A stretch of 64,000 nt of DNA from Klugiella xanthotipulae (lineage in GTDB: Bacteria > Actinomycetota > Actinomycetes > Actinomycetales > Microbacteriaceae): contig NZ_VFPN01000003.1 in assembly GCF_006716695.1 (NCBI RefSeq), positions 310,001-374,000 of the forward strand. The letters run 5' to 3'. The notes under the pieces were generated by a model. The model saw only the letters and a program-made list of their open reading frames with translations. It did no database searches and was not told the origin of the DNA. Each line of letters starts with the position of its first letter. The first letter of the stretch is position 1. The position numbers and the translations under genes are program-made. Below are positions 1 to 64,000 of this stretch, in pieces.

Positions 1-115
1 CTGACGTGACCGGGGAGCGCCATGCCCTGTTCCCTGTGAGCGTATTTACTGGCCAGGAAGTGGTGGTCACATGAGAGTATTGATGATCGGTGAATGATCA
101 AAGGAGCCACCTCGC

Positions 116-955
116 ATGATCACGTTTGACTCCGTTACTAAGTCTTTCACGGATGGTACTACCGCCGTAGAAAGCCTGAGCTTAGAGATCTCCTCCCGCA
201 CCACTACCGTCATTGTGGGGTCATCGGGCTGTGGTAAAACCACCATTTTACGGATGATCAACCGCATGGTGGATGCCACAAGTGGCACTATCCGTATTGA
301 CGACGAGGACATCTCTACCCTGAATCCCGTGGCTTTGCGTCGCCGGATCGGCTATGTTATGCAAAACTCGGGGCTGCTGCCGCACCGAACGGTGCTTGAC
401 AACGTTGCGACGGTTCCGCTTCTGAACGGCGACACCAAGAAAGTAGCCCGGCAGCGCGCACGCGAGTTGCTTGATACGGTGGGGCTGGATCAGGCGCTAG
501 CCCTCCGCTATCCAAGCCAACTCTCTGGCGGGCAGCAGCAGCGGGTGGGTGTGGCTCGGGGGTTGGCCGCCAACCCAAATATTCTCTTGATGGATGAACC
601 GTTTGGGGCTGTCGATCCCCTCGTGCGTACCGAGTTGCAGAATGAGCTTCAGCGCATCCAGCGTGATCTGGCCAAGACCATTGTGTTTGTGACACACGAT
701 ATCGAGGAAGCCTTCCAACTGGGTGATCAGGTGGTGATCCTGAGGGAGGGTGGCCACATCGCCCAGAGCGGAAGCCCCGCCGACATTATGAGTGCGCCCG
801 CCGATGACTTTGTCGCGAGTTTTATCGGAGCCGATCGAGCCAAGCGCACCCTGCATACGAGGGTCCTCAATGGACGCACGGTTGTGCTTGATGAGCACGG
901 CACTCCAGCTGGCCTGTTGAAGGAGGTGCCGTCCGGTGGAATGGATCTTCGCTAA
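116..955 (+). CDS. opuCA: Osmoprotectant (glycine betaine/choline-type) ABC transporter ATP-binding protein
   Basis: This is the ATPase subunit that powers uptake of compatible solutes through the two permeases encoded just downstream. The 279-residue product has the Walker A motif GSSGCGKT (residues 35-42), a Q-loop (Q83), the signature LSGGQ (136-140), Walker B ILLMDEP (156-162) and the switch histidine in VTHD (H194). The start is an ATG after a good AAAGGAG site. The tail after about residue 225 is short and shows no clear CBS pair, unlike full-length ProV/OpuCA. It overlaps the next gene by 20 nt. Family assignment rests mainly on the OpuC-type binding protein in the same operon. The exact solute is not visible. 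Confidence 0.9.
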   Translation: MITFDSVTKSFTDGTTAVESLSLEISSRTTTVIVGSSGCGKTTILRMINRMVDATSGTIRIDDEDISTLNPVALRRRIGYVMQNSGLLPHRTVLDNVATVPLLNGDTKKVARQRARELLDTVGLDQALALRYPSQLSGGQQQRVGVARGLAANPNILLMDEPFGAVDPLVRTELQNELQRIQRDLAKTIVFVTHDIEEAFQLGDQVVILREGGHIAQSGSPADIMSAPADDFVASFIGADRAKRTLHTRVLNGRTVVLDEHGTPAGLLKEVPSGGMDLR

Positions 956-1577
956 CGCCGAGAACATTTGGCGGCTCACCCGTGATCATTTTGCGCTCAG
1001 CCTCCCCCCGATTGTGCTGGGGCTCGTGTTCTCGTTACCCCTCGGCTGGCTCGCTCACCGATACCGTTGGTCGCGCGGGGCGCTGTTGACAGTCAGCGGG
1101 CTACTCTATACGATCCCTTCGCTGCCCCTTTTCGTTATCCTCCCGGTCCTGATCGGCACCAAGATTCTTGACCCGATCAACGTCGTGATTGCGCTCACCC
1201 TGTACGCGGTTGCCTTACTTCTGCGCACAGTGACAGAGGCATTTGATTCCGTGTCCCCTGAGGTGCGGCAATCTTCGCTGGCCGTCGGATTCTCGCCATT
1301 GCAACGGGTCACTCGTGTGGAGTTGCCCCTCGCCCTCCCGATTGTGGTTGCGGGTTTGCGTGTGGTTTCGGCCAGCACCGTGAGTCTCGTGAGCGTTGGA
1401 TCGTTGATCGGGGTCTCAAGCCTCGGTGACCTCTTTACGAGCGGGTTTCAGCGCGATTTTCCCACTGAGATCATGGTGGGCATCGGAGGCACGATCCTCA
1501 TCGCTGGCCTCCTTGATCTGCTCATCGTCCTGGGCGGTCGCTGGTGTACTCCCTGGATGCGGCCGGCTCGCTCATGA
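936..1577 (+). CDS. opuCB: Osmoprotectant ABC transporter permease 1
   Basis: This is an inner-membrane permease of the ProW/OpuCB type, forming the translocation path with the second permease. It is 213 residues long with about five hydrophobic segments. The EAA-loop-like region near residues 105-135 (SSLAVGFSPLQRVTRVELP) contacts the ATPase. The GTG start at 936 lies inside the ATPase gene and is preceded by a strong AAGGAGGTG at 920-928, so the 20-nt overlap looks genuine and implies translational coupling. Confidence 0.9.
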   Translation: MEWIFANAENIWRLTRDHFALSLPPIVLGLVFSLPLGWLAHRYRWSRGALLTVSGLLYTIPSLPLFVILPVLIGTKILDPINVVIALTLYAVALLLRTVTEAFDSVSPEVRQSSLAVGFSPLQRVTRVELPLALPIVVAGLRVVSASTVSLVSVGSLIGVSSLGDLFTSGFQRDFPTEIMVGIGGTILIAGLLDLLIVLGGRWCTPWMRPARS

Positions 1578-2272
1578 ACTATCTCTGGGACTCTATCCTC
1601 TGGATCTTCACCCCGGCACACCTGAGCGGACCCACCGGTGTCTGGGCTCGCCTGGGGGAGCATCTTTTCTATTCGGGTCTCAGCGTGCTGTGTGCGGCTG
1701 TCATTGCGACCCCGCTCGGCCTTTTTATCGGCCACACGGGCAGAGGTCGGGCGCTTGTCATCTGGCTCACCGGGGCGCTTCGTGCTCTTCCTACCCTGGG
1801 CTTGGTGACCCTCCTGGCTTTGCTTTTGGGCCTGGGCCTACTCGCGCCTCTCCTCGCCCTCACCGTGTTAGCGATTCCGCCGCTCCTCGCCGGTGCCTAT
1901 GCGGGGGTGGAGTCGGTAGACCCTGCTGCGAGCGGGGCCGCACGCGCCGTCGGGATGACAGAGTGGCAGATTCTCACCAGGGTTGAGGTCCCACTTGCCT
2001 TACCCCTGTTGGTGGGTGGATTCCGATCAGCATTTCTCCAGGTGGTGGCCACCGCAACCGTTGCTGCTTTTGTGCCGCTCGGCGGCCTAGGACGTTTTAT
2101 CTTTGATGGATTACCGGTGCGGGACTATCCACAAATGCTTGCCGGTGCAATCCTAGTGATTGTGTTGGCTCTCGTGAGTGACGCCGTTTTTGCCCTGATC
2201 CAGCGGATTGTGACCCCCCGCGGTGTTAGAGTCGCTCGATCAGGGCAGGATCACGCCGAAATCCTCCGTTAA
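1574..2272 (+). CDS. opuCD: Osmoprotectant ABC transporter permease 2
   Basis: This is the second membrane subunit of the OpuC-type transporter. It is hydrophobic throughout and has an EAA-loop signature (AARAVGMTEWQILTRVEVP). I chose the ATG at 1574 because it overlaps the previous stop codon as ATGA. A GTG at 1544 would add ten residues and is the alternative. Two different permeases, one ATPase and one binding protein is the usual OpuC composition. Neither candidate start has a strong ribosome site, as is common for coupled genes. Confidence 0.87.
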   Translation: MNYLWDSILWIFTPAHLSGPTGVWARLGEHLFYSGLSVLCAAVIATPLGLFIGHTGRGRALVIWLTGALRALPTLGLVTLLALLLGLGLLAPLLALTVLAIPPLLAGAYAGVESVDPAASGAARAVGMTEWQILTRVEVPLALPLLVGGFRSAFLQVVATATVAAFVPLGGLGRFIFDGLPVRDYPQMLAGAILVIVLALVSDAVFALIQRIVTPRGVRVARSGQDHAEILR

Positions 2273-2309
2273 TTTACGTACCCCCACCTACCCGAGAAAA
2301 GGAATACTC

Positions 2310-3266
2310 ATGTTTGTATCATCATCACCAGTGGGGCGATTTCGATTCCCTGCCGCCGTGGCTCTGACCGCAGGAGTCCTTCTATCTGTGAGCGCATGCG
2401 GGTCGATCGATCCACTCGCGTCAGGCGGCTCGTCTGACGCTCCCTCCGACACGATCGTGGTGGGTTCGGCCGGTTTTGCCGAATCCGAGATCATCGCCGA
2501 GATCTACGCGCAGGCCCTTGAAGCTCAGGGCGTTACGGTGTCAAAGCAGCTGAACATTGGTCAACGGGATGTCTATTTAGCCGCTCTTCAGGATGGCTCA
2601 ATCGACCTGATCCCCGAGTACAGCGGTAACCTCTTGCAGTACTACGCCGCCGACAGCACAGCACGGTCAAGTGATGAGGTTTTTGACGCCCTCAGCTCCG
2701 CGCTGCCGGACGGATTTCGTGTGCTTGAGCGCGCCGCAGCCGAAGATAAGGACTCCTACAACGTCACGGCCGAGTTTGCTGAAAAGCACACTCTCAACAC
2801 GCTGTCTGACCTGGCAAACCTTGACGAGACGTTTGTTGTGGCGGGAAACCCCGAGCTGGCCGAGCGTCCTTACGGTCCCCGAGGCTTGACCGATGTCTAC
2901 GGGGTGAAGGCCAATCTGATGACCTTCTCGCCGATCAACGACAGCGGTGGGCCACTCACTGTTTCAGCGCTTATTGACGGTACTGTGCAGGTGGCCGACA
3001 TCTTCAGCACGACGCCGGCAATCGCGGAAAATAAATTTGTAACCCTGGCTGATCCAAAAAACTTGATCCTGCCGCAGAACGTCTTGCCCCTCATCAATTC
3101 AGACAGCGCGTCAGATCTTGTGGTCAAGACTCTCAACAATGTGTCGGCACAGCTCACTACCGAGGACCTTATCGACCTGAACGCGCGCAACCAGGGCGAT
3201 GAGAAGGCGGCGCCTGCCGCTCTTGCCCAGGACTGGCTGACGGAGAAGGGGCTTTTGTCGAGCTGA
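2310..3266 (+). CDS. opuCC: Osmoprotectant ABC transporter substrate-binding lipoprotein
   Basis: This is the extracellular solute receptor of the transporter. The 318-residue product begins with a lipoprotein signal peptide whose lipobox is LSVSAC, so Cys30 would be lipid-modified. The mature part opens with TIVVGSAGFAESEI and contains LIPEYSGNLLQYY, both typical of the OpuAC/quaternary-amine receptor fold. The ATG at 2310 follows GAGAAAAGGAA. The open frame extends upstream to 2223, but that extension has neither a ribosome site nor a signal peptide. It closes the operon. I see no clear terminator in the 131 nt before azlC. Confidence 0.9.
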   Translation: MFVSSSPVGRFRFPAAVALTAGVLLSVSACGSIDPLASGGSSDAPSDTIVVGSAGFAESEIIAEIYAQALEAQGVTVSKQLNIGQRDVYLAALQDGSIDLIPEYSGNLLQYYAADSTARSSDEVFDALSSALPDGFRVLERAAAEDKDSYNVTAEFAEKHTLNTLSDLANLDETFVVAGNPELAERPYGPRGLTDVYGVKANLMTFSPINDSGGPLTVSALIDGTVQVADIFSTTPAIAENKFVTLADPKNLILPQNVLPLINSDSASDLVVKTLNNVSAQLTTEDLIDLNARNQGDEKAAPAALAQDWLTEKGLLSS

Positions 3267-3397
3267 TCGCATGCCGGGCCACGACTACAGTCGCTGGTTC
3301 CCGCATGCGTACGGATGCTCGGGTCTCATCCGCTATGGTTGATCGGTGCGTCGCAGAGATCTCGTACGCCGTTCCTCTCTCAAGGAGTCGTGATGCC

Positions 3398-4126
3398 GTG
3401 ACCGCGGAGGCCCCCACCGCCGAGGACGTTTCTGCCCGCGCTCGCGTGGCCCGGATGGCCATTGCCGTTTCGCTCGCAACGGCCGCCTACGGAATCTCCT
3501 ACGGCGCTCTCGCAGTTTCTGCAGGCCTCACGATCTGGCAGACCTCTCTCCTCAGCCTGCTGATGTTTACCGGAGGGTCCCAGTTTGCCCTCGTGGGCGT
3601 CATCGCCACGGGCGGGGTGGACGCCGCTGCAGGTGCAATTGGTAGTTCTGTCCTCCTGGGCACACGCAATGCCTTCTACGCCATCCAGTTGGGTCCCGTT
3701 TTGGGGCTGACAGGTTTTCGTCGGCTCTGGGCCGGATGGTTGACAATTGATGAGAGTTCGGCTGTGGCGCTATCACAAGACGCGCCGACCCTCCAGCGTC
3801 GTGGGTTCTGGCTGACCGGACTGGGGGTATTTGTGGGCTGGAATATCACGACTGTGATCGGAGCTTTGATTGGGAACTCACTCGGTGACACGCGTGTCTT
3901 CGGTCTGGATGCGGTTGCTGCCGCCGCGTTTCTGGGCTTACTCTGGCCACGCTTGAGGAACAGACAGGTTATCGCTGCGGCGGCGGCAGCAGCAGTTATC
4001 GCTGCGGCGCTCACCCCTGTACTGTCGCCGGGTCTCCCGGTGCTCGCCGCGGGCAGCGTTGCCCTCATCCTGGGTGCGGTCAACGTCCTGGACCCTACAC
4101 GGCACACGGGGAGAGGTTCGGCGTGA
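3398..4126 (+). CDS. azlC: AzlC family branched-chain amino acid export permease subunit
   Basis: This is the large subunit of an AzlCD-type exporter, a family known for branched-chain amino acid export. The 242-residue product has the conserved start YGISYGALAVSAGL, the MFTGGSQFALVG motif and an LGTRNAFYAI segment, with about six to seven membrane helices. The GTG at 3398 is preceded by AAGGAG at 3382-3387. The open frame reaches back to 3305, but the extra residues are not family-like. Its stop overlaps the azlD start by 4 nt. Confidence 0.87.
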   Translation: MTAEAPTAEDVSARARVARMAIAVSLATAAYGISYGALAVSAGLTIWQTSLLSLLMFTGGSQFALVGVIATGGVDAAAGAIGSSVLLGTRNAFYAIQLGPVLGLTGFRRLWAGWLTIDESSAVALSQDAPTLQRRGFWLTGLGVFVGWNITTVIGALIGNSLGDTRVFGLDAVAAAAFLGLLWPRLRNRQVIAAAAAAAVIAAALTPVLSPGLPVLAAGSVALILGAVNVLDPTRHTGRGSA

Positions 4127-4437
4127 CTCTCTGGCATATCGTCTTGATCGCTTCAGCGCTCTGCCTGACGCTGAAGGTGGCTGGGTACTACGTTCCAGCG
4201 TCGGTTGTGGAGTCACCGGGTATCGCCCGGTCGGCCAATACACTCACGGTAGGGCTGCTTGCAGCGCTTGTCGCCGTGCAGACGTTGGCGGTGGGGCAGA
4301 ACCTCACTCTTGATGCTCGGTTTCCGGCGCTGCTACTGGCTGGGACGCTCTACGCGCTGAGGGTTCCTTTTATTGTGGTGGTGATTGCAGCGGGTGCCCT
4401 GGCGGCAGGCGGGCGAGCTCTCCTCGGGTGGGCTTAG
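4123..4437 (+). CDS. azlD: AzlD family small membrane subunit of the amino acid exporter
   Basis: This is the small partner of AzlC. The 104 residues form about four hydrophobic helices, including the typical LKVAGYYVP stretch and a C-terminal LRVPFIVVVIAAG segment. The GTG start overlaps the azlC stop as GTGA, showing coupling. Size and position match known azlCD pairs. The substrate cannot be deduced from sequence. Confidence 0.87.
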   Translation: MTLWHIVLIASALCLTLKVAGYYVPASVVESPGIARSANTLTVGLLAALVAVQTLAVGQNLTLDARFPALLLAGTLYALRVPFIVVVIAAGALAAGGRALLGWA

Positions 4438-4465
4438 CCTCTTCCGTACCCGTGCGCTGCACACA

Positions 4466-4486
4466 GGGTGGTGCCGCGCACCACCC
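4466..4486. terminator. Hairpin between convergent azlD and dps
   Basis: GGGTGGTGC and GCACCACCC form a 9-bp perfect stem with a CGC loop. A second, overlapping pairing (GGTGCCGCG at 4469-4477 with CGCGGCACC at 4498-4506) is also possible. It lies between converging genes and has no long T tract, so terminator function is an inference. Confidence 0.45.
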
Positions 4487-4527
4487 GAGGGGTGAGACGC
4501 GGCACCGGGTTGTGCCTGGAGCGATCG

Positions 4528-5016
4528 TTACTCGCTGATGTGGGAAAACAGGAACCAGCGGTCTTTGTCGAGTCCCTGCGCAATGGCGATGGCGATATCT
4601 TGGCTAACGAGGTCAATGTCGTCTAGTTCAGCAACGGCCGTGTTCGTGGCGGCGATGGCTGCGTCCATTTGCGCAATAAACTCACGGATAATGACGGGGG
4701 ACTGCTGGAAGCCTTCGCTGAGGGTTCCAGTGGTGGTCTGAGCGGCCACCGTGGCGAGGCGGGCATCAACAGGGAGCCCCAGAGCAATGATGCGCTCGGC
4801 TGCCAGGTCAGCAAAACCTTGAGCGTTCGTCACGATAGTGTCAAGGAGCTCGTGAACACCCACAAAGTTTGCTCCGCGTACGTGCCAGTGTGCCTGCTTG
4901 CCGTTGATGGCGAGGGCCTGAAGATCAACGACGACGGGGCCGAGAAACTGGGCTACGCCGGCAGCAACATCGGGGTTAGTTACGGCGGAAGTTGTGGCGG
5001 GCTTGATTGTCGTCAT
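4528..5016 (-). CDS. dps: Dps family DNA-protection/ferritin-like protein
   Basis: This is a mini-ferritin that oxidises and stores iron and protects DNA during oxidative or starvation stress, normally as a dodecamer. The 162-residue product carries the Dps signature HWHVRGANFVGVHELLD. The inter-subunit ferroxidase ligands appear intact: H43, H55, D59, D70 and E74 match the family spacing. The ATG at 5016 has an AAGGAC ribosome site. The frame extends upstream to 5103 without a ribosome site. It is transcribed away from the carbonic-anhydrase-like gene, with a palindrome in the shared upstream region. Confidence 0.93.
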   Translation of the reverse strand: MTTIKPATTSAVTNPDVAAGVAQFLGPVVVDLQALAINGKQAHWHVRGANFVGVHELLDTIVTNAQGFADLAAERIIALGLPVDARLATVAAQTTTGTLSEGFQQSPVIIREFIAQMDAAIAATNTAVAELDDIDLVSQDIAIAIAQGLDKDRWFLFSHISE

Positions 5017-5041
5017 GGTTTTGCTGTCCTTTTCGTCGATA

Positions 5042-5053
5042 GTTGTGTACAAC
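5042..5053. promoter_or_regulatory. Palindrome upstream of dps
   Basis: GTTGTGTACAAC is an inverted repeat with GTTGT/ACAAC arms and a two-base centre. It starts 26 nt upstream of the dps start codon, within the dps leader or promoter. It may be an operator for a stress or iron regulator, but no specific regulator can be named. Confidence 0.35.
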
Positions 5054-5168
5054 GCTACCGGGCTGAGCATATTCTGCAAGCAAGTTGAGGCTCCTCCGAG
5101 CACGCCGCGGCTAAGTCCCCAGCCCCTAGGATGGGCTTACATACCTCATCGACGAGCGGAGATCCCCT

Positions 5169-5735
5169 GTGGCTGCTGACAGTGACGCCCGAATTATTGA
5201 CCTGGGTGACGGAGCTTGCCCCCGCATCCACGACTCCGCTTGGGTAGCCCCTGGTGCTGTTGTTGTCGGCCGAGTCATCCTGGAAGCCGGGTCGAGTATC
5301 TGGTATAACGCCACTCTTCGGGCTGAGCGGGAGGACATCCGCATTGGCGCGGGGAGCAACGTGCAGGATGGCGTAGCGATGCACGTAGACTCGGGCTTTC
5401 CTCTCTCGATGGGTCGCAATGTCTCGGTGGGGCACAACGCGGTTGTGCACGGGGCCACGGTCGAGGACGGGGCCCTCATCGGAATGAATGCGACCGTTCT
5501 CAACGGCGCAGTGATCGGTGCGGGCTCACTCATCGCCGCCGGGGCACTCGTGCTGGCAGGTACGGTTGTGCCGCCCGGATCGCTTGTAGCCGGCGTCCCG
5601 GGCAAGGTGCGCCGAGAGCTCACCGCCGAGGAACGGGAAGGACTCCGGGAGAATGCCGCCGGGTACCTGGTGCATACCGAAGAACACCGGAACAGACCTG
5701 TTGCCCCATCGGCAGCAGGCTCCGGACTGGAGTAG
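5169..5735 (+). CDS. Gamma-carbonic anhydrase-like hexapeptide-repeat protein
   Basis: This is a left-handed beta-helix protein of the gamma class carbonic anhydrase/YrdA type. The 188 residues show repeated hexapeptides ([LIV]-G-x4) from about residue 20 to 150. The three candidate metal-binding histidines are in GVAMHVD and VGHNAVVH. Homologues bind zinc or iron, but many have weak or unknown hydratase activity, so the reaction is uncertain. The GTG start follows CGGAGA at 5156-5161, and a TAGGAT -10-like hexamer lies at 5127-5132. The C-terminal 20 residues after the helix are probably disordered. Confidence 0.85.
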   Translation: MAADSDARIIDLGDGACPRIHDSAWVAPGAVVVGRVILEAGSSIWYNATLRAEREDIRIGAGSNVQDGVAMHVDSGFPLSMGRNVSVGHNAVVHGATVEDGALIGMNATVLNGAVIGAGSLIAAGALVLAGTVVPPGSLVAGVPGKVRRELTAEEREGLRENAAGYLVHTEEHRNRPVAPSAAGSGLE

Positions 5736-6129
5736 TGATCGCCCGCGGTCAATAGGGATCGTTCGCGGCCGCTCGCGCCCAACGACGCTACTCAGGCTGC
5801 TTCGCGTATCCCTCTGCCTTGTCGTCGCGCGTCGGGGTGAAATGCACGACGACACAGGTGCGCGCGCTAACCGTTCCATCTGAAAATGAGCGATCCGATG
5901 ATGCGCCCATTGACCAGTTCAGGCCGGTTGATAGGAGTCGTGTCATTGTGACACCGGCCCTTTGCCAGTTCTACATCGAACAAGCCTTCTCCAGAGGGGT
6001 AGATGTGGTGAGAGTGGCTCTCGCTCGGTACTACTCCCAATCCTCTCAGGACCAGGATTGGCGGCATCATATCGTTCGATTGTGGTCGCAGCGCAGAGGC
6101 ACAGATAGTGACACATCAAGGGTTGTACG
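5736..6129. other. Gene-poor interval between the carbonic-anhydrase-like gene and tRNA-Gly
   Basis: I see no credible gene here. A plus-strand frame from 5819 to 6178 runs into the antisense of the tRNA and has no ribosome site or family resemblance. No strong hairpin is apparent. Confidence 0.6.
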
Positions 6130-6203
6130 TGGAGGGGATGACGGGAATCGAACCCGCGTAATCAGTTTGGAAGACTGAGGCTTTACCATTAAGCTACATC
6201 CCC
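6130..6203 (-). tRNA. tRNA-Gly (anticodon TCC)
   Basis: Read on the minus strand, the acceptor stem GGGGATG pairs perfectly with CATCCCC. The anticodon loop is CTTCCAA within the TCAGT/ACTGA stem, giving anticodon TCC. The T arm contains GGTTCGATTCC. The discriminator base is T and CCA is encoded at 6130-6132. Confidence 0.95.
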
Positions 6204-6446
6204 GCTTGCCGCGCTCAGTAAAACCGCAGCGAGACGAAAGTCTATGACAAAAGCACTCTCGGTGCAAAATCCGGGCTCTGGGGCCCTGTCACCGGGGACG
6301 AGCAATTACCAACTTTTCGGGCTTGGAGCAAGAAATGTCGTTTCTGTCCGTCTCGGCCCGTAAACTCCGTTAGACTTGCGAAGGCCATTCGGGCGAACCG
6401 ATCTTAGTGTTGGATTTTCCGTGTGGGTCCGGATTGTATAGCGATC

Positions 6447-6520
6447 CGGGGCGTAGCTCAGCTTGGTAGAGCGCCCGCTTTGGGAGCGGGAGGTCGCAGG
6501 TTCGAATCCTGTCGCCCCGA
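6447..6520 (+). tRNA. tRNA-Pro (anticodon TGG)
   Basis: The acceptor stem CGGGGCG (6447-6453) pairs with CGCCCCG (6513-6519), and the discriminator is A. The anticodon arm CCCGC-TTTGGGA-GCGGG gives anticodon TGG. The T loop TTCGAAT is intact. CCA is not encoded. A TAGACT hexamer at 6371-6376 is a plausible -10 for this gene. Confidence 0.95.
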
Positions 6521-6580
6521 CACGAGTCTGTAGTCGCGTCGTTCAGGACGCGAATGTCATCAACCAAGGAAGAACATAAA

Positions 6581-7987
6581 GTGCCTACTACTACCGTTGA
6601 GAAGCTGAACCCCACCCGCGTCAAGCTGCTGGTGGCGGTTACCGGAGATGACCTTCAGCCCCACATCGCCAAGGCATACCAGACGATTTCTGAGCAGATC
6701 AGTATCCCCGGTTTTCGCAAGGGCAAGGTTCCTGCTGCCATTATTGACCAGCGCGTGGGTAAAGGTGCCGTCGTGGAGCAGGCGGTGAATGATTCACTTG
6801 ATGAGTTCTACCGAATTGCCCTCGACGGTGCTGATGTTCGCCCCATGGGGCGTCCCTCGGCCGACGTTGTCGAGTGGCTGGATGTTAAAGATCTCTCGGG
6901 AACTCTGACGCTTTCCTTCGAGGTTGAGGTTCGCCCCGAGTTCACCATCCCCGAATACGCCGGACTCGAACTCACCGTTGACGACGCAGTGATTGACGAG
7001 GATGCCGTGCAGGCCGAACTTGACGAGTTGCGCTCACGCTTCGGCACTCTCGTCACGGTGGAGCGTCCCGCTACGACGGGCGATTTTGTTCAGCTTGACC
7101 TGGTCGCCAAGATCGGCGATGACGAGGTTGACTCCGCAACGGGTATTTCTTACGAGCTGGGTTCGGGTGAATTGATCGTTGGAATCGATGAGGCGGTTGA
7201 TTCACTCACCGCGGGTGAGAGCACCACGTTCTCCTCTACCCTTCTGGGCGGGGAACACGAGGGGGAGGATGCTGAGATTACGGTATCCGTCACCGCAGTC
7301 AAAGAACGTGAGCTTCCGCCGGCTGATGACGACTTCGCGCAGATCGCCAGCGAGTTTGACACGATCGAAGAGCTCAAGAAGAGCCTGGAGGAGCAGGTGT
7401 CTCAGCAGTCTGTCTTCACGCAGGGTCGTCAGGCACGCGATGCTTTTGTTGACCTCCTGCTCGAGAAGGCAGATATCCCCGTTTCTGCCGAAATTGTTGA
7501 GGATGAGGTACACCGTCACCTGGAAGGCGAGAACAGGCTTGAGGATGACGATCACCGCGCTGAGGTGACTGAGTCCAGCCAGAAGGCGCTCCGCACCCAG
7601 CTGCTTCTTGACGCGATTGTGGAGCAAGAAAGCATCCAAGCCACCCAGAGTGAACTCACGCAGTACATCATCTCTTCGGCTTCCCAGTACGGTATGGAGC
7701 CCGGGCAGTTCATCCAGGCGCTTGAGCAGAACAATCAGATCCCCGTGATTGTTGGCGAGGTTGCCCGTAACAAAGCTCTCGCAATTGCTCTGGGCAAGGC
7801 TGTTGTGAAGGACGCCTCGGGCAACCTCATCGACCTGTCCGAGTTCACGGCCGTTGACCACAGCAACGAGGAGGGGGCCGAGACCGAAGAGATCGTCGAG
7901 GACGCACCTGCTGCCGAGGATATCGTTGCAGATGAGGCTGCCCCCGCGAAAGCTCAGAAGAAGGCAGCTGCGAGCAAGAAGAAGTAA
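6581..7987 (+). CDS. tig: Trigger factor (ribosome-associated chaperone, peptidyl-prolyl isomerase)
   Basis: This is the chaperone that binds the ribosome near the exit tunnel and folds nascent chains. The 468-residue product has an N-terminal ribosome-binding domain with the signature GFRKGKVP (about residues 45-52), a central FKBP-type domain (about 155-240) with [13 protein letters not shown], and a C-terminal helical arm. The tail from about residue 430 is acidic, then Ala/Lys-rich, as in other actinobacteria. I chose GTG 6581 because AAGGAAG at 6566-6572 is correctly spaced. An in-frame ATG at 6554 lacks such a site. It sits upstream of the clpP-clpX cluster, the usual neighbourhood. Confidence 0.96.
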
Positions 7988-8016
7988 TCCGCTCCGGGCT
8001 ATTTTTGAGTGCCACC

Positions 8017-8060
8017 CGTGTGGGGGTGCGTTTCGCGTCAGCGACTCGCACCCCCACACG
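8017..8060 (+). terminator. Rho-independent terminator after tig
   Basis: A perfect 14-bp stem (8017-8030 with 8047-8060, CGTGTGGGGGTGCG and its complement) with a 16-nt loop is followed by TTTAT. It starts 30 nt after the tig stop codon and separates tig from clpP1. Confidence 0.85.
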
Positions 8061-8097
8061 TTTATGCGCAACCCGGGTGACACGGGGTTTGCCCTGA

Positions 8098-8116
8098 GCG
8101 AACTAGCCAGATTCGC
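8098..8116. promoter_or_regulatory. Inverted repeat in the clpP1 promoter region (possible ClgR-type operator)
   Basis: GCGAA-N9-TTCGC lies about 55 nt upstream of the clpP1 start. A TAGATT -10-like hexamer follows at 8131-8136. In actinobacteria the clpP operon is activated by ClgR from GCG/CGC-containing inverted repeats, so this is a reasonable candidate, but no regulator gene is in the window. Confidence 0.35.
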
Positions 8117-8169
8117 GGCGTTGAACCCTATAGATTCTTCTCAAGCCCACAACCGAAATGGAGCCCTCT

Positions 8170-8763
8170 ATGAGCGAAATAACACTGCCTAACAGTGTGT
8201 TCGAACGACTGCTGAAAGACCGCATTATCTGGCTCGGCTCCGAGGTGCGCGATGAAAACGCCAACGAGATTTGTGCCAAGATCCTATTGCTGGCAGCGGA
8301 AGACCCCAAGGCAGATATTTACCTGTACGTGAACTCGCCCGGTGGCTCGATCACGGCAGGCATGGCTATCTATGACACCATGCAGTTTGTGCCGAACGAT
8401 ATCGTGACGGTGGGTATCGGAATGGCTGCCTCAATGGGCCAATTCTTGCTCACTGCCGGGACCAAGGGCAAACGGTATATCACCCCGAACGCGCGCGTGC
8501 TTCTGCACCAGCCGCACGGTGGCTTTGGTGGAACAGCCAGCGACATTCAGACTCAGGCTCAGCTCATCGTCTCAATGAAAAACCGCCTGGCCGAGATTAC
8601 AGCGTCGCAAACGGGGAAAAGTGTTGAACAGATCAACGAGGACGGTGACCGTGACCGCTGGTTTACTGCGCAGGAAGCCCTCGCCTACGGTTTTGTTGAC
8701 TTCATCCGCGAGTCGGCTACCGATGTGGTTGGCGGCGGCGGAACCGTCCAGGACGAGAACTAA
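8170..8763 (+). CDS. clpP1: ATP-dependent Clp protease proteolytic subunit 1
   Basis: This is one of two ClpP subunits that in actinobacteria assemble into a mixed ClpP1P2 barrel, fed by ClpX or ClpC. The 197-residue product keeps the catalytic triad: Ser88 in GMAASMGQ, His113 in LLHQPHGG and Asp162 in DRDRW. I prefer ATG 8170 because TGGAG at 8159-8163 is well placed. ATG 8158 would add four residues. Only 27 nt separate it from the chosen clpP2 start, so the two are co-transcribed. Confidence 0.96.
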
Positions 8764-8790
8764 ATGTCGCGAGAGATAAGGAACAAGCAG

Positions 8791-9462
8791 ATGACTATCC
8801 CACAGGTTGGCGGCACGGCGTTCTCTGGTCTCCAGGCACCCGGTTCCCGCTATATTCTTCCCAGCTTCGAAGAGCGTACGGCTTACGGATACAAGCGTCA
8901 GGATCCGTATGCAAAGCTCTTCGAAGACCGCATCATTTTCCTCGGCGTGCAGGTGGATGACGCGTCTGCCGATGACGTCATGGCTCAGCTCCTCGTGCTT
9001 GAAAGCCAGGACCCGGACCGCGATATTGTGATGTACATTAACTCTCCCGGCGGCTCGTTCACCGCGATGACGGCCATCTACGACACGATGCAATACATCC
9101 GTCCGCAGATTCAGACGGTCTGCTTGGGCCAGGCAGCGTCGGCCGCCGCGGTTCTCCTGGCCGGTGGCCAGCCCGGGAAGCGGCTCGCGCTGCCGAACGC
9201 GCGCGTGCTGATCCATCAGCCCGCAGTTGGTGAGGCAGGTCACGGTCAGGCCTCCGATATCGAGATCCAGGCCGCCGAGATCCTCCGTATGCGTGAGTGG
9301 CTGGAGGCGACCCTGTCCGTGCACTCCAACCGCAGTGTTGAGCAGGTCAACAAAGACATTGACCGCGACAAGATCCTGAGCGCTCAGGAAGCCCTCGAAT
9401 ACGGGTTGATCGACCAGGTTCTGACGAGCCGTAAATCTGCGGCAACCGCAATAACCCAGTAG
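8791..9462 (+). CDS. clpP2: ATP-dependent Clp protease proteolytic subunit 2
   Basis: This is the second ClpP paralogue, 223 residues, with Ser117 in GQAASAAA and His142 in LIHQPAVG. It has a longer N-terminus than ClpP1, as expected for the actinobacterial ClpP2 that docks the ATPase. The ATG at 8791 follows ATAAGGAAC. An in-frame ATG at 8764, directly after the clpP1 stop, would add nine residues and lacks a ribosome site. The tandem arrangement followed by clpX matches the conserved actinobacterial cluster. Confidence 0.95.
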
Positions 9463-9480
9463 TGATCGTCACGTGTCAGG

Positions 9481-9527
9481 GTGTTGACGGAAAATTCCGT
9501 ATCTGAGGGTACGAAACCTGTCAACAT
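9481..9527. repeat. Inverted repeat between clpP2 and clpX
   Basis: GTGTTGAC at 9481-9488 and GTCAACAT at 9520-9527 are inverted copies with one mismatch, 31 nt apart. The interval contains AT-rich sequence. It could be an operator for clpX or a weak terminator for clpP2. TTGACG at 9484-9489 resembles a -35, but I see no good partner -10. Confidence 0.3.
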
Positions 9528-9639
9528 CCTGCTACGGCGGCGATTCTGCGGCCGGTGTCTGAGGTACCGAGTAGGCTCAATACACGCCGTTATTGGTGTG
9601 GCAGGTTTTTAGAGTAGTGAATCCAGGGGAGGCGTATTC

Positions 9640-10917
9640 ATGGCACGGATAGGCGAGAGTGCTGACCTACTAAAATGCTCCTTCTGTGGCAAAAGTCAAA
9701 AGCAGGTTCAGCAGCTTATAGCGGGTCCAGGAGTCTACATTTGTGATGAGTGCGTTGACCTGTGTAACGAAATCATTGAGGAACGGTTAGCCGAAGAGGG
9801 TGAGCCACAGGGTGGTGATTTTGAGCTTCCTCGGCCCCGCGAGATTTTTGATTTCCTCGAAGAGTATGTGATTGGGCAGGAGCCAGCCAAACGATCACTT
9901 GCGGTCGCGGTGTACAACCACTACAAGCGAATACGAGCCCGCAACTCTCTCATGAGCGCGGATGCCCTGGGCGACGATGTTGAAATTGCTAAGTCGAATA
10001 TTCTGTTGGTAGGCCCAACAGGGTGCGGCAAAACCTACCTGGCTCAGACGCTGGCGAAACGACTCAACGTTCCCTTCGCTGTGGCTGATGCCACCGCCCT
10101 CACGGAGGCAGGCTACGTGGGGGAGGACGTGGAGAATATCCTCCTTAAGCTGATTGCTGCTGCCGATTACGATATCAAGCGTGCCGAGACGGGCATCATC
10201 TACATTGATGAGATTGACAAGATTGCCCGGAAGGCCGAGAACCCTTCCATCACGCGTGATGTCTCCGGCGAGGGCGTGCAGCAGGCACTTCTTAAGATTT
10301 TAGAAGGAACTGTTGCCTCAGTTCCGCCGCAGGGTGGGCGTAAGCACCCCCACCAAGAATTTATCCAGATTGACACCACGAACGTACTCTTTATCGTGGC
10401 GGGGGCGTTTGCTGGGCTTGAGGAGATCATCTCTTCACGCGCCGGTAAAAAAGGTATCGGTTTTGGTGCTCCCCTTCACAGCAAAGGTGAGGATGTCAAT
10501 CTGTTCAGTGAGGTCCTCCCTGAAGATCTGCATAAGTTTGGACTAATCCCCGAGTTTATCGGGCGACTTCCCGTCGTGACGACGGTGACTCAGCTTGATC
10601 AATCGGCACTGATGCAGATTCTCACCGAACCTAAGAACGCGCTGGTCCGCCAGTACGCGCGTATGTTTGAGATTGACGGTGTTGAGTTGGAGTTTGAGAA
10701 ACCCGCCCTGGAGGCAATCGCCGACTTGGCTGTGCTGCGCAAGACTGGAGCCCGCGGATTGCGCGCCATCCTGGAGGATGTGCTCGGTCCGATTATGTTT
10801 GAGGTTCCTTCAACGGAGGATGTGCAGAAGGTCATCATTACGGAGCAGTGTGTGCTGGAGGGGGCCATGCCTACCCTGGTGATGAGCAAACCAGAACAAT
10901 CGGAGAAGTCTGCATAG
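9640..10917 (+). CDS. clpX: ClpX, AAA+ unfoldase of the Clp protease
   Basis: This ATP-driven unfoldase delivers tagged substrates to the ClpP barrel. The 425-residue product starts with a zinc-binding domain (Cys13, Cys16, Cys35, Cys38) that dimerises and binds adaptors. Walker A is GPTGCGKT and Walker B is [11 protein letters not shown], followed by sensor and arginine-finger regions. The ClpP-docking loop has the IGFG tripeptide inside KKGIGFGAP. The C-terminal small domain includes [18 protein letters not shown] precedes the ATG. It is separated from clpP2 by 177 nt and so may have its own promoter. Confidence 0.97.
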
Positions 10918-10942
10918 GCAGAGACCCCCATTATCTGAGTGA

Positions 10943-10969
10943 GGCCCCCGGCAGTTACTGACGGGGGCC
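10943..10969. terminator. Terminator between convergent clpX and the hypothetical downstream of valS
   Basis: GGCCCCCG (10943-10950) pairs with CGGGGGCC (10962-10969), followed by CCTTT on the plus strand. It sits 25 nt after the clpX stop and 31 nt beyond the opposing gene, so it can serve both directions. Confidence 0.75.
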
Positions 10970-10999
10970 CCTTTGTACCCGCTCAGAGGAGCACGAGGT

Positions 11000-11284
11000 T
11001 CATGGGATGAGCCAATCATCCTCGGGACACTCACCGACGAAATCATTTTGGTCGGTTATCGACTCGATACCGACGGAGCCGTCTGCCCGCTGTACAACAC
11101 GCGTGCATTCGTCGAGCTCGCACACGGCGTGACCCTCCAGCCAGGTGAGCGTCCAGACGTAACCGGCCGCTTCCGTCGCGTTGTGTGCAGCGTCACGTTC
11201 CGCGACGGCAAGCGCAGAAACAACCGCCGCAGACAGGCGGCCCGGGGGAGTCTCCCCGAACCGCCACCGTGTTCCCAACTGCAT
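11000..11284 (-). CDS. Conserved-looking hypothetical protein downstream of valS
   Basis: I do not recognise this 94-residue protein. It begins 14 nt after the valS stop on the same strand, with GGGAAGG as a ribosome site, so it is probably co-transcribed with valS. The sequence opens with basic residues (QLGTRWRFGE), has a central aromatic part (AAGYVWTLTWLEGHAVC) and an acidic C-terminus ending DDWLIP. It contains two cysteines and no membrane segment. The opposite-strand frame over the same DNA lacks a ribosome site and is less likely. Confidence 0.6.
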   Translation of the reverse strand: MQLGTRWRFGETPPGRLSAAVVSALAVAERDAAHNATEAAGYVWTLTWLEGHAVCELDECTRVVQRADGSVGIESITDQNDFVGECPEDDWLIP

Positions 11285-11298
11285 AGGCCTTCCCTCAG

Positions 11299-13878
11299 CT
11301 ACTCGGCGACCGGGACCAGTACGATATCCGTCACCGCAAACTCGCTACCCTCAATAAGGGTGAGTTCAGCGATACGGCCAACGGCCTTGAGGTCGTTGGC
11401 TGCGAGGGCGACGATCTCAAGTTGGTCGGCGGGAGCGCTGATCACAGCCCGTTCCACCTCGGTCTTCTGTGAGGCCTTTGCGTCGGTCTTGGCCCGGCGG
11501 ATACCGATCAGAGCCGCGCTTGCCTGCACCAAGACATCCGTGTTGCCATCGGCGGACCCCAGGAGCTCGGACGTGGTTGGCCACGCTGCGAGGTGAACCG
11601 AAGTATCGTTGAACCACGACCAGGCTTCCTCTGTCGCAAACGGGATAAACGGGGCAAACAGGCGTAGGAGTGTGGCGAGAGCGGTGCGGAGAGCGGTAAC
11701 AGCAGATCCCTGACCCGCACCATCCTCACTGTAGGCACGTTCCTTGACAAGTTCCAAGTAGTCGTCGCAGAAGGTCCAGAAGAAGGTCTCGGTCACCTCA
11801 AGTGCCCGGGCGTGATCGTAGGCGGCGAACGCGCGGGTAGCCTCCTCGACCACCTCGGACAGGGTGGCCAACATACTCAGATCGACGGCCTCGGTAGCCT
11901 CGTGAGCGTGGGAGGTATCAAACCCCAGGATGAACTTGGACGCGTTGAGAACTTTAATCGCTAGCCGTCGTCCAATCTTGATCTGGGTGGGGTTCTGGGG
12001 GTCGAAGGCCGCGTCAACCCCCAGCTTGGAACTGGCGGCCCAGTAGCGCACGGCATCGGAACCGTGTTGTTCAAGCATTCCAGCCGGGGTCACGACGTTG
12101 CCTTTTGACTTCGACATCTTCTTCCGGTCGGGGTCCAGGATCCAGCCGGACAGGCCAGCAGCCTTCCACGGTTGGGCATCATATTCAAGTACCGAGCGCA
12201 GCATCGTCGAGAACAGCCATGTGCGAATGATGTCTTGCCCCTGTGGGCGCAAGTCGAAGGGGAACACGAGGTCAAAGAGTTCGGGGTCGCGCTCCCATCC
12301 ACCCGCGAGTTGGGGGGTGAGGGAGGAGGTGGCCCAGGTGTCCATGACATCGACTTCTCCAACGAACCCACCAGCAACACCACGCTGGTCTTCTCTGTAG
12401 CCCGGGGCAGCATCCGATGAGGGGTCAACAGGTAAGGACTCGGGTGAAGCGACGAGGGGGGTATCAAACAGTGGATGACCCTCGGCATCGAGCGGGTACC
12501 ACACCGGAATCGGGACGCCGAAGAACCGCTGACGTGAGATCAGCCAATCGCCCGCAAGTCCGTTGACCCAGTTCTCGTAGCGCACCCGCATAAATTCCGG
12601 GTACCATTCGAGCTGGTTACCGAGTTCAACGAGGCGGTTCTTGAGCTTCTCGTCGCGCGCACCGTTGATGATGTACCACTGGCGGGTCGAGACGATTTCG
12701 AGGGGCTTATCACCCTTTTCGAAGAACTTCACTGGGTGGGTAATGGTGACCGCATCGCCCACCATCTCGCCCGAGGCCTGGAGTAACTCAACCATAACTT
12801 TCTTTGCCGAGAAGACGGTCTTACCGGCGATCTGCGCGAATGCGTTCCGGCCGACCTCGGTCATGATAGCTTCGGGGGCCTCCTGCACGATACGGCCGTC
12901 AAAACCCAGGATGGCACGGTTGGGTAGGTCGAGTTCACGCCACCAGATGACATCCGTTACATCGCCAAAGGTACAGATCATGGCAATGCCCGAGCCCTTG
13001 TCCTGCTGGGCGAGATGATGGGCGAGCACGGGCACCTCAACACCAAAGAGTGGCGTGGTAACGGTTGTGCCAAAAAGCGGCTTGTAGCGCTCGTCATCCG
13101 GGTGAGCGACGAGGGCCACACACGCGGCAAGCAATTCGGGCCGCGTCGTCTGGATAAAGATATCCTCACCATCCGGGCGGTGAAAAGCAAGTTTATGGTA
13201 GGCACCGGGCTGGTCGCGGTCCTCTAGCTCGGCCTGGGCCACAGCGGTGCGGAAGGTGACGTCCCACAGGGTGGGGGCCATGGCCTGGTACGCTTCTCCT
13301 CGCTCAAGGTTGCGAATGAAAGCCAGTTGGGACGCCCTGAGCGACTCGTGTCCAATCGTGCGGTAGGTCTGGTCCCAGTCCACAGAGAGGCCGAGTGTGC
13401 GCCACAGTGATTCAAACTGCTTCTCGTCCTCGATCGTGAGCCGTTCACACAACTGGATAAAGTTGCGTCGCGAGATCGGTACTTGATCGGAGGCCTTGCT
13501 GCTCTTATTATCCCCACCCTCGAACGGGGGAACAAAGCCGTCCACGTAGGGCAGGCTGGGGTCGCAGCGCACACCGTAATAGTTTTGTACCCGGCGCTCA
13601 GTCGGCAGGCCGTTATCATCCCATCCCATCGGGTAGAAGACCCGTTTGCCGTTCATGCGCTGGAATCGAGCTACGACATCCGTGTGGGTGTAGCTGAAGA
13701 CGTGTCCGACGTGTAGTGAACCCGATGCGGTTGGTGGTGGCGTGTCGATGGAGTACACGCACTCGCGTGTTGCCCCCTCACGAGTAAACGAATAAGTTCC
13801 TGCGGCGTCCCACCGGGTTCCCCACGTGTCTTCGAGGCCCTCAAGGGCAGGTTTCTGGGGAACGCGTGCGTCGGTCAT
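11299..13878 (-). CDS. valS: Valine--tRNA ligase
   Basis: This class I aminoacyl-tRNA synthetase charges tRNA-Val. The 859-residue product has the HIGH-like motif as HVGH in GSLHVGHVFSYTHTD, the CP1 editing domain (about 185-380), and the KMSKS loop in DRKKMSKSKGN. The start of the family's anticodon-binding domain is visible around NASKFILGF. It is of the shorter actinobacterial ValS class with an N-terminal DDNGLPTERRVQNYYGV segment. ATG 13878 is preceded by GGAG at a 5-nt spacing, while the frame extends to 13905 without support. No T-box structure is obvious in the 98 nt upstream. Confidence 0.96.
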   Translation of the reverse strand: MTDARVPQKPALEGLEDTWGTRWDAAGTYSFTREGATRECVYSIDTPPPTASGSLHVGHVFSYTHTDVVARFQRMNGKRVFYPMGWDDNGLPTERRVQNYYGVRCDPSLPYVDGFVPPFEGGDNKSSKASDQVPISRRNFIQLCERLTIEDEKQFESLWRTLGLSVDWDQTYRTIGHESLRASQLAFIRNLERGEAYQAMAPTLWDVTFRTAVAQAELEDRDQPGAYHKLAFHRPDGEDIFIQTTRPELLAACVALVAHPDDERYKPLFGTTVTTPLFGVEVPVLAHHLAQQDKGSGIAMICTFGDVTDVIWWRELDLPNRAILGFDGRIVQEAPEAIMTEVGRNAFAQIAGKTVFSAKKVMVELLQASGEMVGDAVTITHPVKFFEKGDKPLEIVSTRQWYIINGARDEKLKNRLVELGNQLEWYPEFMRVRYENWVNGLAGDWLISRQRFFGVPIPVWYPLDAEGHPLFDTPLVASPESLPVDPSSDAAPGYREDQRGVAGGFVGEVDVMDTWATSSLTPQLAGGWERDPELFDLVFPFDLRPQGQDIIRTWLFSTMLRSVLEYDAQPWKAAGLSGWILDPDRKKMSKSKGNVVTPAGMLEQHGSDAVRYWAASSKLGVDAAFDPQNPTQIKIGRRLAIKVLNASKFILGFDTSHAHEATEAVDLSMLATLSEVVEEATRAFAAYDHARALEVTETFFWTFCDDYLELVKERAYSEDGAGQGSAVTALRTALATLLRLFAPFIPFATEEAWSWFNDTSVHLAAWPTTSELLGSADGNTDVLVQASAALIGIRRAKTDAKASQKTEVERAVISAPADQLEIVALAANDLKAVGRIAELTLIEGSEFAVTDIVLVPVAE

Positions 13879-13976
13879 CTCAGCTCCAGTTGCTTTATGC
13901 GGCACCGCGTCCGTGGGGCAGAGTTCACCCCGGGTGCCTGAGTATGTGATCGAATCAGCTTAGCCTGATCGGAGGG

Positions 13977-14609
13977 CTAGTTCTCCCCGTTGAAGCCACG
14001 GATGAACGAAGCCATTGCGGATTCCACGTAGGGAACGAGTGAGCCACGCGAGCTCCCGGCTGTTGCCCACGTCTGGGCGGCGGCTACGAGCGCACTGATT
14101 GCCGAGTAAGCCATGAGCCGCGGAGTAAGGTCGTCTGCGGCGGGACCGAGCCGAGTCGCGGCGAAAGCGCGCAGAATTTCTGTGTAGGAAATCAGCCGGG
14201 TCAGGGCCGAAGCCTGTAGCTCGTGTACGCTGCCGATAATGGGGTACTGGGTAAGAATCCACGGTACTTTTCTGGGGCCAAAGTCTTGCGCTACCGCGGT
14301 GAGTGCTTCGCTGATTGCGTGCATGACGGGCGCTTCAGGGGAGGTGGCTGCAAGGTGAGCGCTGAGGTGGGCGAGGCTATCATCCACGTGCACCCAGAAG
14401 ACGTCGCCTTTGGCTGTGAAATAGTTGAAGAAAGTGCCTCGACTGACGCCCGCCCGCTGGGTGATGTGGTCAATCGTCGTCCCAGCGTAGCCCTTTTCGA
14501 TAAAAAGCTCACAGGCGGCGTCCTCCAGAACGTCACGACTCGACACGCGAGGGCGACCTCGACGGACCTGAGTGGTAGCCTCGGGGTCAGCTTCGGGTGT
14601 GGGTGACAT
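13977..14609 (-). CDS. TetR family transcriptional regulator
   Basis: This 210-residue regulator has an N-terminal TetR helix-turn-helix (about residues 25-70) with the typical YAGTTIDHITQRAGVSRGTF stretch. Its C-terminal half is a helical ligand-binding domain with no recognisable ligand signature. The ATG at 14609 follows GGAG. It is divergent from the peptide-type ABC operon with 132 nt between the starts, so it most likely represses that operon and itself. A pair of direct repeats in the gap is a candidate operator. Confidence 0.88.
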   Translation of the reverse strand: MSPTPEADPEATTQVRRGRPRVSSRDVLEDAACELFIEKGYAGTTIDHITQRAGVSRGTFFNYFTAKGDVFWVHVDDSLAHLSAHLAATSPEAPVMHAISEALTAVAQDFGPRKVPWILTQYPIIGSVHELQASALTRLISYTEILRAFAATRLGPAADDLTPRLMAYSAISALVAAAQTWATAGSSRGSLVPYVESAMASFIRGFNGEN

Positions 14610-14625
14610 ATGCGCTCCGAGTATC

Positions 14626-14666
14626 TTGTTGTACTGAATATATTTACGGATATAGTTGTGGTACAG
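14626..14666. promoter_or_regulatory. Direct repeats in the tetR/ABC operon divergent promoter
   Basis: TTGTTGTACTG (14626-14636) and TTGTGGTACAG (14656-14666) are near-identical copies exactly 30 bp apart, on the same face of the helix. AT-rich sequence with TATATT-like hexamers lies between them, and another TATATT at 14697-14702 could be the -10 for the ABC operon. These are candidate TetR-family binding sites. Confidence 0.4.
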
Positions 14667-14741
14667 CCACGGGATCACTGTCGTCGGGCATCACTCTATA
14701 TTCCCCCTACTCAATCACCTAAGAATACCTTCGGAGGACCA

Positions 14742-16361
14742 GTGTCTGCTCTGTCTCATCGGATCGTTCGTATCGGAGCGGCGTGCGTGGTTATATCCCT
14801 CGCCCTGGGTGGCTGTGCGAGTGGTGAAACCTCGGACGGCGAGCAGAGCCTCACATTTGCCATTGAGGGTGCCAATATCTCAGATGGTCACCTCGACATC
14901 CACAAGACCCAAATTGATGCATCGGCCATGGTGTTGCGGAACGTCTTTGACTCGCTTGTTGATCTGGATGCTCAGGGCAATCCGGTTCCGTGGCTCGCTC
15001 AGTCATGGACGGTCGCCGAGGATGGTCTGACCTACACCTTCCACCTGCGTAACGACGTCACCTTTCAGGACGGGGAGCCCTTCAACGCCGCCGCTGTTCA
15101 GGCAAACTTTGACCACGTTGTTGCTCCAGAGACAGAGTCGGCCCAAGCTCTCAGCCTTCTGGGTGGTGATCTCTATGCTGGCACGGATATCGTTGATGAT
15201 TACACGGTTAATGTGCGGTTCACCGCCCCGTTTGCCCCTTTCCTCCAGAACGCTAGCTCAACCCTGCTCGGCTTCTACTCACCCGTTGTGTTGGAAACAC
15301 ACGCGGATGAATTGGCCGCAGGTGGCCCCGGCATCACCGTGGGCTCTGGCCCGTTTGAGCTCACCGATTTTACGCCGGGGCAGCAGCTGGTGATGGAGAA
15401 GTTTACAGACTATAACTGGCCATCGGAGGCTGCGAGCCACTCCGGTCCTGCACTTCTTGATCGGCTCGTGATCACGATTTTGCCCGAGAGTGCGGTGCGT
15501 ATCGGCGCGCTCACGAGCGGAGAGGCCGACGTGGCAACTGACCTGCCGCCGTCATCCGTGAAAGACCTGGGCTCTGAGGTGGCCGTGACCTCCATCGATC
15601 TGCCCGGCCTCCCATATTCCCTTTACCTCAACGACGGATTTGGGGTGTTTCGTGACGTGAAGGTACGTCAAGCTTTTCGGCAGGGGATGGACATTGACTC
15701 GGCAGTCAAGACTGTCTTCTCGGGTCAGTATGATCGAGCCTGGTCCATCCTGGGGCCGACGACCCCTAACGCCTACGATGCGTCTCTTGAGGGAACCTGG
15801 CAGTACGACCGTAAGAAGGCCAACGCGCTGCTTGATGAAGCGGGATGGACCGTGCGTGATACGGAGGGATACCGCACCAAGGAAGGGAAACGATTGAGCG
15901 CTACGTGGACTGCCTACACTCCCGTCTCGGAGGAGAATCAGAGCCTGGCGAACGCGTTCCAGGAAGACCTGAAAGCCATTGGTTTTGAGCTCGTGCGGGA
16001 GAATCTAGAACCCGCGCAGTATATGGAGAAATATACCCCCAGGGCCTTTGACCTGACAGACTGGGCCTTTTCCGGAGTGGACCCCGATCTCCTCCGCAAC
16101 CACCTGCACAGTGATGGCTACCAGACGGTCTCCACCGTGTCTAGACCCGACATCGACGCCCTACTTGACGGGGCAGCCGCGAGCACGGACCCGACACAGC
16201 GAGCCGATCTCTATCGTCAGGTACAGCAATGGAATAATGATTTTGTGTCCATCGTCCCTATTTACGTTCCCTCCGCCATCACCGCGGCGGGCCTGCACGT
16301 GCGAGGGCTTGCCTATGATCTCTACGGTCGCCCCCTCTTCTACGGTGTGTCCGTGACGTGA
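14742..16361 (+). CDS. ABC transporter substrate-binding lipoprotein (peptide/nickel family)
   Basis: This is the extracellular receptor of a Dpp/Opp/Nik-type importer (SBP family 5). The 539-residue product has a signal peptide ending in LALGGCAS with Cys25 as the lipid anchor. Family hallmarks include YTFHLRNDVTFQDGEPFNAA, the VRQAFRQGMD segment and RPLFYG at the C-terminus. GTG 14742 is preceded by CGGAGGACC. The frame is open from 14610 but only this start leaves a signal peptide at the N-terminus. The substrate cannot be assigned. Confidence 0.88.
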   Translation: MSALSHRIVRIGAACVVISLALGGCASGETSDGEQSLTFAIEGANISDGHLDIHKTQIDASAMVLRNVFDSLVDLDAQGNPVPWLAQSWTVAEDGLTYTFHLRNDVTFQDGEPFNAAAVQANFDHVVAPETESAQALSLLGGDLYAGTDIVDDYTVNVRFTAPFAPFLQNASSTLLGFYSPVVLETHADELAAGGPGITVGSGPFELTDFTPGQQLVMEKFTDYNWPSEAASHSGPALLDRLVITILPESAVRIGALTSGEADVATDLPPSSVKDLGSEVAVTSIDLPGLPYSLYLNDGFGVFRDVKVRQAFRQGMDIDSAVKTVFSGQYDRAWSILGPTTPNAYDASLEGTWQYDRKKANALLDEAGWTVRDTEGYRTKEGKRLSATWTAYTPVSEENQSLANAFQEDLKAIGFELVRENLEPAQYMEKYTPRAFDLTDWAFSGVDPDLLRNHLHSDGYQTVSTVSRPDIDALLDGAAASTDPTQRADLYRQVQQWNNDFVSIVPIYVPSAITAAGLHVRGLAYDLYGRPLFYGVSVT

Positions 16362-17359
16362 CACCGATCTCGCCACGATCAAATCGCAGCCGCCAGGTAC
16401 ACGTTATCGCCCGCGCCGTTCTCCTCCGACTCGGTGGGCTCGTTGTCGTGCTGTGGGGAACGGTCACACTCGCTTTTTTTGCGCTCAAGCTAGTTCGTGG
16501 TAATCCCGTTGACATCATGCTGGGTACGCACGGTCAGATAGCCCCCTCCCGACGCGCCGAGATTGAGAGCGACTGGGGCCTTGATCTCTCGTGGGGCGAG
16601 CAGTACATCCGCTACGTGGTCCGAGTGCTGTCGGGCGACCTGGGTACCAGCTACCAGCTACGCAAGCCGGTTGCTCAGATTATTGGCGACCAGCTCGTAC
16701 CCACCCTTCAGCTGTCCGCGACCGCGCTGCTCATCGCAACCCTATTGGTGTCGTTGGGGGCGCTGTTGGGTCGTCGTCGCTGGATGCGTCGCGTCCTGGG
16801 TACTGTGGAACTGGTTGCCGTCTCCGCACCGATCTTCTGGACAGCGCTCCTCCTGCTCACGGTTTTTTCGTTCGCGCTGGGGTGGTTTCCCGTTTCGGGT
16901 TCCCGCGGACTCAACTCGCTGGTGCTACCGGCCGTCACGATCGCGATTCCCGTGAGTGCCATGGTGGGCCAGATGCTACGTCAGGGTATCGAGCGGGCCG
17001 AAGCTGAGCCTTTTATCGAGACCGTTCGGGCACGCGGGGTCGGCCCAGGCCGTCTTCTCACGCACCACACCCTGAGGCACGCTGCCAACAACACGCTGAC
17101 ACTGGGTGCCTACATCGCCGGGTCTCTCGTGGGTGGCGCGGTCCTGGTCGAGACGATATTCGGCCGATCCGGGCTGGGTCGAGTGATGCTCACAGCCATT
17201 CTAGGGCGGGACATCCCGGTTGTCCTGGGTGCCATCCTTGTGATTGCACTCGTTTTCGTTGTGGTGAACACGGCGGTTGATGTGCTCAGCGCGGTGATTG
17301 ACCCGCGGTTATCCGGCTCGTTTGTGGGAGCATCGCTCGTCGTGGCAGGGGAGAGATGA
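16358..17359 (+). CDS. ABC transporter permease, DppB type
   Basis: This is the first membrane subunit of the importer, 333 residues, with the typical N-terminal GTVTLAFFALKLVRGNPVD segment and the EAA-loop region VRARGVGPGRLLTHHTLRHA. The C-terminal GGAVLVETIFGRSGLGRVM is characteristic of DppB/OppB. The GTG start overlaps the binding-protein stop by 4 nt. The C-terminus ends just inside the next start (ATGA overlap). Confidence 0.9.
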   Translation: MTPISPRSNRSRQVHVIARAVLLRLGGLVVVLWGTVTLAFFALKLVRGNPVDIMLGTHGQIAPSRRAEIESDWGLDLSWGEQYIRYVVRVLSGDLGTSYQLRKPVAQIIGDQLVPTLQLSATALLIATLLVSLGALLGRRRWMRRVLGTVELVAVSAPIFWTALLLLTVFSFALGWFPVSGSRGLNSLVLPAVTIAIPVSAMVGQMLRQGIERAEAEPFIETVRARGVGPGRLLTHHTLRHAANNTLTLGAYIAGSLVGGAVLVETIFGRSGLGRVMLTAILGRDIPVVLGAILVIALVFVVVNTAVDVLSAVIDPRLSGSFVGASLVVAGER

Positions 17360-18240
17360 GAAGTAAGAGCGTGCCGTGGGGCATCAATCCCTCTGTTCTT
17401 CTCGCCGCACCTTTCCTGGCTCTGGTTATTGTGGCGGCTCTCTGGCCGAGCCTCCTCGCGACCGCTGACCCCTTGGCGACGAGCCTGCCTGAGGCGCTTC
17501 AACCGCCCAGTAGCGAACACTTTTGGGGCACCGATCAGACGGGTCGTGACGTGTGGAGCCGTGTGGTCTTTGGCACTCGCTTCTCACTCGTGGTGGGGTG
17601 CGGATCGGCATTCGGTGCCGCCCTGATCGGAGGGGCGATGGGTATTAGCCTGGGACTGGCACCACGCTGGATTGACGGGATCCTGCTTCGAGCTGTCGAG
17701 GTGCTCATGGCCTTTCCCGATTTCCTTATAGCCCTCATCGTGTTGGCAGTGTTGGGATCGGGCCCCAAGAATGTGGCTATTGCGGTGCTGATTGGTGCCG
17801 TTCCCGCCTACATTCGCGTAGCCAGGGCTGAGACACTGACTCGGCTGCAGACAGGATTTGTACAAGCAAGCACTCTCCTGGGTCGCAACCGATGGCATGT
17901 TGCTCTGCATCACATTGTGCCCACTACGGTACGGTCCCTCCTGGTGCTGGCCACCATCGGTGTGGGTACGGGGATTGTGACGGCTGCGGGCCTCAGCTTT
18001 CTCGGGCTTGGCACCCAGGAGCCTGCTCCAGATTGGGGTTTAATGCTCGCGGGCAGTCGCAACAAGCTGAGCCAGGCCTGGTGGCTTGCGCTTTTTCCCG
18101 GTCTGGCGATCATCGGAACAGTCCTTTCGGTGTCCGTCCTGAGTCGGGCGGTGCAGGGACGACAGGATTTTCGGGGCCACCTTCGTGTGTCTTCGCGTCG
18201 AAGCAGGGGGTGGCTGCATCGTGACGAACTATCTCGATAA
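17356..18240 (+). CDS. ABC transporter permease, DppC type
   Basis: This is the second membrane subunit, 294 residues. The N-terminal helix is followed by the family motif HFWGTDQTGRDVWSRVVFGT. MAFPDFLIALIVLAVLG and SFLGLGTQEPAPDWG are also conserved in DppC/OppC. The ATG overlaps the preceding stop as ATGA. The last 35 residues, rich in arginine, overlap the ATPase gene by 20 nt. Confidence 0.9.
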   Translation: MRSKSVPWGINPSVLLAAPFLALVIVAALWPSLLATADPLATSLPEALQPPSSEHFWGTDQTGRDVWSRVVFGTRFSLVVGCGSAFGAALIGGAMGISLGLAPRWIDGILLRAVEVLMAFPDFLIALIVLAVLGSGPKNVAIAVLIGAVPAYIRVARAETLTRLQTGFVQASTLLGRNRWHVALHHIVPTTVRSLLVLATIGVGTGIVTAAGLSFLGLGTQEPAPDWGLMLAGSRNKLSQAWWLALFPGLAIIGTVLSVSVLSRAVQGRQDFRGHLRVSSRRSRGWLHRDELSR

Positions 18241-19843
18241 TCCTGGTAGTGAGGGCTTAGTCGCCCGAGTACGCGGGCTCCGGATCCGATCACAACACGC
18301 CGAGATCATCCGCGGTGTCTCCTTTGATGTCGCCCCGGGTCGGTGCGTGGCCATTGTGGGGGAGTCGGGCTCGGGAAAAACCCAGATCACCCGTAGTCTG
18401 ATTGGACTCTCCGGGGCGGGGCTGTCGGTCGAGGCCGACGAACTGATGCTCGGAGGCCGGGATATCCGACGACTGGGTGAAGAAGAGTGGCGGCGATTGC
18501 GGGGACGTAGCGTGGGGTTGGTCAGCCAGGATGCCCTGCTCTCCCTCGACCCACTCCGCCGTGCTCACAAGGAGGTTGCCGAACCGCTCGTGGTTCATCC
18601 CGTTGCCCGCGGCGATGTCTCCATCGTCCGAGCCGTGGACGATTTGCTTCGCCGAGTTCACCTTCCCGACCCGGCTATTCAGGGTCACGCCTACCCCCAT
18701 CAGCTTTCGGGCGGAATGCGTCAGCGGGTGCTGATTGCTCAGGGAATTGCCGCGGCACCGCGGCTACTGATCGCGGATGAGCCAACAACCGCCCTTGACA
18801 GTACCGTGCAGACACATATTCTTGCGCTTCTGCGGGAACTCGTCGAGGGCGGAATGGGACTATTGCTCGTCAGTCACAATCTCGGTCTGGTCCGGCATAT
18901 CGCTGATGACCTACTCGTGCTGCATGCCGGTGAGGTGGTAGAACGGGGCCATCCCGCGGTCCTTCTGGCGAAGCCTCAGCATCCCCACACACGACAGCTT
19001 GTCGCCGCCATTCCCCGCGCCTCTGCTCCCGTGTTGACCGAGACCGTGGCCGAACCGCGCCTGATTGTGGATGGTGTTTCAAAGACCTACCAGAGGGGCG
19101 GGGCCGAACCCGTGCACGCGGTGAGGAGAGTGAGCTGTGTCGTGCATCCGGGCACAACGCTCGGGGTCGTGGGGGAGTCGGGGTCCGGTAAGAGCACGCT
19201 GAGCCGCCTCATCATGGGAGTGGAGCCACCCGATCAGGGCACGGTTACATGCGATGGCACGCTCTGGAGCGGGATCAGCGAGCGGCATCGGCAAAAACTG
19301 CGGGGTCGTATCCAACTCATCCACCAGGATCCCTACTCGGCGCTTAACCCCGAACGCACGGTTGGCTGGTCTGTCTCGGAGGCGCTGCGTATCCCTCGCC
19401 GCGAGCGGAGCGTCCGGGTAGCGGAGCTCATGACCCGAGTTGGGCTTGATCCCGGCCTGGCAAGGCACCGACCCGGTGAACTGTCCGGTGGTCAGCGTCA
19501 GCGTGTGGCAATTGCCCGCGCGCTCGCGACCGACCCGAGCATCCTGGTGTGTGATGAGGCGGTCAGTGCCCTGGACATGTCGGTTCAGGCAGATATTGTC
19601 GCACTATTACGTTCTCTCCAAGCGGTATCGGGCTTAGCTATCGTTTTCATTTCGCACGATCTGAACGTTGTGCGCGAGATGAGTCACCGCCTCATTGTGA
19701 TGCATCGAGGCGAGGTTGTTGAGGAGGGTCTCACTGAGACGGTCTTAGGCCACCCGCGGCATCCGTTCACGCGCGAACTGCTTGCCTCTGCAGCCCATCT
19801 CGCTGATGCGGCGGCCGGGGGCCAGAGCAGACCGGTAAACTGA
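18221..19843 (+). CDS. Dual ATPase-domain ABC transporter ATP-binding protein (DppD-DppF fusion)
   Basis: Two complete ABC ATPase domains in one 540-residue chain replace the separate DppD and DppF subunits. Domain 1 has Walker A GESGSGKT (residues 47-54), signature LSGGMRQR and Walker B LLIADEP. Domain 2 has GESGSGKST, LSGGQRQR and ILVCDEA. In domain 2 the residue after the Walker B Glu is Ala instead of the usual Pro, which is tolerated in this family. I chose GTG 18221 over GTG 18185 because it gives a 20-nt overlap and a GCAGGGGG stretch lies upstream. It is the last gene of the operon. Confidence 0.88.
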   Translation: MTNYLDNPGSEGLVARVRGLRIRSQHAEIIRGVSFDVAPGRCVAIVGESGSGKTQITRSLIGLSGAGLSVEADELMLGGRDIRRLGEEEWRRLRGRSVGLVSQDALLSLDPLRRAHKEVAEPLVVHPVARGDVSIVRAVDDLLRRVHLPDPAIQGHAYPHQLSGGMRQRVLIAQGIAAAPRLLIADEPTTALDSTVQTHILALLRELVEGGMGLLLVSHNLGLVRHIADDLLVLHAGEVVERGHPAVLLAKPQHPHTRQLVAAIPRASAPVLTETVAEPRLIVDGVSKTYQRGGAEPVHAVRRVSCVVHPGTTLGVVGESGSGKSTLSRLIMGVEPPDQGTVTCDGTLWSGISERHRQKLRGRIQLIHQDPYSALNPERTVGWSVSEALRIPRRERSVRVAELMTRVGLDPGLARHRPGELSGGQRQRVAIARALATDPSILVCDEAVSALDMSVQADIVALLRSLQAVSGLAIVFISHDLNVVREMSHRLIVMHRGEVVEEGLTETVLGHPRHPFTRELLASAAHLADAAAGGQSRPVN

Positions 19844-19890
19844 ACGACCGGGCGAGACCGTTAAGCTCATGAAGACAGGAAAATTGCCAG

Positions 19891-20817
19891 ATGAGGATAG
19901 TTTTTGCGGGTACGCCTGGGGTGGCTGAGCCCACACTCCGTGCGCTCCACGCCGCGGGCCACACAATTGTGGCCGTCCTGACGCGTGAGGATGCACCACG
20001 GGGGAGGAAACGTGTAATGACCCCCTCGAGGGTTGCTCTCGTTGCCGAAGAGTTGGGTCTGTCGGTGGTCAAATCCAATCGCCTCGGTCCCGAGGTGACC
20101 GAGCAACTCCTGGCCTACGAGCCTGAGGTTGGTGTGATCGTGGCCTACGGCGGCCTCCTCCGGGAGCCCCTGCTCAGCGGGCCGACACACGGCTGGATCA
20201 ATCTACATTTTTCGCTGTTGCCAGCCTGGCGCGGTGCGGCACCGGTACAGCGCTCGCTCATGGCGGGTGATAGCGTCGGCGGTGTTACCGTGTTTCGATT
20301 GGTTGCCGAGTTGGACGCCGGTGAAATCCTGGTGCAGGACACCGAGGTTATCAATCCGAATGCTACGGCAGGTGATGTGCTCGCTCACTTCGCCGTCGCG
20401 GGGGCTGACACCGTGCTTCGGGCGCTGAGCGGCCTGAACGAGGGGACCCTTGTCCCCGAGATGCAGAAGGGTGACAGCTCCTACGCCCACAAGCTTACGC
20501 TCGATGACGCTCGCCTCGACTGGCAGGAGCCTGCCGAACGGGTGTACAACCGCTACCGCGGAGTTACTCCCGAGCCCGGGGCCTTCACCGTGGTGGGGGG
20601 GCAGCGTCTGAAGGTTGCCGCGTTATTACCCCTCGATAAAGCGATAGCCGCGGTGAATGTTCCCCCGGGGCATATCATCCTGCACGACGGACAGCTAATA
20701 GTGGGCACGGGAACGACCCCTCTGGTGCTGCTCCACGTTCAACCGGCGGGTAAACGCGAGATGGCAGCAACCGACTGGTTTCGGGGGCTTCGAGAAGAAA
20801 CGGTGGTAACAGAGTGA
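19891..20817 (+). CDS. fmt: Methionyl-tRNA formyltransferase
   Basis: This enzyme formylates initiator Met-tRNA using 10-formyltetrahydrofolate. The 308-residue product starts with RIVFAGTPGVAEPTL and has the hallmark catalytic segment WINLHFSLLPAWRGAAPVQ (normally NxH...SLLPxxRGxxP). The C-terminal domain (about 205-300) binds tRNA and includes RVYNRYRGVTPEPGAF. AGGAAA lies upstream of the ATG at a somewhat long distance. A TAAGCT hexamer at 19862-19867 could be a -10. The stop overlaps the rsmB start by 4 nt. Confidence 0.95.
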   Translation: MRIVFAGTPGVAEPTLRALHAAGHTIVAVLTREDAPRGRKRVMTPSRVALVAEELGLSVVKSNRLGPEVTEQLLAYEPEVGVIVAYGGLLREPLLSGPTHGWINLHFSLLPAWRGAAPVQRSLMAGDSVGGVTVFRLVAELDAGEILVQDTEVINPNATAGDVLAHFAVAGADTVLRALSGLNEGTLVPEMQKGDSSYAHKLTLDDARLDWQEPAERVYNRYRGVTPEPGAFTVVGGQRLKVAALLPLDKAIAAVNVPPGHIILHDGQLIVGTGTTPLVLLHVQPAGKREMAATDWFRGLREETVVTE

Positions 20818-22289
20818 GTACAGAACGTGACGGCGGCGGAGGGGCCCACGGATCGAGCCATCGGCGTAACTCTTCCCGCGGCGGTGCCACCCGTCAGAAC
20901 CCCAGAGACCGCAACGCTCCACAGGCGGCCAGTCCACGGCTTGTGGCCTACCAGGTACTCGCGGAGGTTCGGGATGCGGATGCCTATGCCAACCTGGTTC
21001 TTCCCCATCGTCTGCGAGACTCAGGACTGTCAGCCGCCGACCGGGCTCTGACCACCGAGCTTGTTTATGGAACCCTGCGGATGCAGGGCTACTACGACCA
21101 GATTATCCAGATCGCAGCCGGCCGCTCGGTTGACAATATTGACCCGGTCGCCCTCGTGATTCTCCGCCTGGGTGCCCATCAGCTTCTCGGAATGCGCATC
21201 CCGAGCCACGCCGCCGTCTTCGAGACCGTGAGCCTACAGAAAATTGTGGGTCGTGAATCGGCTGTTGGCTTTGTCAACGGTGTGTTGCGGGCCCTTGGCC
21301 GCCGGTCGCCCGAGGAGTGGCTGGCCGAGGTGCGTGAGAGCGCCGGTTCTGAAGACGCTGTTCTTGCCGCGGTGTATTCGCATCCCGAGTGGATTGTGCG
21401 CGCGTTTCGAGCGTCACTTCGGGTGGAGGGCCGAGCAGGGGAGCTGGAACAGCTACTCGCCGCCGACAACGAGGCCCCGCGAGTGACCCTCGCTCGCCTT
21501 CCTGGTGGCCCACACAGTGAAGAGCTTCCGGACCGTGCCTACGAGGGCGATGTATCACCGCTCTCAGCAGTGCTCGACGGCGGCGATCCCGGTGAAATTA
21601 CGGCGCGCAGTAACGGCTGGATCCGGGTGCAGGATCAGGGTTCCCAGTTAGCTGCATTAATTGTGAGCCGCGTTCGCCCGATTAAGGAGGGGGAGGTCTG
21701 GCTTGATCTCTGTGCTGGCCCCGGTGGCAAGAGCGCGGTGCTGGGTGCCGAGGCGCGTCTGGGCGGTGCCCGGGTAGTTGCCAATGAGGTTGTCCCCTCT
21801 CGGGCTGATCTGGTGTGGCGTTCAGTGGCCGCCGTGCGCGATACGGTTGAGGTCGTCTCAGGGGACGGCCGCGACATCACCGAGGCTTACCCGGAGGGGT
21901 TTGATCGCATTCTCCTTGACGCCCCGTGCACGGGCTTGGGCGCTCTGCGCCGTCGCCCCGAAGCTCGCTGGCGCAAGCAGCCGGGTGATGTGCCCGAACT
22001 TACACGACTTCAGGAGGAACTCATGGAGGCGGCGATTGCTGCCCTGCGCCCCGGGGGAATCCTCGCCTACGTCACCTGTTCTCCGCACCGCGCCGAAACC
22101 CGAATGGTTGTCTCAACGGCTCTGCGCAAGCACTCGGATCTGCGGGAGATCTCGGCACGCGAGGTGGCCAGCCAGATCGCCCCCCACCCGCTCCAGACGG
22201 CGGGTGATGATCTTTCGCTCCAGCTGTGGCCCCATCGAAATGAAACAGATGCCATGTTTGTGGCGCTACTGGTACGTGATGGAGTGTAG
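20814..22289 (+). CDS. rsmB: 16S rRNA (cytosine-967-C5)-methyltransferase RsmB
   Basis: This is a SAM-dependent rRNA m5C methyltransferase of the Fmu/Sun family, 491 residues. A basic, low-complexity N-terminus (residues 1-40) precedes a NusB-like RNA-binding domain (about 42-170). The Rossmann methyltransferase part has the SAM motif DLCAGPGGKSAVL and the catalytic cysteines in DAPCTGLGALRRRPEARW and YVTCSPHRAET. The GTG start overlaps the fmt stop (GTGA), and fmt-rsmB-rpe is a conserved actinobacterial order. Confidence 0.94.
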   Translation: MSTERDGGGGAHGSSHRRNSSRGGATRQNPRDRNAPQAASPRLVAYQVLAEVRDADAYANLVLPHRLRDSGLSAADRALTTELVYGTLRMQGYYDQIIQIAAGRSVDNIDPVALVILRLGAHQLLGMRIPSHAAVFETVSLQKIVGRESAVGFVNGVLRALGRRSPEEWLAEVRESAGSEDAVLAAVYSHPEWIVRAFRASLRVEGRAGELEQLLAADNEAPRVTLARLPGGPHSEELPDRAYEGDVSPLSAVLDGGDPGEITARSNGWIRVQDQGSQLAALIVSRVRPIKEGEVWLDLCAGPGGKSAVLGAEARLGGARVVANEVVPSRADLVWRSVAAVRDTVEVVSGDGRDITEAYPEGFDRILLDAPCTGLGALRRRPEARWRKQPGDVPELTRLQEELMEAAIAALRPGGILAYVTCSPHRAETRMVVSTALRKHSDLREISAREVASQIAPHPLQTAGDDLSLQLWPHRNETDAMFVALLVRDGV

Positions 22290-22308
22290 GCAATTTTCTC
22301 GACAGCCC

Positions 22309-22314
22309 TAGGAT
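22309..22314 (+). promoter_or_regulatory. -10 hexamer for a probable leaderless rpe transcript
   Basis: TAGGAT ends 6 nt before the GTG start codon of rpe, so transcription would begin at or next to the start codon. No Shine-Dalgarno sequence is present upstream of the GTG. A clear -35 is not visible. Confidence 0.55.
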
Positions 22315-22320
22315 GTTGAT

Positions 22321-23007
22321 GTGAGCCAACGAATTAACCCCAGTATTTTATCGGCTGATTTTGCGAACCTGCAGAGTGAGCTTGACAGCATTCGGTCCGC
22401 CGACCTCGTTCACGTGGATGTGATGGACAACCATTTTGTCCCCAACCTCACGATGGGTCTTCCGGTTGTCCAGCGCCTCCAGGAGGTCTCACCCCTGCCG
22501 CTTGACGTCCATCTGATGATTGAGGATCCTGAGCGGTGGGCTCCCGGCTACGCGGAGGTCGGCGCATACTCGGTAACGTTCCACGCGGAGGCTTCCACTG
22601 ACCCGGTTACTCTTGCCCGCGGCTTGCGCGACATTGGTGCGCGGGCCAGCCTGGCGGTGAAGCCGGGTACGCCGATTGAGCCCTATCTAGAGATCCTGCA
22701 CGAGTTCGACCAGGTACTCGTAATGACGGTTGAACCGGGGTTTGGTGGCCAGGCTTTTATGGCCGAGACACTGCCTAAGCTGTTGCTGCTGGATGCTGAA
22801 CGGCGCAGGCACGGGCTCGATGTGTGGCTTCAGGTTGATGGTGGTGTGACGGTCGAGACCATTGGAGTTGCAGCCACGGCTGGGGCTGATACTTTCGTGG
22901 CTGGTTCAAGCGTTTTTAACGGGGTTCCCGCTGATCGCATCGCCGAGTTACGCGCCGCAGCGCAGCAGCACACGGCGAGCCACCGAGACGATACCCTTAG
23001 CAGGTGA
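22321..23007 (+). CDS. rpe: Ribulose-phosphate 3-epimerase
   Basis: This TIM-barrel enzyme of the pentose phosphate pathway interconverts ribulose-5-phosphate and xylulose-5-phosphate. The 228-residue product has the family motifs [25 protein letters not shown] (metal-binding His/Asp) and [12 protein letters not shown], plus the phosphate-binding VDGGV and VAGSSVF near the C-terminus. The GTG start has a -10-like hexamer just upstream and no ribosome site. Its stop overlaps the hisE start by 4 nt, which links it to the histidine genes. Confidence 0.95.
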
Positions 23008-23267
23008 AAACTTTCGACGACCTGTTCCGTGAACTCACCGCTAAGGCGCTGACGCGCCCGGAGGGTTCTGACACCGTTGCCCGTTTAGATGCCGGTGTGC
23101 ATCAGATCGGTAAGAAGATCGTCGAGGAGGCTGCCGAAGTCTGGATGGCTGCCGAGTACGAGGGCAACGATGCCACAGCCGAGGAAATCTCGCAGTTGCT
23201 CTACCATCTCCAAGTGCTCATGATCGCAAAAGGCCTGACAACCGAAGACATTTACCGCTATCTCTAA
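23004..23267 (+). CDS. hisE: Phosphoribosyl-ATP pyrophosphatase
   Basis: This is the second step of histidine biosynthesis, hydrolysing phosphoribosyl-ATP to phosphoribosyl-AMP. The 87-residue all-alpha MazG-fold protein has the conserved [13 protein letters not shown] and [18 protein letters not shown] helices with acidic Mg-binding residues. It is a separate gene, not fused to hisI. The GTG start overlaps the rpe stop as GTGA. Confidence 0.94.
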
Positions 23268-23312
23268 CCCCCGTTAGGTAACGGTCCACACGCTAAACGA
23301 AAGAGCACGTAT

Positions 23313-24152
23313 ATGTTGCGCATTGCGGTTCCCAATAAGGGTTCGCTATCCGAGACCGCCAGCCAAATGCTTGCCGAAGCCGGGTATTCCCTGCGCCGGG
23401 ATCCCAAGCAACTGGTCTTTACTGACCACCAAAACGAGGTGGAATTTTTCTATCTTCGCCCGCGTGACATCGCAACTTATGTGGGTTCGGGTGCCCTGCA
23501 CGTCGGCATCACGGGCCGCGATCTGTTGCTCGACTCTGGCTCAATCGCCCACGAAGTTTCGAGTCTCGACTTTGCTCGCTCCACCTTCCGTTTCGCCGCC
23601 CCGGTGGGTGAGTACACCGAGATTAGCCAGCTTCAGGGCCTCCGAATAGCAACGAGCTACCCCGCTCTGGTTGACACGTTTCTGCGCGAACGTGGCGTCA
23701 CTGCCCATCTGGTACCGCTCGACGGTGCGGTGGAGTCCGCGGTTCGGCTTGGTGTTGCGGACGCCATTGCCGACGTTGTTGAGACGGGGGCCACACTCAG
23801 AGCTGCCGGTCTGGAGGTTTTTGGCCCGGTCATCCTAGAATCCAGTGCAGTCCTCATCAGCGCACCCGAGGAACAGCCCGGTTTACGGACCCTCATGCGT
23901 CGCCTGCACGGGGTTCTTGTTGCCCGTCAATACGTGATCATGGACTACGATTTGCCCGTTGCCCACCTGGACGAAGCCGTCACTATTGCCCCGGGCATTG
24001 AGTCACCAACGGTTTCACCATTACGCGACCCTGAGTGGGTGGCCGTTCGGGTCATGATTCCTCGCGCGTCAGCCAACCAGATGATGGATGCGCTGTATGC
24101 CCTTGGCGCTAGGGCACTTCTCGTCACGGCTATTCATGCGGCCCGGTTGTAA
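23313..24152 (+). CDS. hisG: ATP phosphoribosyltransferase
   Basis: This is the first, feedback-controlled step of histidine biosynthesis, joining ATP and PRPP. At 279 residues it is the long form with a C-terminal regulatory ACT-like domain (about residues 205-279), ending MDALYALGARALLVTAIHAA. The PRPP-binding region is seen as DAIADVVETGATLRAAGLEV. The start LRIAVPNKGSLSE is typical. It is an ATG gene 45 nt after hisE. Confidence 0.95.
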   Translation: MLRIAVPNKGSLSETASQMLAEAGYSLRRDPKQLVFTDHQNEVEFFYLRPRDIATYVGSGALHVGITGRDLLLDSGSIAHEVSSLDFARSTFRFAAPVGEYTEISQLQGLRIATSYPALVDTFLRERGVTAHLVPLDGAVESAVRLGVADAIADVVETGATLRAAGLEVFGPVILESSAVLISAPEEQPGLRTLMRRLHGVLVARQYVIMDYDLPVAHLDEAVTIAPGIESPTVSPLRDPEWVAVRVMIPRASANQMMDALYALGARALLVTAIHAARL

Positions 24153-24194
24153 CCAGTACGAGAACACCACCCGCGTCACCAAAGGAGCATCATC

Positions 24195-24956
24195 ATGTCA
24201 CTCGCTGTTCGAGTCATTCCCTGTCTTGACGTGGCCGGCGGCCGTGTGGTTAAAGGAGTCAACTTCCTCAACCTGCGTGATGCGGGTGATCCCGTTGAGC
24301 TCGCAGCACGATACTACGAGCAAGGTGCCGACGAGCTCACATTCTTGGATGTCACCGCCACGGTTGACGACCACTCAACCACATACGATGTTGTCCGCCG
24401 CACCGCAGAGCAGGTTTTTATCCCGCTCACGGTAGGAGGCGGGGTCCGCACGGTAGACGATGTTGCCCGTCTTCTCGCGAGCGGGGCAGACAAGGTCGGC
24501 ATCAATAGCGCCGCGCTCGCCCGGCCCGAGTTGATCGGTGAGATTGCTGATCGCTTCGGAGAGCAGGTCATTGTCCTGTCACTCGATGTTAAGCGTTCCG
24601 ACGCCGTACCGTCAGGATTCGTCGTGACCACCCACGGCGGTAAGCGAGACACCACCCGCGACGCTATTGCCTGGGCGACCGAGGCTGTTGAGCGCGGTGC
24701 TGGTGAGCTGCTTGTCAACTCGATTGACGCCGACGGAACCCTCGCTGGCTTTGATATCGATCTCATTTCTGCCGTGGGGGCTGCGAGCAGCGCACCCGTG
24801 ATTGCTTCGGGTGGCGCGGGTCGGCTTGAGCACTTTGCGCCCGCAATTGCTGCAGGCGCTGATGCTGTCCTGGCAGCATCCGTTTTTCACGATGGAACTT
24901 TCACGATTGGCCAGGTCAAGGACGCGCTTAGCCGAGCGGGAGAGGTGGTCCGCTAG
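24195..24956 (+). CDS. hisF: Imidazole glycerol phosphate synthase cyclase subunit
   Basis: This (beta/alpha)8-barrel subunit closes the imidazole ring using ammonia from the HisH glutaminase (hisH is not in the window). The 253-residue product has [16 protein letters not shown] with catalytic Asp in the first strand, LTVGGGVRT, and the second catalytic Asp in [15 protein letters not shown] precedes the ATG. The stop and the hisI GTG share one base. Confidence 0.96.
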
Positions 24957-25363
24957 TGTCCAATGACGCCGCGTCATCGAAGCCTGAGGGGCTCAGCAAT
25001 CTCCGCGATCAGGTCATTTTTAATTCTGATGGGTTGATTCCAGCGATTGTCCAGCAGTGGGACTCAGGAGAGGTCCTCATGATGGCCTGGATGAACGCCG
25101 AAGCTCTCGACCGCACCCTTACGGAGGGTCGGGTAACTTTCTGGTCCCGCTCTCGGTCTGAACTCTGGCGTAAAGGTGACACCTCCGGTCACCACCAATA
25201 CGTGCATGATGTGGCTACGGACTGTGACGGTGACACGCTTCTGGTCAGGGTGGAGCAGGTTGGTGCGGCCTGCCATACAGGAACCCGCACCTGTTTCACG
25301 GGACGCTCACTTGGGGCTGTTCCGGGTCATCACGATTGGACCGAGAAGAAAGAGCACAGCTAA
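24956..25363 (+). CDS. hisI: Phosphoribosyl-AMP cyclohydrolase
   Basis: This is the third step of histidine biosynthesis, opening the purine ring. The 135-residue product has [26 protein letters not shown] and the zinc ligands in the [14 protein letters not shown] and [12 protein letters not shown] segments. The GTG start at 24956 overlaps the last base of hisF. Being stand-alone, with hisE a separate gene, is the actinobacterial pattern. Confidence 0.95.
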
Positions 25364-26907
25364 TGCTTGGCGTTTCCCAGCACTCCACTGATCGCCGCGA
25401 GTTTGACTCGCTACGTGAGACGCAGCGGGTCGTCCCGGTTTCCCGGGTAATTTTTGCCGACAGTGACTCACCCGTATCCATCTATCGCAAGGTGGCCGCT
25501 GGGGCACCGGGCACATTTCTCCTCGAATCCGCAGAGCAGGGCGGCATCTGGACCCGATTCAGCTTCATCGGGGCAGGATCGTTTGGCGTACTGACGCAGG
25601 TCGGAGACCGTGCCGCCTGGCAAGCGTATGGTCTCGCCGAAGAGCGGCTGGTGGCCACTCCCATGAGTGAGATGAGCCCCTTGGACGCTGTTGACGCGGT
25701 CGTGACAAAGTGGACGTCTCCCGTCGCCCCTGGATCGCCGCCCCTGACAGGCGGTCTCGTAGGTTTTATCGGCTGGGAAGCGATCCGTCAGTTGGAGAAC
25801 CTGCCCGAGCACCCGCCGGCCGACTACGTCGTCCCTGGGCAGGCACTGAGCTTTGTCTCGGAGCTCATCGTCATTGACCATCGCGAGGGTACGCTCACGC
25901 TTATCGCCAATGTTCTCAATGATGAGAGAGATACCCCGGACGCAATGTGGGCGGATGCCCAGGGGCGCCTGAACGCACTCCAGGCCCGTCTTGCCGCCCC
26001 CGTGGAGTCTCCGCTGGTCACGGCGGATTTTTCGGCCGTTCCGACACCGCGCCATCGCAGCGGGAGTGCCGACTTTCTCGCATCCGTCTCGACGGCGCAG
26101 CAGCATATTCACGACGGAGACATCTTCCAGGTGGTGCTGTCGCAGCGCTTTGATTTGGAGTGTGCAGCCGATCCGCTCGATGTGTATCGGGTGCTGCGTC
26201 ATCTCAACCCGAGCCCGTATCTCTATCTCTTGAACCTTGAATCGGCTGAAACTGGTCCATACTCGATTGTGGGTTCCAGTCCAGAGGCCCTGGTTACGGT
26301 GCATAACGGACACGTTATTACCCACCCTATTGCCGGCTCGAAACCTCGCGGCTCTACCGTTGAGGAGGATCTCGCCTGGGAACGGGAACTGCGCGCCGAC
26401 GATAAGGAACGAGCGGAGCACCTCATGCTTGTTGATCTCGCGCGCAACGATCTTCTACGCGTCTGTGAGGCCTCAAGCGTTGACGTCACCGAGTTTATGC
26501 GTATCGAACGTTTTAGTCATATCATGCACATTGTCTCGACGGTCGAGGGTGAGTTACGCCCAGAGAACAGTCTCGTTGATGTCTTTCGCGCCACGTTTCC
26601 AGCAGGTACGCTCTCTGGCGCACCGAAACCGCGTGCGCTGGAAATTATTGATAGCTTAGAACCCGCTCAGCGTGGCGTATATGGCGGAGTGGTGGGGTAT
26701 TTTGGCCTCAGCGGGTCGGCAGACCTCGCGATCGCTATTCGTACCGCCACGATTGTCAGGGGAACCGCGCACGTGCAGGCTGGCGGCGGAATTGTTGCTG
26801 ACTCCGTTCCCCAGTCGGAGTTTGAGGAATCACAAAATAAGGCAGCAGCCCCTCTCCGAGCGGTCGCGATTGCTAACACCTTCCGTCCTCTAGAGGGCAC
26901 CCCGTGA
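25363..26907 (+). CDS. trpE: Anthranilate synthase component I
   Basis: This is the first committed enzyme of tryptophan synthesis, forming anthranilate from chorismate together with a glutaminase subunit encoded elsewhere. The 514-residue product has an N-terminal feedback domain and the C-terminal chorismate-binding domain with FQVVLSQRF, IAGSKPRG, DLARNDLLRVC, TFPAGTLSGAPK and GGIVADS. I chose ATG 25363, overlapping the hisI stop as TAATG. An earlier in-frame ATG at 25336 lies inside hisI. There is no leader peptide or attenuator between hisI and trpE. Confidence 0.95.
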   Translation: MLGVSQHSTDRREFDSLRETQRVVPVSRVIFADSDSPVSIYRKVAAGAPGTFLLESAEQGGIWTRFSFIGAGSFGVLTQVGDRAAWQAYGLAEERLVATPMSEMSPLDAVDAVVTKWTSPVAPGSPPLTGGLVGFIGWEAIRQLENLPEHPPADYVVPGQALSFVSELIVIDHREGTLTLIANVLNDERDTPDAMWADAQGRLNALQARLAAPVESPLVTADFSAVPTPRHRSGSADFLASVSTAQQHIHDGDIFQVVLSQRFDLECAADPLDVYRVLRHLNPSPYLYLLNLESAETGPYSIVGSSPEALVTVHNGHVITHPIAGSKPRGSTVEEDLAWERELRADDKERAEHLMLVDLARNDLLRVCEASSVDVTEFMRIERFSHIMHIVSTVEGELRPENSLVDVFRATFPAGTLSGAPKPRALEIIDSLEPAQRGVYGGVVGYFGLSGSADLAIAIRTATIVRGTAHVQAGGGIVADSVPQSEFEESQNKAAAPLRAVAIANTFRPLEGTP

Positions 26908-27533
26908 CCCGCGAACGGGTTCCCAGCCCACAGCTGAAGCGCTACGCGATTCTCGGCGTTCTGGTCGCGAGCGGCTTGGTGTTCCTGGCGTGGAGTCAAC
27001 CCTGGTTCACTCTCACTCTCAGGGATGCCGCGGGAGTGGACGACCCTATCCAGATATCCGGCCAGCAAGCCGCAGCCAGTCTGAGCGCTTTCGCACTGTG
27101 TGGTCTGGCGTTGGGTGGTGCCCTGTCAATCTCCGGCCTTGTCTTTCGATACGTGTTGGGCGTCCTACAAATCCTTCTCGGTATCTGCATCCTTGTGGCA
27201 ACAACAGCGGCGCTGGGCGATCCGACAAGCGGGGCGGGAGCGGTCATCACCGAGCAGACGGGTCTGGCGGGGTCAGAGTCGCTGCGCACACTGGTGGAGA
27301 GTGTCGCGGTATCGGTCTGGCCATGGCTGGGCTGTGTGGTGGCTGGCCTCGTGGTTTTGAGCGGGATGGGAGTACTCGTCACCTCCGCCCGGTGGCCTCG
27401 GTCCTCATCGCGCTATCAGACGGTCGTGATTGAAGCGTCAGGTCCCGGGGTGGATGTTGATGCGTCTGAGCCGGAGGATCGGATTTCCGAATGGGACCGA
27501 ATGAGTCGGGGAGTGGATCCTACGGAAAACTAA
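26904..27533 (+). CDS. Trp-operon-associated membrane protein (Trp_oprn_chp family)
   Basis: This 209-residue membrane protein of unknown role is found next to trpE in actinobacteria. It shows about four hydrophobic helices, a WSQPWFTL loop after helix 1 (the family hallmark), two further helices around residues 55-105 and a last helix around 137-160. A hydrophilic, acidic tail follows. The GTG start overlaps the trpE stop by 4 nt. In related genomes the next genes are an HG-motif small protein and trpC, but here a 13-kb island intervenes directly after its stop. Confidence 0.85.
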   Translation: MTRERVPSPQLKRYAILGVLVASGLVFLAWSQPWFTLTLRDAAGVDDPIQISGQQAAASLSAFALCGLALGGALSISGLVFRYVLGVLQILLGICILVATTAALGDPTSGAGAVITEQTGLAGSESLRTLVESVAVSVWPWLGCVVAGLVVLSGMGVLVTSARWPRSSSRYQTVVIEASGPGVDVDASEPEDRISEWDRMSRGVDPTEN

Positions 27534-27547
27534 GGCCGAGTGGATGC

Positions 27548-27810
27548 CTAGGTGTGATGTCCAGGGAGGTTGGTTGACCGTGTGATTGGCGACTTGTCTC
27601 CGATAGCGGTATTAGGGTCTGTGACGATTGTATTCGTGGAGCCACGCTGCTAGCCCGATGAGGCGTGCTGATTCGCCGGCATAGAAGCGTTTGAATGTCC
27701 AGCCCTCGCCCCGTGGTGCGATGGAATCGTTCGGTCTTGCCGTTTATTTGTAGCCTGTAGGAGTGGGGCTTCTTGACCGTGATCTCCGGGGTGTGGCAGG
27801 CGTCGCTCAT
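27548..27810 (-). pseudogene. Decayed 3' end of an IS481-type transposase
   Basis: Translated on the minus strand, one frame gives ITVKKPHSYRLQINGKTERF, the C-terminal DDE-domain signature of IS481-type integrases (NGK.ERFHRT). The reading then continues in a second frame as EGWTFKRFYAGESARLIGL and NRHRP, and in a third as NTAIGDKSPITRSTNLPGH before a stop at 27548. At least two frameshifts and loss of the N-terminal two thirds make it non-functional. It starts 15 bp after the Trp membrane protein and marks the left edge of the island. Confidence 0.75.
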
Positions 27811-28355
27811 GCGTGGAGTTTATCGGTGGAGCCAGTGAAGCTGGTAGCCTGACTTTCCCCGCGATCCCATCGCTCCCAGGCTCTGCTTCCACCGTCAATG
27901 AACGATTTTGCCCACCAACCGGCGAGGTTTTCGTTGGGGATTGATGCGGGCGAGAGGAACGGTCCGGCATATGGGCCCTGGTTTCAGTCTTTGTGTCAGT
28001 AACACCACTGTGAACCGGAGGCCCTCACCTATTCGTCAACGACTGCAGTGGTTCAATCAATGTCCCTGGACAGTAGAACTAGCCCGCATCTTCCCGGCGC
28101 ACAGCGGGAACATCAACCTCTTCGAAGCCATCGAGGCCGATATTGAAGGCGAAATCGCCCAGTTCGGCCCGACCGGGTACCGACCCCTGCAGGTAGGTAA
28201 CACCCCGTTCTGTGAGCAGAGCGGCGTACATCAAGCCGTTCGCTAACAGCAAGTTCGCTACCTGCGACATCCACACTGCTACACTGCATTACCACCCCGA
28301 GTGGCGGGGGCAGCCAATTGCGCCATGAATCGACGACGACACTGGAGAACTGGTC
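27811..28355. other. Interval without a supported gene at the left of the island
   Basis: Short open frames occur on both strands (for example minus 28079-28276 and plus 27908-28246), but none has a ribosome site or a recognisable family, and they overlap each other. A TACACT hexamer at 28280-28285 could be the -10 of the following gene. The DNA looks like leftover fragments. Confidence 0.5.
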
Positions 28356-29663
28356 ATGACCGACGACCCCATCGAGGCCGCTCTCGCCCGGCATGTCGGG
28401 CCTGCTACGGCTGCCGACTTCACCGCCAAGGTGTCGCGCTACGTGAACTATCCGAACCTCATCAAAGGTATCGCCAAGATGCCGGCGGCCCCTGACCTCG
28501 AGGCTGCCGCGCTAGCGCTGATCGACGACTCGAGCATGGCCAGCACCCTCGGTTTGGACTCGTCCCCTGTTCCGGGGATGGACCCCACCCTTGCGAGGTT
28601 GGTCGCCGTCTTGAGAGTGGACACGACGACCCTTGCGTTGTTGACACTGGCCGCTCGTGCGGACATCGAGGTGGTGGACCGGGTCGCTGGCAGGCTCGCC
28701 CACCTGGACTGGTCCGAGACGCACCTGGCGACGATCCGTCGTAGCGCTGCCAGGCACAGAGCAGCTGGTCGCAGCGCAACAGCCGCGCCCGCTCCGCAGG
28801 TGGCGCAGCCGGACGCGCCGCAGCGAATCTCCGAGGTCAAGGCCTGGCTGAGCACGCACGGCGACGGTGACCTAGGTGTGCTGGCGCCGTACGAGAAACA
28901 GAAGGCGACGGCTCGCCTTGCCGCCATCCGGGCCCTCGGTCAGATCGCCACACCGCAGGCGCTGGAGGTGCTTGGCCAGTACGCCTGCGAGAGCTATCCC
29001 GACAAGGTCCTCGACGAGCTGCACAAGGCCTGGGGGCGGTTCGACCGGCGCGACTTCGCAGCGACGATGTTCCGACAGGCACCGTGGCGCCTCGATCTCG
29101 GGTTCGCCTCATCCATCGAGGGCATCGGTGCCGTGAGCGGTTTGACCAGCTTGAAGGTGGGGTTTTGCGGTCCAGCGGACCTGTCGCCGCTGGCCGAGTG
29201 CACCGGGTTAACGACACTCTGGGCCGCCGCGCAGGCCGAGCCCGGCCTGCTCAGCGTGGCACCTCTGCTGGGACTGACAGAGCTGACCGAGCTGCATCTG
29301 AACGGGACGACACACAACGCCGACCTCACCCAGCTAGCCACTCTCCCGGTACGACGGTTGGAACTCAACCTGGACGGAGAGGACTGTTCGTTCCTGATGG
29401 AACTGCCTCGACTCGAACGACTCCTGCTCTCCGGCGCCGTCCCCGGCGAGACGACGAACGACGTCATCGTCGCACTCGTCCGTAAGGGCGTCCAAGTAGT
29501 GGTCTCGGGGAACGACACCGAGTGGGTCACCGGTTTGAGAGAGCGCGCCGAGTGGGAGGCAGGCGTCTTCCTCGTCGCCCAGCGCTGGCGGATTGGGTTC
29601 GTCAACGACGAGTCGGAGCTAGAGCTGCTGGAGCGGCGCCTGTTCTCGAACATCTTGCTGTGA
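28356..29663 (+). CDS. HEAT/leucine-rich-repeat-like protein of unknown function
   Basis: This 435-residue soluble protein is not assigned to a known system. Residues 1-135 are helical with a proline/alanine linker up to about 150. Residues 155-235 look like HEAT-type helices (ARLAAIRALGQIATPQALEV, then ALEVLGQYACESYPDKVLDE). From about 250 to 350 there are leucine-rich-repeat-like units (GLTSLKVGFCGPADLSPLAE, LTELHLNGTTHNADLTQLAT). The layout resembles the sensor half of NACHT/STAND proteins, but there is no P-loop domain, so it is either a stand-alone repeat protein or the surviving C-terminal part. The ATG follows CTGGAGAA. Base composition is richer in GC than the core genes. Confidence 0.65.
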   Translation: MTDDPIEAALARHVGPATAADFTAKVSRYVNYPNLIKGIAKMPAAPDLEAAALALIDDSSMASTLGLDSSPVPGMDPTLARLVAVLRVDTTTLALLTLAARADIEVVDRVAGRLAHLDWSETHLATIRRSAARHRAAGRSATAAPAPQVAQPDAPQRISEVKAWLSTHGDGDLGVLAPYEKQKATARLAAIRALGQIATPQALEVLGQYACESYPDKVLDELHKAWGRFDRRDFAATMFRQAPWRLDLGFASSIEGIGAVSGLTSLKVGFCGPADLSPLAECTGLTTLWAAAQAEPGLLSVAPLLGLTELTELHLNGTTHNADLTQLATLPVRRLELNLDGEDCSFLMELPRLERLLLSGAVPGETTNDVIVALVRKGVQVVVSGNDTEWVTGLRERAEWEAGVFLVAQRWRIGFVNDESELELLERRLFSNILL

Positions 29664-29703
29664 CCAGTGCAGGCCGCGCGTTTCGCGGTCAACCGGCATC
29701 GCG

Positions 29704-29886
29704 GTGCTACGAGTAGTTCTCTGCGACGGCATCGAGGCGTGGATTGGCGCGCACCCACAGTGCACCTTTGGACGCGCCTGGCGGTGCCGAGACTTGTTCG
29801 AGGCCGAGAAAGGGTATGAGCACCCTGAGTACAGCCCGTCGTTCCAGATCGTTGACATCGTCAACGGCGTGACCATCGAAGAATGA
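29704..29886 (+). CDS. Small hypothetical protein or gene fragment
   Basis: This 60-residue frame (GTG start) encodes CDGIEAWIGAHPQCTFGRAW and ends DIVNGVTIEE. Its composition is protein-like, but no ribosome site precedes it and I do not recognise the family. It may be the remnant of a larger gene, since the frame is open somewhat further upstream without a better start. Confidence 0.35.
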   Translation: MLRVVLCDGIEAWIGAHPQCTFGRAWRCRDLFEAEKGYEHPEYSPSFQIVDIVNGVTIEE

Positions 29887-29954
29887 CGTAGTGCCCGTTC
29901 GGCGGGTTCATCGTGTCGTCAACATGGCCGCATACTTCCCAGATGCCCATGACC

Positions 29955-30381
29955 TCAATGGATCGCTTCCGCTTCGGTCTGAACGGCCCGGGCCCGAGCG
30001 GTGCCCCGCTCCTCGGGCGAGAACTCCAGATCAGCGGGGTCGCGGAGCCAAGGTCTGAGACCTGCGGCGAGCCGGTTGAGCGCCGTGCATCCCCCCCTTG
30101 AGGAACGTGCGCGCGCTCCCGATCAGCCTAGGCCTCTCGTCAATCAGGTATTCCGTGATCGACGAGTCCGGCCCGCTGAAGCGAGTCATGAGGCCTCTAC
30201 CCGGCTCAATCGTCAACCGCTCGCCGGTCTCCGTCTTCTCGACTGAGTACTCCTGAGCGGCGGCTTCCTTGACAAAGCGTGTGAACTGCCGAAAACCGGT
30301 GTCGGGATGGTTGATCGGCAGGACCTCCTCGCGGCCAGTGTCATCGCGAAATGCGAAGAGAGTGGCTGGCGTTTCAGACAT
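29955..30381 (-). pseudogene. Frameshifted hypothetical gene downstream of the AAA+/TPR pair
   Basis: Starting at ATG 30381, the frame encodes ETPATLFAFRDDTGREEVLP and continues to a run of seven C (plus strand 30091-30097), after which it ends early at 30031 with a low-complexity arginine-rich tail. Removing one base of the tract gives a much more natural C-terminus (CTALNRLAAGLRPWLRDPAD, then LEFSPEERGTARARAVQTEA) ending at 29955, for a 141-residue protein. Family unknown. It follows the AAA+ and TPR genes on the same strand with an 88-nt gap. It could be a mutation, a sequencing error or a slippery, phase-variable tract. Confidence 0.55.
30091..30097. repeat. C7 homopolymer at an apparent frameshift
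   Basis: Seven consecutive C on the plus strand (G7 in the coding sense) sit exactly where the reading frame of the minus-strand gene must shift to give the longer product. Such tracts are prone to slipped-strand mispairing and to base-calling error. Confidence 0.6.
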
Positions 30382-30469
30382 GCACACATCCTGTCACCTG
30401 AGGTGCCGATATCCAGAGCTGAGGCATCGCCTCCACGTCGTCGAGAACACTTCTGCTCGGTGGGGTGCT

Positions 30470-31744
30470 CTAGCGCATGCGACCGGCCCGGCCGGGCCGG
30501 GGGTCGTGTCCGCCGAAGGCGGCGACGCGGTCCCAGAGCCAGTCGGACAGGCTCGCCGCTATCTCCTGGTCTGCCTCCCGGGTGCCGCGACGATACAACC
30601 GCCCGCCGGGGCCCTCGATGAGGTACGCCCCGGCGTCGTCGGTGAAGATTTGTTGGTAGTACTCGCTCTCGTTTTTCCACTGCGGCCAGTCCTGAGGGTG
30701 TTGCTCAATCGCCTCGTCCATCTCACCGATCTCAGCGGCGGTCATTAGGCGGAAAGGCCACCCCTGGCCCCACAGTTCGCCGGTACCGGGCACCTGACCA
30801 TCGTGCCAGGCGATGACCTTATCTTCCCCGCGGCTCTCCCGGGCTTCCTCCCGACTCAACGGTGGACGCAGCGACTGGGCGAGGTCGTCCGGCATCACGG
30901 CCTCTAGCGCTAGGAGCGCTTCGTCGACACTGGTGCCGAATGATTTGTCCCGCAGGATGCGCCACGCGATCTCACCTGCGCCAGCACTGCGCAGGTCATC
31001 CATCGTCCCGGCACCACTCTCAAGTGGGGCCAACATCGCCTTGGCCACGGACATCGCGGCTTGAGCGAACTCGTCGGTGGGGTCTTCGCGAAGCACGCGT
31101 GAGAGAATCTCGGACGCATCCTCAAGGCGGTAACTGTACAAATACGCGTAGGCCAAGGCCGTCGCAATCACCGACTGGGTCGGGTCTGCCTCGATCGCCT
31201 GCTCCGCTGCCACGAGGAACCGGTCCGGCGGGACGCCGAAGGCAAGGAAATGTGCAGCACGTAGCCCGAGCGCGGTGGCGTAGTTATCGGGGTCGGTGCG
31301 GGCGCACATCTCGACGGCATCATCGATCAACGCCCAGCCAGTCTCAGGATCTATCGGAAAGACCATTGCGGCACCGAGATCAATGAAATCTTCCCAGTCG
31401 CTCTCCGGGTCCTCCTGCAGGACCAGCTGTGCCAGTCGCAGGCACTCGACGTAGCGACCTTCGGAGTATTCGAGGTCTCGTAGGTCGCGCAGGGCGTTGA
31501 GGTACTGACGGTCGCGCTGCCCGATCAGCTCCTGAAGTAGTTGGCGGGCCTCGTCTTTCTCTCCACATGCCTTTCGATGCCTGGCCAGCAGGATGATCAT
31601 GCCGGTGAACTCGGGAACGCGAGCAAGGACGCTCTGGGTGAGTTGCGGGATTCTCGGGTGCTTGGGCTGGGCCTCGAACAGCGCCCATGCGAGGTCGCGG
31701 TCGTGTTCAATCGCTGCCCGTTCGATGTCGCGCGGCTCGTTCAT
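30470..31744 (-). CDS. TPR-repeat protein paired with an AAA+ ATPase
   Basis: This 424-residue soluble protein is built mainly of helical tetratricopeptide-like repeats (about residues 15-250), for example YLNALRDLRDLEYSEGRYVE and SVIATALAYAYLYSYRLEDA. The C-terminal 130 residues form a separate region with an acidic and aromatic character (GELWGQGWPFRLMTAAEIGE, WPQWKNESEYYQQIF). I see no catalytic motif. Its ATG overlaps the stop of the AAA+ gene (ATGA), implying coupled expression and probably a physical complex in which the TPR protein is the adaptor or substrate-recognition part. Function unknown. Confidence 0.75.
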   Translation of the reverse strand: MNEPRDIERAAIEHDRDLAWALFEAQPKHPRIPQLTQSVLARVPEFTGMIILLARHRKACGEKDEARQLLQELIGQRDRQYLNALRDLRDLEYSEGRYVECLRLAQLVLQEDPESDWEDFIDLGAAMVFPIDPETGWALIDDAVEMCARTDPDNYATALGLRAAHFLAFGVPPDRFLVAAEQAIEADPTQSVIATALAYAYLYSYRLEDASEILSRVLREDPTDEFAQAAMSVAKAMLAPLESGAGTMDDLRSAGAGEIAWRILRDKSFGTSVDEALLALEAVMPDDLAQSLRPPLSREEARESRGEDKVIAWHDGQVPGTGELWGQGWPFRLMTAAEIGEMDEAIEQHPQDWPQWKNESEYYQQIFTDDAGAYLIEGPGGRLYRRGTREADQEIAASLSDWLWDRVAAFGGHDPRPGRAGRMR

Positions 31745-32952
31745 CGCATGCCGTTCTTCACACGGTAGGCGCGAAGCTGGGCGAAGGTGCCGTCGTCGAT
31801 GCCGTAGTCGAGCACCGGGGTGATCTGGTCAAACCACGAGGTTGTCGACGGGGTGAGACTGGCCGCCGCATCGAGCAGCGCTTGGGTGGTGACCGGCACG
31901 ATTGCGCCCGCGCTCATCGATGCGGTCAACGACTGCTGCAACGCGATGGTGGCTACCTGTGAAATGTCAGCGCCGGAGAATCCCTCGGTCGCTGCGGCGA
32001 CTTTGGTGACGTCGACGCCGTCGGCGGGCTTGCCCTCAAGGTCGCCCTGCAAGATGGCGGCGCGTGCGACCGCGTCCGGCGGCAGCACGAGCACGGTCTT
32101 GTCGATGCGTCCTGGACGCCGCAGCGCCGGGTCGATGTCCCACGGCCGGTTGGTGGCCGCCAGGAAGTAGACGCCGTCGTTGTTGCTGGTGACCCCGTCG
32201 AGTTCTTCAAGCAGCTGGGTCACGACCATGCGCGTCCACTGCGACCCGCTGCCGGAGGTGCGCCGACCACCGAGGGCGTCGAACTCGTCGAAGAAGATCA
32301 CGCAAGTCCCCGCGGCGCGCGCGTCTCGGAACACGCTCTGGATCGCCTTCTCGCTGTCCCCGATCCACTTGCTCAGCAGGTCCGCGAGCGTCACGTGGAT
32401 GAAGGAGGCGCCCAGGTCACCAGCGATCGCCTTGGCGATGAAGGTCTTCCCGCAGCCCGGTGGGCCGTACATCAGCAACGAACCACCAGGCTTCTGGCCG
32501 AAGGCAGCGGCGAGTTCCGGGTTACGCAGCGGAGCGAGGAATGTCGAATCCAGATGCTGCTTGACGTCAGCGAGGCCTGCGACGTCAGATAGGGTGACGG
32601 TCGGGCGTTCAGCATCCCACAGTGCGGGGTGGTCGAGGTCGTCCTCCTGGTCGAGGTCGTCATCCACCAGATCGTGCGCTGCTGGTGCCACCACCGACGC
32701 AGGGTCAGGCTCGACGGGTCCAGGCGGTGCCGACGTCGCCCCACGCAACCGAGTTGCCATCACGCGAGCCCGCAGCAGACCCACGCGCGCCGGATCGCCA
32801 CCATGCGCCTCGAAGGCCGTCACCTCCTGGGCCGCACGATCTACATCGTGCTGCAGCAGCAGCGTGATGAAGTCCTCTCGCAGCGCCATATTCTGCGGAT
32901 CATGTGCCACCTCAGCAGCGATCACCTCGAGAAAGTTATCATCCTGCGCCAT
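31741..32952 (-). CDS. AAA+ ATPase of the classic (VCP/FtsH-like) clade with N-terminal helical domain
   Basis: The 403-residue product has a short TPR-like helical N-terminus (about 1-70), an acidic linker (95-112) and one AAA module. Walker A is GPPGCGKT (163-170), Walker B CVIFFDEF (217-224), and the second region of homology NRPWDIDPALRRPGRID supplies the arginine fingers. The pore-loop region is LADLLSKWIGDSEKA, with the aromatic W expected for a substrate translocase. There is no protease domain. ATG 32952 has a strong GGAGGAC site, and the frame to 33075 is unsupported. It is the first gene of a unit with the TPR gene. The target is unknown. Confidence 0.82.
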   Translation of the reverse strand: MAQDDNFLEVIAAEVAHDPQNMALREDFITLLLQHDVDRAAQEVTAFEAHGGDPARVGLLRARVMATRLRGATSAPPGPVEPDPASVVAPAAHDLVDDDLDQEDDLDHPALWDAERPTVTLSDVAGLADVKQHLDSTFLAPLRNPELAAAFGQKPGGSLLMYGPPGCGKTFIAKAIAGDLGASFIHVTLADLLSKWIGDSEKAIQSVFRDARAAGTCVIFFDEFDALGGRRTSGSGSQWTRMVVTQLLEELDGVTSNNDGVYFLAATNRPWDIDPALRRPGRIDKTVLVLPPDAVARAAILQGDLEGKPADGVDVTKVAAATEGFSGADISQVATIALQQSLTASMSAGAIVPVTTQALLDAAASLTPSTTSWFDQITPVLDYGIDDGTFAQLRAYRVKNGMR

Positions 32953-33324
32953 AAGTCCTCCAAGTCGATGCTCAACGTCGTCAATTCCACCCGCCTCGCA
33001 CCGATGAGCGGTAACTCGGCCATAGCCGTTGAACGCGACCGCGGCGGTGAGCTGCGCCCACCAAGACGCTGACAAATGGATGATCAGCCAACTCGCGGCC
33101 GCCCTCGCATACCTGGTGGCATGTGCACGGCTGTCTAGGATGACCAGACCTCATGGCTTCTCCCGAGTAAGCATACTGGGGACCCGATCTTTTCAGTTCT
33201 CAACCGCAGGGGTGAGCGGTTCCTCGTCCTGTGGATGGAACCCGCATCATGTTGGGTACGTCCGGGAAACGATCCTTTCTGGCGCTCCCAGAAGACTCGG
33301 ATTCAACCCTGCGAGAGTGGAGTC
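32953..33324. other. Intergenic region between divergent AAA+ gene and small membrane gene
   Basis: No supported gene. The short frames on both strands lack ribosome sites. The interval must contain the promoter of the AAA+/TPR unit (minus) and probably one for the plus-strand genes. TAGGAT at 33137-33142 is a possible plus-strand -10. Confidence 0.45.
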
Positions 33325-33549
33325 ATGCTCAGAATGGTTTGGGGATGGGTCATCGCTGGGATCGGCGCTATCTCGGCGGCTCTGCTGATCATCTGTGGCA
33401 CTGCGTTGGGAACCTGGATCGATGAACAGCAGGTAGGCGACGTGCCTTCGGTGCTCGGACTCCTGGTCGTCACCGCTCTTTCCGTTATACTCTTCATCGA
33501 CGGTCTTATCGTGGGGCTGGTTGGTACCGCGCGATCGCGGCGGACGTAG
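33325..33549 (+). CDS. Small two-helix membrane protein
   Basis: A 74-residue protein with two hydrophobic helices (about residues 4-28 and 42-66) separated by the polar loop TWIDEQQVGDV, ending in basic residues TARSRRT that fit a cytoplasmic C-terminus. ATG 33325 follows GTGGAGTC. The frame is open from 33235 but unsupported there. It lies 12 nt before the hydrolase gene. No family is recognised. Confidence 0.6.
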   Translation: MLRMVWGWVIAGIGAISAALLIICGTALGTWIDEQQVGDVPSVLGLLVVTALSVILFIDGLIVGLVGTARSRRT

Positions 33550-33561
33550 AGGCCTCCCACT

Positions 33562-33992
33562 ATGTCAGAGATAGCGCAACGCGTTCCCGTCCGGTGGTAT
33601 CGCCCACCAAGCGTTTCAAACGTTCCCCGACCAACTCTCCTCTGGCTGCACGGTGGTGGCTTCTTTCGCGGCGGCCTCGATCAGCCGGAGGCCCACGCAG
33701 TCGGCGAGGCGCTCGCGCGACAGGGGATCACCGTCGCGACGGTGGACTATCGTCTTGCGCCGCCTCCGGGGATGCCGTGGGTGAGGTCGTGGGCTGGACG
33801 CACCCGAGGAAGGTACCCACTCGCGCTGGATGATGTGCTCGACGCCCACCGGGAGGTAGGTGCTGAGTCGCCGGATGGCGTGGTCCTGGGTGGCGCAAGC
33901 GCGGGCGCATGCCTCGCTGCCGCAGCGAATCTCCGTGCGCTCGAAGAGGGGACCGGCGCCGTCGGGGCCGTCCTCGCGTACGGTTTCTTTCA
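33562..33992 (+). pseudogene. 5' half of an alpha/beta hydrolase gene interrupted by a Tn3 transposon
   Basis: This is the N-terminal part of an HSL-type esterase/acetyl-hydrolase. It has the oxyanion-hole motif HGGGFFRGG, VATVDYRLAPP and the nucleophile elbow GGASAG. The Tn3 element enters after codon 143. As it stands, the frame runs four codons into the transposon and stops at 34005. When 33562-33992 is joined to 39902-40277, the frame continues without a break to give a 268-residue hydrolase. The interrupted protein lacks the catalytic Asp and His and must be inactive. Confidence 0.88.
33988..33992. repeat. Left target-site duplication TTTCA of the Tn3 insertion
   Basis: TTTCA immediately precedes the left terminal repeat and recurs at 39897-39901 directly after the right one. 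A 5-bp duplication is the standard product of Tn3-family transposition. Confidence 0.92.
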
Positions 33993-34024
33993 GGGGTCTT
34001 GGTAGCAGCGGCGTGAAAACGAGC
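33993..34024 (+). repeat. Left terminal inverted repeat (IRL) of the Tn3 element
   Basis: 32 bp starting GGGGTCTTGGTAGCAGCG. It matches the reverse complement of 39865-39896 with a single mismatch at position 19 (G here, C in the right end). Confidence 0.93.
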
Positions 34025-34065
34025 GTTTAGCCTGGTTGGTGGGTTGTCTGGGTAGGGTGACTGTC

Positions 34066-37000
34066 ATGCCGGTGGAGTTTCTGAGTGATGAGCAGGCTGC
34101 GGCTTTCGGACGGTTCGTGGGTGATCCGTCGCGGTCGGAGCTGGAGCGCTTCTTCTTCCTTGATGACGCGGACCTGGCGCTGGTCGGGCGACACCGCGGT
34201 GAGCAGAATCGGTTGGGGTTCGCGGTGCAGTTGGGAACGGTGCGGTTCCTGGGCACGTTTCTGGTTGACCCTCTGGAGGTTCCGACGGCGGTGTTGGACT
34301 TCGTGGCTGGGCAGCTCGATGTTGTTGATCCGTCGGTGATCAAGGGGTATTCGGAGCGGGAGGCGACTGCGCGTGTGCATGCGCGGGAGATCCGCCGGGT
34401 GTATGGGTTCCGTGATCTGGGTGAGGAGCTGGCTAGCGAGCTGAGGGTGTTCGTCGAGGCGCGGGCCTGGACACACGGGGAGGGTCCTCATGCGCTGTTC
34501 GACCGGGCGACAGCCTGGCTGCGCCGACGCCGGGTGTTGTTGCCTGGGGTGACGACGTTGGTCCGGGTCGTCCAGCAGTCTCGCGAGGCCGCTCACACCC
34601 GTCTGTACGAGCATCTGGCTGATGCAGCGGACTTGGTGGACCCGTCGATGGGGTCGCGGTTGCGCGGGTTGTTGGTGGTGGGTGCTGGGGAGCGAAGTAG
34701 TGAGCTGGAGCGGCTTCGTACCTCGCCGACGCGTACGTCGGGCAAGGAGATGGACCGTGCGCTTGCGCGTGTGCAGGCGGTGCGGGCGCTGGGGGCTGGT
34801 GCGGTTGACGTCTCTGGCGTGCCGGCGTCGAGGTTGCAGGTCCTGGCCCGGTACGGGCTTAAGGCCAAGTCGCAACGGTTGCGGCGCTTGGCAGAGCCGC
34901 GACGTACTGCGACGTTGGTGGCTGCGGTGTGGTCGCTGGAGAGCCGGGCTGTGGATGACGCGCTGGACCTGTTCGATGTGCTGATCACTCGGCGGGTAGT
35001 CAATCCGTCGCGGCGGGCGGTCGCTGAGGACCGGGCCAAGCGTATGCCGGAGCTGGAGAAGGCGTCGACGGTGCTGGCGCGGGTGAGTCGGGCACTGGTC
35101 GATGTTCTGGACGCCGACGACGAGAACATCGTGCTCGACGTGGAGGCAGTGTGGGCGGCTTTGGAGCAGGTCGCTCCGCGCGAGCAGATCGCGGCTGCGG
35201 CAGCGAAGGTCGGCGAGCTGGTTCCTGCCGAGGTGGGTGAGCAGTCTGAGCTACGCGAGCAGATGTCACGTCGGTACCGCACGGTCGCGCCGTTCTTGCC
35301 GTTGCTGGGTGCGGCACTGCCCTTGCTGGCTACGGCTGAGGGCGCCGCTGTGCTGGCGGCGGCGCAGGGCTTGGGTGGGATGCGACAGCGGCGGCGGGTG
35401 CGTCGCGAGGAGGTGGATACCTCGCTGGTGTCGCCCGGGTGGCAGCGACTGGTCTTCACGGGTGAGGGCGGACAGGACGTCGACCGTGATGCGTGGGTGT
35501 TGTGCGTACTTGAGCAGCTGCGCGCGGCGCTGCGCCGCCGCGACGTGTTTGCCGAGCCGTCGGTGCGGTGGGCCGACCCGCGGGCCCAGCTCCTAGAAGG
35601 CCCACGCTGGGATGAGGTTCGCACTCAGGCGTTGACCGGTCTGGGCCTGGACATGCCGGTCGATGAGCACCTCGCCGACGTCACCGCGAGCTTGGATGCC
35701 GCCTGGCTCACGCTGGCGGACGGGCTGTCGGTCACCGGTGGCCAAGGGCCAGTTCGGGTAGAGATCGGCGAGGACGACCGGGCACGACTGTCAATGGACC
35801 GCCTCGACGCGATCGAGGTGCCCGCCTCGTTGCACGAGCTCCGTCGACGGGTCGCCGGCATGTTGCCCGAGGTCGATCTACCTGAGCTGCTGCTTGAAGT
35901 GCACGGCTGGACCGGGTTCCTGGACGCCTACACCCACCTGTCCGGCGCCGGGACCAGGGTCAAGGATCTCGCGGTGTCGGTCGCCGCGCTGCTGGTCGCC
36001 GAAGCGTGCAACGTCGGCCTGACACCGGTGGTTTCCGAGACCAGCCCCGCCCTGGGCAGGGACCGGCTCGGGCACGTCGACCAGAACTATCTGCGCAGCG
36101 AGACTCACGCGGCGGCCAACGCGATCCTGATCGAAGCGCAAGGGGCAATCCCGATCACGCGCTCCTGGGGGGATGGTCTGCTTGTCTCGGTGGACGGTCT
36201 GAGGTTCACTGTCCCGGTTCGCACGATCAACGCGGGTCCGAACCCGAAGTACTTCGGTCGTGGGCACGGCCTGACGTGGTTCAACGCGGTCAACGACCAG
36301 GTCGCCGGGGTCGGGGCCGTCGTCGTGCCCGGCACGATGCGCGACTCACTGCACGTCCTGGACACGGTGCTCAATCTGGACGGCGGCCCCAAACCCGAGA
36401 TGATCGCTTCAGATACCGCCTCCTACTCCGACATGGTCTTCGGCATCTTCCGCCTCCTGGGCTACAAGTTCTCCCCGCGCATCGCCGACGTCTCCGACGC
36501 CCGCCTGTGGCGGGCAAACCCACCGGGACGGACCCCGAGCGACTACGGTCCCCTGAACGATCTCGCTCGCAACAAGATCGACCTGGACAAGATCCGGCGC
36601 CACTGGCCGGAGATGCTTCGCGTGGCCGGCTCCCTTGTCACCGGCGCTGTGCGCGCCTACGACCTCCTGCGCATGCTCGCCCGTGACGGTCGTCCAACCC
36701 CGCTCGGGGCGGCCATCATCGAGTACGGGAGAATCGCCAAGACCGAGCATCTACTGACCATGTGCGACCCCGTCGACGAAACCCACCGGCGCAGCATCGG
36801 CCACCAACTCACCGTCCATGAGTCCCGCCACAGGCTCGTGCGAGCCATCTTCCACGGCCGCCGCGGACAGATCTACCAGCGCTACCGCGACGACCAGGAA
36901 GACCAACTCGGCGCACTCGGACTGGTCGTCAACGCCGTCGTCGTCTGGAACACCACCTACATCGACGCCGCCGTGACTGCGTTGCGTACCGAGGGACGCG

Positions 37001-37137
37001 AGATCTCCGACGCTGACCTCGCCCGACTCTCCCCGCTCGTGGACACCCACATCAACATGCTCGGCCGCTACGCCTTCACCACCCCACCCTTCAACGGGCT
37101 ACGGCCCCTACGCGGAACGGATCCGGTCACCCAGTAG
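34066..37137 (+). CDS. tnpA: Tn3-family transposase
   Basis: This is the transposase that cuts and joins the terminal repeats and generates the 5-bp target duplication. The 1023-residue length is typical of the family. Residues 1-160 form the N-terminal DNA-binding part (FLSDEQAAAFGRFVGDPSRS). The C-terminal third is the DDE nuclease: D710 in LLVSVDGLRF, D783 in MIASDTASYSDMVF and probably E919 in TVHESRH. ATG 34066 follows GGTAGGGTGA, while the frame extends to 34036. It reads towards the cargo operon, and 9 nt separate the two convergent stops. Confidence 0.95.
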   Translation: MPVEFLSDEQAAAFGRFVGDPSRSELERFFFLDDADLALVGRHRGEQNRLGFAVQLGTVRFLGTFLVDPLEVPTAVLDFVAGQLDVVDPSVIKGYSEREATARVHAREIRRVYGFRDLGEELASELRVFVEARAWTHGEGPHALFDRATAWLRRRRVLLPGVTTLVRVVQQSREAAHTRLYEHLADAADLVDPSMGSRLRGLLVVGAGERSSELERLRTSPTRTSGKEMDRALARVQAVRALGAGAVDVSGVPASRLQVLARYGLKAKSQRLRRLAEPRRTATLVAAVWSLESRAVDDALDLFDVLITRRVVNPSRRAVAEDRAKRMPELEKASTVLARVSRALVDVLDADDENIVLDVEAVWAALEQVAPREQIAAAAAKVGELVPAEVGEQSELREQMSRRYRTVAPFLPLLGAALPLLATAEGAAVLAAAQGLGGMRQRRRVRREEVDTSLVSPGWQRLVFTGEGGQDVDRDAWVLCVLEQLRAALRRRDVFAEPSVRWADPRAQLLEGPRWDEVRTQALTGLGLDMPVDEHLADVTASLDAAWLTLADGLSVTGGQGPVRVEIGEDDRARLSMDRLDAIEVPASLHELRRRVAGMLPEVDLPELLLEVHGWTGFLDAYTHLSGAGTRVKDLAVSVAALLVAEACNVGLTPVVSETSPALGRDRLGHVDQNYLRSETHAAANAILIEAQGAIPITRSWGDGLLVSVDGLRFTVPVRTINAGPNPKYFGRGHGLTWFNAVNDQVAGVGAVVVPGTMRDSLHVLDTVLNLDGGPKPEMIASDTASYSDMVFGIFRLLGYKFSPRIADVSDARLWRANPPGRTPSDYGPLNDLARNKIDLDKIRRHWPEMLRVAGSLVTGAVRAYDLLRMLARDGRPTPLGAAIIEYGRIAKTEHLLTMCDPVDETHRRSIGHQLTVHESRHRLVRAIFHGRRGQIYQRYRDDQEDQLGALGLVVNAVVVWNTTYIDAAVTALRTEGREISDADLARLSPLVDTHINMLGRYAFTTPPFNGLRPLRGTDPVTQ

Positions 37138-37146
37138 ATGCTTGAT

Positions 37147-37629
37147 CTACGACGCCGGGTCTCTACGGACTCCTTGCGGCCAAACGACTCGCACCTCAAC
37201 CCCTAGTTCGCGGGCATAGGCTACGACGTCACCGGTCCCACCTTGTCCGCGGGCAGGTTCACCGTCCCAGACGGCAACCATCAGATCAACGTTCTCGACG
37301 ATGTACCGGCCTGCCGCGTCATAGGCCTGCTCGCTAGGAGCCGGGTAAGGAAGGCGAGTTGTGTCGACCGCTGAGGCAAACAGCCCGTGGTACTCCTCCA
37401 GCTCGCGATCATTGAAGGTGGTGTCGTAATCCGTGCAAGGGACCACCACGTGCAACTGGCCTCCAGTGCGAAGAATTTCGACTGCAAACAACTGGTCGGC
37501 TCCGGCCGCGAGACAGCTGTACCCGGTCACTTCCTCGTGCGTACTGAGCACCGCTCGGATACCATCAACGATGAAGTCGAGAGCATCAGCGGGGATGTCC
37601 TGATGGCCTGTAATCCCAATACGCGTCAT
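37147..37629 (-). CDS. SLOG-like Rossmannoid protein, third gene of the TIR-caspase operon
   Basis: A 160-residue protein with the features of the SLOG (SMF/DprA-LOG) superfamily, a Rossmann-type fold that binds nucleotides and in type I Thoeris senses cyclic ADP-ribose. Visible signatures are the opening strand and turn RIGITGHQDIP, the SCLAAGADQLFAVE helix cap, and VAVWDGEPARGQGGTGDVVA, where the GxGGT turn would contact phosphate. Family membership is my reading of these motifs, and HHpred would decide it. Its ATG overlaps the caspase stop (ATGA), and GAAGGGCGG precedes it. It may sense, hydrolyse or buffer the TIR signal. Confidence 0.72.
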   Translation of the reverse strand: MTRIGITGHQDIPADALDFIVDGIRAVLSTHEEVTGYSCLAAGADQLFAVEILRTGGQLHVVVPCTDYDTTFNDRELEEYHGLFASAVDTTRLPYPAPSEQAYDAAGRYIVENVDLMVAVWDGEPARGQGGTGDVVAYARELGVEVRVVWPQGVRRDPAS

Positions 37630-38585
37630 ATCCGCCCTTCCTTGACCATATGCCAGTAGTGCTTCCCCAGCGCAGTGAGCCGACACCCTTTCGAGTTCAT
37701 TGCAGCGTAGTACAAATGATCTTCGTCAACCGGTTCGACAAGCCGGCAAGCCCGGTATTTTTGGAGACCCGCAAAGATGTCTTCATGCGCAAGATCCTCG
37801 GGTTCGGCTGTCGGCTCATACGAGGGGTCGAGAGAGTAGTCATCCTCGGGATTGGGAAACCACTCAGTTAGCTTCCGCAGAGTAGGCAATGGGACTCGGG
37901 GTTCACACTTGCGGATGTCATGCAGTCGATCAATGTTCGCCTTGAACGTTGGTCGTTGCTCCCAGGCTCCGAACGACTCCGACAGGTAAGCGTAGAGGCC
38001 TGAGACGTTCACGTGTCCGAGGACATCTGCGGCACCAGCTTCGAGTGCGCCTTCGAGGTAGGTTGAGAACATGCCTCGCCCCCCGGCCTCTGCGGATGGC
38101 TGGTCATCACGGCTTGCAGTCAACACAGTGAGCCCCTTGCGCAAGTTCGCCAGGCCATTGTTCAGGCTCTCGATAGTTCCCGCGCCCCCTGAGAAGCAGC
38201 AGTCGAGGATCACCAGAATCTCCGTATGTGGCGCACACTGGCTGATCTTGGCGAGAACTTCAGCGAACGCGACCCCAGGCGTCTGCTCAGTCGCATCCGA
38301 GGTCACCAGTGTAACGTCACCGTTGCGCGGCGAACCGTGCCCGGCGAAGTAGAAAAGAGCAAATGCGGGACCACTGGCCAGTAGTTCGTCGAGCCCGCCC
38401 AGGAGTTGGTCCCGGGTCACTGGACCATTCGCGTCTCGCGCCGCGAGGAGGCGACACTCGAGGTTCGGGCTGTCATCTTCGTTGCGAGCAAGCAAAGGAT
38501 GTAGCGAGGAGGCATCATTGACGCACCCAAAAAGCGGACCGACGTCCTGGTAGTAGTCGATTCCGACCAATAGAGCACGTTTCAT
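37626..38585 (-). CDS. Caspase-family (C14) protease, putative type IV Thoeris effector
   Basis: A 319-residue protein whose first 205 residues are a caspase-like peptidase domain. It opens with RALLVGIDYY. The catalytic dyad is His83 in FYFAGHGSP and Cys130 in VILDCCFSGG. Residues about 215-319 form a second domain with LDPSYEPT and ending NSKGCRLTALGKHYWHMVKE, probably a winged-helix-like sensor or regulatory part. In published type IV Thoeris, such a caspase is activated by a TIR-made cyclic ADP-ribose isomer and degrades cell proteins to stop phage. It overlaps the TIR gene by 4 nt upstream and the SLOG gene by 4 nt downstream. Confidence 0.88.
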   Translation of the reverse strand: MKRALLVGIDYYQDVGPLFGCVNDASSLHPLLARNEDDSPNLECRLLAARDANGPVTRDQLLGGLDELLASGPAFALFYFAGHGSPRNGDVTLVTSDATEQTPGVAFAEVLAKISQCAPHTEILVILDCCFSGGAGTIESLNNGLANLRKGLTVLTASRDDQPSAEAGGRGMFSTYLEGALEAGAADVLGHVNVSGLYAYLSESFGAWEQRPTFKANIDRLHDIRKCEPRVPLPTLRKLTEWFPNPEDDYSLDPSYEPTAEPEDLAHEDIFAGLQKYRACRLVEPVDEDHLYYAAMNSKGCRLTALGKHYWHMVKEGRI

Positions 38586-38995
38586 GCGTTCTTACCCTCA
38601 CCCATCATCTGGGTGACAGCTGCAGCGATGCCTGCCCAAGTCCAGGCGATGGTTCGGCTCCGCGCAAGCCCTGTCGGAAGCGTCGAACTTGTTCCCGCTC
38701 CACCGACGTAGACCCCGAACACGGGGACGTTGTTGGCTTTGGCCATCGCGATCTCTTTAGCGACGCCGGTAGCACTTGCCATGGACTCGCCGACCAAGAC
38801 GATGCACATGTGCGTCCTGGACATTTTTGTTTCAATAAGAGCTTCCCACTCGTTCTGCGGAAGGTCGCTCTTGCTCGACCAGTCCTCGATCGTGAATGGC
38901 GTGGGTGAATCGGTCTTCGCCTGACCGGCGAAAAGGATCTTCTCAACGGCGTTGTTGTCGAAGTCGAAGCTGACGAAAGCGCGGGGGTCGGACAT
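38582..38995 (-). CDS. TIR-like (ThsB/MTH538-type) protein, putative Thoeris signal generator
   Basis: The 137-residue product is a single TIR-like domain of the MTH538/ThsB group. The hallmark strand is AFVSFDFDNNAVEK, followed by FTIEDWSSKSDLPQNEW, the CIVLVGESMASATGVAKEI strand-helix with the probable catalytic Glu81, and NNVPVFGVYVGG. Proteins of this group in Thoeris use NAD+ to make cyclic ADP-ribose isomers on phage infection. ATG 38995 has a near-ideal GGAGG site; the open frame to 39157 runs into the res region. It is the first gene of the operon with the caspase and SLOG genes. Confidence 0.85.
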   Translation of the reverse strand: MSDPRAFVSFDFDNNAVEKILFAGQAKTDSPTPFTIEDWSSKSDLPQNEWEALIETKMSRTHMCIVLVGESMASATGVAKEIAMAKANNVPVFGVYVGGAGTSSTLPTGLARSRTIAWTWAGIAAAVTQMMGEGKNA

Positions 38996-39113
38996 GTGTT
39001 CCTCCTGCGGGTCTGTGATGGTGATCACCAACGTACAGGTATCCCCCGACATCCCACCAGTAGCCACCTGGACGTCGATGACCATCAAGGGTGCGTGATC
39101 GAACTTCGTGCGT

Positions 39114-39263
39114 CGTCTCGAAAAAGAGTAGGTTTCCGAGACGCCCGACAGGCCCACGAGCTCGACGACGAGAACCGCGAGATGCTGTCATCGGCGAATG
39201 TCTCAGAAAGTCATCTCATGGTCGCTTGTCTCCGAAAGTTGGCTGATGGAGTTTTGTGAGACG
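39114..39263. promoter_or_regulatory. Resolution (res) site region of the Tn3 element
   Basis: Repeated CGTCTC/TGTCTC half-sites lie upstream of tnpR. CGTCTCG (39114-39120) faces CGAGACG (39137-39143). TGTCTCAGAAAG starts at 39199 and TGTCTCCGAAAG at 39227, the latter facing GTGAGACG (39256-39263). Spaced inverted half-sites are what a serine resolvase binds. The region also separates tnpR from the divergent TIR operon, so both promoters probably lie in or beside it, and resolvase binding could affect cargo expression. Confidence 0.6.
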
Positions 39264-39272
39264 ATTCGGGGC

Positions 39273-39863
39273 ATGAGACTGCTGGGGTACACGCGGGTGA
39301 GCACGAACGACCAAGACGACCGACTCCAGGTCGACGCCCTCCTCGCCGCCGGGGTCGCCCGGCGCGACGTCTACGCCGACGTCACCTCGGGCGCCCGGGC
39401 CGCGACGGGCCGGCCAGGGATGAGCCGACTCCTCGAGTACGCGGGCAAGGGCGACACCGTCGTGGTGTGGCGCATCGACCGACTCGGCCGATCCCTGCTC
39501 GACGTCCTGGCCACCGTCGAGCTCATGCGCACCCGCGGGGTCGGGGTCCGCTCGATCAGCGACGGCATCGACCCCGCAACCACGAACGGCCGTCTGCTGC
39601 TCGGGATGCTGGCGACCCTGGCCGAGTACGAGCGCGAGCTCATCACCGAACGCGTCCGCGCCGGCGTCACCGCCGCCCAAGCAGCAGGCACGAAGTTCGG
39701 GCGACCACCCCTCGACCCCGACGACGTCGCAGCCAAGCTCGCCATCGTCGACCAAGCCCGCGCCGCCGGTCGCACCGTCACCGACGCCGCACGCCTCGTC
39801 GGGTGGTCACGCGCCACCTACTACCGCCACCACACCAGCAACCGACCCAACCCAACCGCCTAA
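39273..39863 (+). CDS. tnpR: Tn3-type serine resolvase
   Basis: This site-specific recombinase resolves transposition cointegrates at res. The 196-residue product has the N-terminal catalytic domain starting RLLGYTRVSTNDQ (nucleophile Ser10), WRIDRLGRSLLDV and LATLAEYERELITER, and a C-terminal helix-turn-helix (VTDAARLVGWSRATYYRH). ATG 39273 is chosen over the open frame from 39198, which lies within res. The stop codon ends one base before the right terminal repeat. Confidence 0.93.
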   Translation: MRLLGYTRVSTNDQDDRLQVDALLAAGVARRDVYADVTSGARAATGRPGMSRLLEYAGKGDTVVVWRIDRLGRSLLDVLATVELMRTRGVGVRSISDGIDPATTNGRLLLGMLATLAEYERELITERVRAGVTAAQAAGTKFGRPPLDPDDVAAKLAIVDQARAAGRTVTDAARLVGWSRATYYRHHTSNRPNPTA

Positions 39864-39864
39864 G

Positions 39865-39896
39865 GCTCGTTTTCACGGCGCTGCTACCAAGACCCC
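39865..39896 (-). repeat. Right terminal inverted repeat (IRR) of the Tn3 element
   Basis: 32 bp ending ACCAAGACCCC on the plus strand, inverted relative to 33993-34024 with one mismatch. Confidence 0.93.
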
Positions 39897-39901
39897 TTTC
39901 A
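39897..39901. repeat. Right target-site duplication TTTCA
   Basis: Identical to 33988-33992 and directly outside the right terminal repeat. Confidence 0.92.
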
Positions 39902-40277
39902 CGGACGGCACCCCCGAACCAGCGATGGTCTAGGCCGATCCCGGGGCCACCGCCGCATCACCCATGCACCGCTGGCGCTCGACGCCGCGAATCACAACTA
40001 CGTCGGTTCACGACTCGGGCTCGATGACCGACTTGGGTTCCCCGGCGGTCACGACATTTACGGCTTCCCCAGCACCCTTGTCATCAATGCAGAGCACGAT
40101 AACATGCGCGCCTCCGGCGACCTCTTCGCCGCCGAGCTGATCCGCTCCGGTGTCGATGTGCAGCACCACGTACTCCCGGGAACACATCATGCATTCCTGA
40201 ACCGTCCTGAGCGAGAAGCGTTGACGACCGCGACCACGCTAATTGCAGCGTGGATGCGAGCCGTGATGGAACACTGA
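39902..40277 (+). pseudogene. 3' half of the interrupted alpha/beta hydrolase gene
   Basis: Read in the phase left by codon 143 of the 5' half, this segment stays open to TGA at 40275-40277. It supplies the missing catalytic acid in STLVINAEHDNMR and the catalytic histidine in LPGTHHAFLN, both at the positions expected for an HSL-type esterase. It also carries the C-terminal helix TLIAAWMRAVMEH. It has no start of its own and is not expected to be translated. Confidence 0.85.
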
Positions 40278-40773
40278 GCCGGAACTCTACCGTACCGATA
40301 GTGGTTTCGATCCAGGTCGGGTTGGTGAAACGGTCAAGACTCTGAGCGTCGCGACGTCAGAACCGGTCGTTTCCTGGATGACAGACGATCGTTGGCGACA
40401 CTCCGTCATGCCGTCCAGAAAGACGTACGGGAACCAGCGCGCCGCGGCGATGCTTCTGGAAGGTATTCGAGACGATAGCCCAACGAACGAGCCGTTGCCG
40501 TTATCTCAATCGCCAAGCAACTCGGCGTCAGGCGTTTCCTCCTTACAAACAACTCCTGAACTCTCTTCTAGTGGAGGATTCTTTACCACTGAGGCTCAGG
40601 CCCCGCCTAGTGCGGTAAGCTGCTTGCCCCTTCGCTTCTATTGGCCTCTCCTTCACTGATTGTTCCCATTACAGGTAATATTCGCAGAAAAACAAATCCC
40701 ACTGAACCAGGTTCGCATACCTCTGCGTAGCCGCGACAGCGTGGTAAACATGCAAAGGCCCCCTGCGTCCCGA
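40278..40773. other. Right end of the island without an intact gene; possible IS3-type remnant
   Basis: No full gene is supported. At 40485-40555 one plus-strand frame reads ERAVAVISIAKQLGVRR, which resembles the helix-turn-helix of IS3-type orfA proteins but is far too short to be functional and may be chance. An upstream frame from 40378 has no ribosome site. The junction with the native trp region lies somewhere between about 40560 and 40760. Confidence 0.4.
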
Positions 40774-40779
40774 TAGACT
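40774..40779 (+). promoter_or_regulatory. Putative -10 element for the downstream trp segment
   Basis: TAGACT lies 28 nt upstream of the HG-motif small gene. No good -35 is visible. Since the island separates trpCBA from the his-trpE promoter, this or a nearby promoter must drive the second half of the trp operon. Confidence 0.4.
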
Positions 40780-40807
40780 CGGGTGCGTACATTTCGTTAG
40801 GAGATTC

Positions 40808-41041
40808 ATGAGTATCGAACACGAAGAACCCGGCCACGGAGACTCACCCGCAGCATGGACCGCGGTTGTCCTGATGCTGATTGGAATGGCTGCCGGTACG
40901 GTTGCATTCTTTATGCATCAGCCGATGATCGTCTTGGCATGCGCTGGCCTGGTTGTTGTGGGTCCACTGGTGGGCTTCATCATGTCCAAAGCTGGATACG
41001 GTGTCAACGGCCCCAAGTACGTCGCTAAGGCACATAACTAA
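40808..41041 (+). CDS. HG-motif small membrane protein of the trp operon (DUF6704-like)
   Basis: A 77-residue protein that in actinobacteria normally sits between the Trp membrane protein and trpC. It has the characteristic HGDSPAAWTAV motif at residues 9-19, two membrane helices (about 17-36 and 40-60) and a polar C-terminus GYGVNGPKYVAK. TAGGAG gives a good ribosome site. Function is unknown. Here it follows the island instead of its usual neighbour. Confidence 0.82.
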   Translation: MSIEHEEPGHGDSPAAWTAVVLMLIGMAAGTVAFFMHQPMIVLACAGLVVVGPLVGFIMSKAGYGVNGPKYVAKAHN

Positions 41042-41042
41042 A

Positions 41043-41813
41043 GTGCTGAATTCCTTATTGGCAGGCTCGTTAGAAGACGCGGCCGCTCGCCGTGCGCAGC
41101 GCCCCCTCAGTATCGTTGAGGCCGCTGCGCACGAGCAGGCTCCAGCTCTTGATGCTCTTGCGTTCCTACAGCCCGGGGAGAGAGTCAAGATTATTGCCGA
41201 GGTCAAGCGGGCGAGTCCATCCCGTGGTGCCCTTGCCGATATCCCGGATCCGGCTGCGCTTGCCGCCCTGTACGAAGACGGCGGGGCGAGCGCCGTAAGC
41301 GTTCTCACGGAACAACGCAAGTTCGGTGGATCACTGGCCGACCTGGAGGCCGTTCGCCAAGCGATCAGCCTCCCTGTGCTACGCAAAGACTTTATCGCCG
41401 ATCCCTATCAGGTATTTGAAGCGCGTGCCGCGGGGGCAGATATGGTTCTCCTCATCGTCGCGGCGCTTGAACAGCCCCTCTTGCAGGAGCTATACGCTCT
41501 TATCCGGGAGCTCGGCATGGCTGCACTCGTTGAGACTCACGATGCTGACGAGGTCTCGCGTGCGCTCGATATCGGCGCCAGCATCGTGGGCGTTAACGCT
41601 CGAAACCTCTCCACCTTCGAGCTGGACCGGGATCTCTTTGGCCGCATCGCCGATCAGATTCCCTCGGGTGTAGTACGGGTAGCCGAGTCTGCTGTGCACT
41701 CAGCCGACGATGTAGCTCATTACCGTCGCGATGGCGCGGATGCCGTTTTGGTCGGCGAAGCACTGGTGACTGGTGATCCCTTGGCGACCCTGGCCCATTT
41801 TTTGGCGGTATAG
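41043..41813 (+). CDS. trpC: Indole-3-glycerol phosphate synthase
   Basis: This TIM-barrel enzyme converts CdRP to indole-3-glycerol phosphate in tryptophan synthesis. The 256-residue product has KIIAEVKRASPSRG, VLTEQRKFGGS, VLRKDFIADPYQVFEARAAG, VGVNARNL and VAESAV, the conserved barrel loops with the catalytic lysines and glutamates. It is not fused to TrpF. The GTG start is one base after the preceding stop. The open frame reaching back into that gene is ignored. Confidence 0.95.
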   Translation: MLNSLLAGSLEDAAARRAQRPLSIVEAAAHEQAPALDALAFLQPGERVKIIAEVKRASPSRGALADIPDPAALAALYEDGGASAVSVLTEQRKFGGSLADLEAVRQAISLPVLRKDFIADPYQVFEARAAGADMVLLIVAALEQPLLQELYALIRELGMAALVETHDADEVSRALDIGASIVGVNARNLSTFELDRDLFGRIADQIPSGVVRVAESAVHSADDVAHYRRDGADAVLVGEALVTGDPLATLAHFLAV

Positions 41814-41816
41814 CAC

Positions 41817-43025
41817 ATGAGCTTAAGAGATGAAGAGGGGCCCTACTTCGGTGATTTCGGTGGACGATTTGTTCCCGAGTCGCTCGTGGCCGCCTTGGAT
41901 GAATTGAGTGCTGCCTACACGGAAGCTCGGAAAGATCCGGCATTTGCTTCCGAACTTACTGAGTTACACCGAACCTATACGGGTCGCCCCTCAATTATTA
42001 CCGAGGTTCCTCGGTTTGCCGAGCACGCTGGTGGTGCTCGTATCATCCTCAAACGCGAGGATCTCAACCACACGGGTTCCCATAAAATCAATAACGTTCT
42101 CGGCCAAGCGCTGCTGACGCGGCGTATTGGCAAGACGCGGGTAATTGCTGAAACCGGCGCTGGCCAGCACGGTGTTGCTACGGCCACCGCTGCTGCGCTC
42201 TTCGGCCTGGACTGCGTGGTGTACATGGGGGAGGTTGACACCGAACGCCAGGCTCTCAACGTGGCCCGGATGCGCCTCCTGGGTGCCGAGGTGATCCCCG
42301 TCACAGCCGGTTCGCGCACCCTCAAGGACGCGATTAATGAGGCTATGCGTGACTGGGTGACCAACGTCGAGCACACCAACTACATTTTTGGCACTGTTGC
42401 CGGTCCACACCCTTTCCCCGCGATGGTTCGCGATTTTCAGAAAATCATCGGAGAAGAAGCTCGCGCACAGGTTCTGAGCTTGACGGGTGAGCTGCCGGAT
42501 GTTGTTGCCGCATGTGTCGGCGGTGGATCCAACGCCATCGGAATCTTCCACGCTTTTCTTGACGACCCCTCTGTCGCTTTATACGGATTCGAGGCGGCGG
42601 GCGAAGGAATTGATACACCGAGGCACTCGGCCACCATCGGGATGGGTCGCCCGGGCGTTTTACACGGTGCTCGCAGCCTGATGCTTCAGGACGAAGACGG
42701 TCAGACACGTGACTCTCACTCAATCTCAGCTGGCTTAGACTACCCGGGTGTTGGCCCGGAGCACGCCTGGCTGGCTGATATTCACCGCGCCACCTATCGA
42801 AGCGTCACCGATGCGGAGGCCATGCACGCTCTCCGCCTGCTCTCACGAACTGAGGGCATTATCCCCGCTATTGAGTCGGCTCATGCCCTCGCGGGCGCGC
42901 TCACACTGGGCCGCGAGCGTGGGCCAGAGAGCACGATTCTGGTCAGCCTCAGCGGCCGGGGCGATAAAGATATGGAAACCGCTGCGGCCTACTTCGACCT
43001 TCTAGATGGAGAAATTGCCCCGTGA
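41817..43025 (+). CDS. trpB: Tryptophan synthase beta chain
   Basis: This PLP enzyme joins indole and serine to form tryptophan, in complex with TrpA. The 402-residue product has the PLP lysine in the motif [17 protein letters not shown] for substrate binding and GGGSNAIG for the PLP phosphate. The N-terminus [12 protein letters not shown] is typical. ATG 41817 is 3 nt after trpC, and the end overlaps trpA by 4 nt. Confidence 0.97.
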
Positions 43026-43807
43026 GCTCAGCAGTAGAACAAGTCATTCGCACACGACGGGATGCTGGTTCGGGTGCGCTCATCGGCTACCTGCCCGTGG
43101 GTTTCCCCTCGCTCGAGGTGAGCATTGACGCCGCCTGCGCTATCGTCGAGAATGGCGTCGATATCCTTGAACTTGGTTTGCCGTACTCTGACCCCGTGAT
43201 GGATGGCCCCGTTATTCAAGCTGCTACCGTGCGCGCCCGTGAGAACGGTTTCCGACTCAGGGACGGGTTTACCGCCGTTCGCGAAATCCAGCAACGTGTT
43301 GATGCCCCCGTCTTGGTGATGACCTACTGGAACCCCGTCATGCAATACGGTGTTGGGCGTTTCGCCGACGACCTCCTCGCTGCGGGTGGAGCCGGGCTGA
43401 TCACGCCTGACCTTATTCCTGACGAGGGTGCCGAGTGGCTGGCCGAATCGGACCGTACCGGTCTCGACCGTGTTTTTCTAGCCGCGCCCTCCTCAACGGA
43501 TGAACGTCTGCGACAAGCTGTGGCGTCAAGTCGCGGCTTTGTGTATACGGTTTCGACAATGGGGGTCACCGGCACACGAAACGATATTGACGACGCCGCC
43601 CAGAAACTCGTGAGTCGGCTCCGGAATGTAGGAGCCGAATATGCGTGTGTTGGTCTCGGGATTTCTACGGGGCAGCACGTTTCCGAAATCCTCAGCTACG
43701 CTGACGGCGCGATTGTGGGCTCGGCCCTGGTTCGCGCTCTTGCAGACGGGGGAGTGAGCGCGGTTGCCGACGTGGCAGCCTCGCTTGCAGCCGGTGCCTC
43801 GGTCTAG
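43022..43807 (+). CDS. trpA: Tryptophan synthase alpha chain
   Basis: This subunit cleaves indole-3-glycerol phosphate and channels indole to TrpB. The 261-residue barrel has [11 protein letters not shown], the catalytic Glu in [16 protein letters not shown] and the catalytic Asp in [12 protein letters not shown], plus VSTMGVTG and the phosphate-binding GSALV. The GTG start overlaps the trpB stop as GTGA. Confidence 0.96.
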
Positions 43808-43853
43808 AATCAACTGCACCCCCGAGTAACCGCTTAAGAGAGAGAAGTTTTTG

Positions 43854-44819
43854 GTGATCTTGCCCGTGAGCATCCCCAGCCCTGACGTGAGTTATTTTGC
43901 GATAGCTGGTCTCCGTATCCACATCTACGCGCTCTGCATCATGGTGGGTATTGTGGCGGCGATTCTCCTCACTAACCGACGACTTACCCGACGTGGCGGT
44001 GAACCCTGGGTGGTGCTTGATTTTGCATTTTGGACGGTGATCTTAGGCATTGTCGGTGCGCGTGCCTACCACGTACTCACACACCCCAACGATTATTTTT
44101 ACGAGGGGGCAAACTTCTGGAACGTGGTTGCTGTTAACCAGGGCGGAATCGCAATCTTCGGTGCCCTTCTGGGCGGCGCTGTCGGCGCACTCATTGCGTG
44201 CAAATTCACGGGCATACGTTTTCTTTCCTTTGCGGATGCGCTGGTCCCCGGTCTGCTCCTAGCGCAGGCTTTCGGACGTCTAGGCAACTGGTTCAATCAT
44301 GAGATCTTTGGCACCCCAACGACGCTGCCCTGGGGTCTTGAGATTGAGTCCTCCAACCCGGCCTTCCCCCTGGGACTTGCCGAAGGGACGCTGTTCCACC
44401 CGACATTTCTGTATGAAATTATCTGGAACCTACTTGGCGTAGTCGTCATCCTTTATGTGGAGCGTAGATTGCGCACCCACTGGGGCGAGACGCTCGCTCT
44501 TTACCTCGTCTGGTATGGCATTGGTCGCGCTGCGATTGAGTCGATTCGTTTGGACCCCAGCGAAGTCTTCCTTGGGATTCGCGTCAACCTCTGGACAGCC
44601 CTGCTGGCTATCCTGCTGGGTCTGGTGCTCTTCATCGTTCAGCGACGACGTCACACAGGTGTTGAGCCGAGCGTTTATCGTCCGAGTTTTGCCCGGGCTG
44701 TTGTATCATCGGAAGACGAAAACGCGTACTACTCCCTCAACCGCTCACAATCGGAGCCGGGCGAGCAGCACACTGCAGCAGAAGAGACCGCCACAAGCGA
44801 GGAATCCGCTCCGGCTTAG
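43854..44819 (+). CDS. lgt: Prolipoprotein diacylglyceryl transferase
   Basis: This membrane enzyme transfers diacylglycerol to the lipobox cysteine of prolipoproteins, the first step of lipoprotein maturation. The 321-residue product has about seven helices, the HVLTHP region and the Lgt signature GRLGNWFNHEIFGTPTTLPW. The hydrophilic C-terminal extension after about residue 275 is common in actinobacteria. I use GTG 43854, with AGAGAGAAG about 7 nt upstream. TTG 43851 would add one residue. Lgt is consistent with the lipoproteins predicted at 2310 and 14742. Confidence 0.94.
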   Translation: MILPVSIPSPDVSYFAIAGLRIHIYALCIMVGIVAAILLTNRRLTRRGGEPWVVLDFAFWTVILGIVGARAYHVLTHPNDYFYEGANFWNVVAVNQGGIAIFGALLGGAVGALIACKFTGIRFLSFADALVPGLLLAQAFGRLGNWFNHEIFGTPTTLPWGLEIESSNPAFPLGLAEGTLFHPTFLYEIIWNLLGVVVILYVERRLRTHWGETLALYLVWYGIGRAAIESIRLDPSEVFLGIRVNLWTALLAILLGLVLFIVQRRRHTGVEPSVYRPSFARAVVSSEDENAYYSLNRSQSEPGEQHTAAEETATSEESAPA

Positions 44820-44947
44820 TCATTGCCTGCGCGCACTGGCCAGCGCCGCGGGTTTGCGCCCCCGAGAGGGCGCGAACGAGGTAATTGCTTGATATTCCGG
44901 GCCAGCGCTGTCCCACCCCAACGACATGTGAGGACGGTAGTGAATAT

Positions 44948-47900
44948 ATGATGAACCCATTTTTGGGTGTTGGCTCAATGCCCGTACAACAAGGGCTTTA
45001 CGACCCCGCCGCCGAGAAAGATGCCTGCGGCCTGGCGATGGTAGCCACACTGCGCGGTGCCCCTGGGCACGACATCATTGATAACGCGCTCAACGCACTC
45101 CGAAATCTGGAACACCGTGGTGCTATTGGGTCGGATGCAGGCACGGGTGATGGGGCCGGTATCCTTACCCAGATTCCTGACGATTTTTTCCGTGCGGTGG
45201 TTGACTTTGACCTCCCCGAAAGCGGTTCATACGCGGTTGGTGTAGCTTTCCTTCCCACGGTCTACGCTCAGCGTGCCGCCATCAAGCTGCGCATCGCTGC
45301 GATTGCCGTTGAGGAGGGGCTACGTATCCTCGGCTGGCGGGTTGTGCCAACGGTGCCGGAGAATCTTGGTGCCCTGGCCCGAGAAGCGATGCCGGCATTT
45401 GAGCAATTCTTTGTCGCAAGTCAAGATGGCATGCTCATGGGCATCGACCTGGACCGGCTCACTTTCCGGGTGAGGAAGCGCGTTGAGCGAGAGCTCGGCG
45501 CGTATTTTATTTCTCTCTCTGCCCGGACGCTGGTGTACAAAGGCATGGTAACAACGCTTCAGCTCGAGCCGTTTTATCCTGACCTGAGCGATGAGCGGTT
45601 TGCCTCCAAGTTTGCCATTGTGCACTCTCGCTATTCCACGAATACGTTTCCGTCTTGGCCGCTCGCTCAGCCTCTGCGCATGATGGCGCACAACGGCGAG
45701 ATCAACACGGTGGAGGGAAATCGTAACTGGATGAAAGCGCGTCAGTCTCAGTTGGAGTCAGACCTGCTGGGCGATTTAACACCCCTCATGCCTATCTGTA
45801 CCCCTGGTGCGAGTGATTCCGCTAGCTTTGACGAGGTGCTTGAACTGCTCACACTGTCGGGCCGTTCTCTGCCACATGCAATAATGATGATGGTTCCCGA
45901 GGCCTGGGAGAAGCAGCCAGAGATCGGCCAAGATAAAAGAAATTTCTACGAATACCACTCGATGCTGATGGAACCGTGGGACGGTCCGGCAGCTTTGACC
46001 TTCACCGATGGCACCCTTGTCGGCGCCACACTTGACCGCAACGGTCTACGCCCCGGTCGATTCCTGATAACCGATGATGGGCTTGTCGTGATGGGTAGCG
46101 AGACTGGTGTCCTTGACGTGGACCCCGCGCGCGTGGTCCGTCGTGGGCGCCTCCAACCCGGCAAAATGTTCCTCATAGACACGGAAAGCGGACGGGTCAT
46201 CGAAGACGATGAGATTAAGGGATCTGTCGCCTCCCTCAAGCCGTGGGGTGAGTGGCTCAATGAGGGGCGGATCCGACTCTCGGAGTTACCCGAGCGAGAG
46301 CACATCGTGCACCCGCCAGCCTCGATTACACGCCGTCAGCAAACCTTCGGCTACACCGAGGAGGAGGTAAGGCTTCTCCTGACCCCGATGGCCAAGAACG
46401 GGGCCGAACCGCTCGCTGCGATGGGTTCAGACACTCCGATTGCCGTGCTCGCCGAACGCCCCCGGTTGCTTTTTGACTACTTTGTGCAGCAGTTTGCTCA
46501 GGTAACCAATCCGCCGCTGGATTCGATCCGTGAAGAGGTTGTCACCTCCCTCAGTCTTGGGTTAGGACCACAGCGCAACTTACTTTCGGCCTCGGTTGAT
46601 CATGCACGTCAGATTATTCTGGATTTTCCCGTCATCGATAATGACCAGCTTGCCAAGCTTCAACATATTGATGATTCGGTCGCCACCGAACGAACGATCA
46701 CGCTGCGCGGTCTGTACCGGTTTGACGCTGGTACCGATGCGATGGAACGACGCCTCGCTCAACTATGCACCGAAGTTGATGCGGCCATCAATCACGGTGC
46801 GGAGTTCATCGTGCTCTCTGATCGTGACTCCAACAAAGACCTTGCTCCCATTCCATCACTGCTCATGGTGGCTGCGGTCCATCACCACCTCATTCGCAGT
46901 TCGACCCGGATGAAGGTGGGCCTGATTGTTGAGGCTGGCGACGTGCGTGAGGTTCACCATGTAGCTTTGCTCATCGGATACGGTGCATCCGCAATCAATC
47001 CCTACCTGGCAATGGAGACGTGTGAGAACCTGGTCCGTAGCGGCCGAGTCACGGGTGTCACGCCGGAAAAGGCTGTAGCCAATCTGATCAAGGCCCTCGG
47101 TAAGGGGGTCTTGAAGATCATGTCCAAGATGGGCATCTCGACCGTCTCTTCCTACGCGGGTGCGCAAGCTTTTGAGGCTCTGGGCCTGAGCGAGGACTTC
47201 ATCGAGCGCTACTTCACGGGGACCACCAGTAAACTGGGCGGAATCGGACTCGATGTGATTTCGGCGGAGAACCTCCACCGCCATGTGCAGGCCTACCCGG
47301 AGGACAGCGCACCTCTGGCACACCAGCGTCTTGAGACCGGTGGCGAATACCAGTGGCGCCGCGATGGAGCGCCTCACCTCTTCAATCCTGAGACGATTTT
47401 TCGGTTGCAACACTCAACCCGCAATCGTCGCTACGATATTTTTCGCCAATATACCGCGCTCGTGGACGGTCAGTCCGAGCAGTTGATGACTCTGCGTGGA
47501 ATGTTCCGTTTTAATGAGTCTCGTACTCCGGTGCCACTCGATGAGGTTGAACCGGTCTCGTCCATTGTCAAACGATTCTCCACCGGGGCGATGAGCTATG
47601 GTTCTATCTCCCAGGAGGCTCACGAAACGCTCGCCATTGCGATGAACCGACTGGGTGCAAAATCCAATACCGGTGAGGGTGGCGAGGACCTTGACCGGCT
47701 GCTTGACCCTGAACGTCGCAGCGCGATTAAGCAGGTCGCCTCCGGGCGCTTTGGTGTTACAAGCATGTATCTCACCAACGCAGATGACATTCAGATCAAA
47801 CTCGCGCAGGGAGCAAAGCCAGGGGAGGGAGGGCAACTCCCACCCACGAAGGTCTACCCCTGGGTGGCACGGACCCGTCATGCGACGGCTGGAGTCGGGC

Positions 47901-49501
47901 TGATCTCGCCTCCGCCACACCATGACATCTACTCGATCGAGGATCTCAAACAGCTTATTTTTGATCTGAAGAGAGCTAACCCGCGGGCCCGTATCCACAC
48001 CAAGCTGGTAAGCCAGTCGGGCATCGGTGCGGTCGCAGCCGGTGTTGCGAAGGCTCTATCGGATGTCATCCTGGTTTCCGGTCACGACGGTGGTACGGGT
48101 GCCAGCCCGGTGAACTCTCTCAAGCACGCAGGAACGCCCTGGGAACTGGGCTTGGCTGAGACACAGCAGACTCTGATGCTCAACAAGATGCGGGACCGCG
48201 TTGTGCTGCAGGTGGACGGCCAGCTCAAGACCGGCCGTGACGTGATTATCGGAGCCCTGCTTGGTGCGGAGGAGTTCGGGTTTGCCACAGCCCCACTTGT
48301 CGTGGAGGGCTGCATCATGATGCGCGTCTGTCACCTGGATACGTGCCCCGTTGGTGTTGCCACACAAAACCCGGAGCTACGCAGCCGTTTCAGCGGTAAA
48401 CCTGAGTTTGTGGTCAACTTTTTTGAGTTCATCGCAGAAGAGGTGCGTGAGTATCTGGCCCAGCTGGGATTCCGTACGCTCCAGGAGGCTATCGGCCATA
48501 ACGAGATACTCAACACGAACACGGCGGTCGAGCATTGGAAGGCAGCGGGTCTCGACGTGGAACCCATTCTTGCGGGTATTGGGCAAGACGTGTACGAGCC
48601 GCGTGTCAGTGCTCGCACCCAGGACCACGAGCTTGACCAGCATTTCGATAATCGGCTGATTGCGCTGAGCGAGTCGGCACTGGAGCATGGTGAGCCCGTG
48701 CACATCACGCTGCCGATCCGTAATACCGAACGTGCCGTCGGTACGATGTTGGGCAATGCCGTTACTCGACGGTTTGGCCAGGAGGGTTTGGCCCCTGACA
48801 CGATCAACGTGACGCTGAACGGCACGGCGGGACAATCTCTTGGGGCATTTATGCCGGCCGGTATTACACTGCGGCTCGAGGGCGATGCCAATGATTACGT
48901 GGGCAAAGGCCTATCTGGTGGACGCATCATCGTGAGACCGAGCCCCACCGCCATGCTCGTAGCCGAGGAGAATGTGATTGCGGGCAATGTGATTGGCTAC
49001 GGTTCCACGAGTGGATCGCTGAACATCCGCGGAATTGTGGGGGAACGTTTCCTCGTACGCAACTCTGGAGCAACGGCCGTGGTTGAGGGAGTGGGTGACC
49101 ACGCACTTGAGTACATGACCGGAGGCCTCGCGCTGATTCTAGGTGAGACAGGTCGCAACCTTGGCGCGGGAATGTCGGGCGGTGTAGCGTACGTGTACCG
49201 TCTTGACCCGGCCAGGGTGAACACCGATTCGCTGTCCTCGGGAGAGCTTACTCTCACCGCGCTTGACCAGGTCGATGTTGAAGTCGTGCGCGACCTCTTA
49301 GAGACTCACGTAGCTGAAACAGGCTCGCACCTTGCCCAACGGATGCTCGATAATTTTGAACTGGAATCTCACGAGTTTGTGAAGGTAGTTCCCCGCGACT
49401 ACGCGGCCGTTTTGCACACCCGTCAACAGGCCGTTGACGAAGGACTGGACCCCGATGGAGATGTCGTCTGGGCTCGTATTTTGGAGGTGACTGGTGGCTG
49501 A
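44948..49501 (+). CDS. gltB: Glutamate synthase, large (alpha) subunit
   Basis: This ferredoxin/NADPH-type glutamate synthase subunit takes the amide of glutamine to make glutamate from 2-oxoglutarate. The 1517-residue chain begins with a short propeptide ahead of the glutaminase nucleophile in EKDACGLAM (Cys27 from ATG 44948, Cys26 from ATG 44951). The FMN synthase domain includes [13 protein letters not shown] and [10 protein letters not shown]. The 3Fe-4S cysteines are in [16 protein letters not shown]. The C-terminal beta-helix domain contains [20 protein letters not shown] stretch lies upstream of the start; the longer frame from 44885 has no support. It overlaps gltD by 8 nt. Confidence 0.96.
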
Positions 49502-50951
49502 TCCGAAGGGGTTTCTGAAAACACGAGAGCGAGAGCTTCCGGCCCGTCGCCCCGTCCCTATCCGGCTCATGGACTGGAAGGAGGTGTATGAGCAGGGCGA
49601 TCCAAGTCAGCTGCGCCGTCAGGCTGGTCGTTGCATGGACTGTGGCGTACCGTTCTGCCATCAGGGCTGCCCACTCGGCAACCTCATTCCGGAGTGGAAC
49701 GACCTGATGTACCAGGGTGAGGGCCGCGCTGCAATCGAGCGGCTGCACCTGACAAACAACTTTCCGGAGTTCACCGGACGACTATGCCCCGCGCCCTGTG
49801 AGTCGGCTTGCGTGCTCGGTATCAATCAACCCGCCGTCACAATCAAACAGGTTGAAGTTTCGATCATCGACCAAGCTGTCAGCAATGGTTGGGTTGAGCC
49901 GCACCCTCCCGAACGACTCACGGGTAAAACCGTTGCGGTGGTGGGTTCGGGGCCCGCTGGCTTGGCCGCTGCACAGCAACTTACGCGTGCAGGGCATACG
50001 GTTGCTGTGTACGAGCGAGACGACCGTATCGGCGGCCTTCTCCGCTACGGTATTCCAGACTTCAAGATGGAGAAGCGTCACATTGATCTGCGCTTGGGTC
50101 AGATGCAGGCTGAGGGCACCCGCTTTCGAGCGGGAGTCAATGTTGGCGTGGACATCTCCTGGGAAGAACTTCGCCGCCGCTATGACGCGGTTATCGTGGC
50201 CACCGGGGCCACCGTTCCGCGTGATCTGGCTATCCCAGGGCGCGACCTGCCTGGCGTTCACTTCGCAATGGAATACCTGGTGCCAGCCAACCGCGTCGCC
50301 GCCAAGGAGTCCGTATTTAGTCAGATCACCGCTGAGGGTAAGCACGTTGTTGTCCTTGGCGGTGGTGATACCGGGGCAGACTGTATCGGCACGGCCCACC
50401 GCCAGGGTGCTGCTTCCGTGACGTCGCTGGCAATCGGTATCCAGCCGCCCCCGGAACGCCCACCGACACATCCGTGGCCCATGCAACCCATACTTTTTGA
50501 GGTTTCCACTGCACACGAGGAGGGCGGTGAGCGCACCTATCTCGCCTCAACCGTTGAGTTTCTGAGCAATCCGGCTGGCGAGTTGCGTGCAGTCCGTGTG
50601 GCGGATACGGATTTTGTTGAGGGGAGGCGCGTGCCCCGGAGTGGCACAGAGCGCGAGATTCCGGCTGATCTGGTTCTCCTGGCGCTCGGATTTACCGGCC
50701 CGGAGAGTGAAACGCTGAGCAACCAATTAGGGGTACCCTTTGACAGTCGTGGCAATGTTGTGCGCGGCGCTGACTATCACACCGAGCATCCGGGGGTTTT
50801 TGTCGCCGGTGATGCCGGACGCGGACAATCCCTGATTGTTTGGGCAATCGCCGAGGGACGTGCTGCGGCCGCAGCAGTTGACGAGTACCTTGAAGGGCAG
50901 ACAGTGTTGCCATCACCGGTGAAGCCCACCGACCACGGGTTTACCCTGTAA
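49494..50951 (+). CDS. gltD: Glutamate synthase, small (beta) subunit
   Basis: This FAD/NADPH-binding subunit feeds electrons from NADPH to GltB. The 485-residue product has N-terminal iron-sulfur cysteines ([17 protein letters not shown] and CPAPCESAC), an FAD-binding [13 protein letters not shown] and an NADPH-binding [11 protein letters not shown]. The C-terminus has [14 protein letters not shown]. The GTG start lies inside the end of gltB, so the two are translationally coupled. Confidence 0.96.
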
Positions 50952-50958
50952 CACCTCC

Positions 50959-50996
50959 GTGTGAGCGGATGCGACACGTATCCCAAGTGCTCACAC
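50959..50996. repeat. Inverted repeat between gltD and pyk
   Basis: GTGTGAGC (50959-50966) and GCTCACAC (50989-50996) are perfect 8-bp inverted copies with a 22-nt spacer. There is no T tract. It may be an operator for pyk or a weak terminator after gltBD. Confidence 0.4.
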
Positions 50997-51019
50997 CATT
51001 ATCGAAAGAGTAAGAATTC

Positions 51020-52465
51020 ATGAGGCATGCAAAGATCGTCGCGACCTGGGGTCCCGCCGTATCAAGTTATGATACGACGTTGGCGCTCATCAACGCCGGA
51101 GTCAACGTGGCGCGGATGAATCTTAGCCACGGCACCTACAACGTTCACGAGGGGGTGTACCGTAACCTCCGTCGAGCGGAAGATGAGAGCGGTCGCCCCA
51201 TCGCGGTGCTTGTAGACCTGCAAGGCCCAAAGATTCGGCTTGGAACCTTCGCCGACGGCCCCCACTATCTTAACGAGGGTGATATCTTCACGATCACAAT
51301 CGAGGATGTTGTCGGCACCAAAGATATCTGTGGGACAACGTTCAAAGGCCTGCCCCAGGATGTCAAACCTGGCGACCCGCTCCTCGTTGACGATGGCAAG
51401 GTGACCCTGCGCGTGCTGGAAACAGATGGCACGGCTGTGAAGACAGTGGTTGAGGTTCCTGGAAACGTGTCAAACAATAAGGGCATTAACCTGCCCGGTG
51501 TTGCCGTTAACGTGCCGGCGCTCTCCGCTAAGGACGAAGAAGATCTCCGCTGGGGTCTTAAGCTTGGCGCCGACTATATCGCCCTTTCATTTGTGCGGGA
51601 CGCCACCGATATCGTTCGTGTACATGAGATCATGGCAGAGGAAAATCGCAAGATTCCGGTGATCGCTAAGATTGAGAAGCCGCAGGCTGTGGAGAACTTG
51701 GAAGCAATTATCGATGCCTTTGATGGCATTATGGTAGCCCGAGGAGACCTGGGCGTTGAGTTGCCGCTTGAGGCTGTCCCTATCGTGCAGAAGCGCGCTG
51801 TAGAGCTCTGCCGCCGCATGGCGAAGCCCGTGATCGTGGCCACTCAGGTACTAGAATCCATGATTGAAAATCCGCGCCCCACCCGTGCTGAAGCCTCTGA
51901 CTGTGCCAATGCCGTTCTCGACGGAACGGACGCCGTGATGCTGAGCGGGGAGACAAGCGTCGGTGCCTTTCCCGTGATTACGGTCGAAACTATGGCACGC
52001 ATCATTGAGTCCACCGAGGAACACGGTCTGGAGCGAATTCCCGCGCTCGGTACTCGCCCCCGTACCCAGGGTGGTGCGATCACACTGGCCGCCGCTGAGG
52101 TTGCCGATTTCATCGGGGCAAAGTTCCTGTGCGTCTTCACCGAGTCTGGTGACTCCGTTCGTCGGATGTCTCGCCTGCGTCGCCCGATTCCTATTCTGGG
52201 ATTCACCCCGTCGCTCAATATCCGTCGGCGAATGGAACTCACCTGGGGCGTTGAGAGTTTTCTGGTTGAGCGGGTGAACTCTACGGATGAAATGTTCTTA
52301 CAGGTAGACGAGAGTCTGCTGTCCTCAGGCAAGGCGGTCGTCGGCGACACCGTTCTCGTTATTGCGGGTTCTCCTCCCGGGGTTGTGGGCTCGACTAACG
52401 ATATGCGCGTACATCACGTCGGGGATGCAAAGTACGGACCGGAGGAGCCTGCACACCGCGACTAG
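51020..52465 (+). CDS. pyk: Pyruvate kinase
   Basis: This glycolytic enzyme converts phosphoenolpyruvate and ADP to pyruvate and ATP. The 481-residue product has the start HAKIVATWGPAVSS, NLSHGTYNVHE, the signature IAKIEKPQAVENL with catalytic Lys, MVARGDLGVELPLE for metal and substrate binding, and the C-terminal allosteric-type domain. GAAAGAGTAAG precedes the ATG. It is followed by a strong terminator. Confidence 0.96.
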   Translation: MRHAKIVATWGPAVSSYDTTLALINAGVNVARMNLSHGTYNVHEGVYRNLRRAEDESGRPIAVLVDLQGPKIRLGTFADGPHYLNEGDIFTITIEDVVGTKDICGTTFKGLPQDVKPGDPLLVDDGKVTLRVLETDGTAVKTVVEVPGNVSNNKGINLPGVAVNVPALSAKDEEDLRWGLKLGADYIALSFVRDATDIVRVHEIMAEENRKIPVIAKIEKPQAVENLEAIIDAFDGIMVARGDLGVELPLEAVPIVQKRAVELCRRMAKPVIVATQVLESMIENPRPTRAEASDCANAVLDGTDAVMLSGETSVGAFPVITVETMARIIESTEEHGLERIPALGTRPRTQGGAITLAAAEVADFIGAKFLCVFTESGDSVRRMSRLRRPIPILGFTPSLNIRRRMELTWGVESFLVERVNSTDEMFLQVDESLLSSGKAVVGDTVLVIAGSPPGVVGSTNDMRVHHVGDAKYGPEEPAHRD

Positions 52466-52488
52466 GCTGAGGGCGACACGCCCAAAGA

Positions 52489-52528
52489 AAAGGGAGATCC
52501 TCGCCAATTTTGGCGGGGATCTCCCTTT
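52489..52528 (+). terminator. Rho-independent terminator after pyk
   Basis: AAAGGGAGATCC and GGATCTCCCTTT pair over 12 bp, extended through a T-G wobble by CGCCA/TGGCG with an ATTT loop. The flanking A and T runs make it usable from either side. It lies between pyk and the tRNA-Leu gene on the opposite strand. Confidence 0.88.
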
Positions 52529-52551
52529 GTATCTGCTGGACAGAATACCTG

Positions 52552-52635
52552 TGCCGGATGTGGGACTTGAACCCACACGTCCTTTCGAACAAAGCATTTT
52601 GAGTGCTCCGCGTCTGCCGATTCCGCCAATCCGGC
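52552..52635 (-). tRNA. tRNA-Leu (anticodon CAA)
   Basis: An 84-nt class II tRNA on the minus strand. The acceptor GCCGGAT pairs with ATCCGGC and the discriminator is A. The anticodon loop CTCAAAA gives CAA. A long variable arm and a GGTTCAAGTCC T arm are present. CCA is not encoded. Confidence 0.95.
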
Positions 52636-52660
52636 TTGCACAACGTGTACAACAATACCG

Positions 52661-52666
52661 TAGGCT
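52661..52666 (+). promoter_or_regulatory. -10 hexamer for a probable leaderless ANTAR-regulator transcript
   Basis: TAGGCT ends 7 nt before the GTG at 52674. No ribosome site is present in the intervening TTGACCCC-type sequence. The site lies 25 bp beyond the 5' end of the divergent tRNA-Leu gene. Confidence 0.55.
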
Positions 52667-52673
52667 TGACCCC

Positions 52674-53291
52674 GTGAGCGACCAACCTACATCAAATACA
52701 GCACCCCGACGCGTTGTGGTGGCCGAAGACGAATCTCTCATTCGTCTCGACATCGTTGAGATTCTGCGAGACAACGGCTTTGACGTCGTGGGAGAAGCCG
52801 GTGATGGCGAGACCGCTGTTGCCCTGGCGACTGAGCTTCGTCCCGACCTTGTCGTTATGGATGTCAAGATGCCTCAGCTTGACGGAATCTCTGCGGCCGA
52901 GCGACTGAGCAAAAACCACATCGCGCCCGTTGTTCTCCTGACGGCTTTCAGCCAGAAGGAGCTCGTCGAGCGAGCGAGCGAGGCCGGTGCTTTAGCCTAC
53001 GTGGTAAAGCCTTTTACTCCCAACGACCTCCTCCCTGCTATCGAGATCGCCCTGTCCCGCTATCAGCAGATCGTGGCATTGGAGGCCGAGGTTGGTGATC
53101 TGGTTGAGCGATTTGAAACCCGCAAACTCGTTGACCGCGCTAAGGGTATCCTCAACGAGAAGATGGGGCTTACTGAACCCGAGGCATTCCGGTGGATTCA
53201 GAAGGCCTCGATGGACCGCCGTCTCACCATGCACGATGTCGCCCAGGCCATCATAGAGCAGCTCAGCGGCGGCAAGAAAGCCGACGACTAA
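52674..53291 (+). CDS. pdtaR: ANTAR-domain response regulator (PdtaR-like)
   Basis: A 205-residue two-component regulator that acts on RNA and not on DNA. The receiver domain (about 13-125) has acidic pocket residues in VVVAEDES and the phosphorylated Asp63 in LVVMDVKMPQ. The C-terminal ANTAR domain (about 140-195; LVDRAKGILNEKMGLTEPEA) binds tandem RNA hairpins to prevent transcription termination. Position between pyk and polA matches mycobacterial Rv1626/PdtaR. The start GTG 52674 is supported by a -10 just upstream; the longer frame through the tRNA antisense is artefactual. The partner kinase PdtaS is not in the window. Confidence 0.88.
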   Translation: MSDQPTSNTAPRRVVVAEDESLIRLDIVEILRDNGFDVVGEAGDGETAVALATELRPDLVVMDVKMPQLDGISAAERLSKNHIAPVVLLTAFSQKELVERASEAGALAYVVKPFTPNDLLPAIEIALSRYQQIVALEAEVGDLVERFETRKLVDRAKGILNEKMGLTEPEAFRWIQKASMDRRLTMHDVAQAIIEQLSGGKKADD

Positions 53292-53304
53292 CCACACTTC
53301 ATTA

Positions 53305-53339
53305 GCCGAGGGCCGGGGAAATTTTCCCCGGCCCTCGGC
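53305..53339. terminator. Bidirectional terminator between the ANTAR regulator and the thioesterase
   Basis: A near-perfect palindrome: GCCGAGGGCCGGGGAAA runs into TTTTCCCCGGCCCTCGGC. With A and T tracts at the centre it can terminate both convergent genes. Confidence 0.85.
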
Positions 53340-53354
53340 GTGTAAGTCCCCTGG

Positions 53355-53774
53355 TTACGTGCGCAGGGTTTTGATCAAGTTGGTGATCCGGACGGTGGAG
53401 CATCGGCGACCCAATTCATCGGTGATCGCTATTTCGTGCACTGTGAGGCTGTTCCCCAGGTGGATCGGAGTACACACCCCCGTCACAAAACCGGCGACGG
53501 CCGAGGTGGTGTGTGTAGCGTTGATATCGATCCCAACGGCGAGCCGTCCCGGGCCAGCAAACAAGTTGGCCGCCATTGAACCAAGCGATTCACCCATTAC
53601 CACGTAGGCACCACCGTGCAGGAGGTTGGCTGGCTGGGTATTCCCCTCAACCGGCATCCGAGCGACGGCCCGTTCGATTGAGAACTCGGTAATCTCGATT
53701 CCCATTTTCTCGGCAAGAGCCCCCAAGCCCCGTTCCCGGATAAATACCATGCCATCAACGGGTGTGTTGGTCAT
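53355..53774 (-). CDS. PaaI-family hotdog-fold thioesterase
   Basis: A 139-residue hotdog protein likely to hydrolyse an acyl- or aryl-CoA thioester. The motif NTQPANLLHGGAYVVMGESL carries the HGG turn and the catalytic acidic residue of the PaaI/YbdB group, and GIDINATHTTSA follows. GAGGAC precedes the ATG. It is convergent with the ANTAR regulator and divergent from polA. The same kind of gene sits near polA in many actinobacteria. Substrate unknown. Confidence 0.85.
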   Translation of the reverse strand: MTNTPVDGMVFIRERGLGALAEKMGIEITEFSIERAVARMPVEGNTQPANLLHGGAYVVMGESLGSMAANLFAGPGRLAVGIDINATHTTSAVAGFVTGVCTPIHLGNSLTVHEIAITDELGRRCSTVRITNLIKTLRT

Positions 53775-53817
53775 AAAGTCCTCGCAAGTTCGTCAGCCGC
53801 CCATCGGTGCGGGCTTG

Positions 53818-53823
53818 TAGGCT
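53818..53823 (+). promoter_or_regulatory. -10 hexamer for a probable leaderless polA transcript
   Basis: TAGGCT ends 6 nt before GTG 53830, placing the transcription start at the start codon. No ribosome site is present. Confidence 0.55.
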
Positions 53824-53829
53824 GTTGGT

Positions 53830-56499
53830 GTGTCAGATACTGCTCAGCCTACCCTCATGGTCATTGACGGCCATTCGCTTGCCTTCCGCGCATTTTACGC
53901 CCTACCCGTTGAGAGTTTTCAGACCCGTGATGGCCAGTACACCAACGCGATCCACGGATTCATTGCGATGCTCATCAACCTCCTCAAAGCAGAGAAACCC
54001 GATTCGGTTGCTATCGCGTTCGACATCTCACGACACTCGTTCCGCACGCGGGAGTACCCCGAGTACAAGGGCACCCGGGGCGAGACGCCTGAGGAGTTCA
54101 AAGGGCAAATCCCGCTGTTACAGACCACCCTGCGCTCGATGGGGCTTTTTACGATAGAAAAAGAAGACTACGAAGCCGACGATATCCTGGCGACGCTGTC
54201 CGCGCGCGGGACTGCTGCTGGCTTTCGAGTCCTGGTCGTCAGTGGAGATCGGGACACAATCCAGTTGGTTAATGACAACGTTACTCTCCTGTATCCCTCT
54301 CGCCAGGGAGTGAGTGATCTCACTCGCTATGACGCAGAGAAAGTCTGGGAGCGCTACGGTGTGCGACCAGAGCAGTATCCCGAAATTGCGGCTCTCGTCG
54401 GGGAGACCAGCGATAACTTACCCGGCGTGCCCAAGGTGGGGGAGAAAACCGCTGTCAAGTGGATCAATCAGTTCGGTAGCTTAGATGAGATCCTGGCGCA
54501 TCAAGATGAAATTGGGGGCAAAGTCGGGGAGAGTCTTCGCGAACATGCCCACCTAGCGGTTCGTAATCGTCGGCTAAATCGCTTGGTTACCGATGTTGAA
54601 CTCGGGCTTGAACTCGACGAGCTCACGCCCCACCCCTTCGATGAGCAAGCTGTACGCGATTCTTTCGGTCGCCTAGAATTTCGTAGCCTACTCGAACGCG
54701 TTCTTAAGCTTTACGGACAAGGGGGTTCTGTGGCTGTCGCCACGACCTCCCCACCTGCCGACCCACGACCCACTCCGGTCACCCTGCTCGATGAAGAACT
54801 CGAAGCATGGCTGAACCGCGAATCTGCTGCCCATCCAGACGGTCTTGGCTTGCACTGTGACATTGATGTCGAAACTGGTCAGATCGTTACGGTGGGCATC
54901 GCCTCAACGTCGGCGAGCGTTGAACTAGCCTGGCAACCCGGCAGCGCTGACTATGCACCGTTTGAGACCTGGCTCATGAGTGACGCACCTAAAATACTCT
55001 GTGACGGAAAACACCAGGCCCAGGCATTCTCACGTGTGGGGTCCCCTCTCGGCGGTCTCCGCTCGGATGTCTTCATTGCGGGCTGGCTCCTTCGTCCCGG
55101 CAGCCCAGACAAGACTCTCGACGATCTTGTTACCCGTTATCTGGGCGAGACACTTCCCCAGGCCGACCCCAACCAGCTTATTCCCAGCGACGATCACCTC
55201 ATGGGAGCTGGTCACGCCGCTTGGTATATTCATCGCCTCGATGCGGCAATCCGCTCCCGCTTCGACGAAGGAACCGCGAGGGTATTTGCCACAATCGAAA
55301 TGCCTCTCATCCCTGTACTGGGCAGCATGGAACTCCGAGGGATCGCCCTTGATCGAAACATTTTGGCGGGACTCAACACCGAGTTAGGGGATCGCACAAC
55401 CGCACTAGCTCAGTCGGCTTACGCCGAGATCGGTCACGAGGTGAATCTCGGGTCTCCGAAGCAACTTCAGGAAGTTCTCTTCGAAGAACTGGGTATGCCC
55501 AAGACCCGAGCTACCAAGACGGGCTTTTCAACGGATGCAGCTTCTCTGACCGACCTGCAAACAAAGAGCCCCCACCCCTTCCTCGGGCTTCTCCTGCAGC
55601 ATCGGGATGCCACGAAACTTCGCCAGATTGTCGAGACCCTTGAGAAGGCTGTCGGTGATGACTCCCGTATTCACACCACCTATCAACAGGTGGGGACCAG
55701 TACAGGACGCCTCTCCTCGACTGACCCTAATCTCCAGAACATTCCGGTGCGCACAGCGGAGGGTCGCCGCATCCGCCAAGCATTCTGCGTGGCTGAGGGT
55801 TTTGAGACACTCCTTACCGCTGACTACTCACAAATTGAGATGCGCATTATGGCCCACCTCTCTGGTGACGAGGGACTGATTGAAGCTTTCAATCTCGGGG
55901 AAGACCTGCACAGCTTTGTGGGTTCTCGAATTTTCGGTGTTGAGCCGGTGGACGTCACTCCGACAATGCGCAGCAAAGTCAAAGCGATGTCCTACGGTCT
56001 CGCTTATGGTCTCAGCGCGTTTGGTCTGTCCAAGCAGCTAGGTATTTCCTCAGCCGAGGCCAAGCAACTCATGCAGGACTACTTTGCCCGTTTCGGTGCC
56101 GTACGCGATTACTTGCGATCAGTGGTAGAACAAGCCAAGGAAGATCAGTACACCGAGACGCTCTTTGGCCGTAAGAGGTTTTTCCCCGAGCTCAACAGCC
56201 CCAATCGTCTCGTCCGTGAGAACGCCGAGCGTGCAGCCCTCAACGCACCAATCCAGGGAAGCGCTGCCGACATCATGAAGCTCGCAATGATCGGGATTGA
56301 AAGGCGATTCACTGAGAAAAAACTGGGCTCTCACATGTTGCTTCAGGTTCATGATGAGATCATTGTGGAGGTAGCTCCGGGGGAGTGGGACATCGCAGAG
56401 CACATTATTCGTGAAGAAATGCGTGATGTGGTCCGGCTGAGCGTACCGCTCGATGTTCATGTTGGGCATGGCAGTAATTGGGACGCTGCCGCTCACTAA
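53830..56499 (+). CDS. polA: DNA polymerase I
   Basis: This repair and Okazaki-fragment polymerase is 889 residues. The N-terminal 5'-3' exonuclease (about 1-290) has VIDGHSLAFRAFYALP, the metal-site EDYEADDILATL and DNLPGVPKVGEKTA. The middle domain (about 310-500) lacks the DxE proofreading signature (LGLHCDIDVETG in its place), so 3'-5' exonuclease activity is probably lost, as in mycobacterial PolA. The polymerase domain has DYSQIEMRIMAHLS (motif A), RSKVKAMSYGLAYGLSAFG (motif B) and LLQVHDEIIVE (motif C). The GTG start has a -10-like hexamer and no ribosome site. Confidence 0.96.
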   Translation: MSDTAQPTLMVIDGHSLAFRAFYALPVESFQTRDGQYTNAIHGFIAMLINLLKAEKPDSVAIAFDISRHSFRTREYPEYKGTRGETPEEFKGQIPLLQTTLRSMGLFTIEKEDYEADDILATLSARGTAAGFRVLVVSGDRDTIQLVNDNVTLLYPSRQGVSDLTRYDAEKVWERYGVRPEQYPEIAALVGETSDNLPGVPKVGEKTAVKWINQFGSLDEILAHQDEIGGKVGESLREHAHLAVRNRRLNRLVTDVELGLELDELTPHPFDEQAVRDSFGRLEFRSLLERVLKLYGQGGSVAVATTSPPADPRPTPVTLLDEELEAWLNRESAAHPDGLGLHCDIDVETGQIVTVGIASTSASVELAWQPGSADYAPFETWLMSDAPKILCDGKHQAQAFSRVGSPLGGLRSDVFIAGWLLRPGSPDKTLDDLVTRYLGETLPQADPNQLIPSDDHLMGAGHAAWYIHRLDAAIRSRFDEGTARVFATIEMPLIPVLGSMELRGIALDRNILAGLNTELGDRTTALAQSAYAEIGHEVNLGSPKQLQEVLFEELGMPKTRATKTGFSTDAASLTDLQTKSPHPFLGLLLQHRDATKLRQIVETLEKAVGDDSRIHTTYQQVGTSTGRLSSTDPNLQNIPVRTAEGRRIRQAFCVAEGFETLLTADYSQIEMRIMAHLSGDEGLIEAFNLGEDLHSFVGSRIFGVEPVDVTPTMRSKVKAMSYGLAYGLSAFGLSKQLGISSAEAKQLMQDYFARFGAVRDYLRSVVEQAKEDQYTETLFGRKRFFPELNSPNRLVRENAERAALNAPIQGSAADIMKLAMIGIERRFTEKKLGSHMLLQVHDEIIVEVAPGEWDIAEHIIREEMRDVVRLSVPLDVHVGHGSNWDAAAH

Positions 56500-56523
56500 T
56501 TTCCGTAAAGGGTGACCAGATTT

Positions 56524-57534
56524 ATGGCTGTCACGTCTCTCCGCGATTCGGAGACCCTTCTGGGGATCTTTGTATCCTCCGATAATTTCCCCACAATGTA
56601 TGGCACCTATGGCGATGAGCGTCTCTGGCTGATGGCTTCAGGCACCTTTTCCAGCAAACGGGGCCTTCCGGCATTTGTTGGCGCGGAAGGCAACTCACCA
56701 CAGACCGTCCGCGGCAGCATCGCACTCGGCACAACACCGCAGCGAATTTTCGGCCACGTCCTATCGGGCCAGGCGAACGGCGAGGGTGTGGCCTTTTATG
56801 TTGATCAAGGAACGATGACCGTTGCTACGGAAGGAACGCTGGGCCTCATCAACCGGCGTCCCCGACGCATCACGCTGGAAACATCGGAATGGCTCTTAAC
56901 CGTGGAGGATATCCATGAGCTGCGCGGACGAGATGTCCATGACAAAGCAGAGAAAGAGTTCTTGCGACACCTTATCCCTGCTGGTTCGATTCCCGCAGGT
57001 GGTCACCCAACTCCTGCGGTATCGATGATGGTCGCACCCACAGCGTCGCTGTCACCGCACGCAGAAGCACCCACACCCTCCGCTCCGCACAGTGATCTAT
57101 TGCAGGCTCCGCTACAGATGCAGCCGGAGTCTGGCACGTTCACATCTGCAGCCCCTGTACTCACGCCCACGCTATCTGTGAATTCACCCGTCAGCGGAAC
57201 CGCCGCGCGTCCAGCTCTTCCGGCAGCCCACATACTGGCACTAGAAAGTTTCGACACAGGCGAGGATACTCTCGCGACAATCGCAGAGTCAGATGTGCAA
57301 ACCTGGCCGCGAGTTGTTGAGCACCCCTCCTGTTATTCAGATCTCCGGCTCTGGATCGAAGCATCTCTTGAGGAATTCTCCCGGGAAGCGTCATTCCCTC
57401 TTAGCAGACCGGAACGTCTCGCCGAGTTGGCATACGAGTTTCCGCAATTACGCGAGGACATCGCCAATAACCCAGCCTGCTACCCGGAGCTTCGACAGTG
57501 GATCACCTCGGTCAACATGTATTCGCAGAATTAA
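56524..57534 (+). CDS. Variant leucine-rich-repeat-type protein of unknown function
   Basis: A 336-residue protein without signal peptide or membrane helix. Residues 1-150 form a domain I do not recognise (LLGIFVSSDNFPTMYGTYGD). Residues 155-235 are a Pro/Ala/Ser-rich linker. The C-terminal part has two short helical units, WPRVVEHPSCYSDLRLWIEA and LREDIANNPACYPELRQWI, resembling the variant LRR repeats found in many actinobacterial proteins. ATG 56524 follows AAAGGGTGA; GTG 56512 is part of that site. It lies 24 nt after polA, so it may be co-transcribed with it. Confidence 0.7.
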   Translation: MAVTSLRDSETLLGIFVSSDNFPTMYGTYGDERLWLMASGTFSSKRGLPAFVGAEGNSPQTVRGSIALGTTPQRIFGHVLSGQANGEGVAFYVDQGTMTVATEGTLGLINRRPRRITLETSEWLLTVEDIHELRGRDVHDKAEKEFLRHLIPAGSIPAGGHPTPAVSMMVAPTASLSPHAEAPTPSAPHSDLLQAPLQMQPESGTFTSAAPVLTPTLSVNSPVSGTAARPALPAAHILALESFDTGEDTLATIAESDVQTWPRVVEHPSCYSDLRLWIEASLEEFSREASFPLSRPERLAELAYEFPQLREDIANNPACYPELRQWITSVNMYSQN

Positions 57535-57569
57535 CAAGCGCACGCTTCAGGAATGACCGCTGAAACGGT

Positions 57570-57599
57570 TTGAACACCAGGTGTGTCGTGGGGTAGAAT
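57570..57599 (+). promoter_or_regulatory. Promoter of rpsA
   Basis: TTGAAC (57570-57575) and TAGAAT (57594-57599) are separated by 18 nt, a good housekeeping-sigma promoter. The predicted start near 57606 leaves a leader of about 100 nt before the rpsA ATG, room for the autoregulation known for S1. Confidence 0.7.
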
Positions 57600-57706
57600 C
57601 AAGAGTCACATGTGTGACAATTTTTTATCCGCTGCCGCGGCACGACGTCTCAACCGAGGGCGAACGGTCACGGCCTAATTTATGTCCGTACTGGAGTACT
57701 AACTAC

Positions 57707-59158
57707 ATGACAACCGCAACGACCGGCAAGGCAGCCAAGCAGGTAGCCATCAACGATATTGGCTCTGCTGAAGATTTTCTTGCCGCAGTCGAGAAGACTC
57801 TGAAATTCTTCAACGACGGGGACCTCATTGAGGGCACCGTCGTGAAGATCGACCGCGACGAGGTTCTACTCGACGTCGGATACAAGACCGAGGGCGTCAT
57901 CCCCTCGCGCGAGCTTTCCATCAAGCACGATGTTGACCCCAGCGAGGTTGTCAATGTTGGCGATAGCGTTGAGGCGCTCGTTCTTCAGAAGGAAGACAAA
58001 GAAGGTCGTCTCATTCTGAGCAAGAAGCGCGCTCAGTACGAGCGCGCCTGGGGCGATGTGGAGAAGATCCGGGACGAGGATGGTGTCGTCACCGGCTCGG
58101 TTATCGAGGTTGTTAAGGGTGGTCTGATCGTTGACATCGGGCTGCGTGGATTCCTCCCCGCATCGCTGATTGAGCTTCGCCGCGTTCGCGACCTGACCCC
58201 GTATCTCGGTCAGGAGATCGAGGCGAAGATTCTTGAGCTCGACAAGAACCGCAACAATGTTGTGCTGTCACGTCGTGCATTGTTGGAGCAAACTCAGTCG
58301 GAGAGCCGCTCAACGTTCCTCGCCAACCTCCAGCCCGGTCAGGTTCGCAAGGGTGTTATCTCATCGATCGTTAACTTCGGTGCTTTTGTTGATCTGGGTG
58401 GAGTTGACGGCCTGGTGCACGTTTCCGAGCTCAGCTGGAAGCACATTGAGCACGCTTCCGAGGTCGTCGAGGTTGGTCAGGAAGTCACCGTTGAGGTCCT
58501 GTCGGTTGAGCTTGACCGCGAGCGTGTCTCCCTGTCACTCAAGGCCACACAGGAAGACCCGTGGCAGGTGTTTGCCCGTACCCACGCAATCGGCCAGGTT
58601 GCACCCGGTAAGGTCACCAAGCTGGTTCCCTTCGGCGCATTTGTTCGTGTTGCCGACGGCATTGAGGGCCTTGTGCACATCTCCGAGCTGTCTGGCAAGC
58701 ACGTTGAGCTTGCTGAGCAGGTCGTCTCGGTTAACGACGAGGTCTTTGTCAAGGTCATCGACATTGACCTTGAGCGTCGGCGTATCTCGCTGAGCCTCAA
58801 GCAGGCTAACGAGGGTGTCGATCCTGAGGGCACCGAATTCGACCCTGCACTCTATGGAATGCTCACCGAGTACGACGACGAAGGCAACTACAAGTATCCC
58901 GAAGGCTTCGACTCTGAAACCAACGAGTGGAAAGAGGGCTTCGAAACCCAGCGTGAGAAGTGGGAGCTGGACTACGCAGCAGCCCAGGAGCGTTGGGAAG
59001 CGCACAAGAAGCAGGTCGCCACGACGGCAGCCGAGGAAGCCGCCGAGGTTGCTTCTGCTGGTGACACCGCTTTCTCAAGCGACAACACGGTAGCTGGGGC
59101 GCTGGCTGGAGACGAGTCACTTGCCGCTCTCAAGTCCAAGCTCGAGGAAAACAACTAG
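57707..59158 (+). CDS. rpsA: 30S ribosomal protein S1
   Basis: This RNA-binding ribosomal protein helps load mRNA. The 483-residue product has four S1/OB-fold domains (about residues 35-105, 120-190, 205-275 and 290-360), for example GTVVKIDRDEVLLDVGYKTE and FGAFVDLGGVDGLVHVSELS. The C-terminal 120 residues are acidic and helical, without more S1 repeats, as is usual in actinobacteria. TGGAG precedes the ATG by 10 nt. The open frame from 57581 includes the leader and is not real coding. Confidence 0.96.
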   Translation: MTTATTGKAAKQVAINDIGSAEDFLAAVEKTLKFFNDGDLIEGTVVKIDRDEVLLDVGYKTEGVIPSRELSIKHDVDPSEVVNVGDSVEALVLQKEDKEGRLILSKKRAQYERAWGDVEKIRDEDGVVTGSVIEVVKGGLIVDIGLRGFLPASLIELRRVRDLTPYLGQEIEAKILELDKNRNNVVLSRRALLEQTQSESRSTFLANLQPGQVRKGVISSIVNFGAFVDLGGVDGLVHVSELSWKHIEHASEVVEVGQEVTVEVLSVELDRERVSLSLKATQEDPWQVFARTHAIGQVAPGKVTKLVPFGAFVRVADGIEGLVHISELSGKHVELAEQVVSVNDEVFVKVIDIDLERRRISLSLKQANEGVDPEGTEFDPALYGMLTEYDDEGNYKYPEGFDSETNEWKEGFETQREKWELDYAAAQERWEAHKKQVATTAAEEAAEVASAGDTAFSSDNTVAGALAGDESLAALKSKLEENN

Positions 59159-59186
59159 TCCCCCTTCCGACAGGGTAGTTTTTCAG

Positions 59187-59219
59187 CGTTGAGCCGCACC
59201 GACAAGGTGCGGCTCAACG
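59187..59219 (+). terminator. Rho-independent terminator after rpsA
   Basis: A perfect 14-bp stem (CGTTGAGCCGCACC with its complement) closed by a GACAA loop and followed by TCGTT. It starts 28 nt after the rpsA stop. Confidence 0.85.
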
Positions 59220-59269
59220 TCGTTAAACCACACACTGCACCTGTGACCGCCTGCTGCCCTCATGTGCGG

Positions 59270-59275
59270 TAATAT
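59270..59275 (+). promoter_or_regulatory. -10 hexamer for a probable leaderless coaE transcript
   Basis: TAATAT ends 7 nt before GTG 59283. An ATG at 59277 would lie upstream of the predicted transcription start, which favours GTG 59283 as the true start. Confidence 0.55.
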
Positions 59276-59282
59276 CATGCGC

Positions 59283-59894
59283 GTGTATCTTGTCGGTTTA
59301 ACGGGCGGTATCGCCGCGGGGAAAAGCACCGTCGCTCGACGTTTGGAGGCGCTCGGAGCAGTTCGGATTGATGCTGACCAGCTAGCACGGGATGCCGTTG
59401 CCGCCGGATCGCCTGGTCTGGCCTCTGTTGTGGCCGCTTTTGGCAGTGATGTGCTTCGGGAAGATGGTTCACTCGACCGGGCCGCGCTCGGCAGCCGGGT
59501 GTTTGCCGACTCGCAGGCACTCAGCACACTTAACAGTATCGTTCACCCCGAAGTTCAGCGTTTGGCGCGTGACCGCTTTGCCCGGCTCGCGAAGAACGAC
59601 CCCGACGTGATTATCGTGTATGACATACCGCTGTTGGTTGAAGCAGGGCTGAGCTATCCCTGGGATCTCGTTGTGACGGTCGAAGCTCCTGCAGACATGC
59701 GCCAAAACCGACTTGTCGAACTGCGAGGTTTCTCCACCACCGACGCAGCCAATCGGGTGGCAAGCCAGGCTTCCGCGGAAGAGCGGCGGGCAGTAGCACA
59801 CGTTGTGATCGATTCATCGGGAACAACGAAACAAACTCTTGCGCAAACAGATAGCCTCTGGGAACGCATCTTAGCCACCGTATCCGGCACGTAA
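59283..59894 (+). CDS. coaE: Dephospho-CoA kinase
   Basis: This enzyme phosphorylates dephospho-CoA in the last step of coenzyme A synthesis. The 203-residue P-loop kinase opens with [15 protein letters not shown] (Walker A) and has the substrate-site residues [23 protein letters not shown] and [13 protein letters not shown] chose GTG 59283, which gives the usual family N-terminus and fits a leaderless transcript. ATG 59277 would add two residues and ATG 59262 seven. A stand-alone CoaE without the C-terminal GrpB-like domain of mycobacteria is normal outside that group. Confidence 0.93.
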
Positions 59895-59931
59895 ATGCCC
59901 AGGTAACGAAGCCAATGTCAGTGGTGGGACT

Positions 59932-59937
59932 TACAAT
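59932..59937 (+). promoter_or_regulatory. -10 hexamer for a probable leaderless uvrB transcript
   Basis: TACAAT ends 6 nt before ATG 59944. No ribosome site is present. A GTG at 59941 is one codon upstream and is the alternative start. Confidence 0.55.
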
Positions 59938-59943
59938 GATGTG

Positions 59944-62013
59944 ATGGAACCAACACGCGCGGTTCGACCCTTTGAGGTCGTAAGCGATTACTCACCCAGT
60001 GGCGATCAGCCCAAAGCAATTGATGAACTAGCCGCACGAATTAACGCGGGCGAAACGGATGTTGTTTTGCTGGGTGCCACGGGTACCGGCAAGTCTGCAA
60101 CGACAGCCTGGCTGATCGAGAGAGTACAACGACCCACGCTGATCCTGGCGCACAATAAGACTCTTGCTGCCCAACTGGCGAACGAGTTTCGTGAGCTCAT
60201 GCCCCATAACGCGGTGGAGTATTTCGTCTCCTACTATGACTACTACCAGCCGGAGGCCTATGTCCCGCAGACGGATACCTTCATCGAGAAGGATTCATCT
60301 GTCAACGCTGAGGTTGAGCGACTCCGGCACTCGACCACAAATTCTTTGCTGAGCAGGCGTGATGTGGTGGTAGTTTCCACGGTGTCTTGTATTTACGGGC
60401 TGGGTAAGCCCGAGGAATACTATGAGGCGATGGCTGCGCTACGTGTGGGGGAGCACGTTGATCGCGACTGGCTTATTCGTAAGTTCGTCTCGATGCAGTA
60501 TCAGCGTAACGATGTCGATTTTTCACGCGGTAATTTTCGTGTGCGCGGCGATACTGTTGAGATCATCCCAATGTATGAGGAACTCGCCGTACGCGTTGAG
60601 TTCTTCGGTGATGAGGTTGAGGCTTTGTACTATTTGCACCCTCTGACGGGTGAAGTGCTGAGTCGGCCGGACTCCGTCTCGATTTTTCCTGCCTCGCACT
60701 ACGTTGCAAGCACCGATGTGATGCATCGGGCGATTGGTGCGATCCGTGATGAGCTCGATGAACGTTTACCCGAGCTTAAACGCGCCGGCAAACTTGTCGA
60801 AGAGCAAAGACTCCGAATGCGAACCACCTTCGATCTTGAAATGATGGAGCAGATTGGTTTCTGCTCCGGAATCGAGAACTACTCCAGACATATTGACGGT
60901 CGGCAGCCAGGCGAAGCTCCACACTGTCTTCTCGACTACTTCCCGGATGATTTCCTCGTTGTAATCGACGAATCGCACGTTACCGTGCCCCAGATTGGAG
61001 CTATGTACGAGGGCGACTCATCTCGTAAGCGTACCCTCGTCGAGCATGGATTCCGTCTGCCGAGTGCGCTGGATAACCGTCCACTCCGCTGGCAAGAGTT
61101 CTCAGAGAGGGTCGGGCAGACGGTGTACCTGTCGGCTACGCCCGGTAAATACGAGATGGGGATTGCCGACGGTATCGTTGAACAGATCATCCGGCCGACC
61201 GGTCTGATTGATCCAGAGATTGTGGTGAAGCCTTCTCTTGGCCAGATAGATGACCTTCTTGAACAGATACGCCAGCGAACGGCGCAAAACGAACGCATCC
61301 TGGTCACGACCCTGACCAAAAAAATGGCAGAGGAACTCACCGATTTTCTAACGGAGGCCGGGGTGCGGGTGCGGTATCTGCACTCTGATGTAGATACACT
61401 CCGCCGTGTTGAGCTGTTGAGTGAGCTTCGCCAGGGAATTTATGACGTCCTGGTCGGCATCAACCTGCTTCGTGAGGGACTCGACCTTCCTGAGGTATCT
61501 CTTGTGGCTATTTTGGATGCCGATAAAGAAGGCTTTCTCCGCTCGTCAACATCACTTATCCAGACCATTGGCCGCGCCGCACGCAATGTGTCAGGTCAGG
61601 TGCATATGTATGCAGACATCATCACACCGTCCATGCGACAGGCGATCGAGGAGACCGACCGTCGCCGGGCTATTCAGGTGGAGTACAACCGAGTTCACGG
61701 CATTGACCCTACACCTCTTCGCAAAAAAATCAGCGACATCACATCCATCCTGGCCCGCGAGGATGCCGACACAGCTGCGCTCCTGTCTGGTGGGGACGGA
61801 CTGAAACGTGCGCCAACGCCTCATCTCAAGCGGACGGGAATCGCGGCACAGGGGGCCAACGAATTGGAAACTCTAATTGCCGATCTCAACAGTCAAATGC
61901 TCAGTGCGGCCTCCGAGTTGAAGTTTGAACTGGCTGCGCGGCTTCGTGATGAAGTCGCGGATCTCAAGAAAGAACTTCGCAACATGATCTCGGCCGGTCA
62001 TGTGAGTTCGTAA
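59944..62013 (+). CDS. uvrB: Excinuclease ABC subunit B
   Basis: This is the damage-verifying helicase-like subunit of nucleotide excision repair, 689 residues. It opens with [18 protein letters not shown] and has Walker A in LGATGTGKS, the beta-hairpin region [13 protein letters not shown] that grips DNA at the lesion, the DEAD-like VIDESHVT and the helicase motifs [17 protein letters not shown] and QTIGRAARN. The C-terminal UVR motif ([20 protein letters not shown], then [14 protein letters not shown]) binds UvrC and UvrA. It precedes uvrA in the same direction. Confidence 0.96.
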
Positions 62014-62050
62014 CCGTCTACCGCACGCACCACGTATCGGTAGCGTGATC

Positions 62051-62056
62051 TACCAT
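62051..62056 (+). promoter_or_regulatory. -10 hexamer for a probable leaderless uvrA transcript
   Basis: TACCAT ends 7 nt before GTG 62064. No ribosome site precedes that codon. No LexA-type box is obvious between uvrB and uvrA. Confidence 0.45.
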
Positions 62057-62063
62057 TGTCCTT

Positions 62064-64000
62064 GTGCCCCAACCTCTTACTCACGGAGCGATCACCATCA
62101 TTGAAAAGTTGACCATTAACGACAAGCAGACAATTAGCGTCAAGGGCGCCCGCGTCCACAACCTCCGCAACGTAGATGTGAGCGTTCCGCGCGACTCGCT
62201 GGTGGTTTTTACCGGACTTTCTGGTTCTGGTAAGTCTTCGCTCGCGTTCGATACCATCTTTGCCGAGGGGCAGCGCCGCTACGTCGAGTCGCTTTCGGCC
62301 TATGCGCGTCAGTTCCTCGGCCAGGTGGACCGGCCGGATGTTGACTTTATCGAGGGGCTCAGCCCTGCCGTTTCGATCGACCAGAAGTCCACCAACCGTA
62401 ACCCACGCTCGACGGTGGGCACGATTACAGAGATCTACGATTACATGCGCCTCCTGTGGGCACGCACCGGAATCCCACACTGCGCGGTGTGCGGCGAAAT
62501 TATCGAGCGACAGACGGTCCAGCAGATTGCAGACCGGCTCATGGGTATGAAGGAGAAGACCCGCTTTCAAATTTTAGCCCCCGTAGTGTCGGCCAAGAAG
62601 GGCGAGTTTGTTGACCTCTTCAGTAATCTTGCCGCGAGTGGGTTTGCGCGCGCACTCGTAGATGGAGAGCGTATTCAACTGAGTGAACCGCCCACACTCA
62701 AGAAGCAGATCAAGCATGATATCTCGGTGATTGTTGATCGACTCGTTGCTGGACCTGAGATCCTTGGTCGTCTCACGGATTCGCTCGAAACGGCTCTTCG
62801 CCTCACCGACGGACTCGTCACGATCAATTTTGTTGATCGTGACGGTGATGGTGCCTGGCAAACCTTCTCCGAAAAGCTTTCCTGTCCCAACAGCCACCCG
62901 GTGCAATTGACAGAAATTGAGCCTCGAACTTTTTCCTTCAACGCCCCCTTCGGCGCGTGTGGAGAGTGCAGCGGACTCGGCACACGCATGTCAGTTGACG
63001 AACAGTTACTGCTGGGGGACCCTGCCCTGAGTATCTCTGAGGGCGTAATCATCCCATGGACCACACAAGGAAAGGGCCTCTACCAGTACTACGAAAAGCT
63101 GCTCGTTGGGCTTTCTAACGACCTTGACTTCTCGCTCAGCACACCGTGGAAAAAACTTCCGAACGAGATCCAGCAGGCGGTTCTCAACGGCAACAATTTC
63201 GAGGTCAACGTGAAGTGGAAGAACCGCTTCGGCCGAGAAATGTCTTACACCTCAGGCTTTGAGGGAGTTGTGCCCTACATCGAACGTCAATACCTGCAAG
63301 CTGATAACGATTGGGCGCGTCAGAAGTGGTCTGACTATCTGCGTGAGGTTCCCTGCCCCGTGTGTCAGGGGCAGCGGCTCAAGCCCGAGGTTCTTGCGGT
63401 CACGGTCGGCGATAAAAGCATCGCGGATGTCTGCGAGCTAAGTCTCCGTGATGCGCAGACTTTCATGAATACGCTGACGCTCACTGACCGCCAGGCTTCT
63501 ATCGCGGCTCAGGTACTTCGCGAGATTAGGCTGCGCCTTGAGTTTTTAATCGAGGTGGGCTTGAGCTATCTCGATCTCGCACGTGCTGCGGGTTCACTCT
63601 CGGGTGGCGAAGCGCAACGGATCCGCTTGGCCACACAAATTGGCTCCGGCCTAACGGGTGTGTTGTATGTTTTAGACGAACCAAGCATCGGACTACACCA
63701 ACGCGATAATAGACGCCTTATCGATACCCTGGTGAAACTCCGTGATCTCGGCAACACCCTCATCGTGGTGGAACACGATGAAGACACGATTCGCACCGCC
63801 GATTGGATTGTTGACATCGGACCCGGGGCTGGGGTTGAGGGCGGAGAGGTGGTGCACTCCGGCAGCTACGAGGAGTTACTGGACAACCCCCGTTCGTTGA
63901 CAGGTCAGTACCTCTCGGGTCAGCTGTCCATCACGACTCCGCTTTCTCGTCGCCGTAGGGATAAAGACCGAATGCTTCGTGTTGTGGGGGCCCAGGCCAA
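62064..64000 (+). CDS. uvrA: Excinuclease ABC subunit A (3' end outside the window)
   Basis: This is the damage-recognition ATPase of nucleotide excision repair, here about 645 of an expected 950 or so residues. The first ABC module has Walker A in [16 protein letters not shown], followed by [15 protein letters not shown]. Zinc-binding cysteines are in HCAVCGEI and [13 protein letters not shown]. The signature [19 protein letters not shown] and Walker [10 protein letters not shown] complete the first ATPase. The window ends as the second module begins (LRVVGAQA). The GTG start gives [15 protein letters not shown] before the conserved [14 protein letters not shown], slightly longer than usual. 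Confidence 0.95.

What the first reader, a model, noticed from the sequence alone, without database searches (positions are those of the whole stretch)
37147..38995. TIR-like, caspase and SLOG-like genes form one overlapping operon: a candidate Thoeris-type defence system with a third component
Seen: three minus-strand genes joined by two ATGA overlaps. Gene 1 is a 137-residue TIR-like protein of the ThsB/MTH538 type, with a strong GGAGG site. Gene 2 is a caspase-family protease with an intact His83/Cys130 dyad and a C-terminal extra domain. Gene 3 is a SLOG-like protein. Established: type IV Thoeris couples a TIR protein that makes a cyclic ADP-ribose isomer to a caspase-like protease, and type I Thoeris uses a SLOG domain to sense such a molecule. 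Inference: this is an abortive-infection system in which phage sensing by the TIR protein activates the caspase. The separate SLOG gene may make it a distinct subtype.
Basis: partly seen in the sequence, partly recalled or inferred. Interest (0 to 1): 0.93.

Follow-up and report, generated by a model that had tools for sequence, protein, structure and literature searches.

The report
TIR-caspase-SLOG defence operon on transposon
Three overlapping genes riding on a jumping DNA element look like a bacterial self-destruct defence against viruses, in which a signal-making protein switches on a protein-cutting enzyme, with a third, conserved partner protein whose job is not yet known.

Summary
Three minus-strand genes at 37147-38995 overlap by ATGA: a 137-aa ThsB-type TIR protein, a 319-aa caspase-family protease (His83/Cys130 in 106 of 106 relatives) and a 160-aa protein with a predicted SLOG fold of YpsA/DprA type.

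The TIR-caspase pair has the composition of type IV Thoeris; biochemistry is untestable here and the founding paper is not held. The third gene is real: SLOG sits near 20 of 106 caspases, clustered on the caspase tree (6 changes versus 18.7 shuffled), in several phyla; in 18 of the 20 it directly follows the caspase. Caspase-SLOG persists while the TIR changes; in five Frankia-type loci a CATRA protein replaces it. One locus has TIR + 8xMP + SLOG. G-H-Q marks 27 of 27 SLOGs linked to caspase or TIR-8xMP and 0 of 40 others, though this reflects only 1-3 evolutionary changes.

Verdict: a SLOG-containing variant of TIR-caspase (type IV Thoeris-like) immunity. SLOG most likely is a nucleotide-binding regulator on the caspase side; a signal eraser is the main rival.

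The parts
38582..38995 (-). TIR protein (ThsB_TIR, 137 aa), presumed NAD+-consuming signal maker; Glu81 conserved
37626..38585 (-). caspase-family protease (319 aa), His83/Cys130, with a C-terminal part beyond the caspase domain that is conserved in relatives
37147..37629 (-). SLOG-fold protein (160 aa), G-H-Q motif (Gln10) and GGTxD motif
33993..39896 (.). Tn3-family transposon, 5,904 bp, that carries the operon
33993..34030 (+). left 38-bp terminal inverted repeat (4 mismatches to the right one)
39859..39896 (-). right 38-bp terminal inverted repeat
33988..33992 (.). target-site duplication TTTCA, left copy
39897..39901 (.). target-site duplication TTTCA, right copy
34036..37137 (+). Tn3 transposase (1033 aa; NCBIfam transpos_Tn3 5e-284)
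39198..39863 (+). serine resolvase (221 aa)
33562..40277 (+). alpha/beta-hydrolase gene interrupted by the transposon; without insert and one duplication it reads as 268 codons

Best explanation
A mobile anti-phage operon of the type IV Thoeris kind with a third subunit. On infection the TIR protein converts NAD+ into a small ADP-ribose-type signal (inferred). The signal turns on the caspase, which degrades cell proteins and stops phage growth by killing or arresting the cell (inferred from the family). The SLOG protein, whose gene overlaps that of the caspase, belongs to the effector side: most likely it binds the nucleotide signal or a related nucleotide and gates caspase activity, as co-receptor or as safety catch. 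Shown here: the three genes, the predicted folds of two of them, their linkage in distant bacteria, stability of the caspase-SLOG unit while its partner changes, and carriage on a Tn3-family transposon. Inferred: the signal, its receptor, the proteolysis and the SLOG role. Component confidence: TIR-caspase defence module 0.85; SLOG a genuine third component 0.85; effector-side nucleotide-binding role 0.45.
For: ThsB-type TIR hits lie within 3 kb of 93 of 106 full-length caspase relatives. SLOG is within 5 kb of 20 of 106; its label needs 6 changes on the caspase tree against a mean of 18.7 for shuffled labels, 0 of 500 as low. In 18 of these 20 (the window included) the SLOG frame opens between 31 bases before and 0 bases after the caspase stop; in 12 its first possible start gives the 4-base overlap, one of these (L035) in a longer frame whose SLOG part begins some 650 bases on. 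In 395 other genomes of the window's phylum, 3 have both, adjacent, against 6 with a full-length caspase and 8 with a SLOG match at E below 1e-20 (own tally): P 1e-4; with other cut-offs (5-7 and 8-13) 5e-5 to 9e-4. Caspase-SLOG is kept while TIR changes: L027 caspase 63% and TIR 27% identical to the window's, L028 60% and 68%. In five loci a CATRA protein stands before caspase-SLOG: L031 and L036 by Pfam (CATRA-N, CATRA-C, EAD1), L034 as their homologue, L260 and L262 by a local profile. G-H-Q marks 27 of 27 linked SLOGs and 0 of 40 others. Passages of PMC12847820 report that N7-cADPR activates a caspase-like protease in type IV Thoeris.
Against: 86 of 106 caspases have no SLOG nearby, so SLOG is not needed by TIR-caspase systems in general. 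SLOG also occurs beside 8xMP instead of caspase (L164 with TIR; L165 without, and with G-H-I, counted as not linked), so it is not exclusively a caspase partner. The G-H-Q pattern rests on 3 changes, only 1 independent pair on well-supported branches, so it is no statistical proof; ten G-H-R SLOGs without caspase nest inside the G-H-Q rows. No complex was modelled and no ligand pocket was tested. One member of the window's caspase clade (L037) lacks SLOG. SLOGs of the same family without caspase or TIR exist on Streptomyces plasmids and in viral contigs, so the fold alone does not imply immunity. EAD1-type input in Frankia, if real, might need no nucleotide signal.
Confidence: 0.5

Rival explanations
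1. The SLOG protein is an eraser or sponge for the TIR-made signal: it binds or cleaves the cyclic ADPR isomer so that leaky TIR activity does not fire the caspase.
For: In some other TIR-caspase operons the slot after the caspase holds a small RyR-domain-like protein (L003, L021, L025: E 9e-5 to 2e-3, below cut-off; L065 0.13); phage RyR-domain proteins cleave or sequester 2' and 3'cADPR (abstract and passages of PMC13232231). N7-cADPR is cyclised by an N-glycosidic bond (passage of PMC12856790), the bond class that LOG relatives of SLOG cleave (recalled).
Against: SLOG follows the caspase lineage rather than the TIR type and persists in five loci without ThsB TIR beside it. The LOG catalytic motif PGGxGTxxE (recalled, compared by eye) is not kept: Val135 stands where its Glu would be.
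Confidence: 0.27
2. SLOG is an enzyme in signal synthesis: it converts the TIR product, or makes a second signal, that the caspase needs.
For: TIR, deoxyribohydrolase and SLOG folds have been proposed as makers of nucleotide signals in conflict systems (passages of PMC7159879). Caspase-SLOG occurs without an adjacent ThsB TIR. Asp134 in the GGTxD motif is invariant in a 17-row alignment.
Against: Most relatives of this caspase have no SLOG, among them 25 SLOG-free loci with the window's TIR type. The one catalytic motif compared, that of LOG, is not met.
Confidence: 0.12
3. The SLOG gene is a passenger: a separate nucleotide-binding regulator or unrelated gene that is co-transcribed but plays no part in the defence.
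For: Related SLOG proteins stand beside unrelated genes on Streptomyces plasmids.
Against: Linkage over several phyla, directly downstream in 18 of 20, clustering on the caspase tree and the shared G-H-Q motif.
Confidence: 0.1
4. The system is not an anti-phage defence but a stabilising or addiction module for the transposon, or a general stress-triggered death programme.
For: It is cargo of a Tn3-family transposon. Related pairs sit beside Tn3 transposase and resolvase on a Providencia plasmid (L026), after Tn7-like genes in Proteus (L019) and on several conjugative plasmids.
Against: Type IV Thoeris members of this composition are reported to prevent phage replication (passage). Mobile carriage is common for defence systems (general knowledge).
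Confidence: 0.1

Closest known systems
Type IV Thoeris (TIR plus caspase-like protease; Rousset et al. 2025, paper not held, known here from passages of citing papers)
   Same: A TIR gene beside a caspase-like protease gene in one operon; conserved His/Cys dyad and TIR glutamate.
   Different: A third, overlapping SLOG gene. Signal, activation and direct similarity to the tested proteins could not be checked.
Type I Thoeris (ThsB TIR plus ThsA SIR2-SLOG)
   Same: A ThsB-family TIR and a SLOG fold in the same system.
   Different: No SIR2; SLOG is a separate 160-aa protein nearest to YpsA/ShosA/DprA, only distantly like ThsA SLOG (TM 0.46); the effector is a caspase.
EACC1-caspase two-gene conflict system (Kaur et al. 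2020, passages read)
   Same: Caspase domain related to NCBIfam NF047832 (2.6e-22, below its cut-off).
   Different: No EACC1 gene beside it; neighbours are TIR and SLOG.
YpsA / ShosA / DprA SLOG proteins
   Same: Fold of gene 3 (Foldseek 4.9e-9, 5.9e-7, 1.6e-5).
   Different: Sequence identity only 13-19% in these three matches; different operon context.
Tn3-family transposons
   Same: Transposase, resolvase, 38-bp inverted repeats, 5-bp target duplication.
   Different: Cargo is a defence-type operon; of 30 plasmid records matched by megablast none holds 80% of the element.

Membership tests
Type IV Thoeris | TIR-domain gene of ThsB kind with conserved Glu | tested here: met
   Pfam ThsB_TIR above cut-off; Glu81 in 115 of 119 rows, 4 gaps
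Type IV Thoeris | Adjacent caspase-like protease with intact His/Cys dyad | tested here: met
   Pfam C14 above cut-off; model matches caspase folds; dyad 106 of 106
Type IV Thoeris | Sequence relationship to the experimentally tested TIR and caspase | not tested
Type IV Thoeris | TIR makes N7-cADPR, which activates the caspase | not testable with these tools
   needs biochemistry
Type IV Thoeris | Protects against phage by protein degradation | not testable with these tools
   needs phage challenge
Type I Thoeris | ThsA effector with SIR2 fused to SLOG | tested here: not met
   no SIR2 match in the three proteins; SLOG is a separate gene
EACC1-caspase system | EACC1 gene beside the caspase and NF047832 above cut-off | tested here: not met
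   79.4 bits against cut-off 140; no EACC1 match among the six window proteins scanned
LOG phosphoribohydrolase | PGGxGTxxE catalytic motif (recalled) | tested here: not met
   gene 3 reads GQGGTGDVV; by eye the Glu position is Val135
SLOG superfamily | SLOG fold | tested here: met
   predicted model: 23 PDB matches with E up to 0.001, led by YpsA, ShosA, DprA; by sequence alone no match above cut-off
Tn3-family transposon | Tn3 transposase, resolvase, terminal inverted repeats, 5-bp duplication | tested here: met

The most novel reading that the evidence does not exclude
Caspase plus SLOG is a two-protein, nucleotide-gated effector cassette in which a separate SLOG subunit reads (or erases) the signal for the caspase. 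It is portable between inputs: ThsB TIRs of several kinds, or a CATRA-EAD1 protein in Frankia-type bacteria; and the G-H-Q SLOG can also pair with an 8xMP membrane effector. TIR immunity would then use exchangeable signal-handling subunits, SLOG in some caspase lineages and RyR-domain proteins in others.
Probability: 0.35. Interest if true: 0.78.

Novelty: new variant of a known kind. Interest (0 to 1): 0.6.

Why it matters
TIR-caspase signalling in bacteria is a recent finding that links two pillars of animal cell death. A conserved extra subunit that could read, gate or erase the nucleotide signal would answer how such lethal proteases are kept safe and made specific, and gives a directly testable gene and residue (Gln10). 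The exchange of TIR, effector and accessory genes shows how these immune pathways are assembled from parts, and the Tn3 carriage shows one way in which they spread.

Tried and rejected
Rejected: (1) chance overlap of open frames: all three have family or fold support and conserved neighbours. (2) A ThsA-type SLOG sensor: fold match is weak. (3) EACC1-caspase system: profile below cut-off, no EACC1. (4) LOG enzyme: motif not kept. (5) SLOG as partner of one TIR type: SLOG-positive loci have the window's TIR type in 6, other TIRs in 9 and no TIR hit in 5 of 20. (6) G-H-Q as statistical proof: of 29 further loci, 7 G-H-Q were all beside a caspase and 22 G-H-R were not, but three of the 7 and two of the 22 proved to be loci already seen, leaving 4 of 4 against 0 of 20 (Fisher 9e-5), and the tree supports only 1-3 changes. 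The pooled Fisher value printed ignores relatedness, and I do not rely on it.

Rows dropped: from the caspase set, skipped copies of loci already held (L001, L004, L005, L008, L009, L162), L002 (its caspase is not full length), and duplicates L194-L196. From the 67-row SLOG set, copies, incomplete matches and matches scoring 90 or less, among them L016 (G-H-P) and L167 (G-H-S), which have no caspase. Close kin were kept (L024 with L204; L158, L160, L163).

Led nowhere: promoter and terminator scan (0 promoter-like, 0.4 expected; 2 terminator-like, 2.1 expected); phage records (2 matches); papers on type III Thoeris (none) and 8xMP (6 listed, unrelated by title); caspase columns that differ between SLOG-positive and SLOG-negative loci (for example 221, 222, 227, 103, 149), which relatedness could explain; empty-site search in relatives (11 of 40 genomes match, the window's own included; the longest other match is 361 bases at 72% in G004; not followed).

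Full report
WHAT IS THERE. The window is bases 310001-374000 of contig C3 of a 2.98-Mb genome. The tool names no organism; a genome of the same class (G807) holds the same stretch as Frankia locus L031, so the host is an actinomycete. Three minus-strand genes lie at 38995-38582, 38585-37626 and 37629-37147, joined by two ATGA overlaps; the first has AGGAGG five bases before its ATG. Gene 1 is a ThsB_TIR protein (29.9 bits, cut-off 21.2). Gene 2 is a caspase-family protein (Peptidase_C14 40.8 bits, cut-off 21.4). Gene 3 has no Pfam or NCBIfam match above a cut-off; its best Pfam line is an EF-P domain (0.0069), then YpsA SLOG (0.075).

FOLDS. From a 32-row alignment the caspase model has mean pLDDT 92.8 and matches MALT1 paracaspase, caspases, metacaspases and the bacterial protein GSU0716. 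From a 17-row alignment the gene 3 model has mean pLDDT 94.3; best PDB matches are YpsA (E 4.9e-9, TM 0.74), ShosA (5.9e-7) and DprA (1.6e-5), and the ThsA SLOG with 3'cADPR is rank 17 (2.6e-4, TM 0.46). So gene 3 is a SLOG fold, but not closest to the Thoeris sensor. The TIR was not folded.

THE CARRIER. A 36-base inverted repeat pair flanks the region. Read exactly, the element runs from 33993 to 39896, 5,904 bases, with 38-base ends that differ at 4 places, TTTCA on both sides, a Tn3 transposase (5e-284) and a serine resolvase. Leaving out the element and one TTTCA gives a 268-codon alpha/beta-hydrolase frame. The left, transposase-bearing 3,149 bases occur once in the genome; the only other match is the element's own right end. 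Related TIR-caspase pairs ride on other mobile DNA: beside Tn3 transposase and resolvase in Providencia (L026), after Tn7-like genes in Proteus (L019), and on other plasmids.

RELATIVES. With viral contigs, some of the plasmid hits and searched genomes I had 109 full-length loci, 106 after dropping three duplicates. His83 and Cys130 are kept in 106 of 106. ThsB-type TIR hits (E up to 1e-3) lie within 3 kb of 93 of 106. TIR identity to gene 1 falls in two bands, 57-73% and 15-34%. The first band occurs with SLOG-positive and SLOG-negative caspases and also beside 8xMP membrane proteins (L164, 66%; second TIR of L025, 73%).

THE THIRD GENE. SLOG lies within 5 kb of 20 of the 106 caspases. The label needs 6 changes on the tree against 18.7 for shuffled labels (0 of 500 as low); well-supported branches force at least 3. 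The window's clade holds 12 SLOG-positive rows of 13 (support 98); the exception is L037. Other SLOG-positive rows are from Armatimonadota (L038), two further genomes of the window's phylum (L168, L171), Agrobacterium and Rhizobium plasmids (L023, L024) and Bacillus plasmid pBS72 (L020); a separate pair (L022, L116) has SLOG upstream or on the other strand about 4 kb away. In 18 of the 20 SLOG directly follows the caspase, 12 with a first possible start that gives the 4-base overlap (and the window); in L035 that frame is long and its SLOG part begins some 650 bases on. In the phylum draw of 396 genomes, 14 have a SLOG match and 24 a caspase match, of which few are full-length relatives. My tally of 8 SLOG genomes (E below 1e-20) and 6 with full-length caspase (one of them split in two frames), 3 in common besides the window's genome, gives P 1e-4; other cut-offs give 5e-5 to 9e-4.

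EXCHANGE OF PARTNERS. Caspase-SLOG stays together while TIR changes: L027 caspase 63% and TIR 27%; L028 and L029 about 60% and 67%, with TIR on the opposite strand. Frankia-type loci L031 and L036 have a CATRA-N/CATRA-C/EAD1 protein before caspase-SLOG (Pfam); L034 has its homologue, and L260 and L262 match a local profile of the three (EAD1 was not checked apart in these). Four genomes of caspase-SLOG loci without TIR nearby (L031, L034, L035, L036) had no match to gene 1 anywhere; very distant TIRs would be missed, and the genomes of L260, L262 and L213 were not searched. In Novosphingobium (L164) the order is TIR, 8xMP, SLOG.

A MARKER RESIDUE. SLOGs beside caspase, or beside TIR-8xMP, read G-H-Q after the first strand; others read G-H-R, M, S, T, I or L. 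I saw this in the first set and tested it on 29 further loci of a 394-genome search, the best-scoring ones fetched out of 86 genomes with matches: 7 G-H-Q, all beside a caspase, and 22 G-H-R, none. Five of these were loci already seen, leaving 4 of 4 and 0 of 20. Over 67 SLOGs after dropping copies, fragments and weak matches, 27 of 27 against 0 of 40. An 8xMP-SLOG pair without TIR (L165, G-H-I) is counted among the 40. The tree needs only 3 changes, with only 1 independent pair on well-supported branches, so this is a perfect marker in this set but weak proof of function. Ten G-H-R rows without caspase form a clade inside the G-H-Q rows, as if the linkage and the Gln had been lost together. 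The searched genome loci had about 1.5 kb of flank, so a more distant caspase would be missed.

OTHER THIRD GENES. SLOG-free TIR-caspase loci can have something else after the caspase: a second TIR, DUF6338 membrane proteins, or a small RyR-domain-like protein (L003, L021, L025; L065 and L174 by a local profile). The three RyR-like proteins aligned keep an H-x-x-W pair; His75 and Trp78, spaced alike, bind the ligand in the phage enzyme RyDEP, whose relatives cleave or sequester cADPR signals (passages of PMC13232231). This is the main ground for the eraser rival.

INTERPRETATION. The core matches type IV Thoeris, reported as a TIR whose product N7-cADPR activates a caspase-like protease (passages of PMC12847820; type IV Thoeris is also named in PMC13373217). 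The founding paper and a 2026 paper on a phage sponge against TIR-caspase signalling were not held, so I cannot say whether a SLOG component is described there. In the library, ten searches (one search listed 20 of 40 papers and one search listed 20 of 209) showed no listing, and I read no passage, that describes a TIR-caspase-SLOG operon; I read only an outline and passages of six papers. Because SLOG follows the caspase lineage and survives loss of the adjacent TIR, I favour an effector-side, nucleotide-binding regulator; an eraser or sponge is second.

Noticed in passing
33988-39901: Tn3-family transposon with TTTCA duplications splits an alpha/beta-hydrolase gene; its defence-type cargo was the given finding.
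   Followed up: yes
L031, L034, L036, L260, L262: Frankia-type loci with a CATRA protein (EAD1 shown by Pfam in L031 and L036), caspase and SLOG, without a ThsB TIR beside them.
   Followed up: partly
L164:3999-5471, L165:4389-5483, L025:6708-7585: TIR + 8xMP + SLOG (Novosphingobium plasmid), 8xMP + SLOG without TIR (Streptomyces plasmid), TIR + 8xMP (Paenarthrobacter plasmid): possible membrane-effector Thoeris-like operons.
   Followed up: partly
L003, L021, L025, L065 after the caspase gene: Small RyR-domain-like third gene in other TIR-caspase operons, the same family as phage enzymes that cleave cADPR signals.
   Followed up: partly
L028:5359-5871, L029:7426-7929: TIR gene convergent to the caspase-SLOG operon on the opposite strand.
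   Followed up: no
L158-L161, L163, L166, L201: Related SLOG proteins with G-H-R in viral contigs and on Streptomyces plasmids, without TIR or caspase in the stretch held; in L166 beside a protein with a helix-turn-helix match.
   Followed up: no
L002:1501-2442: TIR-caspase-SLOG operon in a same-family genome whose caspase match holds one in-frame TAA stop.
   Followed up: no
40953-43807: Frames downstream of the insertion look by eye like tryptophan biosynthesis genes (trpC, trpB, perhaps trpA), so the site lies near housekeeping genes.
   Followed up: no
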